Positions 1-43,154 of a stretch of 43,154 nucleotides of DNA are shown here, in pieces (the stretch's first letter is position 1; the number at the start of each line of letters is the position of its first letter). The DNA is taken from NCBI GenBank assembly GCA_012522535.1, contig JAAYKF010000082.1:1-43154 (forward strand), written 5' to 3'. Under the pieces are notes generated by a model, which did no database searches, had not been told where the DNA came from, and saw nothing but the letters and a program-made list of their open reading frames with translations. The stretch comes from Bacteroidales bacterium (GTDB lineage: Bacteria; Bacteroidota; Bacteroidia; Bacteroidales; WCHB1-69). A program made the position numbers and the translations under genes.

Positions 1-10
1 ATTATTTTAA

Positions 11-18
11 TATATTTG
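11..18 (+). promoter_or_regulatory. Promoter-like -7 box at window edge
   Basis: TATATTTG matches the Bacteroidota -7 consensus TAnnTTTG. The -33 region lies outside the window, and no ORF follows. The only downstream structure is an imperfect hairpin at about 41-71 (AGAGAA-CCCATA pairing with TATGGG-TTCTCT across a bulge), so a short untranslated transcript is possible but unproven. Confidence 0.25.
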
Positions 19-123
19 CAAAAGGAAAAAAATCTGGAAAAGAGAATCCCATATTATTTTATGGGTTCTCTTTGAAAGAAATTATAAATTACATTTTTCC
101 CATACACACTTTTTTGAACACTA

Positions 124-418
124 CCCACAAAGGAGACACCAAGGCACAGAGGAAGCTTTCTTGGGAATTATACGAATTGTATGCAATACAATTCGTAAAC
201 ACATATAAGAAAAAAATATAATAGAACTTTTTTTATATTTTGACGTTTGTGTTCTATTATATTTTTCATTATATGTGCTATTTTGTCGAAGACAAAATAA
301 TTCTATATTGACAATATTGTTTTATACTATCTTTGGTGTTTTTTTGTCTCCTACAAAAAACATTATTTAGCATAGGCAAATCCTCCGTGTTCTTTGTGTG
401 TTCTCTGTGTCTCTGTGG
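124..418. repeat. Inverted-repeat-bounded non-coding element with nested hairpins
   Basis: No plausible gene lies in 1-563. The left end (about 124-153) is purine-rich and begins CCACAAAGGAGACACC. The right end (about 381-418), read on the minus strand, begins CCACAGAGACACAGAG and ends GGAGGA, so the two ends form a degenerate inverted pair. Between them are three hairpins: a perfect 12-bp stem at 171-182/186-197 (loop GCA); a stem at 200-227/251-277 whose core of 16 bp is perfect (212-227/251-266); and a 9-bp stem at 279-287/291-299 (loop GAA). This looks like a REP- or MITE-like palindromic element. Similar CACAGAG-type non-coding repeats are, from memory, widespread in environmental genomes. 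Confidence 0.5.
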
Positions 419-563
419 TTAAAAAGAGGTAGTTGATTTTTCAAGTTTCAAGATTTCCAAGTTTCTCCAATTTTTTCGTTTTCCCAAATCCCGCGGGGGA
501 GCTGAAAAAATAAAACTCAGAATTTACAATTCATAATTGTTCATTATTCAACATCTTGCACAT

Positions 564-598
564 AAAAAAAACCACCTTAATAAAGGCGGTCTTTTTTA
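564..598 (-). terminator. Rho-independent terminator of the thrS-rplT operon
   Basis: Read on the minus strand, GACCGCCTT pairs with AAGGTGGTT across a TATT loop and is followed by a run of eight T. It lies shortly after the rplT stop codon and closes the four-gene operon. Confidence 0.85.
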
Positions 599-621
599 TG
601 ATTTACAACAGTTGTTTTTAT

Positions 622-966
622 CTATTTCACTTGGTCCACAACGGCTTTGAAAGCCTCGGGATTGTTCATAGCTAAATCGGCTAAAACCTTACGGTTTAGT
701 CCAATTCCGCTTTTGTTTACCTTACCCATAAAAACTGAATAAGACATTCCGTACTCACGGGCTGCAGCGTTAATACGCATAATCCAGAGTGATCTGAAAT
801 TACGTTTCTTAACTCTACGGTCGCGATATGCATATTCTTGACCTTTTTCCCAAGTGTTTTTAGCTACCGTCCATACATTTTTACGACGGCCATAATAGCC
901 TTTTGTAAGTTTTAAAACTTTTTTTCTGCGAGCTCTCGAAGCCGCATGATTTACTGATCTTGGCAT
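622..966 (-). CDS. rplT: 50S ribosomal protein bL20
   Basis: A 114-residue protein matching bL20 over its full usual length, with the basic RNA-binding N-terminal extension ([15 protein letters not shown]) and the conserved [12 protein letters not shown] segment. It binds 23S rRNA early in large-subunit assembly. It is the last gene of thrS-infC-rpmI-rplT, the classical order. The gene has a GGAG at 975-978 on the minus strand, 8 nt before its ATG, which is unusual in this AT-rich, mostly Shine-Dalgarno-free genome. In other bacteria bL20 represses its own operon by binding the leader. The 89-nt gap between rpmI and rplT could hold such a site, but I cannot show one. Confidence 0.97.
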
Positions 967-1055
967 AATTTAATCTCCATTTCTTTTTTTTACTTCAGCG
1001 TTCCACTAAAGGAAACTTAAAGAGCTGTAAGTAAGGGTTAATGACTCCATTTAAT

Positions 1056-1253
1056 TTATTTGCTATTAAGCATAATTCTGATATTCTTACTATCTGCTTT
1101 ATCTACAATAGCTGTATGACCTAAATTGCGTTTCTGCTTTTTAGTTTTTTTAGTCAAAATGTGGCTTTTGTAGGCATGTTTACGCTTAATTTTACCGGTT
1201 CCTGTAAACGAAAAACGTTTTTTCGCACTGGATTTGGTTTTTACTTTTGGCAT
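1056..1253 (-). CDS. rpmI: 50S ribosomal protein bL35
   Basis: A 65-residue, strongly basic protein with the bL35 signature: an [14 protein letters not shown] start, then the conserved [20 protein letters not shown] stretch. It is a small late-assembling protein of the large ribosomal subunit. It lies between infC (51-nt gap) and rplT (89-nt gap) in the standard operon. The bases before the ATG are AT-rich with no Shine-Dalgarno, in contrast to infC and rplT on either side. Confidence 0.96.
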
Positions 1254-1304
1254 TTTGTCAAATTTTCTAAGTTAATAATTAGTTGAACTGTTATAAATCA
1301 ATAT

Positions 1305-1862
1305 CTATTTCTTTGAAGGCGAAAGTATCATAATCATACGTTTGCCTTCTAATTTGGGCATCTGTTCTGGTTTACCATATTCTATACAAGCCTCGGCAAA
1401 TCTTAATAATAAAATTTCACCTTGGTCTTTATATACAATTGTACGACCTCTAAAAAACACATCTACTTTAACTTTATTGCCATCTTTCAAAAAACCAATG
1501 GCATGATTTACCTTAAAATTAAAATCGTGCTCGTCAGTATTAGGTCCAAGACGAATCTCTTTAACCACAATTTTGGTTGCCTTAGATTTCATCTCTTTCT
1601 GTTTTTTCCTCTGCTCGTATAAAAACTTCTGATAATCAAGAATTTTACACACCGGCGGATTTGCATTGGGTGATATCTCAACCAAATCCAATTCCATTTG
1701 CTCAGCCATATCTAAGGCTTCGCGCAAATTCATAATACTTGGCTCTACATCGTCTCCTACCAAACGTATTACGGGTGTGGTAATAAACTCATTTATTCTA
1801 TGGGCTGCCTGATTTCTACTCTGAAAATTTCTATTGGAGCCCTGTCTTCTACTTTGTGCTAT
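1305..1862 (-). CDS. infC: Translation initiation factor IF-3, AUA start
   Basis: IF-3 binds the 30S subunit, blocks premature 50S joining and proofreads the start codon. The C-terminal domain is intact ([30 protein letters not shown]). Only a TTG at 1761-1763 is a conventional start, and it would cut off the conserved IF-3 segment [16 protein letters not shown]. That segment reads in frame upstream as far as a TAA at 1878-1880. No ATG, GTG or TTG exists in the extension. The best start is ATA at 1860-1862, preceded 6 nt away by GGAG (1869-1872), giving 185 residues. Many bacteria start infC with AUU, AUA or AUC so that IF-3 discriminates against its own mRNA. The AUA here fits that feedback loop. 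The gene lies 32 nt after thrS. Confidence 0.88.
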
Positions 1863-1868
1863 AACTTT

Positions 1869-1872
1869 CTCC
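1869..1872 (-). promoter_or_regulatory. Shine-Dalgarno of infC that decides the AUA start
   Basis: On the minus strand an AAAGGAGAAAGTT stretch ends directly at ATA (1860-1862), with 6 nt between GGAG and the start codon. An in-frame TAA just upstream (1878-1880) leaves room for no other good start. Genes nearby mostly lack such a site, so its presence supports initiation here. Confidence 0.7.
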
Positions 1873-1894
1873 TTTCCTTAAATTAATACTATAT

Positions 1895-3832
1895 TTATTT
1901 CAAAATTGATTGTTTAATCTCTTCGTTTATCTTATTTACAAAATCCAAAATACTCATAACTCCCTGATCTCCTTCTCCGTGCTTACGAATCGAAACACTA
2001 TTATCCAACTCTTCCTTCTCTCCCACTATCAACATAAATGGAATCTTTTTCATTTCGGCATCTCTAATTTTTCTTCCAGTTTTTTCGCTTCTGTCGTCAA
2101 TATTAGCTCTGATATCAGCTTCTGCTAAGCTTGCCAGTACCTTTTCGGCATATGCCTGATACTTCTCACTTATGGGCAAAATTGTAACCTGATCTGGTGT
2201 TAACCATAACGGGAAATTCCCTGCTGTATGTTCCAAAAGAACAGCCACAAATCTCTCCATGGAGCCAAAAGGAGCACGATGAATCATAATGGGACGGTGT
2301 TTCTGATTGTCGGCACCAACATATTCCAGTTCAAAACGTTCGGGCAAATTATAGTCCACCTGAATTGTTCCCAACTGCCATTTGCGACCCAAAGCATCTT
2401 TTACCATAAAGTCCATTTTTGGACCATAAAAAGCTGCTTCGCCCTTCTCTATCACATAATCTAAACCCTTTTCTTTGGCTGCCTGAAGAATGGCACTCTC
2501 CGATTTCTCCCAGTTATCGTCAGAACCAATGTACTTCTCCTTGTCATTGGCATCTCTTAAAGATATTTGGGTCGTAAAATCCTTAAACTCAAGGGTTTTG
2601 AAAATATAAAGTACAATATCTATAACCTTTTTAAACTCTTCTAGAAGCTGGTCGGGTGTACAGAATATATGTGCGTCATCTTGCGTAAAACCTCTAACAC
2701 GGGTCAAGCCGTGCAACTCGCCACTTTGCTCATAGCGATAAACTGTTCCAAATTCGGCCAAACGCAAAGGCAAATCGCGATATGAACGAGGTTTGGAAGA
2801 ATAAACTTCGCAATGATGGGGGCAGTTCATAGGTTTCAAGATAAACTCTTCACCTTCAACGGGTGTTTTAATGGGGTTGAAAGAATCTTTTCCATACTTT
2901 TGGTAATGACCTGATGTTTTATAAAGTTCAACATTTCCAATATGAGGACAAATTACTTGCTCATATCCATACTCTTTTTGAACTTTTTTCAAGAAGTTTT
3001 CCAATCTTTCTCTCAGCTCAGCTCCTTTGGGCAACCAAATTGGTAAGCCCGACCCCACCCTTTGTGAGAATGTGAAAAGCTCCAACTCTCTTCCTAATTT
3101 TCGGTGATCGCGTTTTTTAGCCTCTTCAAGCATCTCCAAATATTCATCGAGTTCTTTCTTCTTTGGGAAAGTAATTCCATAAATTCTTGTGAGCTGTTTG
3201 CGATTTTCGTCACCACGCCAGTATGCTCCTGCAATGGATAAAAGTTTTATTGCTTTTATAAATGATGTATCGGGCAAATGTGGACCTCGGCAAAGGTCAA
3301 CAAAATCACCACTCTGATAGAACGAAATTGTACCATCTTCCAACTCATTTATAAGCTCGATTTTATACTCATCATCTTTCTTTGTAAAATAGTCTAAAGC
3401 CTCTGCTTTAGACACTTCACGATATTCAAATCCATGTTTTTGAGACACTAAGTCTCGCATTTTTTTTTCAATGCCTTCAAGTTCATCTTCGGTTAGCGTA
3501 TGATCGCCAAAATCAACATCATAATAGAAGCCATTTTCAATATCGGGTCCAATTCCAAACTTAACTCCCGGGTATAACTCTTCAATGGCTGCCGCCATAA
3601 TATGTGCCGACGAGTGCCACATTGTAGCCTTACCCTCTGGGTCGTTCCAAGTGAAAATCTTTATTTCAGAGTCGGCATTAATAGGTTTTAGCAAATCCTG
3701 AACAACTCCATTTACACTGATAGCCAGCGAATTACGAGCCAAACCAGGACTGATAGACATGGCAACATCGTAGCCACTCACTCCGTTTTCAAATTGTTTT
3801 GTAGAATTATCTGGTAATGTTATTGTTATCAT
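1895..3832 (-). CDS. thrS: Threonyl-tRNA synthetase
   Basis: A class II synthetase of 645 residues, the full bacterial length. Visible parts, in order: N-terminal TGS domain (about 1-60), the editing domain with its [10 protein letters not shown] zinc/hydrolysis motif near residues 73-82, the catalytic core with [12 protein letters not shown] (Cys337, the expected zinc ligand), [21 protein letters not shown] as motif 2, and a C-terminal anticodon-binding domain. It charges tRNA-Thr and clears mis-made Ser-tRNA-Thr. It is the first gene of the thrS-infC-rpmI-rplT operon; a -7 box lies about 29 nt upstream of the ATG. Confidence 0.98.
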
Positions 3833-3860
3833 TAAATTATATGCTTTTTAAAAAGAACTG

Positions 3861-3868
3861 CAAAATTA
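3861..3868 (-). promoter_or_regulatory. Promoter -7 box for thrS operon
   Basis: The minus strand reads TAATTTTG, an exact match to TAnnTTTG, placing transcription start near 3854 and leaving a leader of about 20 nt before the thrS ATG. No clear TTG -33 element is seen at the expected distance. Confidence 0.55.
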
Positions 3869-3971
3869 CGAAATTTATTTGGTTTTTAAAAATTATATAG
3901 CACTAATTTTCAACTTACCTTACATTATTTACATATAAGTGAGGGCAAAAATGAAAAAAAAGATAAAATAT

Positions 3972-4002
3972 TTTGGATTATTGGAAAATAATCGTAATTT
4001 TG
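3972..4002 (+). promoter_or_regulatory. Promoter for rpsT
   Basis: TTTG at 3972-3975 and TAATTTTG at 3995-4002 are separated by 19 nt, a full match to the Bacteroidota -33/-7 arrangement. The leader to the rpsT ATG would be about 47 nt. Confidence 0.75.
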
Positions 4003-4055
4003 CACTCCCAAAACGGAAAAAGATTATAGTATTAAAGTAAAAATAAATTTTTAAA

Positions 4056-4307
4056 ATGGCTAATCACAAATCAGCAATACGCAGAATTAGAAGCAACGGA
4101 AAAAAACGCATAGAGAATCGTTATCACGCAAAAACTATGAGAAATGCTCTCAAAAAAGCACGCATGATTGAAAACAAAGAAGAAGCTATGGCACAACTTC
4201 CACACATTAGCTCACTAATTGATAAGCTTGCAAAAAGAGGTGTTATTCATAAAAATAAAGCTGCAAACCTTAAATCAGGTTTGATGAAAAAAATTAACGC
4301 TTTATAA
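4056..4307 (+). CDS. rpsT: 30S ribosomal protein bS20
   Basis: An 83-residue basic helical protein with the bS20 start MANHKSAIRRIRSN and the conserved C-terminal segment KGVIHKNKAANLKS-like (here RGVIHKNKAANLKSG). It binds 16S rRNA at the base of the small subunit. It is a single-gene unit with its own promoter at 3972-4002 and terminator at 4335-4366, divergent from the thrS operon. In enterobacteria S20 represses its own translation. Nothing in the leader lets me judge that here. Confidence 0.97.
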   Translation: MANHKSAIRRIRSNGKKRIENRYHAKTMRNALKKARMIENKEEAMAQLPHISSLIDKLAKRGVIHKNKAANLKSGLMKKINAL

Positions 4308-4334
4308 AACACCCCAAACTTAGAAATATTACTC

Positions 4335-4366
4335 AGCCTTTCTGTAACATTATAGAAAGGCTTTTT
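4335..4366 (+). terminator. Rho-independent terminator of rpsT
   Basis: AGCCTTTCT pairs with AGAAAGGCT (4354-4362) across a 10-nt loop and is followed by TTTTT. Confidence 0.85.
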
Positions 4367-4471
4367 CGCATATACATACTAAAAATCATAAAACAAATAT
4401 AGATGTTATAAATCTTAAATTTTTAGATTTAAAAAATAATATTTTGTAATTTAGCAGAAAAAATATAAGAG

Positions 4472-6469
4472 ATGAAAAGTTTTAGAGATGAAATTTTGGA
4501 AGGCATACCCTGTGAATTACCACCAGCAATGCCCTATGATCCCAACGTAAATCACGCTCCCAAAAGAAAAGAGATTCTTAGCAGTGATGAAAAAAAATTG
4601 GCTCTGAAAAATGCTTTACGCTATTTCGACCCAAAACATCACGAAATCTTAGCAAAAGAATTTAATGAGGAGTTAAATACATATGGTAGAATTTATATGT
4701 ACCGCTTTATGCCAAAACATAAAATTTATGCCAGACCCATAGAGGAATATCCAGCAAAATCAAAACAAGCTGCATCAATAATGTTGATGATTCAAAACAA
4801 CCTCGACCATGCCGTGGCACAGCACCCACACGAACTAATTACCTATGGTGGAAATGGTGCTGTTTTTCAAAACTGGGCACAATATCGATTGGCAATGAAA
4901 TATCTTGCCGAAATGACAGATGAGCAAACTTTAGTGATGTATTCTGGACACCCTATGGGGCTGTTTCCTTCGCATAAAGATGCTCCAAGAGTGGTTGTTA
5001 CCAACGGAATGATGATACCAAACTACTCTAAACCAGACCATTGGGAAAAATTCAATGCACTGGGAGTTACACAATATGGACAAATGACAGCCGGCTCGTA
5101 TATGTACATCGGACCCCAAGGAATTGTCCACGGAACAACAATTACAGTGCTCAATGCTGGCAGAATGATCGACGACAAAGGTTTGGCCGGAAAATTATTT
5201 ATCACAGCAGGATTAGGCGGAATGTCGGGAGCACAACCAAAAGCTGGGAATATAGCTGGTTGCGTTTCTATTACTGCCGAAATTAATCCAAAAGCTACAA
5301 AAACACGTCATTCGCAAAACTGGGTTGACGAAGTTTATGACGACTTAGACAAGCTATTTGAAAGAGTTGGAAATGCCCGAAAAAATAAGGAAGTTGTATC
5401 TTTTGCCTATCAAGGAAACATTGTTGACCTTTGGGAATATGTGGCCGAAAACAATATAAAAGTAGAACTTGGCTCCGACCAAACTTCACTTCACAATCCG
5501 TGGGCTGGTGGCTACTATCCCGTGGGAGTCTCTTTGGAAGAATCCAACAGAATGATGGCCGAAGAACCTGAAAAATTTAAAGATAAAGTTCAAGAAAGCC
5601 TTCGTCGCCACGTTGCAGCCATAAACAAAATGACCGAAAAAGGAATGTATTTCTTCGATTATGGAAATGCCTTTTTATTGGAATCAAGCCGTGCTGGAGC
5701 CGATATTCTGAAAGCAGACGGAAGCTTTAAATATCCATCTTATGTTCAAGACATCATGGGTCCAATGTGCTTCGACTATGGCTTCGGTCCCTTCCGCTGG
5801 GTTTGCACCTCTGGCAGTGCCAACGACTTAGACACCACCGACAAAATCGCCATGGAGGTTTTAGAAGAGATGGCAAAATCGTCGCCAAAGGAGATTCAGC
5901 AACAAATGCACGATAATATTCAATGGATAAAAGGTGCCAAAGAAAACAAATTGGTTGTTGGTTCGCAAGCTCGAATACTATATGCTGATGCCGAAGGCAG
6001 AACAAAAATTGCCGAAGCCTTCAACAAAGCCATTAAATCTGGAAAAATTTCAGCTCCCATTGTCTTAGGACGCGACCACCACGACGTTTCGGGTACCGAC
6101 TCCCCTTTCCGCGAAACATCAAATATTTACGACGGTTCAGCCTTCACTGCCGACATGGCAATACAAAATGTAATTGGCGACTCCTTCCGTGGAGCCACTT
6201 GGGTATCAATTCATAACGGCGGTGGCGTTGGCTGGGGCGAAGTTATTAATGGAGGATTTGGAATGGTATTAGACGGAACTGAAGATGCCGACAGAAGATT
6301 GAAATCAATGCTGTTCTGGGACGTAAATAACGGAATCTCTAGACGTAGCTGGGCGAAAAACGAAGGTGCAGTATTTGCCATTAAACGTGCAATGGAAAAT
6401 GAACCCAAACTGAAAGTTACTTTACCAAATTTTGCCGATGACAAACTAATCGACAGCATAGTTAACTAA
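4472..6469 (+). CDS. hutU: Urocanate hydratase
   Basis: Converts urocanate to 4-imidazolone-5-propionate, the second step of histidine degradation, using tightly bound NAD+ as an electrophile. The 665 residues match the long form of the family. The NAD-binding region is visible as TAGLGGMSGAQPKAGNIAGC (about residues 247-266), and the active-site half has FDYGFGPFRWVCTSG and GRDHHDVSGTDSPFRET. The gene stands alone between the rpsT and hutU terminators, about 6.7 kb from hutH, so the pathway is not one operon here. A near-match -7 box (TAATTTAG, 4447-4454) lies just upstream. hutI and the formiminoglutamate step are not in the window. Confidence 0.96.
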   Translation: MKSFRDEILEGIPCELPPAMPYDPNVNHAPKRKEILSSDEKKLALKNALRYFDPKHHEILAKEFNEELNTYGRIYMYRFMPKHKIYARPIEEYPAKSKQAASIMLMIQNNLDHAVAQHPHELITYGGNGAVFQNWAQYRLAMKYLAEMTDEQTLVMYSGHPMGLFPSHKDAPRVVVTNGMMIPNYSKPDHWEKFNALGVTQYGQMTAGSYMYIGPQGIVHGTTITVLNAGRMIDDKGLAGKLFITAGLGGMSGAQPKAGNIAGCVSITAEINPKATKTRHSQNWVDEVYDDLDKLFERVGNARKNKEVVSFAYQGNIVDLWEYVAENNIKVELGSDQTSLHNPWAGGYYPVGVSLEESNRMMAEEPEKFKDKVQESLRRHVAAINKMTEKGMYFFDYGNAFLLESSRAGADILKADGSFKYPSYVQDIMGPMCFDYGFGPFRWVCTSGSANDLDTTDKIAMEVLEEMAKSSPKEIQQQMHDNIQWIKGAKENKLVVGSQARILYADAEGRTKIAEAFNKAIKSGKISAPIVLGRDHHDVSGTDSPFRETSNIYDGSAFTADMAIQNVIGDSFRGATWVSIHNGGGVGWGEVINGGFGMVLDGTEDADRRLKSMLFWDVNNGISRRSWAKNEGAVFAIKRAMENEPKLKVTLPNFADDKLIDSIVN

Positions 6470-6473
6470 AATA

Positions 6474-6501
6474 AAAAAACCTGCTTTGAGCAGGTTTTTT
6501 T
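6474..6501. terminator. Bidirectional terminator between hutU and the OsmC gene
   Basis: AAAAAACCTGCT, a TTG loop and AGCAGGTTTTTTT form a stem with A-runs and T-runs on both sides. It can serve hutU (plus) and the convergent OsmC-family gene (minus). Confidence 0.88.
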
Positions 6502-6526
6502 ATTTTCTAATTCAACTCAACAATAT

Positions 6527-6919
6527 TTACTCTACAATAGAAGTAATTGTTTCAATTGTTGGAGGATTTTCAAGATGTTTCTTCACAGCACAAAGCGATG
6601 CTGAAGAGATTACAGCTGCTCTATATTTTTCTGGAAAATCTGCTGGAAGCTGAATATCCAATTTCATTCCTCTAATTAAACCTTTCTCTTTGTCATAATC
6701 TGTTACAGATTGCTCAATCTGAATTCCATCAGTGGGAATACCTCTTCTGTCGCAAAACGATTTTACATAAATTCCAGCACAGGTGCCAATTGATGCTAAA
6801 AACAAATCGAATGGTGCTGGGGCACTACCATCACCCATTGGTGCTGGCTGATCTGTTGTGATTGTCATACCTTTGTACGACGCAATAACTTTTGCTTTCT
6901 CCTCGAATTTTACTATCAT
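6527..6919 (-). CDS. OsmC/Ohr-family protein
   Basis: A 130-residue protein of the OsmC fold, with the two conserved cysteines seen as GTCAGIYV (Cys47) and SLCAVKKH (Cys110). Family members (OsmC, Ohr, YhfA) reduce organic hydroperoxides or bind small ligands in the cytoplasm. The spacing and short length resemble the YhfA-like branch, so the substrate is uncertain. I chose the ATG at 6917-6919 because the 14 extra residues from an upstream ATG (6961) are not OsmC-like and are AT-rich. The gene is convergent with hutU and shares its terminator. Confidence 0.87.
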   Translation of the reverse strand: MIVKFEEKAKVIASYKGMTITTDQPAPMGDGSAPAPFDLFLASIGTCAGIYVKSFCDRRGIPTDGIQIEQSVTDYDKEKGLIRGMKLDIQLPADFPEKYRAAVISSASLCAVKKHLENPPTIETITSIVE

Positions 6920-7043
6920 ACTCAATAGATTTATATATTTGTATTTGTTAATTGCTCGCATTTAAAACGATTAAGTATCCAATTTGTTCAAGTTGAGTTT
7001 CTAAACAAAAAAGTAGATTGAAAAAGAATTATTGAAAAAGAGC

Positions 7044-7073
7044 TTGACTATTTAGAAATAGAGTTTATATTTG
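7044..7073 (+). promoter_or_regulatory. Promoter for the PorV/PorQ-like gene pair
   Basis: TTG at 7044-7046 (within CTTGAC) and TATATTTG at 7066-7073 are separated by 19 nt, an exact -33/-7 arrangement. Transcription would start near 7080, about 22 nt before the ATG at 7102. Confidence 0.78.
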
Positions 7074-7101
7074 TACTTTAGTGGACTGAAAACCGACAAT
7101 T

Positions 7102-7926
7102 ATGAGAAAGCTTTTTACACTTTTATTCACAATAATTATATTTCAACAATTTAGCTTAGCTTCGTTCGACCCTACTGCTCGTGGCGGACGCTCAGCTGGA
7201 ATGGGAGGAACATCTGTTAGTCAAACAAATTTCTGGAGTGTTTTCAACAACCCTGCCGCGATCTCCTTTAACAGAGACATATCAGCAGGACTTTTTGTGG
7301 AAAATAGATTTTTGATGAAAGAACTGAACTTCAGAGGTTTGGGAGTAATCTTACCAATTGCCAGCAATGATGCCTTTGGACTGCAAGTGGAGCAATTTGG
7401 ACACTCACAATATTTAGAATCTAAAGTTGGACTGTCGTACTCCAAAAAGTTTGCCGATAGATTTGCCTTCGGGCTTCAGTTTGACTACCTCAACACCAAT
7501 ATTGGAGAAGGTTTGGGTACTGGACACAATTTCACCTTCGATTTGGGAATATACTCAAAGTTGAGCGAAAAAATCTCCATGGGCTTCACAGCTTTCAACC
7601 CCATTAGAAGCAAACTAACATCATACAACGACATAGACGAGTATATTCCTATTGTCTTCAAATTGGGAGCTCACTACAAGTTCTCGGACGTGATGCTCTT
7701 TGCCGCCGAAGTGGAAAAAGATATTGCCAACAAAGCCGTTCTTAGATTTGGTGCCGATTATAAAATTAGTGAAATAATTTATGCACGTGCTGGAATAAGC
7801 ACAGGCGTTGTCTCATATAGCTTTGGCGTGGGAGTTTTCTACAACAGCTTCTGCTTCGATTTGGCTACCGCAGTACACCAAATTTTAGGACCAAGTCCAC
7901 AAATATCATTACATTATACCTTCTAA
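7102..7926 (+). CDS. PorV/PorQ-family outer-membrane beta-barrel protein
   Basis: A 274-residue protein with a signal peptide (residues 1 to about 20, ending SLA), then a FadL-like barrel rich in alternating aromatic strands and ending in the terminal-strand pattern SLHYTF. The early motif ARGGRSAGMGGTSVSQTNFW is typical of PorV/PorQ-type proteins. In the T9SS, PorV shuttles cargo at the outer membrane, while other relatives have no known role. The stop codon is followed immediately, with no spacer, by the ATG of the helix-hairpin-helix protein, so the two are surely co-transcribed. I cannot tell whether this is a true T9SS component or a paralogue dedicated to its neighbour. Confidence 0.8.
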   Translation: MRKLFTLLFTIIIFQQFSLASFDPTARGGRSAGMGGTSVSQTNFWSVFNNPAAISFNRDISAGLFVENRFLMKELNFRGLGVILPIASNDAFGLQVEQFGHSQYLESKVGLSYSKKFADRFAFGLQFDYLNTNIGEGLGTGHNFTFDLGIYSKLSEKISMGFTAFNPIRSKLTSYNDIDEYIPIVFKLGAHYKFSDVMLFAAEVEKDIANKAVLRFGADYKISEIIYARAGISTGVVSYSFGVGVFYNSFCFDLATAVHQILGPSPQISLHYTF

Positions 7927-10008
7927 ATGCTTAAAAAAAGACACATATTAGTCATATTGATATTTTTTGCTCTTTTCGCTACAAAGGCACAGGAGCTGGA
8001 CACCCTGCAAAGCGATTCGTTTTTGGAGTCGGTTATGGAAGATTTTGCCTCCACCATAGAGGGCGACTTCGACTATACCGAATTTTTGGAAGAGTATGAA
8101 TATTATCTTCAAAATCCAATGAACATTAATAGTCCAGATTACGATGTTTTAAGAAGAGTTTTTGCACTTACAGACTATCAAATCTATGAACTAAAGAAGC
8201 ATATTTCCATGAATGGTGGATATATGGCAACGCTATATGAGCTGGCAACTGTGAACGGATTTGACAATAAAACTATATACAGAATCTTACCATTTATTAA
8301 AGTTGAAGGCGTTAGCAATCCCTATAATCTGAAACTGAAAAATGTTCTTAAATATGGTAGAAACCAAATTTTCTTAAGGTATCAAGAAGTTTTGGAAGAA
8401 CAAAAGGGATACTCATTTGCCAGCGATTCACTATTGGAAGCCAATCCCAATGCTAGGTATCTTGGCAGTCCACAAAAATTTTACGCTAAGTATAATTTCA
8501 ACTACCAGAATAGAGTTAGATTTGGAATTACTGCCGAAAAAGATGCCGGAGAAGAGTTTTTTAAAGGCACACAAAAGCAGGGTTTCGATTTTTATTCTGC
8601 ACACCTGTTTTTACAAGATTTTGGAATTGTAAAATCCTTAGCCATAGGCGATTACCACCTCCAATTTGGTCAAGGTCTAACACTATGGTCGGGAATGGCA
8701 TACGGAAAAACCTCATCTATAACCGGTATCAAAAAAAGAGCTCAAGGCATAAGACCCTACACCTCTGCCGACGAAAATAATTTTTTTAGAGGCATTGCCA
8801 CAACCCTTAAAAAGAAAGACTGGGAATTGAGCCTATTCTACTCCAACAACAGAATTGACGCCACTGTGGACACCTTAGACGCAGAGGAAAGCTATATAGC
8901 ATCATTGCAAGAAACCGGATTTCACAGAACACCCAGAGAGTTGGCTTACAAAAACAACTTGAATTTACAACTATTTGGAACACACCTATCCTACAAAACC
9001 GAGTTTTCGAGACTTGGTTTTACATTCTACCAAATGGAGTACGACAAAGATGTGCAAGGCAGAATTTCACCCTATAATCAATTTGAATTTACTGGACTTC
9101 AAAATTCTGGATTTGGACTTAACTACGAAACCTATATCCGAAAACATAGCTTCTTCGGAGAAGTTTCCATGAGCAGTAATGGTGGCATTGCCACCCTAAA
9201 CGGACTTGTTACTCAATTAGATCCATTTTTCTCAATATCATTACTACACAGATATTACAGTAAAGATTATCAAACAAAATATTCAGTGGGATTTGGCGAA
9301 AGTAGTAGAAACAACAACGAACAGGGTCTGTTTTTTGGGACCAATATGATTTTCCATTCCAAACTCACCTTAGATGCATATGTGGATTTATTCTCCTTTA
9401 AGTGGCTAAAATTCCGTGTTGATGCTCCATCACAGGGGGTTGACTACAATTTACAACTAAATTATACCCCAGCCAGATATTCGTCAATATATCTAAGATA
9501 CAGACACAAAGGAAAGTCTATCAACATAACCGACGATATGCACTTGAACAGAGTTTATGCCAATGAAAAACGTAACTTTAGAATACATTTGCAACACAAA
9601 CCATATCACAACTTTACAGTAAAAAGTCGTGCTGAATGGTCGTCATATCAGGTGGAAGGCTCCGATGCCACCAACGGATTTTTAGTCTATCAAGATGCTC
9701 AATATAATTTTTCGAAAATACCCCTAAACCTATCTGCACGAATAGCACTTTTCAACACCGATAGCTACGACGAAAGAATCTACGCCTACGAGAGCGACGT
9801 TCTATATGCTTTCTCTATTCCCGCATACTACTACAAAGGTACAAGGGCATATTTGGTTATGAAATATCAAATTGCTAGAAATATAAACTTCTGGTTTAGA
9901 ATTGCCCAAACTTGGTATGCCGACAGACACACTGTTGCCAGCGGATTGGACGAAATTGACGGTAATAGAAAAACCGACATTAAAGCACAACTGCAAATTA
10001 AATTTTAG
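7927..10008 (+). CDS. Outer-membrane protein with N-terminal helix-hairpin-helix region
   Basis: A 693-residue protein. Residues 1 to about 21 form a signal peptide (ending TKAQ). About 64-126 form a helix-hairpin-helix-like region: NPMNIN, then LTDYQIYELKKHI, then TLYELATVNGFDNKTIYRILPFI, the pattern seen in ComEA-type repeats. From about 140 to the end it is strand-rich and aromatic, finishing KAQLQIKF as an outer-membrane barrel would. The combination is a recognised but functionally uncharacterised Bacteroidota family. Helix-hairpin-helix repeats usually bind DNA, which suggests DNA capture or uptake at the surface. That is inference. The gene directly abuts the PorV/PorQ-like gene. No terminator is seen after it. 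Confidence 0.78.
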   Translation: MLKKRHILVILIFFALFATKAQELDTLQSDSFLESVMEDFASTIEGDFDYTEFLEEYEYYLQNPMNINSPDYDVLRRVFALTDYQIYELKKHISMNGGYMATLYELATVNGFDNKTIYRILPFIKVEGVSNPYNLKLKNVLKYGRNQIFLRYQEVLEEQKGYSFASDSLLEANPNARYLGSPQKFYAKYNFNYQNRVRFGITAEKDAGEEFFKGTQKQGFDFYSAHLFLQDFGIVKSLAIGDYHLQFGQGLTLWSGMAYGKTSSITGIKKRAQGIRPYTSADENNFFRGIATTLKKKDWELSLFYSNNRIDATVDTLDAEESYIASLQETGFHRTPRELAYKNNLNLQLFGTHLSYKTEFSRLGFTFYQMEYDKDVQGRISPYNQFEFTGLQNSGFGLNYETYIRKHSFFGEVSMSSNGGIATLNGLVTQLDPFFSISLLHRYYSKDYQTKYSVGFGESSRNNNEQGLFFGTNMIFHSKLTLDAYVDLFSFKWLKFRVDAPSQGVDYNLQLNYTPARYSSIYLRYRHKGKSINITDDMHLNRVYANEKRNFRIHLQHKPYHNFTVKSRAEWSSYQVEGSDATNGFLVYQDAQYNFSKIPLNLSARIALFNTDSYDERIYAYESDVLYAFSIPAYYYKGTRAYLVMKYQIARNINFWFRIAQTWYADRHTVASGLDEIDGNRKTDIKAQLQIKF

Positions 10009-10168
10009 AGGCAAAACTTCTTGATTTAAAGCTACTAACGTGCATTAGTTAAGAAATAAACAATAAACTAAAACTAATAAGTTGCTGAAATTCAAGGGGT
10101 AAGACTTTAGCACTTTCTAAAAATGTTGTAAAAACGTTAAATAAAGCACACTTACTGAAAAATGAATA

Positions 10169-10176
10169 TATATTTG
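10169..10176 (+). promoter_or_regulatory. Promoter -7 box for the thioredoxin-fold gene
   Basis: TATATTTG matches TAnnTTTG, about 40 nt before the ATG at 10216. The rest of the 207-nt gap (10009-10215) holds no gene or clear -33 TTG. Confidence 0.5.
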
Positions 10177-10215
10177 GTTTGTATTAAACGATTTAGACAA
10201 TAAAACAAAAAGATT

Positions 10216-11670
10216 ATGAAAAGGAAATTATCAATTTTAGTAGCTATGTTTAGTTTTATAGCCATCAGCTATGCACAACTTCCCAATGGCAGCTACGCAA
10301 AAAACTTTAACCTAAAAGACATAAACGGCGACACTCACACCTTGTACGAACACACAAATGCTGGTAAACCAGTTGCGTTAGACTTTTTTGCTGTTTGGTG
10401 CGGACCTTGCTGGAGCTATCACAACACACATGCTTTCAAAACAGCCTACGAAACATGGGGACCTCCGGGAACTGACGAAATGATGCTTTTTGCTATCGAA
10501 GGTAACAACGCCACCATAGCAAATATTAATGGTAATGGTGGCAATACTAAAGGCGATTGGGTAACAGGAACTCCTTATCCTATACTTCCAACATCTTCAC
10601 CCAATAGCAGTCAAGTGGTTAACGATTATAAAATCTCTTCTTTCCCAACAGTGTATATGGTTTGCCCAAATAGAAAAGTTTACAACATAGGACAAGCAAA
10701 TGCTAACACCATCAAGTCAAGAGCAGACCAGTTATGTCCAGAAGGCCAACAATATGACAACAATGTGCAATTGTTTAATTTTGAGGCTCCAAAAGGATTA
10801 TTATGTGGAACATTAGCTCCCAGATTTTTAATGCAAAATTTAGGTGAAAATGTGTTAACATCAGCTAAAATCATAATTTCAATTGATGGAAATGTTGTTC
10901 AAGAGAAAAACTGGACTGGTAATCTTGCAAAATATGATGCTGAAACTGTATTAGTTACAGGGATTAATATTGAAAATTTGAGTTTTGGAGAACATCAGCT
11001 ATCAGTAAAATTTGAAGAAGCTAATGGTAGTGCAGAGGCATTGCCAGAAAATGAAGCTACAATTCAATTTAAAATAGCTGAACACCCAACAGATGTTACT
11101 GTAAGAATTAATGCCGACACATATTATAGCGAAGTTTCATGGTCAATTAAAGAAAATGGCACAACATTTATAGCTGCTGAAGAAGAAAAACTTCCAACGA
11201 AAAATTATACCAAAAACATTTGTCTTGACCGCAAATGCTATACTTTCACAATTAGAGATAGCTACGGCGACGGTATGACATATGACGGAACAGGTATGGC
11301 TTATTTAATTGTTGCTGGCGATACTCTCGTGGAAATTAAAGGTAACGAATATACTTATTCAAAAAGCGTTTCTTTCTGTATAGATGAAAATACTTCTATC
11401 GAAAAATCATATTTCTTTGAAAATAACATCAGCATCTATCCCAACCCAGCTACAGACAATATAAATATTGAATTTATTGCACCTGAAAGTGGTAAAATGC
11501 AAATTGATGTTTACGATTTAACAGGAAAAGTTGTACACAAAGAAATGGTTGACGCCAACGACAAAGAAATTCATAAAGTTACTATTGATAACAAAATCAA
11601 ACCTGGAATTTACTTCGTTAAACTTCAACTTGGAAACTATATGTCAACACAAAAACTGATTATCCAATAA
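10216..11670 (+). CDS. Secreted thioredoxin-fold protein with type A T9SS sorting domain
   Basis: 484 residues. Signal peptide 1-20 (ending SYA), then a TlpA/thioredoxin-like domain (about 25-175) with the redox motif WCGPC (Cys62, Cys65) and a SSFPTVYMV cis-proline region. Next come beta-rich domains and a C-terminal sorting domain from about 402, beginning ISIYPNPATDNI and ending GNYMSTQKLIIQ. The last is the classic type A signal, so the protein should cross the outer membrane by the T9SS and be anchored or released. An extracellular disulfide reductase or isomerase is the natural guess. The CxxC is intact. It is a monocistronic gene with its own terminator. Confidence 0.9.
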   Translation: MKRKLSILVAMFSFIAISYAQLPNGSYAKNFNLKDINGDTHTLYEHTNAGKPVALDFFAVWCGPCWSYHNTHAFKTAYETWGPPGTDEMMLFAIEGNNATIANINGNGGNTKGDWVTGTPYPILPTSSPNSSQVVNDYKISSFPTVYMVCPNRKVYNIGQANANTIKSRADQLCPEGQQYDNNVQLFNFEAPKGLLCGTLAPRFLMQNLGENVLTSAKIIISIDGNVVQEKNWTGNLAKYDAETVLVTGINIENLSFGEHQLSVKFEEANGSAEALPENEATIQFKIAEHPTDVTVRINADTYYSEVSWSIKENGTTFIAAEEEKLPTKNYTKNICLDRKCYTFTIRDSYGDGMTYDGTGMAYLIVAGDTLVEIKGNEYTYSKSVSFCIDENTSIEKSYFFENNISIYPNPATDNINIEFIAPESGKMQIDVYDLTGKVVHKEMVDANDKEIHKVTIDNKIKPGIYFVKLQLGNYMSTQKLIIQ

Positions 11671-11690
11671 ATCAATATACATTGTACAAA

Positions 11691-11728
11691 AAAGGGATTT
11701 CTTAAACCGAAATCCCTTTTTTTTTTAC
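11691..11728 (+). terminator. Rho-independent terminator after the thioredoxin-fold gene
   Basis: AAAGGGATTT and AAATCCCTTT pair across a short loop, followed by a run of more than eight T. Confidence 0.88.
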
Positions 11729-11750
11729 AATACAATTCGCATAATTTTCT

Positions 11751-11758
11751 TATTTTTG
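11751..11758 (+). promoter_or_regulatory. Promoter -7 box for hisS-hutH, nearly leaderless
   Basis: TATTTTTG matches TAnnTTTG and ends only 10 nt before the hisS ATG at 11769. Transcription would start about 5 nt upstream of the start codon. A -33 TTG is not obvious. Confidence 0.5.
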
Positions 11759-11768
11759 CAAAAAAAAG

Positions 11769-13133
11769 ATGGCAAAACAAAAACCAAGCATTCCAAAAGG
11801 CACACGCGATTTTCTTCCCATCGAAATGTCTCGCCGAAATTATATATTCTCAACCATTAGAACTGTTTTTGAAAATTACGGATTCCTTCCCATCGAAACT
11901 CCCGCCGTGGAGAACCTTTCGACACTTATGGGCAAATATGGCGAAGAGGGCGACCGCTTGCTTTTTAAAATCATAAACTCTGGAGACTTCCTTAACAAAG
12001 TTGAAGACAACTTTGAAGACTATAAAAAACTTCTTCCAAAAATTTCTGATAAAGGACTTCGATACGACCTAACAGTGCCATTTGCACGCTTCGTTGTAAT
12101 GAATAGAAACGAAATTACAAATCCATTCAAAAGATATCAAATACAACCAGTTTGGCGTGCTGATAGACCCCAAAAAGGACGATATCGCGAGTTTTTTCAA
12201 TGCGATGTGGACGTAATCGGAAGCAACTCCATGCTAAACGAAGCTGAACTCATTTCTATCATTTCTGATGTTTTTACAAAACTAAAAATAAATGTCACTA
12301 TAAAAATTAATAATCGAAAAATACTATCAGGAATTGCTGAAATAATAGGTCAAGCCGACAAAATTGTTGACATAACTGTTGCCATTGACAAGCTCGACAA
12401 AATTGGAATAGAAAACGTAAACAACGAACTTGCAGAAAAAGGAATTCCAGCCAAAGCTATTGAAAAACTACAACCAATTATCTTATTAAAAGGCAATACA
12501 GAAGAGAAACTTCAACAACTTAAAGAGTGGTTTGATGATATTGAAATTGGCAAAAAAGGTATAGAAGAGTTAGAAGAAACTTTCAAATTTGCAAAATTGT
12601 ACGACATAAATTTCCCCATAGAACTTGACTTAACCTTGGCTCGCGGTTTAAACTATTACACTGGAATTATTATTGAAGTAAAAGCCGAAGATGTGAATAT
12701 TGGTAGCATCACTGGTGGCGGACGTTATGACGATTTAACTGGAATTTTCGGACTAAATGATATGTCGGGTGTGGGAATTTCTTTCGGTGCCGATAGAATA
12801 TACGATGTCTTGAACGAAACCAATGCCTTCCCTTCCGAAATTGAAGCTCCTACTAAGGTACTTTTCATAAATTTCGGTATAAAAGAGCAAGAATATTTAG
12901 TTCCTATTTTACAAAAGCTCAGAAAAAACAATATCTCTGCCGAAATTTATCCTGAACATGCAAAAATTAAAAGACAAATGACATACGCAAATCAGCGAAA
13001 ATTCCCCATTGTAATTATTGCTGGTGCCAACGAAATTGACAACAAACAAGTTCAAATAAAAAACATGAAAAGTGGAGAGCAAATTCTTGTTAGCCCAGAA
13101 AACATCTTAGAAGAAATAGAAAAAATAATATAA
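11769..13133 (+). CDS. hisS: Histidyl-tRNA synthetase
   Basis: A class II synthetase of 454 residues that charges tRNA-His. Visible landmarks are the N-terminal PKGTRDFLP, motif 2 as [22 protein letters not shown], the histidine-binding [10 protein letters not shown], and motif 3 around [13 protein letters not shown]...[12 protein letters not shown]-terminal anticodon-binding domain follows. The length is somewhat above the usual 420-430 but matches the Bacteroidota form. It is followed after 16 nt by hutH, so histidine charging and histidine breakdown are probably on one transcript. Confidence 0.97.
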
Positions 13134-13149
13134 TTAAAGTATTGAAAAA

Positions 13150-14643
13150 ATGGAAAAACACATTATTTCACCTGAACCCATAAGCATTGATTTAATAAAA
13201 AACATAATCAATCAGGGTGTAAAAATTGAGTTATCTCAAGAATCCATCGAAAGAATAAATAAATGTAGAGAATATTTAGACAAAAAAACCGACGAAATTG
13301 ACCGTCCTATTTACGGTGTAACAACAGGTTTTGGGTCGCTTTGCAATACTGTTATTTCCAATGAAGATTTAGGAAAACTTCAAAAAAATCTTGTAATGTC
13401 GCACGCTTGTGGTATGGGCGAAGAAGTTCCTCAAGAAATTGTAAAAATTATGACTTTCCTAAAAATTCATGCTCTCTCGTTGGGTCATTCTGGTGTACAA
13501 TTAAAAACCGTTCAGCGTTTGGTCGATTTTTTCAATAATGATATTATACCTGTTGTTTATCAATTGGGTTCTTTGGGTGCGTCGGGCGATTTATCTCCAT
13601 TGGCACATCTTTGTTTACCCCTTTTTGGTGAAGGCGAAGTCTATCTTAAAGATGAAAAAATCAGCGGTCGTGAATTGAATGAAAAAATGAAATGGGACGA
13701 CATTAACCTACAATCAAAGGAGGGTTTGGCACTACTCAACGGAACACAGTTTATGAGTTCGTACGGAGTTTGGCTAATGATAGAAAGTGAGAAAATTTCC
13801 AATGCGGCCGACATCATCGGTGCCCTATCTTTAGATGCTTATGACGGTCGTATTGAGCCTTTCTATCCTTCGGTTCACAAAATTCGCCCTCACTACGGAC
13901 AATTGGAAACTGCCGAAAGATTCAACAATATTCTCAGTGGGTCGGAAATTATTGTTAGAGAAAAAGAACATGTTCAAGACCCCTACTCTTTCCGCTGTAT
14001 TCCACAAGTTCATGGAGCTTCAAAAGATAGTATCTACTACGTTCGTAGTGTTATTGAGACTGAAATAAATGCCGTTACCGACAATCCCACAATTTTCCCC
14101 GACGAAGATATGGTGGTTTCGGCTGGCAACTTTCACGGACAGCCTTTGGCTCTCGTCTTAGACTTTTTATCCATCGCACTTGCAGAGCTTGGAAATATTT
14201 CGGAGAGAAGAATTTACCAATTAATTGCTGGAAAACGTGGACTACCTTCATTCTTGGTGGCAAATCCCGGATTAAATTCTGGTTTTATGATACCACAATA
14301 CACAGCAGCTTCAATTGTAAATCAAAGCAAATCGCTTACAATGCCATGTTCCAGCGACTCAATTGAGTCTTCGCAAGGACAAGAGGACCACGTTAGCATG
14401 GGTGCCAATGCTGCCACAAAAGCATTCAGAATTGCTCAAAATACAGAAAGAATTTTGGCAATAGAACTTTTCAACGCTGCACAGGCGATGGAGTTCCGCC
14501 GTCCGCTGAAATCATCTCCAATTTTGGAATCTATGATTTCTGAATATCGCAAATATGTTCCTTATGTTGAAGATGACCCCATTATGTATAAACTAATGGA
14601 TAAATCTTTGAATTTTATTCAAAATACAGATTTTGCTTTTTAG
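13150..14643 (+). CDS. hutH: Histidine ammonia-lyase
   Basis: Deaminates L-histidine to trans-urocanate, the substrate of the hutU product at 4472-6469. The self-cyclising Ala144-Ser145-Gly146 that makes the MIO cofactor sits in LGASGDLSPLAHL. The catalytic-tyrosine region IYGVTTGFGSL and the FLSIALAELGNISERR helix are present. At 497 residues it is near the usual length. Aromatic ammonia-lyases share this fold, but the downstream SSQGQEDHVSMG motif favours histidine. It lies 16 nt after hisS with no terminator between, and a 28-bp palindrome follows its stop codon. Confidence 0.95.
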   Translation: MEKHIISPEPISIDLIKNIINQGVKIELSQESIERINKCREYLDKKTDEIDRPIYGVTTGFGSLCNTVISNEDLGKLQKNLVMSHACGMGEEVPQEIVKIMTFLKIHALSLGHSGVQLKTVQRLVDFFNNDIIPVVYQLGSLGASGDLSPLAHLCLPLFGEGEVYLKDEKISGRELNEKMKWDDINLQSKEGLALLNGTQFMSSYGVWLMIESEKISNAADIIGALSLDAYDGRIEPFYPSVHKIRPHYGQLETAERFNNILSGSEIIVREKEHVQDPYSFRCIPQVHGASKDSIYYVRSVIETEINAVTDNPTIFPDEDMVVSAGNFHGQPLALVLDFLSIALAELGNISERRIYQLIAGKRGLPSFLVANPGLNSGFMIPQYTAASIVNQSKSLTMPCSSDSIESSQGQEDHVSMGANAATKAFRIAQNTERILAIELFNAAQAMEFRRPLKSSPILESMISEYRKYVPYVEDDPIMYKLMDKSLNFIQNTDFAF

Positions 14644-14651
14644 CAAATATA

Positions 14652-14709
14652 TAATACTAATTGTAATAATAAAATAGTTCAAACTATTTTATTATTACAA
14701 TTAGTATTA
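14652..14709. repeat. Perfect 28-bp inverted repeat between convergent genes
   Basis: Left arm 14652-14679 and right arm 14682-14709 are perfectly complementary with only a CA loop. The arms are almost pure A/T and no long T-run follows, so this is not a standard terminator, though it lies between the ends of hutH and yihY and could act as one in both directions. Its core AAATAGTTCAAACTATTT recurs, with one base changed, in the hairpin at 42950-42981. Confidence 0.85.
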
Positions 14710-14754
14710 GTTTAGATGGTTTTAAAAACCTTGAAGGCTTAGATACCCACTATT

Positions 14755-15690
14755 TCAAGAGATTTTTTTCAACTCTTCTCTCGCTTTCAGAATACATACA
14801 TTGAGTTCAAAACCAATCAGAAGAAGAATTGAGTTGAAATACAACCACATCATCAAGCCGATAAGAGTTCCGATGGAACCATAAAGTGCGTTATACCTTG
14901 TGAAGTTTGAAATATAATAATCGAAACGAACCATAAGCATAAGCGACTTAAATGTTGCCAAAGATGAACCTGCCGAAATAAATTTATAATATTTTTTATT
15001 AGAAGGTGCCAAGTAGTAGATAAATGAGATAGCGAAAAATATTAGCAACATCACAATTAGCCACTTTATAAAAACCAGAAGTTTAAACATAAATCCACCT
15101 GAAATAATTTCGTGGCTTGCTAGATAGTTAAGGGAAAAACGACCTACACCTATAAAACCTATTGCCAAAAACATCAATATAGACATGATAAAAATCAGGT
15201 AAAAAGACATCAATCTTTGTTTAAAAGCTGTTCTGGTTTCAATATTGTAATAACTTTTATTGAAGGCTCTACTGATTGCCATCACTCCATTGGAGGTCAA
15301 AAAGAGTGATATTAAAAACGAAATTGACATTAGCCCACCTCTTTGCCGGAGGAGCATATCGTTTATAATGGGTTCTATTATTTGCCATGTTGCTTCAGGC
15401 ATAATATCTTCCACCAAGGTCAGGAGTGTAGGCACAAAATTTTCTATGGGCAAATATGGTATAAAAGAGAAAAGAGCTAAGAGTGCCGGAAATATTGCCA
15501 AGAAAAATGTAAACGACAAAGAGGCTGCTCTCTGGGTAATATCACCCTTAAACAGCCCTTTTAGAAAAAATTTTATCACATAATATATGGGGATTTTATC
15601 AAACCCGGGAAGACTTACACGTTTTAAGAAAATTATTGTAAGTCTGACAAAACGCAATTGTAAAATATAGTCTTTGATTTTTTTAAACAT
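14755..15690 (-). CDS. YihY/BrkB-family inner-membrane protein
   Basis: 311 residues with about six hydrophobic segments and the family pattern RAASLSFTFFLAIFPALLALFSFIPYLP, followed by GLMMWLYFNSILLLIGFELN near the C-terminus. YihY/BrkB proteins are inner-membrane proteins of unsettled function; some were once wrongly called RNase BN. I start it at the ATG 15688-15690, not the TTG one codon upstream. This start overlaps the last 8 nt of nadC, so the two are translationally coupled. It is the last gene of DUF4783-like/nadC/yihY. Confidence 0.88.
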   Translation of the reverse strand: MFKKIKDYILQLRFVRLTIIFLKRVSLPGFDKIPIYYVIKFFLKGLFKGDITQRAASLSFTFFLAIFPALLALFSFIPYLPIENFVPTLLTLVEDIMPEATWQIIEPIINDMLLRQRGGLMSISFLISLFLTSNGVMAISRAFNKSYYNIETRTAFKQRLMSFYLIFIMSILMFLAIGFIGVGRFSLNYLASHEIISGGFMFKLLVFIKWLIVMLLIFFAISFIYYLAPSNKKYYKFISAGSSLATFKSLMLMVRFDYYISNFTRYNALYGSIGTLIGLMMWLYFNSILLLIGFELNVCILKAREELKKIS

Positions 15691-16525
15691 CAATAACAGC
15701 TTTTAGGCTAAGGTCAAGACTTTTAATTTGATGCGTTAATGCTCCCGACGATATGAAATCGACACCAGTTTTGGCATATTCTAAAATATTATCGTGGGTA
15801 ATATTTCCAGATGCTTCGGTTTCAAATTTACCATCGATTATTTTGAGAGCTTCCACAATTTGACTTGGGGTGAAATTGTCCAACATTATTCTATCTACTG
15901 TTCCTATTTCCACCACTTCTCTAACATCGTCGAGGGTTCTAGTTTCCACCTCAATTTTTAGTGATTTATTTTTTTCTTTCAGATAGTTGTTGGTTCTTTC
16001 AATGGCATTTTTAATTCCGCCAGCATAGTCTATATGATTATCTTTTAGCATAATCATATCAAACAATCCGAAGCGGTGATTCTGTCCACCACCAATTTTC
16101 ACAGCCATTTTTTCCACAACCCTATTGCAAGCTGTTGTTTTTCGGGTGTCTAAAATTTTGCAATTTGTACCCTCAACAAGCTTGACTATATTGTGAGTGG
16201 CAGTGGCAATTCCGCTCATACGTTGCATAAAATTCAAGACAGTTCTTTCGGCAGATAAAATAGAAATTGCACGTCCGTTAACTTGCAATACTAAATCACC
16301 TTTTAAGATTTTATCGCCATCATTCTTAAAAAGCTTGATTTCCAAGTCTTTATCCACTTGCTGAAATACCATTTTTGCCACCTCAACACCTGCTAATATG
16401 CCATCTTCTTTGGCGTAGATATCGCCTTTGGCCTGTGTTTCGGGTTTTATAGATGCCAAGGACGAATGATCGCCATCGCCAAGGTCTTCTTCTAAAGCTA
16501 ATCTAACTAATTCTTTTAATTCCAT
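15683..16525 (-). CDS. nadC: Nicotinate-nucleotide pyrophosphorylase (carboxylating)
   Basis: Quinolinate phosphoribosyltransferase, which joins quinolinate and PRPP to give nicotinate mononucleotide in de novo NAD synthesis. The 280 residues include SAERTVLNFMQRMSGIAT, DTRKTTACNR (about 126-135) and KIGGGQNHRFGLFDMIMLKDNHI (about 143-165), which hold the substrate- and PRPP-binding residues. nadA and nadB are not in the window. The ATG directly abuts the stop of the DUF4783-like gene, and the 3' end overlaps yihY. Confidence 0.96.
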   Translation of the reverse strand: MELKELVRLALEEDLGDGDHSSLASIKPETQAKGDIYAKEDGILAGVEVAKMVFQQVDKDLEIKLFKNDGDKILKGDLVLQVNGRAISILSAERTVLNFMQRMSGIATATHNIVKLVEGTNCKILDTRKTTACNRVVEKMAVKIGGGQNHRFGLFDMIMLKDNHIDYAGGIKNAIERTNNYLKEKNKSLKIEVETRTLDDVREVVEIGTVDRIMLDNFTPSQIVEALKIIDGKFETEASGNITHDNILEYAKTGVDFISSGALTHQIKSLDLSLKAVIDV

Positions 16526-16927
16526 TTATTCAAATTGTAAACGTTGGATACGATAATTGGGTCCTACTTTTTTGGTTAAATAATAGACTCTATATGTTTT
16601 TGAATTTGTGGACATATATCTTCCTATAGTATATATTCCTCTGTCTGGTGTATTCTCTTCTTGCGATACTGTAAAAGATTTTGGTGGATTACTTTTGAAG
16701 AACTTTCCAACAATTATCTCAGCTTGTGCTTTGCTGTATGTACCCTCATTTCCGGGTATTAGCAAATCGATGCTATTATTAAAGTGTCTGCTCAAATCTC
16801 GTGAATTTCCTTTTTTAATAGCATTGTTTATAGCTGAATTTTCTGATTGCATTGGGGACGTAGAACCACCAAATAAGAAAAAAGATGCCAGCAAGATAGT
16901 AAATATTGATATTTTTCTCATAGACAT
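16526..16927 (-). CDS. Secreted or periplasmic DUF4783-like protein
   Basis: A 133-residue protein with a signal peptide (hydrophobic stretch SIFTILLASFFLFGGS). The rest is an alpha/beta domain with SRHFNNSIDLLIPGNEGTYSKAQAE and a C-terminal YRVYYLTKKVGPNYRIQRLQF, which looks like the DUF4783 family of Bacteroidota, a small cone-shaped NTF2-like fold. No catalytic residues can be named. The coding end touches the nadC start with no spacer, a linkage often seen in this phylum. A second ATG two codons in (16919-16921) is equally possible as start. The function is unknown. Confidence 0.78.
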   Translation of the reverse strand: MSMRKISIFTILLASFFLFGGSTSPMQSENSAINNAIKKGNSRDLSRHFNNSIDLLIPGNEGTYSKAQAEIIVGKFFKSNPPKSFTVSQEENTPDRGIYTIGRYMSTNSKTYRVYYLTKKVGPNYRIQRLQFE

Positions 16928-16984
16928 TTTCTATTTTTCTTATTACAATACAAAAACCAAACCAAACTTTTTTAAATTCAATTT

Positions 16985-19615
16985 TTAAGCCTTTAAATTA
17001 TTCTTTTGTTCTGTTAAAATCCTGATTTTCTCTTCGGCATCTGCCTTCTTTTTCATCTCTATTTCAACAACTTTTGGGGGAGCATTATTTACAAATTTCT
17101 CATTGCTTAGTTTGCCCATTACCGATTTTAAAAATCCTTCTAAATATTTGATTTCATCATCAATTTTTGCAATCTCCTCTTCAACATTCACAGATTGGCT
17201 AAAGGGCACGAAACATTCCATTGTTCCCACTCTAAAGCTAGCTGAATTTTCCACATTGGAATCTGTAAATTCAAGATTTTCGGCATTAGCCAACTTGATA
17301 ATCAAATCGTTAAGACTTTCATCAAATTCATTATTATGTTTATTAATAAAAATCTCTATTTTATCTCTGTTGGGTATATTTTTTTCTTGTCTGATAGTTC
17401 TAGTATTGGCAATAATTTCTTTTGCAATTTCGAAATTTGTGATAGTATTTTTATCAAATTTTCCAGGCTTAGGCATTGAAGATATCATAATAGATTCATC
17501 ATCGTTTTTGCTTTGCAAAGTATGCCAAACTTCTTCAGTTATAAAGGGCATAAATGGGTGTAGAATTTGCATCAATTTTTCAAAGAAATCAATTGTTTCT
17601 TTATATGTTTTAGCATCAATTGGTTGCTGGTAGGCTGGTTTTACTGCTTCGAGATACCAAGAGCAAAAATCGTCCCAGATGAGTTTATAGAGCATCATCA
17701 AAGCATCAGACAAACGATATTTATCAAATGCTTCATTAATATCTATTAATGTTTTATTCAAGTGCGATTCAAACCACTCTATGGAGGTTTGTGCATAGAG
17801 AGGTTGCGGCAAATTTTCGTCCACTTGCCAACCTTTTACCAGTCGCATGGCATTCCAAATTTTGTTACTGAAATTACGTCCTTGTTCGCACAAAGCTTCA
17901 TCAAATAACAGGTCGTTGCCAGCTGGCGAACTTAGTAACATTCCAATTCTAACCCCATCGGCTCCATATATACCCATTAGCTCAATGGGGTCGGGAGAAT
18001 TTCCGAGGGATTTGGACATTTTCCGTCTCTGTTTGTCCCTAACAATTCCTGTTAGATAGACATGTTTAAAGGGTATTTCTTTGGTATATTCAAGCCCGGC
18101 CATTATCATTCTGGCTACCCAGAAAAACAAAATTTCGGGAGCTGTAACCAAAACTTCCGTGGGGTAGTAATATTTTATCTCTTCATTGTCGGGATTGTTA
18201 ATACCATCGAAAACTGAAATTGGCCACAACCACGATGAGAACCATGTATCTAAAACATCTTCATCTTGCTCTAAATCAGAGCTTTGCAGATCGAGTTCTG
18301 GAAATTTTTCTTGGGCTATTTTAAGGGCTTCTTCTTTTGTTTCGGCAACAATATACTCTTTATTAGGCAGGTAGTAGGCTGGTATTCGGTGTCCCCACCA
18401 AAGCTGACGCGAAATGCACCAATCTTTAATATTTTCCATCCAGTGAGCATAGGTACTTTTGAATTTTTCGGGATAGAAAGCCACCGTATTATCCATTACC
18501 ACTTCCAAAGCTGGTTTGGATAGTTCTTGCATATTTAGGAACCATTGTAAAGAAATTTTAGGTTCTATAACCTCATCAGTTCTTTCGCTAAATCCCACTT
18601 TATTTACATAATCTTCTTCTTTTTGGAGGAAGCCTTTTTGGCGTAGCTCTTCAACTATCTCTTTTCGCACCACAAATCTATCTTTACCAACATAAAGTTG
18701 TGCACTTTCGTTTAAAGTTCCATCTGGATTAAATATATCTACAACTTCTAATTTATGTTTTAGTCCAAGATTGTAGTCATTAACGTCGTGTGCAGGGGTA
18801 ATTTTCAGGGCACCTGTACCAAATTCCATATCTACATAGTCGTCAAATATTATGGGAATTGTGCGTCCTATTAGCGGCACTATGGCATTTTTACCTTTGT
18901 AGCTTGCAAATCTATCGTCGTTGGGGTTTACACAAATGGCTGTGTCGCCAAGAATTGTTTCGGGGCGAGTTGTGGCAATGGTTATATGTCCATCTTCGCC
19001 CTCGATTTTATAGTTTAGGTAATATAATTTAGATTGAACTTCTTTGTGAATTACCTCTTCATCAGAAAGGGCTGTATTTGCCTTTGGATCCCAATTCACC
19101 ATGCGTATTCCTCTGTAAACCAACCCCTTGTTGTACATATCAACAAAAACCTTTATGACGGAGTCGGACAAATCTTTGTCCATGGTAAATTTTGTTCTTT
19201 CCCAATCGCAGGAAGCACCAAGTTTTTTCAGTTGTTCGAGGATTATTCCGCCATGTTTTTCCTTCCATTCCCACGCGTGTTCAAGGAATTCTTCCCTAGT
19301 AAGTGATTGTTTATCTATCCCCTCATCTCTAAGTTTTTCAACCACTTTAGCTTCTGTGGCAATAGAAGCGTGGTCGGTTCCGGGCACCCAGCAGGCATTA
19401 TATCCCATCATTCTTGCACGGCGTACTAAAATATCTTGAATAGTATTATTTAGCATATGCCCCATATGTAGGATTCCTGTAACATTTGGGGGTGGTATTA
19501 CCACTGTATATGGTTCACGATTATCTGGTTTTGAGTTGAAATATTTTTTTTCCATCCAATGCTTATACCATTGGGATTCTATTTCGGCTGGATTAAACTT
19601 AGTTGCAATTGTCAT
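16985..19615 (-). CDS. valS: Valyl-tRNA synthetase
   Basis: A class I synthetase of 876 residues, full length for the family. The HIGH motif is HMGH (50-53) within [14 protein letters not shown], the KMSKS motif is KMSKSLGN, and between them lies the CP1 editing domain with [12 protein letters not shown] and HDVNDYNLG-type motifs that hydrolyse Thr-tRNA-Val. The C-terminus has the coiled-coil arm ([20 protein letters not shown] through [16 protein letters not shown]) that contacts tRNA. It has its own promoter and is 57 nt upstream, in the reading direction, of the DUF4783-like gene. Confidence 0.98.
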
Positions 19616-19644
19616 CTTTTATAAATCTTGATTTTTTGTATCCA

Positions 19645-19676
19645 CAAAATTATAAAATATTTGCATTGCTGAACAA
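19645..19676 (-). promoter_or_regulatory. Promoter for valS
   Basis: On the minus strand TTG (19674-19676) and TAATTTTG (19652-19645) are 21 nt apart, close to the expected 19-20. The box lies about 29 nt before the valS ATG. Confidence 0.6.
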
Positions 19677-19796
19677 CCTGAAGGGGATAATTAACGTCTT
19701 TACTTATACTTAGTATAACAAAGTAGTTAAAAAAGGCAGAATAAAGTTACATTTAAATAAATAATAAATTTTTATATCTAATAATTTTTTTGTTGT

Positions 19797-19829
19797 TTTG
19801 TGTACTTATGTGAATTTTTAATATATTTG
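19797..19829 (+). promoter_or_regulatory. Promoter for the giant PKD protein
   Basis: TTTG at 19797-19800 and TATATTTG at 19822-19829 are 21 nt apart. The box lies inside the longest open frame, which starts at a GTG at 19800. This supports the real start at 19854 or 19860. Confidence 0.6.
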
Positions 19830-19859
19830 TTTTTATTTTCTGCCCGAAAGTTTATGTTT

Positions 19860-22800
19860 ATGAGAAAATCTTTACTGTTTATTCTATCTTTTTTCACTAC
19901 TTTAGCTTTATATTCTCAGCTTCCGGTGGCAAACTTCACTCAAAATGCCACTACTGGATGCGGAAATTTAGTTGTTCAGTTTCAAGATCAATCAACGGGC
20001 AATCCTACATCGTGGTTGTGGGAGTTTGGCGAAGGCTCGGGCATTCCCAACTCTACACTACAAAATCCTGCTGTTTCGTACAATTCACCTGGGACATATA
20101 ATGTTAGGCTAACTGTTACCAACTCTATTGGTTCCAACAGCACCATAAAAATGAGTTTAATAAAAGTTCATGTTTTACCAGTTGTTGACTTCACCTCCAG
20201 CGACACTTCGGGTTGTCAGCCGTTTACAGTTTCTTTTAATCCGAACATAAGTGGTGGAGGTAATATAATTCAATATACATGGGGTTTTGGAGATGGAAAT
20301 TCATCCAGCAACGCCAGTCCTACCTACACTTATAACACTTCAGGGAACTTTGCTGTAACCCTTAATGTTCGTGACCATAACAACTGCGTTGTGTCTAAAT
20401 CTAAGTTTAATTATATTAGCGTTATGCCCAAGCCAAATGTGAGTTTTTTTGGTTTCCCGACAGACGCTTGCGACCCTCCGCTTACGACACAGTTTACAAA
20501 TATGACCCAAGGTAATAACTTGTCATTTCTTTGGAATTTTGGCGACGGCAACAGTTCAAATGCTGAAAACCCATCGAACATTTACACCACTTCTGGCTCA
20601 TATGATGTTAGCTTGCAAGTGGAAAACGAGTATGGCTGTAAGGACACCCTTAAACTCAATAGTTATATAGATGTTGGTAATTTTGAGGCTAGTTTTGTAG
20701 CCAGCGTTCAAAACGATTGTGCACCATTAACCACAACATTTACAGGTACTGCAAATGCCAATGCTCAATATGTGTGGGACTTTGGCGATGGTACTCAAGG
20801 CTCTGGAAATCAGATTAGTCATACCTATTACGAACCCGGTCAATATTCAGTTAAGGTTGTTGCTACCAACGATGCCGGTTGCATTGACTCTGTTACATAC
20901 AATAATTATATTGAGGTGTGGGATGGACCCATAATTGATATTAGTGCCGATAAGACCGAAGGTTGTCAGATGCCATTTACTGTGAACTTTACCAACAACA
21001 CCCCCAATACTGGTAGCTGTGTATGGAACTTTGGTGATGGCAGTGCAGAAGTGAGTGGTAGCAACGTTTCGCACTCGTTTGGAGATTATGGATATTATGA
21101 TGTAAGTGTTACTATTACAGACCAAAATGGCTGTACCTCCGACACCACATTTGAAGATTATATATACGTAAGGAAGCCAATTCCTTATATGGTGGCTGAC
21201 GTTAATGGTGGCTGTGCACCACTTACTGTTAACTTTTCGGACACCAGCAGTACCACATCGCCCATCACCACTTGGCATTGGGATTTTGGCGACGGTAGCA
21301 CCAGCAACTCTCCCACTCCTGCACACACATATGCCGACACAGGCACATACAACGTTACTTTGACAATTACAAATGAGGAGGGCTGTACTGAAACATATAC
21401 AGTTGATGATTTCATAGGTGCTGGTATGACCCCAGAAGTTAGCTTCTTTGGGGACTCACTTTTTGGTTGCCACCCCTTGGAAACGCAATTTACAAATACC
21501 TCCAGCGACTACGCCACCGACTGGCAGTGGCAGTTTGGCGATGGTGGCGGATTTTCGTACGAAGAGCATCCCTTTCATCAATTTCAGGATACAGGATTTG
21601 TGGATGTTACATTAATTGTTTATCACCATGGCTGTTCCGACACCTTGGTTATGGAGGATTATGTCTATGTTAGATACCCCAAACCAAATTTTGCGACACA
21701 ACATAATATAAGTTGTAGTGCACCACACACGGTTAGTTTCTCCGATATGTCGCAGGGTGCAACACAGTGGTACTGGGATTTTGGAAATGGAGAAACATCA
21801 AGCGAGCAAAACCCTTCTACTACTTATTTAACGCCGGGCTCATATTCAGTGAAATTAGTTGTGTTTAACGACACCACCTCCTGCAGCGACTCACTCACAA
21901 GGACGGCTTATATCAAAATTTCAGATATTCAGGGTGGATTTGAAATTATACCCAACGAAATTTGTCAATACTCCGAAGTCTGTTTTCAAGATACCAGCAC
22001 AAGTCTGTACCCCATTATAGATTGGAAATGGTATTATGGCGATGGTGCAACAGATTTTGATAGTACCACCACCACTTGCCACAGCTACTACCTTCCGGGT
22101 CAGTATAATGTCCGATTAAATATTACAGATGAAAACTATTGTAATAAAAACATCATCTACAACAATGCTGTTACCGTGCGGACTTTACCCTCGCCACGGA
22201 TAGGCTCTGATGCCACCATTGGCTGTGCTCCATTTACGGTTAATTTCACCGATGAATCTTTTAATCAAGAACCCACAAATATTGTTTCTTGGCTATGGGA
22301 CTTTGGAGATGGCAACACCAGCACTCAACAGAACCCCACTCATACCTACGAAGAAACAGGCACCTATAATGTGATGCTTAGCATTACGGATGCCAGAGGT
22401 TGCGACAGCTCAAAAACTTTCTTTAACTATATCACAATTTCGAAGCCACAAGCACGCTTTTTCTCCGACACTCTGATTTGCAAAAACGACGATTTAGCTT
22501 TCTTTAATCTTAGCACAGGAGATTTTTTAACTTATCTGTGGGATTTTGGCAACGGCACCACCAGCACGCAAGCCAATACAGTTTGCTCCTACAACTCCGT
22601 TGATGAAACATCCTACATAGTGAGTTTGGTTGCCACCGACGTTAATGGCTGTAAAGACTCCACATTCAAAACTGTACATGTTTTAACCCCCACTGCCGAC
22701 TTCTATGCTGCATCACAAACATCTGACTGTCCGCCCTTTAATGCATCATTCTTCAACGATTCTTCGGCAGATGTTGTTAGCTGGAAATGGGATTTTGGAG

Positions 22801-24248
22801 ATTCAAGTACTGGCTCCAGCAACACCTCATTTTTCCCCAATCCACAGCACTATTACGAAAACTCTGGAGAGTTTGATGTTCGGCTAATTGTGATAAATCA
22901 CATTGGCTGCATTGACACAGTAGTAAAGGAGAATTATATATTTGTAGATGGACCTCGAGGCTTCTTCGATTTTGAGCCAAAATCGGGTTGTGCACCACTA
23001 ACTGTTACCTTTACCTCAACCACAGAAAATGCTGTTGACTTCACTTGGGTTTTTGGAGATGGAGGGCTTGCACATGGCGAAACAGCCACATGGACATATG
23101 AAACTGGAGGCATATATCTACCTGTATTGGTTATTTCAGACTCACTAAATACCAGCATGGGCGACACTTCATTGTGTACTATTACACTTTTTCCCAGCGA
23201 TACTGTTTTGGTTATTTCTAGCGTTCCCGATTTCTCGTTTGTTGACACATTATATTGTCCCGGAGATGCAGTACAATTCACCGATGAAACCGAAGGAATG
23301 GGCGAAGTTAATAGCTGGCTTTGGGAATTTGGAGATGGCGGTACATCAACCACACAAAACCCAACTTATAGTTTTGAAACACCGGGCGAACATACTGTTA
23401 CTCTTAGCGTAATGGTGGATACCTGCGAAAGTAGTATTAGTAAAACTATCAGAGTATTCGAGTATCCTGATGTCTCTATTGTAAATAGCGAACCCGAAGG
23501 CTGCTACCCACACGAAGTAAACTTCTACGTGGATATAGGAACTGTGGCATATCCTGCCATTAGCTACACTTGGAATTTTGGCGATGGCTCGGCAGACAGA
23601 GTTCAACAATATGTTGATCATCAGTTTTTAAATTCTGGAGAGTATGATATTACGCTAACAATTCTATATGCCAACGGTTGCGAATACACATATCATTTTC
23701 CGACAGACATTGTTGTACACCCCCTTCCAACAGCCGATTTCGATTTTTATGACGATTTTGTATATCCCAGCGAGATGGTAAACTTTATTAATACCAGCAG
23801 TGGCGAAATTACAGACTGGTATTGGGATATGGGCGATGGAACTGTATATGACACCATCAACAGCTTCCAACACTCGTTTTACACTTCTGGTTTTTATGAT
23901 GTTATGCTTTGGGTTTCTACCGATGCAGGCTGTATAGACTCAACACGAAAAACTGTTACTATAACAGAAGGTGTGGTTATTCCAAATGTTTTCACCCCAA
24001 ACGGCGATGGCGTTAACGATGAGTTTGAAATTATAACTTATGGAATGTTCGAAAAGATGGAAATAAAAATTTACAATAGATGGGGCAATTTGGTTTGGCA
24101 AAACACCGACCCACTACTGTTTTGGGATGGTAAAGAGATGAGAAGCGGCGATGAGTGTGCAGAAGGAGTTTATTACTATACCTTCCAAGCCACATCTTTA
24201 ACAGGTTCGGAATATTCCAAAAATGGCTCGGTTACATTATTGAGGTAA
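19860..24248 (+). CDS. Giant multi-PKD surface protein with type B T9SS domain
   Basis: About 1462 residues from the ATG at 19860 (an ATG at 19854 adds two). A signal peptide (MRKSLLFILSFF to YSQ) is followed by about 16 tandem PKD-like domains of 80-90 residues. Most carry a W-x-FGDG core (for example WDFGDGNTS), a PG/TG-x-Y-x-V strand and a conserved cysteine pair early and late in the repeat (GCxP..., ...GC). The C-terminus VIPNVFTPNGDGVNDEF...YNRWGNLVW is the gliding-motility-associated (CHU_C, type B) T9SS signal. It should be an extracellular rod-like adhesin or matrix protein. No enzymatic domain is seen. Domain 9 has YYGDG and domain 16 has WDMGDG at the core. Confidence 0.93.
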   Translation: MRKSLLFILSFFTTLALYSQLPVANFTQNATTGCGNLVVQFQDQSTGNPTSWLWEFGEGSGIPNSTLQNPAVSYNSPGTYNVRLTVTNSIGSNSTIKMSLIKVHVLPVVDFTSSDTSGCQPFTVSFNPNISGGGNIIQYTWGFGDGNSSSNASPTYTYNTSGNFAVTLNVRDHNNCVVSKSKFNYISVMPKPNVSFFGFPTDACDPPLTTQFTNMTQGNNLSFLWNFGDGNSSNAENPSNIYTTSGSYDVSLQVENEYGCKDTLKLNSYIDVGNFEASFVASVQNDCAPLTTTFTGTANANAQYVWDFGDGTQGSGNQISHTYYEPGQYSVKVVATNDAGCIDSVTYNNYIEVWDGPIIDISADKTEGCQMPFTVNFTNNTPNTGSCVWNFGDGSAEVSGSNVSHSFGDYGYYDVSVTITDQNGCTSDTTFEDYIYVRKPIPYMVADVNGGCAPLTVNFSDTSSTTSPITTWHWDFGDGSTSNSPTPAHTYADTGTYNVTLTITNEEGCTETYTVDDFIGAGMTPEVSFFGDSLFGCHPLETQFTNTSSDYATDWQWQFGDGGGFSYEEHPFHQFQDTGFVDVTLIVYHHGCSDTLVMEDYVYVRYPKPNFATQHNISCSAPHTVSFSDMSQGATQWYWDFGNGETSSEQNPSTTYLTPGSYSVKLVVFNDTTSCSDSLTRTAYIKISDIQGGFEIIPNEICQYSEVCFQDTSTSLYPIIDWKWYYGDGATDFDSTTTTCHSYYLPGQYNVRLNITDENYCNKNIIYNNAVTVRTLPSPRIGSDATIGCAPFTVNFTDESFNQEPTNIVSWLWDFGDGNTSTQQNPTHTYEETGTYNVMLSITDARGCDSSKTFFNYITISKPQARFFSDTLICKNDDLAFFNLSTGDFLTYLWDFGNGTTSTQANTVCSYNSVDETSYIVSLVATDVNGCKDSTFKTVHVLTPTADFYAASQTSDCPPFNASFFNDSSADVVSWKWDFGDSSTGSSNTSFFPNPQHYYENSGEFDVRLIVINHIGCIDTVVKENYIFVDGPRGFFDFEPKSGCAPLTVTFTSTTENAVDFTWVFGDGGLAHGETATWTYETGGIYLPVLVISDSLNTSMGDTSLCTITLFPSDTVLVISSVPDFSFVDTLYCPGDAVQFTDETEGMGEVNSWLWEFGDGGTSTTQNPTYSFETPGEHTVTLSVMVDTCESSISKTIRVFEYPDVSIVNSEPEGCYPHEVNFYVDIGTVAYPAISYTWNFGDGSADRVQQYVDHQFLNSGEYDITLTILYANGCEYTYHFPTDIVVHPLPTADFDFYDDFVYPSEMVNFINTSSGEITDWYWDMGDGTVYDTINSFQHSFYTSGFYDVMLWVSTDAGCIDSTRKTVTITEGVVIPNVFTPNGDGVNDEFEIITYGMFEKMEIKIYNRWGNLVWQNTDPLLFWDGKEMRSGDECAEGVYYYTFQATSLTGSEYSKNGSVTLLR

Positions 24249-24260
24249 AATCACAACAAG

Positions 24261-25439
24261 CTATATATACCTCATACTCACCTCTTTAAAAAACTTAGTT
24301 TCAAGAACTTGAGCTATCTTCTTTATAACTGTACGTCTGATTTCCAAGTCCATGGGCAAATTGGGGTCTTGATGTGCAATATTGATTCTAGTTCCAATTA
24401 TAAAATCCACATAATCACTTTCGAGGAACATTTTCACAATCTGGTCGGCAGGTCCTTTACCCAATTTTGAATTTAATTTGTGTTCTTTCAAAAGTTGATA
24501 CACCCTACTAAGGGTTAAAATCCCTTCGGTAACAAGGTCAATACCCTCCATATATGAGATGGGTGGTAAATCGTAAAACTCAAAATCTAAGCTATCATTT
24601 ATTTCCAAGTTTAGCTGACGTGCCATAATATCAGCCGTTGTTCCACCACAGAGCACTTTTTTACCCTTGTAGTCTCTCACGGTATTGGCATAATCTTCAT
24701 CCTTCGACTCATCGTAGGGAGGTCCTGTGCAGAGGAGCATTTTTCGTGGTTCGCGAAAATATATAACACCACAAGTGGTATCATCTTTGGGAATATAATT
24801 GTCGTTCATATTAGCCCTTGCTACAACTTTGGATGACAATTGTGCAGCCGAAATACTGGGGTATCTATCTATCAAATTCAGCACATACTCTATAATATCT
24901 TCCCTCGGCCAGCCAAATGGATATTTGTCGCTTCCCATTCCCGACTGTTCCACACCATCTGAAAATACTATAATTCTATCCTCTTTTTGGACTTTAAAAG
25001 TACCAATCATCAGGTCTCTATCGTCCTCAACATCAAGTTTTATGGACTCCCATTTAGCATCAACCACTTTTCCGCCCCTTGTGATTATACATTGCGGATT
25101 TTCGTATTCGGTGAGAAAAACCTTGCCATCGCCTTCAATATCTATAATTGCAAAAGTTGAATAAGCAATTTTTCGCTCACTACAAATGGGTAGTGTTTTA
25201 ATTATAAATTCGGCAATCCGAGCCACATCTCTACGTTCCTTGGAAAAATTGAGTGCCATTTTTGCCGTTAGCGTGGCTAAAACATTGGCTTTAACACCAT
25301 GTCCCATTCCATCTGATAGAACAGCTATTCGGCGATTTTCCTCCTTCACCTTATCGCTTAAAAATATATCGCCACAAATACGCTCACCATGGTGATTTAT
25401 CTGACTATGATTAATTTCAATATAAACCGAATCGTCCAT
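24261..25439 (-). CDS. SpoIIE-type protein phosphatase
   Basis: 392 residues. An N-terminal PP2C/SpoIIE domain shows GDIFLSDK (Asp24), VLSDGMGHGVKANVLA (Asp43-Gly44), IVFSDGVEQ and KDDTTCGVIYF, the metal-binding aspartates of PPM-type phosphatases. After about residue 225 comes a second alpha/beta region (VLCGGTTADIMARQLNL, PPISYMEGIDLVTEGILTL) of no family I can name. The ATG overlaps the stop of the hydrogenase-like gene by one base (TAATG), so the pair is translationally coupled. In related clusters of Clostridia and Thermotogae such phosphatases are taken to be the output of a hydrogenase-like redox sensor. The target protein is not visible here. Confidence 0.85.
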   Translation of the reverse strand: MDDSVYIEINHSQINHHGERICGDIFLSDKVKEENRRIAVLSDGMGHGVKANVLATLTAKMALNFSKERRDVARIAEFIIKTLPICSERKIAYSTFAIIDIEGDGKVFLTEYENPQCIITRGGKVVDAKWESIKLDVEDDRDLMIGTFKVQKEDRIIVFSDGVEQSGMGSDKYPFGWPREDIIEYVLNLIDRYPSISAAQLSSKVVARANMNDNYIPKDDTTCGVIYFREPRKMLLCTGPPYDESKDEDYANTVRDYKGKKVLCGGTTADIMARQLNLEINDSLDFEFYDLPPISYMEGIDLVTEGILTLSRVYQLLKEHKLNSKLGKGPADQIVKMFLESDYVDFIIGTRINIAHQDPNLPMDLEIRRTVIKKIAQVLETKFFKEVSMRYI

Positions 25440-27292
25440 TATTTCTTCTGCTTTTTAAATGAATCAATTACTGAATTAAGCATTTTTTCAGTATTAGATA
25501 TTCCCTCACCCAATAAAAATCCAATATTTTGAACCATCAATAAATTTTGGTCAATAACATCCAATATTCGTTTTTCAAACTCTTCATACCTAACCCCTTC
25601 TGAGTGGAATGGGCGGAAAATACCCCCCGAAAGTTCTTTTTCTGCAATATTGAAAACACTCAAAACAAATTTTGTTCCGTTTACAGTTACGTCTTTTGTA
25701 ACAGATTCGTTGTTCTCAATGGCATACTCAAACATACTACAAACCGACGATGGGAGCATTGAATGCAAGTCGGCACCTTTAAGTCCGGGAACAACTTCGT
25801 TGATAATTTCAGCCTCTTCGCCAATCACCTTTATCAAGCTCTCGTTAGCTTCGTAGATATGTAAATTTTTGTCAACAATTATTATACCAGCCGCCAAAAT
25901 ATTTATGGTTTTGCTGAGCATATTTTGGTATTCGTGCAAGGATTTTTCATTGCTATCGGAAGAACTTCTAAGGAGGGTAATTTCCTCTTTTAGCATTTTA
26001 ATTCTTTCGTCGCTCTGCACTTTAAATTTTGAATATGCTTTTTGCGAATTTATGGTTCGTCTCAAACACATATCTGCATTGGCATATCCATGAATTATAC
26101 CCTCTGCCAGACCTTCGCAATTGTCAAAACCACAGGCACCACAACCCTCATCTTTCACTGGCAAATTGTGCAAAGTGGAGATAACCTGCTCAACATCAGC
26201 ATAGTTCAACTTTTCTCTTCTTTGGTCGTTGAGCTTAAAAATGGGTTTGGCACTAATGGATGCATAGTTTTTCAAATCCTCTTCAAACTGCTTGTCATCA
26301 TGATTAGACAAGCGTTTTTTGGCATATCTGCTCACTGCCGATGCCCTCTGATATCTGGAATTGTTAACCCCCATGCCAGGTCCCGACAAGCATCCTTTGC
26401 AATAAAACGGATTTATATGCTTGGCAATGTCACTAAAGTTTTTCGAGAAAGCATTTAATGCATCATTAATCCCATCATCTCCATCAATGGTGGTGATAAT
26501 GCTATCTAAATTACTCTCATACATATCCATTGCATCCAAAATTCCAGAGCTAATGGGGTATAAATAACCTTTGTTTGCAAATGGTTTATCAAAGTCGTAA
26601 AACTCTGTACTACTTTCAGTTATATTGTGTTTACTAAACAACTTTCTAAGTTCATAAAAGGTAATGATAGTATCGGGACGAAATGCTTTTTCATACTTTT
26701 CCACTTCTCTTTTAACTGATATGCAGGATGTTATATAAGTTATTGAAACATCTTCGTTTTCGTGAATTTTACGAGTTATTTCGCTGGCAATCATTATAGG
26801 CGATGCCACAGGGGCCAAATTTATCATCAATTCGGGAATATATTTTTCCACATATTCCACAACGGTACTACAATATGTATTTATGTAGTATTTCCCTTTG
26901 GCGTTGTCATATAAGTCTTTATATTTCTGAGCCATCACATCAACAGCAAACGCTGTTTCGTATATTTTGTCGAAGCCAAGAGTTTTGAGCATTCCTGCAA
27001 ATTTCTTATACTCGGTGATATCCTCAAATTCGGCAGAAATTGACGGGTCGCACAATGCAACTTTCAGTCCAGGTTTTTTCAGCAGAGCTTCCACATCATC
27101 ATTATTCTGACGGTATGAAATTGCCGATTGTGGACAAATATTGTAGCAAATACCACAACCAATACATCTGTCATCATCAATATGAGCCTTTTCGGCTTTA
27201 AAATCTATATCGATGGCTTTAACCGGGCATCGGCGAATGCATGCGTAACACAAGGTGCATTCAGCTGGGTTTACTTTAAATAGTGCTTCCAT
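25439..27292 (-). CDS. Hydrogenase-like Fe-S sensor with PAS domain
   Basis: 617 residues. Two 4Fe-4S clusters at the N-terminus (Cys12, 15, 18, 22 and Cys43, 46, 49, 53). Then the [FeFe]-hydrogenase large-subunit fold with its three cluster loops in altered form: NTYCS (Cys141, where catalytic enzymes have TSCCP), TSCISVK (Cys190) and YCKGC (Cys298, Cys301, where enzymes have CxxxC). Next a third 4Fe-4S domain, CGACGFDNC (Cys384, 387, 392, 409), a helical linker and a PAS domain (about 450-545). The proton-relay cysteine of L1 is replaced by Tyr, so hydrogen turnover is unlikely; this resembles the sensory HydS/HsfB class. Neither hydABC subunits nor maturases are nearby. Confidence 0.85.
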   Translation of the reverse strand: MEALFKVNPAECTLCYACIRRCPVKAIDIDFKAEKAHIDDDRCIGCGICYNICPQSAISYRQNNDDVEALLKKPGLKVALCDPSISAEFEDITEYKKFAGMLKTLGFDKIYETAFAVDVMAQKYKDLYDNAKGKYYINTYCSTVVEYVEKYIPELMINLAPVASPIMIASEITRKIHENEDVSITYITSCISVKREVEKYEKAFRPDTIITFYELRKLFSKHNITESSTEFYDFDKPFANKGYLYPISSGILDAMDMYESNLDSIITTIDGDDGINDALNAFSKNFSDIAKHINPFYCKGCLSGPGMGVNNSRYQRASAVSRYAKKRLSNHDDKQFEEDLKNYASISAKPIFKLNDQRREKLNYADVEQVISTLHNLPVKDEGCGACGFDNCEGLAEGIIHGYANADMCLRRTINSQKAYSKFKVQSDERIKMLKEEITLLRSSSDSNEKSLHEYQNMLSKTINILAAGIIIVDKNLHIYEANESLIKVIGEEAEIINEVVPGLKGADLHSMLPSSVCSMFEYAIENNESVTKDVTVNGTKFVLSVFNIAEKELSGGIFRPFHSEGVRYEEFEKRILDVIDQNLLMVQNIGFLLGEGISNTEKMLNSVIDSFKKQKK

Positions 27293-27294
27293 AT

Positions 27295-27546
27295 TTAGTC
27301 TTTTTTAAACTCGGTTGATAAAATATACATAATATCTTCGGGAGCAACCTTTGTGTATTCCTGACCATTGACAATTATTATTGGTCCCTCGGCACATTTT
27401 CCTACACAATGCTTGCCACGAAAAGAAATTTTAGATTCCAAATTATTGCTCTTTACATACTGAACAATTCTGCGATGATTTTCCTTGTTTCCACGCGAAA
27501 AACAAGAGCTACCCATGCAAATAAATATTTCAACTTTTTGATCCAT
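27295..27546 (-). CDS. Thioredoxin-like [2Fe-2S] ferredoxin
   Basis: 83 residues from the ATG at 27544-27546. The longer frame adds a hydrophobic, AT-rich stretch that looks like read-through of the promoter region. The cluster ligands are visible as FICMGSSCF (Cys10, Cys15) and KHCVGKCAEGP, the pattern of the NuoE-like thioredoxin-fold ferredoxins. It ends 2 nt before the hydrogenase-like gene, as first gene of the module, and is likely to pass electrons to or from that sensor. Confidence 0.82.
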   Translation of the reverse strand: MDQKVEIFICMGSSCFSRGNKENHRRIVQYVKSNNLESKISFRGKHCVGKCAEGPIIIVNGQEYTKVAPEDIMYILSTEFKKD

Positions 27547-27567
27547 AAAGCTATATCTTATATAATA

Positions 27568-27575
27568 CAAAAATA
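27568..27575 (-). promoter_or_regulatory. Promoter -7 box for the redox-sensor operon
   Basis: The minus strand reads TATTTTTG, matching TAnnTTTG, 21 nt before the ferredoxin ATG at 27546. Candidate TTTG -33 elements lie 15 or 22 nt further up, so spacing is imperfect. Confidence 0.42.
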
Positions 27576-27743
27576 TGAAATTCAACAACACAAAAGGCAA
27601 AATTACTATCAATTCACAATAATTTTAATTTCAATGGAAATTTTTATTAAACTCAAACTCATCAACTTTAGGGATAAAAAGTAGAACTCTTTGATTTTGT
27701 GAAATATTTTATATAAAAACAAGCGTCGTGTTTGCTTTTTTGC

Positions 27744-27751
27744 TATTTTTG
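27744..27751 (+). promoter_or_regulatory. Promoter -7 box for the small secreted protein gene
   Basis: TATTTTTG matches the -7 consensus and falls about 59 nt before the ATG at 27811. No TTG lies at the ideal -33 distance. Confidence 0.4.
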
Positions 27752-27810
27752 CTTATTACAAAACATTGCACTATCACCTCAAAATACATTTGAGTAAAAA
27801 TCTAAATTAT

Positions 27811-28242
27811 ATGAGAACATTAATTATTTTTACAACTTTTAGTTTTATCATCTTATCATCTTTTGGTAACCATACATATATTAGCACAAGAAATAAATAT
27901 ACATCATCAGAACAAATACAAAAAGCAAAGCTTATATATCACTACAAAGCTGTTGCAAACGGATTAGCCGATATATACATCAAGGTTTTCGACGATGAAA
28001 CTTTTGAATTGTACTTTAGGAGCTTAGAAGATAATATTGAGGCAACATATCATGGTACGGCATATGAAACAAAAAAGAATATCATACTAAATTTCACTTC
28101 TGATAAACCAATTTTAGAAGCACTTTTTGATGAAAAATTTGACTCGAACAATGCATTTAAAGTAATAAGTGATAGCAAAGTATCAATAGATAAATCAAAA
28201 CCATATATTAGTCTTTGGGGAATAGGTTGTGAGAAGCTGTAA
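27811..28242 (+). CDS. Small secreted protein of unknown function
   Basis: 143 residues from the ATG at 27811. The N-terminus MRTLIIFTTFSFIILSSFGNH is a signal peptide; the frame can be opened 15 codons earlier but those residues are not signal-like. The mature part is beta-rich with charged strands (IYIKVFDDETFELYFRSLED, ATYHGTAYETKKNIILNF), suggesting a small sandwich or lipocalin-like shape. I recognise no family. It ends 26 nt before the secreted endonuclease and is probably on the same transcript. One idea is an inhibitor or accessory factor for that nuclease, but nothing in the sequence proves it. Confidence 0.7.
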   Translation: MRTLIIFTTFSFIILSSFGNHTYISTRNKYTSSEQIQKAKLIYHYKAVANGLADIYIKVFDDETFELYFRSLEDNIEATYHGTAYETKKNIILNFTSDKPILEALFDEKFDSNNAFKVISDSKVSIDKSKPYISLWGIGCEKL

Positions 28243-28268
28243 AAGAGTTTTATCTTTTCAATAATAAT

Positions 28269-29087
28269 ATGAAAAAAATTGCATTCATATTTTTACTACT
28301 CACTTCGCTATGTTTAAAGTCGCAAAACATACGATGCTTTTTATTTGACATTAACGACTCAATATCTAAAACTCATTATGCTTTAGGCATGCCCATTGGT
28401 GTCGATTCCATAGAAGATTATATAATTGCTCGCTCGCAATATACAGTTGGATATAACCCCCAAATTGGCAGTGCTAACTGGGTTGCATGGCATTTGCACA
28501 GTGGCTGGTTTGGCAGTGCCGATAGGTATAAAGGCAGATTTATTACAGATACAATTGTGGATAAATTTTTTATAAGAATAACACATAATCACTACACCAA
28601 TAGCGGCTACGATAGAGGTCATATAGTGCGGAGCAAAGAACGCTCCACCAATGCAGACGATAATAAAAGCACCTTTATTTTGAGCAATATTTTTCCACAA
28701 ACACCAGATTTAAACAGAGGTGTATGGCTAAGTTTTGAATATTATTGCGAAAAACTTTGTACAAAAGAGAACAAACAACTCTACGTTTATGCTGGTGGTT
28801 TGTACAGCTCAAACAGAAGTTTGAAAGATGAAAACATAGTTGCAATTCCTGATACCTGCTATAAAATCATTCTGATTTTGGATCAAAATCAAAGTATTGA
28901 AGATATAAATTCCAATACCCAAATAATAGCTGTGGCAATGCCCAATATTAGCGGTATTAGGAGAGATAAGTGGGAGAAATATATTACCACTGTCCGCAAA
29001 ATTGAAGAATCTAGTGGCTTCAATTTTTTCTCAAATCTTAGTCAAGATTTGCAGGATATTTTAGAAACAAGAAAGTATAAACCTTAG
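28269..29087 (+). CDS. Secreted DNA/RNA non-specific endonuclease
   Basis: 272 residues with a signal peptide (MKKIAFIFLLLTSLCLKSQ). The NUC1-family active site is visible as YDRGHIV (Asp115-Arg-Gly-His118, His118 the general base) and SNIFPQTPDLNRGVW (Asn140; Asn149 the expected Mg2+ ligand). Such enzymes are ribose-non-specific and cut single- and double-stranded nucleic acid outside the cell or in the periplasm. It may supply nucleotides or strip extracellular DNA. Its stop codon (TAG) directly touches the opposing stop (TAG on the minus strand) of the phosphohexomutase gene. No C-terminal T9SS signal is seen. Confidence 0.9.
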   Translation: MKKIAFIFLLLTSLCLKSQNIRCFLFDINDSISKTHYALGMPIGVDSIEDYIIARSQYTVGYNPQIGSANWVAWHLHSGWFGSADRYKGRFITDTIVDKFFIRITHNHYTNSGYDRGHIVRSKERSTNADDNKSTFILSNIFPQTPDLNRGVWLSFEYYCEKLCTKENKQLYVYAGGLYSSNRSLKDENIVAIPDTCYKIILILDQNQSIEDINSNTQIIAVAMPNISGIRRDKWEKYITTVRKIEESSGFNFFSNLSQDLQDILETRKYKP

Positions 29088-30818
29088 CTATTCAAGCTTC
29101 ATGGAGGTTTTTATTCCTTCTATTTTCTTGTTGCAAACACTCATAGCTTCATGAAACGACTCTCTATTTTTCAACTCACCTTTTACCCCAAAATAGAACT
29201 TTATTTTAGGCTCTGTACCCGATGGACGCACCGTTACCACACTTCCACCATCTGTGAAAAACTGTATTACATCAGATTTGGGCAAATTAATTTTTTCTTT
29301 CCTGTTTTCAAGAACATAATTAATTTCTGAAAGTTTGTAGTCTCTAATTTCCACAACTTTTTCGCCATTTATGGTGCTTGGAGCAGAAGTTCTATAATCT
29401 TCCATCATAGATTTTATTTCGTCGGCACCTGCTTTTCCAGTTTTAGTTATGGAGAGTAAATCCTCTTTGTATAAGCCAAATTCCAAATAAATATCAATTA
29501 AAATGTCGTACAAAGTTTTGCCTTTACTTTTTGCCCAAGCAGCAGCTTCGGCAATCATGCAACAAGAAATTACAGCATCTTTGTCTCTGACCAAATCGCC
29601 AACCAAATATCCGTAACTCTCTTCGCCGCCTACAACAAAGCGTTTTTTGCCCTCGTTATTTGTAATAATTTCTGCAATATATTTGAAACCTGTAAGTACA
29701 TCAAAATATTCCACATTGTATTTTTTGGCAATTTCCACCAAAAGTTCCGATGTTACAATGGTCTTAACTACAAACTCATTTCCTTTGAATTTACCTTTTT
29801 CTTTCCACTGATTTAGAATATAGTAGAAAAGAATTGATGCCGTTTGATTTCCATTTAGCAGAACAAATTCATTATTATCATTTTTGCAAGCAATGCCAAC
29901 TCTATCACTATCGGGGTCGGTGGCAAGTACCAGCTCTGCACCAGTTTTTTGAGCTTTTTCTATTGCCAAACTCAAAGCTTCTTCCTCTTCCGGGTTTGGC
30001 GAAATTACTGTTGGAAAATTGCCATCTGGCGAACTTTGAGCCTCAACAATACTTACATCGCTAAACCCAAAAAGCTTCAACATTTGTGGCACACCCATTA
30101 TTCCAGTACCATGAATTGGGGTAAAAACTATGGGTAAATTTGAGTGTGCTTTGTTGTTTTCCAAATTTAGGCTAAAAGCCTTGGACAAGTCCCAATAAAC
30201 AGTATCGATATCATTTCCAATAATATGAATTAAATCTGGATTTTTATCAAATTTCACCTTCTCGGGTGTGTCAATTTTCTTAACCTCGTCAATGGTGTTA
30301 TTGTCGTGTGGAGGCACCAATTGACCGCCATCGTTCCAATAAACTTTATATCCATTATACTCCTTTGGGTTGTGCGATGCTGTAATCATAATTCCTGCAT
30401 TACACTGCAAATATCTAACCGCAAAAGAGAGTTCGGGTGTTGGTCTTAGGCTTTCAAAAAGATAGACTTTAATTCCATTTGCCGAAAGCACCTCAGCCAC
30501 AATTTGCGAAAAATATGGGCTGTTGTTTCTGCTATCGAAAGAGACAGCCACTTTTATTTCTTCTTCGGGATATGTTTTTAGCAAATAATTTGCCAAGCCT
30601 TGCGTTGCCATTCCAACGGTATATTTATTCATTCTGTTGGTTCCCACGCCCATAATGCCTCGGATGCCACCAGTACCAAAATCTAAATTTTTATAGAACG
30701 AGTCCACCAGTTTTGTTCCGCCCTCTTTTATCAGAAGTGCAACTTCATCTCTTGTCTCTTTGTCATAGGCTTCTGAAAGCCATTTTTCTGCTTTTAAAAT
30801 TATATCTTTATTATCCAT
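29088..30818 (-). CDS. Phosphoglucomutase/phosphomannomutase-family enzyme
   Basis: A 576-residue alpha-D-phosphohexomutase that interconverts the 1- and 6-phosphates of a hexose. The phosphoserine loop is TASHNPKEYNG (Ser148), the Mg2+ loop is DPDSDRVGI, the sugar loop is GGEESYGY, and the phosphate-binding loop near the end is RPSGTEPKIKFY. Length and sequence look like the long PgcA-type branch, whose substrate is usually glucose. It would supply glucose-1-phosphate for UDP-glucose, which the dehydrogenase in this operon uses. Its ATG overlaps the 3' end of the GxxExxY-like gene by 8 nt. It is the last of the seven-gene cluster. Confidence 0.93.
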   Translation of the reverse strand: MDNKDIILKAEKWLSEAYDKETRDEVALLIKEGGTKLVDSFYKNLDFGTGGIRGIMGVGTNRMNKYTVGMATQGLANYLLKTYPEEEIKVAVSFDSRNNSPYFSQIVAEVLSANGIKVYLFESLRPTPELSFAVRYLQCNAGIMITASHNPKEYNGYKVYWNDGGQLVPPHDNNTIDEVKKIDTPEKVKFDKNPDLIHIIGNDIDTVYWDLSKAFSLNLENNKAHSNLPIVFTPIHGTGIMGVPQMLKLFGFSDVSIVEAQSSPDGNFPTVISPNPEEEEALSLAIEKAQKTGAELVLATDPDSDRVGIACKNDNNEFVLLNGNQTASILFYYILNQWKEKGKFKGNEFVVKTIVTSELLVEIAKKYNVEYFDVLTGFKYIAEIITNNEGKKRFVVGGEESYGYLVGDLVRDKDAVISCCMIAEAAAWAKSKGKTLYDILIDIYLEFGLYKEDLLSITKTGKAGADEIKSMMEDYRTSAPSTINGEKVVEIRDYKLSEINYVLENRKEKINLPKSDVIQFFTDGGSVVTVRPSGTEPKIKFYFGVKGELKNRESFHEAMSVCNKKIEGIKTSMKLE

Positions 30819-31227
30819 TTAATCTGTTTTCTATAAAATTATTTCTGTTATTTAATACTTTTTTGAATGAGTTTGCAAAATGCGGAGTGTTGAAGTTTAA
30901 GATTAAGCCCATACTTTTGTCGGAAAGTTTTAAGGAGGTTTTCATCAAACTTTCATCGGCTGGTCCTATGGTAAAGCCCGAAACAATATTCACAAGAAGC
31001 GAATCATCAATCAATAAATGAGCCTTTAAATTTGCATTAATTAGGCTGTTTTTATAAACTATGGGAATTGAAATATCGATTTTTGTTTCAATGTTTTTTT
31101 GAAACAATTCATGATGAAGACAAAACTTATACACTTCAGGGTCTAGGCCAATTCCCATCTCTTTTACGACCTCCGATGCGGCAACTAAGACCTGCGTTGA
31201 AATTCTATTTACTCTATTTTGTATCAT
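30811..31227 (-). CDS. Degenerate GxxExxY-family protein
   Basis: 138 residues. The N-terminal pattern INRISTQVLVAASEVVKEMGIGLDPEVYKFCLHHEL matches the GxxExxY/PDDEXK_3 family, although the motif itself reads GLDPEVY, with Glu moved one place. The predicted nuclease core is lost: where family members have an Asp in RADLxVDD there is His70 (KAHLLIDD), and where they have ExK there is Asn80-Ile-Val82 (VNIVSG). The end (GLILNFNTPHFANSFKKV) fits the family. It overlaps rfbD by 4 nt and the phosphohexomutase by 8 nt, so it is expressed within a sugar-nucleotide operon. Function unknown. Confidence 0.72.
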   Translation of the reverse strand: MIQNRVNRISTQVLVAASEVVKEMGIGLDPEVYKFCLHHELFQKNIETKIDISIPIVYKNSLINANLKAHLLIDDSLLVNIVSGFTIGPADESLMKTSLKLSDKSMGLILNFNTPHFANSFKKVLNNRNNFIENRLNG

Positions 31228-32090
31228 TTAAGTTCTTTTATACAATTTGCCAAACTATCTCTCCAGTTGGGAATTGTTATACCGAATTTTTCTTTTATAC
31301 TTGATTTATCCAAAACAGAATAGTGTGGTCGCTGAGCCCTTGTGGGGTATTCCGACGATTTTAGAGGCATTACTTTACATTTCTTTTCAGCAATATCAAT
31401 AATTGCAGTTGCAAAATCGTACCACGAGCAAACCCCTTCGTTGGAATAGTGATAAGTTTCCACATCGCTAACCAAACTTCTGTTTTCAATAATTTTCATT
31501 ATTACATGAGCCAAGTCGCCAGCATAGGTTGGTGAGCCAATTTGGTCGCAGACCACGTTTAAAGATTTTCTTTCATCGGCAAGTCTCAACATTGTACTAA
31601 CGAAATTATTTCCATTTTTATAATATAGCCACGAGGTGCGAATTATAACGCCATTGCAGGATGCCATTATCATATTTCTTTCGCCTGAGAGCTTGCTTAT
31701 TCCGTACACCGAAAGTGGATTTGTGGGATCGTGTTCTTTGTAGGGTTTGAAGTTTCTTCCATCAAAAACATAATCGGTAGATATGTGTATCAGGAAGATA
31801 TTTCTTTCGTAACATTGATTTGCGAGGTTTTCCACAGCTTCGGTATTTATCAAAAAGGCAGTATCTTGATCCTCTTCGGCGTTATCAACGGCAGTGTATG
31901 CAGCACAATTTATTATAATATCAGGCTTTATTTTGTCCAATGCTGAACTTACTTGGTCGAAATCTGCAATATCAAATTCTTCAGTATCGGTATAAATAAA
32001 TTCATATTTATACTTTTTTGATACATCTTTTATGGCTCTGCCCAACTGACCATTGCCACCTGTTACTAAAACCTTACACATTTCTCTCAT
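31224..32090 (-). CDS. rfbD: dTDP-4-dehydrorhamnose reductase-like protein
   Basis: 288 residues of the extended short-chain dehydrogenase family. It has LVTGGNGQLGRAI as Rossmann motif, the reductase signature ISTDYVFDGRNFKPYKEHDPTNPLSVYGISKLSGE with its Tyr-x3-Lys pair, and IRTSWLYYKNGNNFV. RmlD/RfbD makes dTDP-L-rhamnose with NADPH. No rmlA, B or C is in the window, so the true substrate could be another dTDP- or UDP-4-keto sugar. Its start overlaps the UDP-xylose synthase stop by one base (TAATG). A second ATG three codons in (32081) is also possible. Confidence 0.9.
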   Translation of the reverse strand: MREMCKVLVTGGNGQLGRAIKDVSKKYKYEFIYTDTEEFDIADFDQVSSALDKIKPDIIINCAAYTAVDNAEEDQDTAFLINTEAVENLANQCYERNIFLIHISTDYVFDGRNFKPYKEHDPTNPLSVYGISKLSGERNMIMASCNGVIIRTSWLYYKNGNNFVSTMLRLADERKSLNVVCDQIGSPTYAGDLAHVIMKIIENRSLVSDVETYHYSNEGVCSWYDFATAIIDIAEKKCKVMPLKSSEYPTRAQRPHYSVLDKSSIKEKFGITIPNWRDSLANCIKELK

Positions 32091-33025
32091 TATATTATGG
32101 TTTTAAAATATTTAATTGTCTCTTTTAGCCCCTCTTCTAGCACTATTTTGGGTTCCCAATTTAAAATTTCTTTGGCTTTTTCAATATTGGGTCGTCTTTG
32201 CAATGGGTCGTCTGCTGGAAGTGGTAAATATACAATTTTAGATTTTGAATTGGTGAGCTTCAAGACCAAACTTGCTAATTCGTTCATGGAAAACTCTACG
32301 GGATTGCCCAAATTTATGGGGTTTGATATTTCGTCAGGGCTTGCCATCAACTTCACTAAGCCATCTAAAAGGTCGTCAACATAGCAAAAACTTCTGGTTT
32401 GTGTTCCATCTCCAAAGATTGTAATATCCTTATTTTGAAGTGCTTGCACAATAAAGTTGGATACCACCCTACCATCATTGGGGTGCATTTTTGGTCCATA
32501 AGTATTAAAAATTCTTGCTATTTTTATTTTCACATCATTTTGCTTATGATAGTTCACAAAGAGTGATTCGGCACATCTTTTGCCCTCGTCGTAGCACGAG
32601 CGTTCGCCAATGGGGTTTACATTTCCCCAGTACTCTTCGTTTTGGGGGTGCACATCGGGGTCGCCATATACTTCGCTGGTGGAAGCCTGCAAAACTTTTG
32701 CCTTAATTCGTTTTGCCAAACCCAACATATTTATTGCTCCCATAACGGAAGTTTTGATGGTCTTTATGGGGTTATGCTGATAATGTACTGGCGATGCTGG
32801 ACATGCCAAATTGTATATTTCATCAACCTCAATATAAAAAGGCATTGTTATATCATGGCGAATTAGTTCGAAATATGGATTGGACAAAAGATTGACCACA
32901 TTCTGCTTTTGACCAGTGAAATAGTTGTCCAAACAGACCACCTCATTGCCCTCTTGGAGTAGCTTTTCGCACAAATGCGAACCCAAAAAACCTGCTCCAC
33001 CCGTAACTAATACTCTTTTCTTCAT
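32090..33025 (-). CDS. UDP-glucuronate decarboxylase (UDP-xylose synthase)
   Basis: 311 residues of the NAD-dependent epimerase/dehydratase family. [14 protein letters not shown] is the NAD-binding loop, [21 protein letters not shown] and [10 protein letters not shown] are the UXS-type motifs, SCYDEGKR (Tyr145-x3-Lys149) is the catalytic pair, and [12 protein letters not shown] with [15 protein letters not shown] binds the nucleotide. It decarboxylates UDP-glucuronate, the product of the dehydrogenase encoded just upstream, to UDP-xylose, passing through a 4-keto intermediate. It overlaps that gene by 4 nt and the next by 1 nt. Confidence 0.93.
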
Positions 33026-34356
33026 TTGGTTTCCTTTTGTGTATCAATTCCAATGCAGTAATAATCAAAGCCAAGCTCTTTCATCTCATCTCTGTCGTAA
33101 ATATTTCTGCCATCAAAAATAAGGGGGTTCTTCATTCTGTTTTTCACCTCTTTCCACTGTGGCAACCTGAACTCGCCCCACTCTGTTACCATAAAAAGGG
33201 CATCGGCATTATCTAAAACGTCATACTGATTTTCAGCAAATTCTATTTTGTCTCCCAAACGTCTTTTAGCCTCGTCCATAGCCACAGGGTCGTAGCCTGC
33301 CACCTTGGCTCCGTGAGCCAATAAAAGATCAATCAAAACTAAAGATGGTGCCTCGCGCATATCATCAGTATTGGGTTTGAAAGATAGACCCCAAAAGGCT
33401 ATTTTTTTATCCTCTAAATCTCCATCAAAGTGCTTATAGAGCTTATGAAATAAAACCGACTTTTGGTCCTTGTTGACATCTTCCACCGATTTTAAAATCC
33501 GCAATTCGTAGCCGTTATCGGAGGCAGTTTTTATAATTGCCTTCACATCTTTGGGGAAACAAGAGCCACCATAGCCAATTCCGGGGTATATAAATTTATT
33601 TCCAATTCTGGAATCAGTGCCAATACCCCTACGCACCATGTTTACATCAGCCCCAACAATTTCGCACAAATTGGCAATATCGTTCATAAAGCTAATTTTT
33701 GTAGCCAACATAGCATTGGCTGTATATTTTGTCATCTCCGCCGATGGCACATCCATAAACAGCACTGGATGACCGTTTAGGGTAAAGGGCTTGTAAAGTC
33801 GTTGCATAATCTCTTTTGCCTTTTCCGACTCTGTGCCAACAACAATTCTATCAGGTTTTAGAAAATCGTTTATGGCATCACCCTCTTTCAAAAACTCGGG
33901 ATTTGAGGCCACATCAAACTCAATTTCCACCTCCCTTTTATCCAGTTCCGCTTTGATTGTCTCTTTCACTTTCCTTGCTGTTCCTACGGGCACAGTACTT
34001 TTGGTAACCACAAGGGCATATTTTTGAATATTTTGTCCAACAGCTTTTGCCACCTCCAAAACATACTGCAAATCGGCACTGCCATCTTCGTCAGAGGGCG
34101 TTCCTACGGCACTGAAAATCACATCTGCCTCTTTTATGCTTTCAATAATATCAGTTGAAAAGTGGAGACGCTCTTTTTCCATATTTCTAATTAGCATCTC
34201 ATCAAGTCCGGGTTCGTAAATGGGCGATTTGCCCTTGTTGAGCATATCTATTTTTTCTTTGTCAACATCAACACATCTAACGTTCATTCCCACTTCGGAG
34301 AAACAAGTTCCAGTTACAAGACCCACATAGCCAGTTCCTACTATAAGTATTTTCAT
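33022..34356 (-). CDS. UDP-glucose 6-dehydrogenase
   Basis: 444 residues from the ATG at 34354-34356; a longer frame to 34446 would overlap the upstream gene and is discarded. The protein oxidises UDP-glucose twice with NAD+ to UDP-glucuronate. N-terminal [16 protein letters not shown] is the NAD site, KSTVPVGT and [14 protein letters not shown] are in place, and catalytic Cys266 lies in [10 protein letters not shown]. In Porphyromonas gingivalis related dehydrogenases are needed for the A-LPS to which T9SS cargo is attached. A similar role here is a guess. It starts 1 nt after the outer-membrane barrel gene and overlaps UXS by 4 nt. Confidence 0.96.
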
Positions 34357-34357
34357 T

Positions 34358-35104
34358 CTATTCTTTTTTCGATTTTTTATTAAAGTAAACAATTCCTCCA
34401 ATTTGCAAACCTCTATGGTCCAAGAAATTGTTGAAGTATGATTCATCTTCGCTCACTCTGCCCGACACATTAAGCTTTCGCACAGAATATCTCACCGAAT
34501 GTCGCGAAGGCACAAGTGCACTATGCGAAATTGTTATTCCAAATTTATTTGCAAATAGCAACTGCAATCCACCACTATAACCCAAATAGCCGAAAGAGCT
34601 TTCGCGACTGCGATACGACACTTCGGTGTAAATATTATCAAGCTCACTATAAAACAAATCTATTTCGGGAATAGTCATTGTTCTGCCACCCATATTTCCC
34701 TCCAACGAGAGTATTAAAGTGAATTTATCTTTTATTATCTCTATGGGTAAATTATATTGAATATTGGCTCCAATTTTATTGGATAAAAATCCTCTTGAAA
34801 TCCTATATTGTGCTGGATTGGCATATTTCAGAAACTCCTGTTCGTTGAAACCAAATTTGTTGAACTCATAATTAAAACCTATGGCAAATCCATGCGAAAT
34901 AATATAGTTTAAATCGAAGCCTATTTGGAAGCCATTTTTGGCAAAAAGTCCATCTACATCTTTGCTGGCAAAGTTCTCTCCCGGGATGGTTGTTCCACCA
35001 TAAAAACCAAAACTTCCACTCTTGTCAAACTGCGTTATATCAATTTGTCCATGCAGCGAAACAGCCACCAAGGAGAAGAAAAATATTGCGTATATCTTTT
35101 TCAT
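34358..35104 (-). CDS. Outer-membrane beta-barrel protein
   Basis: 248 residues with a signal peptide (MKKIYAIFFFSLVAVSLHGQ). The remainder has alternating hydrophobic strands (FGFYGGTTIPGENFASKD, GFAIGFNYEFNKFGF, NKIGANIQYNLPI, GYLGYSGGLQLLF) ending HRGLQIGGIVYFNKKSKKE, as in small 8- to 10-strand outer-membrane barrels of Bacteroidota. No specific family can be named. It sits between the PKD lipoprotein (10-nt gap) and UDP-glucose dehydrogenase (1-nt gap), so this envelope protein is co-expressed with sugar-nucleotide enzymes. Confidence 0.78.
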   Translation of the reverse strand: MKKIYAIFFFSLVAVSLHGQIDITQFDKSGSFGFYGGTTIPGENFASKDVDGLFAKNGFQIGFDLNYIISHGFAIGFNYEFNKFGFNEQEFLKYANPAQYRISRGFLSNKIGANIQYNLPIEIIKDKFTLILSLEGNMGGRTMTIPEIDLFYSELDNIYTEVSYRSRESSFGYLGYSGGLQLLFANKFGITISHSALVPSRHSVRYSVRKLNVSGRVSEDESYFNNFLDHRGLQIGGIVYFNKKSKKE

Positions 35105-35114
35105 ATTTTATCTA

Positions 35115-36131
35115 TTAATATTTCACATAAAGGTCTATAAAAACATCATTAGCAGCTGGCACGGTGCTGATATTAAAAATTCTTCTTGGATAGAAATCAT
35201 TTTTAATGCTATACGACGACAAATCTATTTCGAAGAGGGGTATGGGCGGATCATCATAGCTAACGCCTTCATTAAGAACTACGAATCTAAAGACCTCATT
35301 ATTAGAAAATTGCACATAGTCGAAAAAATATGAATTTCCGATAAAACCATCTGAACGTCTGAACTTAACCGGAAACGAACCTGAATAGCTTACAGTTCTT
35401 CCAACGTAGGTGTTGTTGTGCCACAGCTCTACAAAAACAGTTCTGTTTTTAAAACTGCTTGGCAACATTAAATTTAGTGAATCGATAAAAATTCTTTCGG
35501 GTGGACTTGTAATTAGCACTTGCTGCGAAACTTCATGTTCGGTGCCATTGGTGCATGTTCCTCTTAGTTTGACATTATACGTTCCTGCCGAATTGAATAC
35601 ATGAAACGGCTCCTCATCTGTGCTTTGCTGACCATCGCCAAAATTCCAGTGAAACTGGTTTGCACCTTGTGAGTTGTTTTTCATCAGCACCTTGTTGGGT
35701 GCAAAAACATTGTCGTTGAAATGAGAGAAATTAAAGCTCGCCACCACTGATATGGAGGCATTTGCCAGTTCGGGCAAAGTCAAAACACTTGTATCGGAAC
35801 CCAATTCGTTGGACACAATAAGGGTGATGGTATAGTCGCCCGGGTTTTGATAAATATGAACTGGGGCAATGTCGCTTGAAGTGGCACCATCGCCAAAATC
35901 CCAACTATAAACCACATTCCCCAACAGATTGTTTACCTGCGGTTTGAAGCTCACCGGATAGGGAGCTTCGCAATTTTTAATAACTGTAGAAACCCTAACA
36001 ATGTGGGGTGCCGATGGCTCATCGTAATAAAAATCCCAACCCTTAGGACCCTCTTTTCTACATTGAGTAAAAATCAGCATTGTTGAAATTAACAACAATA
36101 GACCTATTTGCCTCTTTATTTTTATTTTCAT
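35115..36131 (-). CDS. PKD-domain lipoprotein
   Basis: 338 residues. The signal ends LIFTQC, with Cys24 as probable lipidation site. Two PKD domains follow (about 40-125 and 128-210), each with a W-x-FGDG core (YSWDFGDGATS, FHWNFGDGQQS). The last about 125 residues form a separate beta-rich domain (FKNRTVFVELWHNNTYVGRTVSYSG) with no family I recognise. It should be anchored in the outer membrane, perhaps surface-exposed. It is the first gene of the seven-gene cluster, with a promoter box about 29 nt upstream. Confidence 0.85.
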   Translation of the reverse strand: MKIKIKRQIGLLLLISTMLIFTQCRKEGPKGWDFYYDEPSAPHIVRVSTVIKNCEAPYPVSFKPQVNNLLGNVVYSWDFGDGATSSDIAPVHIYQNPGDYTITLIVSNELGSDTSVLTLPELANASISVVASFNFSHFNDNVFAPNKVLMKNNSQGANQFHWNFGDGQQSTDEEPFHVFNSAGTYNVKLRGTCTNGTEHEVSQQVLITSPPERIFIDSLNLMLPSSFKNRTVFVELWHNNTYVGRTVSYSGSFPVKFRRSDGFIGNSYFFDYVQFSNNEVFRFVVLNEGVSYDDPPIPLFEIDLSSYSIKNDFYPRRIFNISTVPAANDVFIDLYVKY

Positions 36132-36159
36132 AAGAGAAGATTTGCATTATAACTAAAGG

Positions 36160-36167
36160 CAAATATA
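36160..36167 (-). promoter_or_regulatory. Promoter -7 box for the seven-gene cluster
   Basis: The minus strand reads TATATTTG, an exact TAnnTTTG match, 28 nt before the lipoprotein ATG. No clear TTG is found at -33. It is the only convincing promoter seen between 29088 and 36235 on this strand. Confidence 0.55.
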
Positions 36168-36235
36168 ATTTTTTTTTTAATCTTTTCTATTAATATTGTA
36201 AAAGATTTGACATTTTTCCACTTTTTTTGGTCAAA

Positions 36236-37099
36236 TTACAGCTTTTGGGCTTTAATCATTCTTTTGTTGGATCTAAAATCTATTCTCAACTCAATGTTTT
36301 CAAATTTATTAGTCTGCATCAATTCCATCATTTCGTTTGCCAACAGATGATTTATTTCCATGTAAATTGTTCCACCTTTTCTAAGTTTTTTTTGGGCAAA
36401 TTCCACAATGGCTTTGTAGAAAATTAAAGGATTTTCGTCTGGCACAAAAAGTGCCAAATGTGGCTCATAATCCAACACATTGGCATCGATATACTCTTTC
36501 TCATACTCTTGCACATAGGGCGGGTTGCTAACAACCACATCAAACTGCTGATTTTCAAATGCTTGGGTCGAAAAAACATCATCTTGAAAAAACTCCACAT
36601 TCACGCTATGTTTTTCAGCATTTATGCGAGCTACATTCAAGGCATTTTCGCATATTTCGGAAGCTGAAATTTGGGAGTTTTTCAATTTTTTAGCAAGGCT
36701 CACAGCAATGCAGCCCGAACCTGTGCCAATTTCCACAATTTGGGCATTGCTGACTTCGCCCAAATCTTCAACAATCCACTGCACCAACTCTTCGGTTTCG
36801 GGACGTGGAATTAAAACCCACTTATCCACAAAAAATTCCAAATCATAAAACCAAGCTCTGCCTGTAATATATTGTATAGGCTTGTTTTGCTTTAGTCTGC
36901 CAATTATATTTTTAATTCTAACCAATTGCGATTCATTAAAAAGATAGTCGGTTTTTATAAATCTATCGGTTCGTGAAAAATTTGCCACATCATACAAAAT
37001 ATGGTCGATAATAATATCAGATTCTTCTGCAGAGAATGTTTGTAAATTTTGCTTTAAGTGGGATAATACCTCTTTTAAACCATTTCCTTTAGGCCACAT
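36236..37099 (-). CDS. prmC: Peptide chain release factor N5-glutamine methyltransferase
   Basis: 287 residues. A helical N-terminal release-factor-binding domain is followed by a Rossmann methyltransferase with EIGTGSGCIAVSLAKK (about 123-138) for S-adenosylmethionine and SNPPYV (NPPY at 192-195), which holds the target glutamine. The enzyme methylates the GGQ glutamine of RF1 and RF2, raising termination efficiency. PIQYITGRAWFYDLEF and VLIPRPETEELV are typical PrmC. It ends 104 nt before the lipoprotein gene and does not belong to that operon. Confidence 0.95.
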   Translation of the reverse strand: MWPKGNGLKEVLSHLKQNLQTFSAEESDIIIDHILYDVANFSRTDRFIKTDYLFNESQLVRIKNIIGRLKQNKPIQYITGRAWFYDLEFFVDKWVLIPRPETEELVQWIVEDLGEVSNAQIVEIGTGSGCIAVSLAKKLKNSQISASEICENALNVARINAEKHSVNVEFFQDDVFSTQAFENQQFDVVVSNPPYVQEYEKEYIDANVLDYEPHLALFVPDENPLIFYKAIVEFAQKKLRKGGTIYMEINHLLANEMMELMQTNKFENIELRIDFRSNKRMIKAQKL

Positions 37100-37157
37100 A
37101 AGTCTATTAATAAATTAATTTAGATGAAGCTTTTTGAACTTCGTAATATTGAATATT

Positions 37158-38444
37158 TTACAATTTTAAAAGTAGCGATGGATTAAAACTGAGCATCAAA
37201 TATGCCCAATTTTGAGCTAATTTTTCATTACCACCCTTAAGAACTTTCATGTTTTCAGATATAAAAATTTGAGAATATCCCAACTCCAGATTCATCATAT
37301 TTGAAACAGCATATCTATAAACCAAATCGATTTCTGTTCCCAAATATTTACCTGCTTTTTCTTGAGCTATGGGTATTCTGTAAAACTCCTCTGCCGAATT
37401 AAAGTAGTGAAATCTCACAAGTCCAAAGTGCGATTTATTTGCATATGAAGCCGACAAATAGCTGTCTAATAGCCCCACACTATTCAAATGATTTTTTACG
37501 TAGAAATAGTCAATATTTCCATTAAACTTGTGATTAGTTCCAAAAATTGGGGTAAATGCCTGATTTTTGGAATTTGAGCTCACTCCACTATTTCCCGAAA
37601 GATATTCGGCACCAATGCCCAATTTATAATTTTTGTTGAGCTTATAATTAAAATCTAAGGCTGCAAAATAGGCCGCTAGGGCATCATTATTGGCATTGCG
37701 TCCACTTTGATAATAGAATCTTTGAACGATTTCGGCATCTTCGCTTGGTTTTATAGTAAAGTGATTTCCAAACATTTGCATATTTCTGGTAGCAGTTTTA
37801 GACAACGGCGACTGCCAACCAATATTTGATGTCAAAAGACTTAAATTTCCGAAGCTAAACAGTCTGTCGTACCACAACACTTGCATGGTTTTATAATTTC
37901 CGCTTACATTATAATATATAGAATTGAGCTCTTCGGTGGCTTGGTTGAATGCCAAAAACATTCTAAACGAATTCAAACTATCCTTGAAGTTCAGATTAAG
38001 TCCGTCGTGAACCCTGCCTTGCTGATTCCAATTGGCAGCACCAAAAACACGTTCATCGTTCAGGCTCAACTCCTGTCGTCCAAGCTGAATGTTGAGTTTT
38101 GGGCTAAAATTATACTTTGCCCATGCTTCGTAAACAGAAAAATGTCCATCACTCAAAGTTTGCAAAGGAGCACTTCCCCAAACTCTAATATCCTGTCCAG
38201 TTAATTTCACTTCTACCTTAGATTTTTCAATTCCTAGGAAAATTCTACTCCTTTGTGAAGTAAAAAATGCGTACTCATTGGCACTGTTTATGGGCAAATT
38301 ATAGCCATGTCTGAACTCTGTTCGAGGCCTAATTTCTGTTCCAAATTTCAAAACACTTTCTTGCGACTGTGCAACTGCCTGATTTACAAGCAAGAAGACC
38401 ACTATTAAGAAGCCCTCTAAATTTCTTTTAATGTATTGTTTCAT
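37158..38444 (-). CDS. Alginate-export-type outer-membrane porin
   Basis: 428 residues with a signal peptide (to about 25, ending AVAQ) and a long beta-rich body with LKFGTEIRPRTEFRHGY at the start, RSRIFLGIEKSKVEVKLTGQDIRVWGSAPL, NIQLGRQELSLNDERVFGAANWNQQGRVHDGLNL, and an aromatic terminal strand. These mark the alginate-export (AlgE-like) barrel family, a broad porin group. In this phylum such porins occur beside respiratory gene clusters, so nitrite or ammonium passage is a reasonable guess. It is divergent from nrfH, and its promoter box lies inside the nrfH start region. Confidence 0.82.
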   Translation of the reverse strand: MKQYIKRNLEGFLIVVFLLVNQAVAQSQESVLKFGTEIRPRTEFRHGYNLPINSANEYAFFTSQRSRIFLGIEKSKVEVKLTGQDIRVWGSAPLQTLSDGHFSVYEAWAKYNFSPKLNIQLGRQELSLNDERVFGAANWNQQGRVHDGLNLNFKDSLNSFRMFLAFNQATEELNSIYYNVSGNYKTMQVLWYDRLFSFGNLSLLTSNIGWQSPLSKTATRNMQMFGNHFTIKPSEDAEIVQRFYYQSGRNANNDALAAYFAALDFNYKLNKNYKLGIGAEYLSGNSGVSSNSKNQAFTPIFGTNHKFNGNIDYFYVKNHLNSVGLLDSYLSASYANKSHFGLVRFHYFNSAEEFYRIPIAQEKAGKYLGTEIDLVYRYAVSNMMNLELGYSQIFISENMKVLKGGNEKLAQNWAYLMLSFNPSLLLKL

Positions 38445-38466
38445 AATTCACAACGTTATATTTTTG
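38436..38466 (+). promoter_or_regulatory. Promoter for nrfHA, nearly leaderless
   Basis: TTG at 38436-38438 and TATTTTTG at 38459-38466 are 20 nt apart. The box ends only 5 nt before the nrfH ATG (38472), so the transcript would begin at or next to the start codon. The -33 element lies in the first codons of the divergent porin gene. Confidence 0.65.
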
Positions 38467-38471
38467 TTGGC

Positions 38472-39077
38472 ATGAAAATAATTACAAATATAGTAAAAAG
38501 TATAAGAAGTGTATATCCTCCAGAAAAATGGCGAATTTCTGTTATTATTCTTTTAGGAGTTATAACTGGAATGGGGTTTTACATTTTTTATGTATCAAAG
38601 GCTTGGACATATTTGTCTGATGATCCTAAAACCTGTGTCAACTGCCACATAATGCGTCCCGAGTATGTTACTTGGCGTCAGTCGTCTCACAACGAACGTG
38701 CTGTGTGCATGGATTGCCATGTTCCGCAAGACAACTTTTTCAGGACGTATTATTTTAAAGCCAAAGATGGTTTGCGACACTCCGCAATATTTACCATACG
38801 TGGCTACGATCAATCCATTAGGATGTTGGAACCTGGTCGCAAAGTTGTACAAGAAAATTGCATTAGATGCCACGAACGAACTGGCGAGCTGGTAGGCACC
38901 AACGTTTCGTACAAAGATGTTAAACACGGCAACGGCAAACAATGCTGGGATTGCCACCGCGAAGTTCCGCACGGACGTGTAAAAAGCTTGTCGGCAACGC
39001 CATATAGCTACGCACCAGTGCCTGAGTCGCCAGTGCCACAATGGCTACAAAAACTTACAGGAACAAAAAGAAAATAA
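38472..39077 (+). CDS. nrfH: NrfH-type tetraheme cytochrome c (quinol dehydrogenase)
   Basis: 201 residues from the ATG at 38472. The TTG at 38436 that lengthens the frame lies within the promoter. One N-terminal membrane anchor (about 20-42) is followed by four heme motifs: CVNCH (55-59, in the NapC/NirT-type CxxCHxM context with Met61), CMDCH (79-83), CIRCH (130-134) and CWDCH (158-162). It takes electrons from menaquinol and passes them to NrfA. It precedes nrfA by 36 nt. Its coding start sits on the overlapping divergent promoter region. Confidence 0.94.
   Translation: MKIITNIVKSIRSVYPPEKWRISVIILLGVITGMGFYIFYVSKAWTYLSDDPKTCVNCHIMRPEYVTWRQSSHNERAVCMDCHVPQDNFFRTYYFKAKDGLRHSAIFTIRGYDQSIRMLEPGRKVVQENCIRCHERTGELVGTNVSYKDVKHGNGKQCWDCHREVPHGRVKSLSATPYSYAPVPESPVPQWLQKLTGTKRK
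38485..38492 (-). promoter_or_regulatory. Promoter -7 box for the porin gene
   Basis: The minus strand reads TATATTTG, matching TAnnTTTG, 40 nt before the porin ATG at 38444. It lies within nrfH codons 5-7 and faces the nrfH promoter. Confidence 0.5.
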
Positions 39078-39113
39078 AGTAAACATTAAAACAACAAAAC
39101 ATAAAAACGTATT

Positions 39114-40625
39114 ATGAAGTTTAATCTGAACAAATTAGTTAGCGATAAACCTTGGATAGGATGGGGTTTATTTTTTGGAACAGTATTTATAGTTTTTGTA
39201 TTGGGCTTATTTGCCTCTACAATAATACAAAGACGAACCGAAGCAACAGTGATGAACGTTCCACAATATGAATTGGACGAATTTGAACCACGCAACGAGT
39301 GGTGGGGAAAATCATATCCTCGCGAATATGCAACATATATGCAAATGACCGACACCTCTTTTACATCTAAATATAATGGTAGCTCCATGAGAGACGTTTT
39401 AGGTGAAGACCCAAGAGTGGTAATTCTATTTGCTGGATATGCATTTGCCATGGACTACAACCAACCACGTGGACACGTTTATGCCATTACCGACATTCAC
39501 AACACTCTAAGAACTGGAACTCCACAAAATGATGAAGATGGACCACAATTCTCCAGCTGCTGGACATGTAAAGGACCCGATGTGCCAAGAATGTACAAAG
39601 AGATTGGTGCCGAAAACTTTTTCTCATCAAAATGGGCTTCTAAACTTTCAGAGGTGGTAAACCCAATAGGCTGTGCCAACTGCCATAACCCTGAAAATCA
39701 AGAATTACGTGTTTCGCAACTACCCCACATTGAAGCAAAAGATCGTATGGGTATCGATTATAAAAAATATACCATGAACGAAATGCGTACAATGGTTTGT
39801 GCCCAGTGCCACGTGGAATATTACTTCAAAGATGAAAACAAATATGTTACATTCCCTTGGGATAATGGTTTGACAGTGGAAGGTGCTGAAGAATATTACG
39901 ATGCCATTGGTTTCACCGACTGGACACACCAATTGAGCAAAACACCCATGATTAAAGCACAACACCCCGACTATGAACTTTTTACACATAGTATTCACTA
40001 CGAGCGTGGAGTTTCGTGTGCCGACTGCCATATGCCCTACAAAACAGAAGGTAGCCAGAAAATAACCGATCACAAAATTCAAAGTCCTTTGAACAATATA
40101 GAAAACTCTTGTATGGTTTGTCACCGCGAAAACAAAGATGAACTTATTAAAAATGTTTACGACAGACAAGATAAAGTTTTTGAACAAAAAATAGCTTTGG
40201 AAGATATGCTTGTAAAAGCTCATATCGAAGCAGCATTTGCACTGGAAAAAGGTGCTACCGACGAGCAAATGAAACCAATTCATAAACATCTGCGTGCAGC
40301 TCAATGGAGATGGGACTATGTTGCAGCCAGTCATGGTGGCGCTTTCCACGCCCCTGTTGAGTGCTTGAGAATACTTGCTGCCGGAATGGACAAAGCATCT
40401 ATGGCAAGGGTAGAAACTGCTCGCCTGCTGGCAAAATTAGGATATACAGATGAGGTGAAAATGCCCGATATTAGCACAAAAGAGAAAGCTCAAGTTTACT
40501 TAGGACTTGATATTCCAAAACTGAAAAAGGAAAAAGATGAATGGCTTGCCACTAAACTTCCAGAGTGGCTGAAAAAAGCTGAAGAACGTGAAGCCAAAAT
40601 GCCTACACCAAAAAGGATAAATTAA
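39114..40625 (+). CDS. nrfA: Ammonia-forming cytochrome c nitrite reductase
   Basis: 503 residues with an uncleaved N-terminal hydrophobic anchor (about 15-38). Five heme motifs: CWTCK (149-153, the Lys-ligated active-site heme), CANCH (187-191), CAQCH (229-233), CADCH (302-306) and CMVCH (333-337). Catalytic residues fall where expected: Arg133, Tyr236 and His284 (in KAQHPD), with Glu235 as calcium ligand. It reduces nitrite to ammonium with six electrons from NrfH, in the periplasm, for respiration or detoxification. It is the second gene of nrfHA and is followed by a strong terminator. Confidence 0.97.
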   Translation: MKFNLNKLVSDKPWIGWGLFFGTVFIVFVLGLFASTIIQRRTEATVMNVPQYELDEFEPRNEWWGKSYPREYATYMQMTDTSFTSKYNGSSMRDVLGEDPRVVILFAGYAFAMDYNQPRGHVYAITDIHNTLRTGTPQNDEDGPQFSSCWTCKGPDVPRMYKEIGAENFFSSKWASKLSEVVNPIGCANCHNPENQELRVSQLPHIEAKDRMGIDYKKYTMNEMRTMVCAQCHVEYYFKDENKYVTFPWDNGLTVEGAEEYYDAIGFTDWTHQLSKTPMIKAQHPDYELFTHSIHYERGVSCADCHMPYKTEGSQKITDHKIQSPLNNIENSCMVCHRENKDELIKNVYDRQDKVFEQKIALEDMLVKAHIEAAFALEKGATDEQMKPIHKHLRAAQWRWDYVAASHGGAFHAPVECLRILAAGMDKASMARVETARLLAKLGYTDEVKMPDISTKEKAQVYLGLDIPKLKKEKDEWLATKLPEWLKKAEEREAKMPTPKRIN

Positions 40626-40650
40626 TATTTGAACATAACACAAAACATAA

Positions 40651-40683
40651 AAAAAGACCAAAATCAATTTTGGTCTTTTTTTT
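40651..40683 (+). terminator. Rho-independent terminator of nrfHA
   Basis: AAAAAGACCAAAAT and ATTTTGGTCTTTTT pair across a two-base CA loop and run into T residues. The following 228 nt up to the next gene contain no gene I can support. Confidence 0.9.
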
Positions 40684-40911
40684 GCACATCAATATCCTAT
40701 CACTATTTTCACTAATATTGCAAAGAGACTTAATACCGATTGGAAAAACATCACAGTTTAGGCTAATTATTTATCACAATTGGCACAACTAAAAACAGCT
40801 ATTTTCACTCACAAATTTGCTTAGTTTATTTCCATTAAGAAAATTAAACGTATTAGTATATAGGAACGACGTGTTCTGGAAAAAAACATTATTAATTAAA
40901 AACACGAAAAC

Positions 40912-41592
40912 ATGAATAACGTAGAAGATTTAATCAAAAAAAGTTTACTAGAATTGCGAAATATTAGTTGTGAAAATGAAATAAAATCACATGAAAGCAA
41001 ATTGATATTCCCAAAATATCGTGATAACTCAATACGAATCAGCGAACAAGAAGCTAGATTATTGCTTGTGCGAGAAATTGAAAACCAAAATGAGTTTTAT
41101 TATTCTATAGAAACACCAACTATAGAAAAATATTCTGGATTTAGTACTGACAAGCCCAAGATAGATTCAAATGGCAGATCTGCTAGTGTTGACTTAGCTC
41201 TATACAAAAAATACGAGAAAGAGTTTAAAAGAACTCATTTGATTGAGTTTAAATTTGGCAATGTAAATACTTGCACAAAATATTTTCTAAAATTATTATG
41301 TGATGATGAAAATTGTGGAATAAATTACTATATCAATATTATCAAAAATAGCGATAATACAACAGAGGTAAGATTAGAAAACACCATAGAAAATTTAGAA
41401 GGGAAATACCAAGATGCATTAGATTATTTTTCCAGAAACGAGAATAAGATAAAGTTTAAGATAAAGTCTAAATTAAAAATATTTGTATGCATTCTTAATA
41501 ATACTCTTATTTACGAAAATAATATTATCGAATATCAAATAATTGATAAGGAAAACCTAAGCATAGAAGCAATAACAGAAAGAATAAAGTAA
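40912..41592 (+). CDS. Orphan protein with PD-(D/E)XK-like motif
   Basis: 226 residues, low-complexity in part and AT-rich, with no name I can give. Visible points: RISEQEARLLLVREI (42-56), FYYSIETPT (62-70), GRSASVDLALY (Asp94) and THLIEFKFG (Glu112-x-Lys114). The Asp94 ... Glu112-x-Lys114 spacing, with a hydrophobic strand between, is what one expects in PD-(D/E)XK nuclease folds. Cytoplasmic, no signal or membrane segments. It sits between nrfHA and a broken MBL gene with no operon partner. It may be a defence or repair nuclease; this is inference. Confidence 0.65.
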   Translation: MNNVEDLIKKSLLELRNISCENEIKSHESKLIFPKYRDNSIRISEQEARLLLVREIENQNEFYYSIETPTIEKYSGFSTDKPKIDSNGRSASVDLALYKKYEKEFKRTHLIEFKFGNVNTCTKYFLKLLCDDENCGINYYINIIKNSDNTTEVRLENTIENLEGKYQDALDYFSRNENKIKFKIKSKLKIFVCILNNTLIYENNIIEYQIIDKENLSIEAITERIK

Positions 41593-41671
41593 TATTCAAA
41601 ATACTACTAAAGCTTTAGATTAACACAACTTATAATTATACCTCTGAAAAAAATCTAAAACCCTTGATAAT

Positions 41672-42958
41672 ATGAAAATCCAAATCCATAGAGGCAGCAA
41701 TCAAATTGGCGGTTGCGTATGCGAAATTGAAAGTAGCGGCTATAAAGTTTTTATAGACTTTGGCGAGCAGCTGCCGGGTGCAGAGAAAATTTCTTTGCAC
41801 CCCATTGAGGGTCTTACATGCGGCGATAGCTCAAAGTCCGCCCTATTTATCACCCACTACCACGCCGACCATATTGGCAAAATTATTGAAGCACTTGACG
41901 ACTTGCCCATCTATTTAGGAAAAACGGCACTCGAAATTTACCAACATTATACAAAGAGACTTACCTACATTAAGGATCGGACTGAATCTGATAAAAACAA
42001 AAATCTACTCCAACGTACAAAAACAATTACTACTTTTGAGGCACTTCAAAAAATCAAAGTTGGCGGAATTACCGTAATACCCCTACTTGTTGACCATTCA
42101 GCTTTTGATGCCTATATGTTTATTATAGAGGCCGAGGGCAAACGCATACTTCACACAGGCGATTTTCGAGGGCATGGTTTTAGGGGTAAAGCTTTGCTAA
42201 AAACATTAAGAGCTTATGCATAAAACATCGATTATATTATCTCCGAAGGCTCAAATATTCAACGTACAAAAGCACCTGAGAAATCAGAAATGGAGTTGCA
42301 AAGCCAATTTGTAAAAGAGTTTGAAAAGAACAAATACAATTTTGTTCTTACTTCTTCTACCAATATTGATAGAATCTTCGGACTTTATCACGCTACTAAA
42401 AAGAGTAAACGCAGCTTTGTTTGTGATAAATATCAGGCTGAAATTTTAAAAATCGTCTCAAAAAATCACAAACATCACTCCTCTTTCTATGATGTAGATT
42501 ATGAACAGGTGGCAAATCCTGCAGCACGTTTTTTCGATTTAAATAGACGAAATAATGTGTACTATTTCAATGAAGGACTTGAATCCTACCTAAACAGACA
42601 TGGATTTTGCATGCTTATTCGCTCCAACCAAGCCTTTAAGCCACTATTGGACAAATATTCCAAACTTGATAAAACAAAGTTATATTTCTCAATGTGGAGC
42701 GGATACTTGCATAGCGAAAGCTCTGGCTACAACAGCGATATGGCTAATTTTCTTAGACCATACGATTTAACACATTTGCATACTAGCGGTCATGCTGATA
42801 TTGATACATTGAAATCTGTATTTGACACCATTAATCCCAAAGTGGGAATAATTCCCATCCACACCGAAGCACCCGAAATGTTTGAAAAGATATTTCCCGA
42901 ACACAATTTCATAGTGCTACAAGATGGTGAATCTTATAATACCAATTCTAATAATTAA
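41672..42958 (+). pseudogene. MBL/beta-CASP-like hydrolase interrupted by one in-frame stop
   Basis: A single frame of 429 codons is broken only by TAA at 42221-42223 (codon 184). Upstream are the metallo-beta-lactamase motif THYHADH (His62-x-His64-x-Asp66-His67), the VDHSAFDAY strand and HTGDFRGHG. Directly after the stop, in the same frame, the protein continues NIDYIISEGSNIQ and keeps the beta-CASP-type end (HTSGHAD, IIPIHTEAPEMF). No frameshift is needed; one base (for example AAA to TAA) would explain it. Both halves have normal codon use and no further lesions, so the event is recent, or the read contains an error. The intact family are RNase J-like RNA or DNA hydrolases. Confidence 0.85.
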
Positions 42959-42981
42959 ATAGTCCAAACTATTTAATTATT
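42950..42981. repeat. Hairpin sharing its core with the palindrome at 14652
   Basis: AATAATTAAATAGT (42950-42963) pairs with ACTATTTAATTATT (42968-42981) across CCAA. Weaker pairing extends outward to about 42937 and 42992. The core AAATAGTCCAAACTATTT differs by one base from the core at 14652-14709. It begins at the end of the MBL pseudogene, so its stop codon falls in the left arm. Confidence 0.75.
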
Positions 42982-43088
42982 CTACTAATCGGTAAAACTA
43001 ATACAGATATACAAGCGATATAAATAAATAGTCGTCCCTTAAAAACCACACATCTATTTGATTATCAATAATTTAACACACAAAAGGC

Positions 43089-43119
43089 TTTGATATTAAT
43101 GCAAGATTTTGTATCTTTG
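43089..43119 (+). promoter_or_regulatory. Promoter for the gene leaving the window
   Basis: TTTG at 43089-43092 and TATCTTTG at 43112-43119 are exactly 19 nt apart, a full -33/-7 match. Transcription would start near 43126, about 17 nt before the first ATG. Confidence 0.72.
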
Positions 43120-43142
43120 TAATCTAAAACTTGCAAATTTAT

Positions 43143-43154
43143 ATGATGCCAAAG
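43143..43154 (+). CDS. Start of a gene truncated by the window end
   Basis: Two ATG codons in a row (43143 and 43146) follow a well-formed promoter, giving Met-Met-Pro-Lys before the sequence ends. The product cannot be told. Confidence 0.35.

Follow-up and report, generated by a model that had tools for sequence, protein, structure and literature searches.

How should an [FeFe]-hydrogenase-like protein be understood when its gene lies between those of a ferredoxin and a phosphatase, and apart from any hydrogenase? The question is raised by three minus-strand genes in a Bacteroidales contig of 43,154 nucleotides (JAAYKF010000082.1, the whole of which is here called the window), for which a sequence-only reading had proposed a protein that senses rather than makes hydrogen. 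That interpretation remains the preferred one and is in line with how group C enzymes are viewed in the literature. More specifically, we take the trio, with a probability of roughly 0.7, to be a Group C3-type, phosphatase-linked putative sensory [FeFe]-hydrogenase module, an H2/redox sensor variant without its usual neighbour. Gene order, domains, residues, conservation, linkage and genome content were established directly and are described below.

Results

The operon's first gene encodes an 83-aa thioredoxin-like [2Fe-2S] ferredoxin of the NuoE/HydC C-terminal type (27295..27546, minus strand; PF01257, 2Fe-2S_thioredx, E 1.6e-9). It is followed by a 617-aa hydrogenase-like/PAS sensor (25439..27292, minus strand; Fe_hyd_lg_C E 3.2e-28, Fer4 E 3.1e-10, FeS PF04060 E 1.4e-5) and a 392-aa SpoIIE-type phosphatase of the PP2C fold (24261..25439, minus strand; SpoIIE E 2.5e-13). 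The genes had been called fused; the 2-nt gap between ferredoxin and sensor and the 1-nt overlap between sensor and phosphatase are indeed present in the window ORFs, but the genes are adjacent rather than fused. They are probably co-transcribed; promoter and terminator counts in the window are close to those of shuffled sequence.

Relatives of the sensor were collected by a profile scan from an alignment, which gave 441 matches, the best 80 being kept with a bias to close relatives of the window sensor; a scan of the genome contigs with the window sensor alone as query gave 53 pattern matches and no relative among them. In these 80 named homologous loci (the best of 441), the phosphatase gene lies no more than 1.5 kb downstream of the sensor gene in 77, and the ferredoxin gene was detected in 68. 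Linkage of the trio hence exceeds chance, and the tie to a Ser/Thr phosphatase is that of Group C3.

The sensor has the layout of a group C protein. Two N-terminal [4Fe-4S] motifs (residues 12-53) keep all eight cysteines, and an H-domain at about 76-345 (Fe_hyd_lg_C 99.5 bits, cut-off 22.1) leads to a C-x2-C-x4-C-x16-C motif (C384-C387-C392-C409), which is present in 98/98 family members and is the one described for groups C and D (PMC8163306, in part). A coiled coil, a predicted PAS domain at about 465-562 and a long terminal helix complete the protein. Pfam makes no PAS call in the window sensor; we count the domain as present by prediction because PAS_8 matches 22 of 51 sensor homologues and in the predicted model residues 469-561 (about 73-86 pLDDT) have their strands and helices in PAS order. 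Structure alignments held 54 and 51 rows picked from homologous loci. L057 and L058, which duplicate the G027 and G014 loci, were excluded from the 98-sequence set, and L068, identical to L039 (G047), was retained.

The active-site loops read N-T-Y140-C141 in L1 (Tyr140-Cys141 at 26870..26875, minus strand), T-S-C190 in L2 and Y-C298-K-G-C301 in L3 (C298 to C301 at 26390..26401, minus strand), which bears out the Tyr140 and C-x2-C that had been pointed out before. Tyr140 takes the place of the proton-relay Cys, which is C299 in CpI, and Cys141 is a presumed H-cluster ligand, with Thr188 and Phe296 at the positions of M353 and M497. However, neither feature is as telling as had been supposed. 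Tyr is found at the relay position in only 3/98 family members, and Cys is absent from it in 92/98 anyway; the loss of the relay Cys is thus a group C trait that is not universal, given that 6/98 keep it. The C-x2-C spacing, present in 97/98, is no special mark of the window protein and belongs to the whole sampled Bacteroidales clade, in which L3 has one residue fewer than its counterparts in R. albus HydS and HydA (C-x3-C).

All four candidate ligand cysteines (C141, C190, C298 and C301) are present in the window sensor and in 66 other sequences, although L3 departs from the standard four-Cys pattern with C-x3-C. Cys141 is kept in 97/98 and C298 in 67/98, the other 31 having N, D, H or K in its place while still retaining the gene, and in one relative (L043) all four presumed ligands are missing. 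One Lys, the counterpart of K358 of CpI, is invariant (98/98). On a quick tree with long-branch warnings, the loss of C298 amounts to about three changes and is a feature of clades that do not include the window, whose own clade has a long stem (1.51). The window H-domain has diverged (41% to the rest versus 57% within the rest). Judged by its residues, with four cysteines but a deviating C-x2-C, the sensor is a candidate H-cluster protein, and its H-cluster loading and H2 binding are putative.

The phosphatase consists of a catalytic domain (about 1-228) followed by a C-terminal domain of alpha/beta type that is conserved (about 229-392). The former is a PP2C phosphatase by its SpoIIE match (50.8 bits, cut-off 25), by its fold (5ucg, Z 23.4; 3ke6, Z 20.4) and by the metal-binding residues D24, D43, D161, D219 and D220, present in 54/54 phosphatases. 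The latter had been noted as without a recognised family, and it does match no Pfam family, with nothing convincing by Pfam in 18 members. In Foldseek and VIA searches with the phosphatase model the rows were taken up by the catalytic domain, and a profile of the C-terminal part had phosphoheptose isomerase 3trj as its best match (E 0.0071), others being weaker. The half is not peculiar to this protein, however: the R. albus phosphatase aligns over 98% of the window phosphatase (34.8% identity, E 1e-60), unnamed half included, and because it is common to that homologue the half belongs to this phosphatase type.

The module had also been described as stand-alone. This holds for its surroundings, where no hydrogenase or maturase was found among the 20 other window genes scanned with Pfam (a subset of the window ORFs), but not for the genome: of the genes whose presence it had been suggested to check, hydABC, hydG and hydF were looked for and lie elsewhere, and contig C59 encodes a further hydrogenase-like sensor (461 aa, no PAS, HATPase neighbours). 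The genome has three Fe_hyd_lg_C matches only, and an HK-fused sensor and a second HydA type are absent. Its sole SpoIIE phosphatase and its sole RsbW-like kinase (HATPase_c_2) above cut-off are each encoded with a hydrogenase-like sensor; the kinase gene is unlinked to the trio and sits in the HydABC/second-sensor operon on C59, the likeliest partner of the trio. The companion search for anti-sigma and STAS genes found this one kinase but no free-standing STAS protein in the genome (96% complete). STAS_2 gave nothing above cut-off, and the single STAS match comes from a transporter-like protein of 559 aa, of which it forms the C-terminal part, so that the genome lacks a recognisable free STAS anti-anti-sigma substrate of the RsbU/SpoIIE partner-switching kind.

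In Bacteroidales the trio usually has a hydrogenase beside it. Among the best 80 of 441 loci, 72 have at least 2.5 kb of upstream sequence, and in 63 of these the trio lies divergently beside hydC of a hydCBA operon. The window genome is an exception, and the same relocated trio occurs in two other genomes (sensor identity 56%, phosphatase identity 73%). Carriers of the trio also include the cultivated Bacteroidales Perlabentimonas gracilis and Plebeiobacterium sediminum. We rejected the idea that the HydA adjoining the trio is generally inactive; its relay residue is His in G047, but the commonest L1 among such proteins is SSCCPAW (20/56). Of 20 HydA loci, 10 gave a wrong frame and were kept out of the motif counts. 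Likewise, we tested and rejected a link of R. albus to contig C59 through a PHP protein.

Across 137 genomes of the order with the phosphatase, HydG is found in 124, compared with 114 of 256 genomes without it (odds ratio 11.9 by a Fisher test that ignores relatedness). Fe_hyd_lg_C proteins occur in each of the remaining 13, with a match of at least 314 bits in 12. As 0/137 genomes lack both, occurrence of the module without hydrogenase is rejected. Absence of the module where maturases are absent, which the sequence-only reading had named as evidence against itself, is largely what these counts give. HydG could, however, serve the catalytic HydA rather than the sensor, and co-occurrence is no proof of a sensor H-cluster.

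Discussion

Loop variation speaks for a redox or Fe-S sensor that has no functional H-cluster, whose H-domain would be retained as a scaffold that may carry just a [4Fe-4S] cubane with changed coordination, and which would sense ferredoxin redox state through its N- and C-terminal clusters rather than H2. The shortened L3, the replacement of C298 in 31/98, the ligand-less L043 and the invariant C-terminal [4Fe-4S] motif all fit such a protein, and some Hydrogenedentota group C1 proteins are also without H-cluster motifs (PMC11406978). We nevertheless consider it rather unlikely here: the window sensor is among the 67 sequences with four candidate ligands and lies outside the clades that lost C298, the K358-equivalent Lys is never lost, and nearly all genomes that have the phosphatase also have HydG or a strong HydA.

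The same four cysteines would also suit a slow catalytic hydrogenase with the phosphatase as a mere operon neighbour, and the Group D protein TamHydS does turn over slowly without C299 (PMC8163306, in part). With Thr188 and Phe296 at the M353 and M497 positions, no relay Cys, a PAS and coiled coil in the sensor, a phosphatase partnership maintained across phyla and a canonical HydABC in the same genome, this is very improbable. Equally hard to credit is an orphaned trio decaying after loss of an adjoining hydCBA/HK-fused sensor operon; the missing HK-fused sensor and second HydA type and the long stem of the window clade could be read that way, but all three reading frames are open, every catalytic Asp and [4Fe-4S] Cys is kept, and the relocated trio recurs in two other genomes.

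For the Group C3-type sensory module that we favour, we infer H2 as ligand, a signal path, its sign and its target as follows. The [2Fe-2S] ferredoxin would exchange electrons with the N-terminal [4Fe-4S] clusters of the sensor, and the H-domain, with four candidate ligand cysteines, a short L3 and no relay Cys, would respond to H2 or to the ferredoxin redox state. From the C-terminal [4Fe-4S] cluster, which is invariant, the change may be relayed through coiled coil and PAS to the phosphatase, which would dephosphorylate Ser/Thr of a target controlling hydrogenase and fermentation genes. Going by the genetics of hfsB/hfsC, the sensor may restrain phosphatase output. The trio of this lineage would have moved from its usual site beside the hydCBA operon and would now act at a distance.

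A broader idea is more tentative, and we would not yet expect it to hold. Bacteroidales phosphatase-linked sensors may have evolved a non-standard H-cluster site, through L3 C-x2-C, then loss of C298 in several clades and, in at least one protein, of all four ligands, with C-terminal cluster, PAS and phosphatase intact. Such proteins may be shifting from H2 sensing to ferredoxin/redox sensing, or may hold their cofactor in a new geometry, and the window-lineage module may have become a regulator that stands free, acts in trans and is paired with the only RsbW-like kinase. The new details here are the L3 shortened by one residue in the sampled Bacteroidales clade and the presumed ligand lost in 31/98. 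The natural series of intact, shortened and ligand-less H-cluster loops could show whether signalling needs H2 binding, and a genome with one SpoIIE, one RsbW-like kinase, no free STAS found and one HydABC is a simplified case in which the target search is tractable.

Comparison with known systems

Known modules had been said to sit beside a catalytic hydrogenase or a kinase, which would make the phosphatase output unprecedented, but HydDB Group C3, R. albus HydS and HfsB/HfsC all precede it. In HydDB, sensory [FeFe]-hydrogenases with a linked phosphatase form Group C3, which was listed in 2016 as putative and of undetermined role (PMC5037454, in part). The window module shares with it a PAS-bearing [FeFe]-hydrogenase-like sensor with a Ser/Thr phosphatase gene, near hydrogenase operons in most relatives, and differs by C-x2-C in L3 and a trio apart from any hydrogenase in this genome; we place it in C3, as a putative member, by its architecture and by its homology to the R. 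albus operon. RsbU/SpoIIE partner-switching phosphatases have the same PP2C-fold catalytic domain with all metal-binding Asp, but differ in the C-terminal domain and in the free STAS substrate, not found in this genome.

The arrangement of hydrogenase-like sensor and phosphatase has been described in Ruminococcus albus 7, where the presence of an H2 consumer in co-culture lowers the HydS cluster 111-fold (PMC6776011, in part). On pRUMAL01 (NC_014824.1) the genes run Rex-adhE-phosphotransferase-Fd-Fd-HydS-SpoIIE-4Fe-4S protein. The order [2Fe-2S] ferredoxin, HydS, SpoIIE phosphatase is that of the window, whereas Rex, adhE, the further 4Fe-4S protein gene and a second [2Fe-2S] ferredoxin gene before hydS are not, and R. 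albus HydS has Cys at the relay position and C-x3-C in L3, against Tyr140 and C-x2-C. In Thermoanaerobacterium, HfsB is a PAS-[FeFe]-hydrogenase and HfsC a serine-phosphatase homologue (PMC5707799, PMC11837493, both in part). Deletion of hfsA or hfsB in T. saccharolyticum raises ethanol about 1.8-fold and adhE 2-3-fold, a rise that requires hfsC/hfsD (PMC5707799, in part). The PAS-hydrogenase with a serine phosphatase, and a regulatory role by deletion, liken HfsABCD to the window trio by description rather than by sequence; unlike the trio, it belongs to Bacillota and has the catalytic HfsD inside its operon. TamHydS (Group D) and TmHydS (Group C) resemble the window sensor in their N-terminal clusters, an H-domain without C299 and the Cx2Cx4Cx16C motif (PMC8163306, PMC10055695, PMC13104023, all in part; none of the three papers contains the word phosphatase). 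TmHydS has a PAS domain, as does the window sensor, whereas TamHydS has none and is in this respect, and in the HATPase neighbours, resembled by the 461-aa sensor on C59.

Results

Three genes on the minus strand of the window form the trio: positions 27546-27295 encode an 83-aa [2Fe-2S] ferredoxin, 27292-25439 a 617-aa hydrogenase-like/PAS protein and 25439-24261 a 392-aa SpoIIE phosphatase. A 2-nt gap separates the ferredoxin and sensor genes and a 1-nt overlap joins sensor and phosphatase, which bears out the arrangement and domains described by the sequence-only reading. The 617-aa protein combines eight ferredoxin-type cysteines, an Fe_hyd_lg_C domain and a C-x2-C-x4-C-x16-C motif at residues 384-409, and its structural model (mean pLDDT 80) contains a coiled coil, a PAS-like region and a long C-terminal helix. 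Pfam gives no PAS match in the window protein itself; PAS_8 is matched in 22 of 51 homologues. The trio adjoins a 1,482-aa repeat-rich protein (19800-24248) with a C-terminal end that is gliding-motility-type by eye, and a cytochrome c552 nitrite reductase (PF02335, E 1.6e-171), which points to nitrite ammonification, is encoded at 39114-40625.

The window spans an entire contig. Its genome (2.45 Mb, 96% complete) encodes three Fe_hyd_lg_C proteins: the window protein, HydA and a second, 461-aa sensor without PAS. Contig C59 carries a hydBAC operon whose HydA has canonical TSCCP, MPC and ACPGGC loops. The 461-aa sensor gene lies upstream of hydB on the same contig (L004:10724-12109, minus strand), in an operon with DRTGG, PHP, two HATPase genes and hydBAC, a setting that resembles that of the group D TamHydS as outlined in PMC8163306; its product reads STFCPAV in L1 and C-x3-C in L3, and also has the C-terminal Cys motif. 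HydG and HydF are encoded as well. The trio is therefore not alone in the cell, and the proposal of a stand-alone sensor fails at that level.

The usual neighbourhood was taken from 80 named loci (the best 80 of 441, all Bacteroidota by title). The phosphatase gene lies within 1.5 kb downstream of the sensor gene in 77 of these and the ferredoxin gene is found in 68, while divergent hydC and hydB occur in 63 and 64 of the 72 loci with at least 2.5 kb upstream. A hydrogenase-histidine kinase fusion is also present in 48 of the 57 loci with at least 8 kb upstream, so that one hydrogenase operon is flanked by both kinase-linked and phosphatase-linked sensors. In the one locus scanned downstream of the fusion (L039:10915-12915), a receiver protein, a receiver/histidine kinase and a Rex-like protein follow. 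The HydA encoded next to the trio in the hydCBA operon of that locus (genome G047, 9196-10911) carries His in the relay position (loop ATHCPSW) and Thr where M353 would be; among other HydA proteins at that place, the commonest L1 loop keeps the relay Cys. The trio is placed elsewhere in the window's genome and in two relatives (genome G027 and contig C281 of genome G014). An Fe_hyd_lg_C search of the whole window genome found no fusion sensor, so the window phosphatase cannot work against one.

A survey of the order covered 393 genomes and found the phosphatase in 137 (E up to 1e-20) and HydG in 238 (E up to 1e-60); 124 have both, 13 only the phosphatase, 114 only HydG and 142 neither, counts that ignore kinship. 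Among the matches listed, at least 21 genomes have, by eye, HydG no more than 20 kb from the phosphatase gene. All 13 phosphatase-only genomes have Fe_hyd_lg_C proteins, 12 of them with one scoring 314 bits or higher. Neither maturase, HydG at the threshold of 1e-60 or HydF at its cut-off, was found in ten Bacteroidales genomes that carry the trio phosphatase together with Fe_hyd_lg_C proteins (G037, G077, G084, G106, G169, G187, G265, G342, G365 and G405), among them all four sampled phosphatase carriers of family f22. The cause may be gaps in the assembly, diverged maturases or a different route of maturation; several of the ten genomes are 98-100% complete.

In its structural model (mean pLDDT 87), the phosphatase combines a SpoIIE-like PP2C catalytic domain (5ucg, Z 23.4) with a second domain, of alpha/beta type, that starts near residue 229. 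The enzyme looks active, because Asp 24, 43, 161, 219 and 220 are kept in all 54 aligned sequences.

In 98 sequences of the sensor family, the relay position (Tyr140 in the window protein) is Asn in 59, Ala in 9, Cys in 6, Thr in 5, Met, His and Val in 4 each, Tyr and Ile in 3 each and Lys in 1. C141, C190 and C301 are each kept in 97, C298 in 67 (otherwise Asn 15, Asp 10, His 5, Lys 1) and C15 in 62, whereas K194 and the four C-terminal cysteines are present in all 98. Loss of C298 takes three changes on a quick tree, with a single origin also possible. The spacing of positions 298 and 301 is that of C-x2-C in 97 of 98, in contrast to the C-x3-C of HydA, the 461-aa sensor and the HydS proteins of R. 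albus and Monoglobus. Only one protein (locus L043, genome G041) lacks all four ligands, and its trio is intact beside hydCBA. Judged from this alignment, the H-cluster site drifts and the C-terminal cluster does not, which argues that the latter is central to signalling; H2 may not always be the signal in this family.

Discussion

The window's genome encodes no SpoIIE protein other than the trio phosphatase. A classical STAS partner switch is unlikely, because the single STAS match is a transporter-like protein and STAS_2 has no match above the cut-off in the genome. The only HATPase_c_2 (RsbW-like) protein over the cut-off is encoded in the sensor/HydABC operon on C59. As a working proposal, this kinase and the trio phosphatase would have a common target within the hydrogenase system, possibly a DRTGG protein. 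A kinase homologue shares a stretch with the trio in 5 of the same best 80 of 441 loci.

Sensing, as first proposed, still fits the trio, but the pairing with a phosphatase is not unique. Group C3 [FeFe] hydrogenases in HydDB are described as phosphatase-linked, putative and possibly H2-sensing (PMC5037454), and the R. albus group C enzyme as an H-cluster/PAS subunit with a putative Ser/Thr phosphatase subunit (PMC6776011). By protein search, the R. albus locus on pRUMAL01 reads Fd-Fd-HydS-SpoIIE, and its phosphatase is 34.8% identical to that of the window over 98% of the latter; Monoglobus pectinilyticus has the window's order, Fd-HydS-SpoIIE. A matching phosphatase in Acetoanaerobium has no hydrogenase gene among the surrounding ORFs. 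The phosphatase C-terminal domain, with an invariant D-L-V-T-E-G stretch, is common to the window, R. albus, Monoglobus and Acetoanaerobium homologues (in A. noterae at 8001-9173 of locus L204, NZ_CP154629.1). A search of titles and abstracts in the open-licence literature found no paper on the Bacteroidales operon or its shortened L3, which is weak evidence of absence.

In Thermoanaerobacterium, HfsB is reported as a PAS-[FeFe]-hydrogenase and HfsC as a serine-phosphatase homologue (PMC11837493). Single deletion of hfsA or hfsB reportedly raises ethanol yield about 1.8-fold and adhE, an effect that requires intact hfsC and hfsD, taken together (PMC5707799). These genetics would be consistent with a sensor that restrains its own phosphatase, the parts of hfsC and hfsD not being separated. 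The trio is a module of the Group C3 type that has a variant H-cluster loop and has been relocated.
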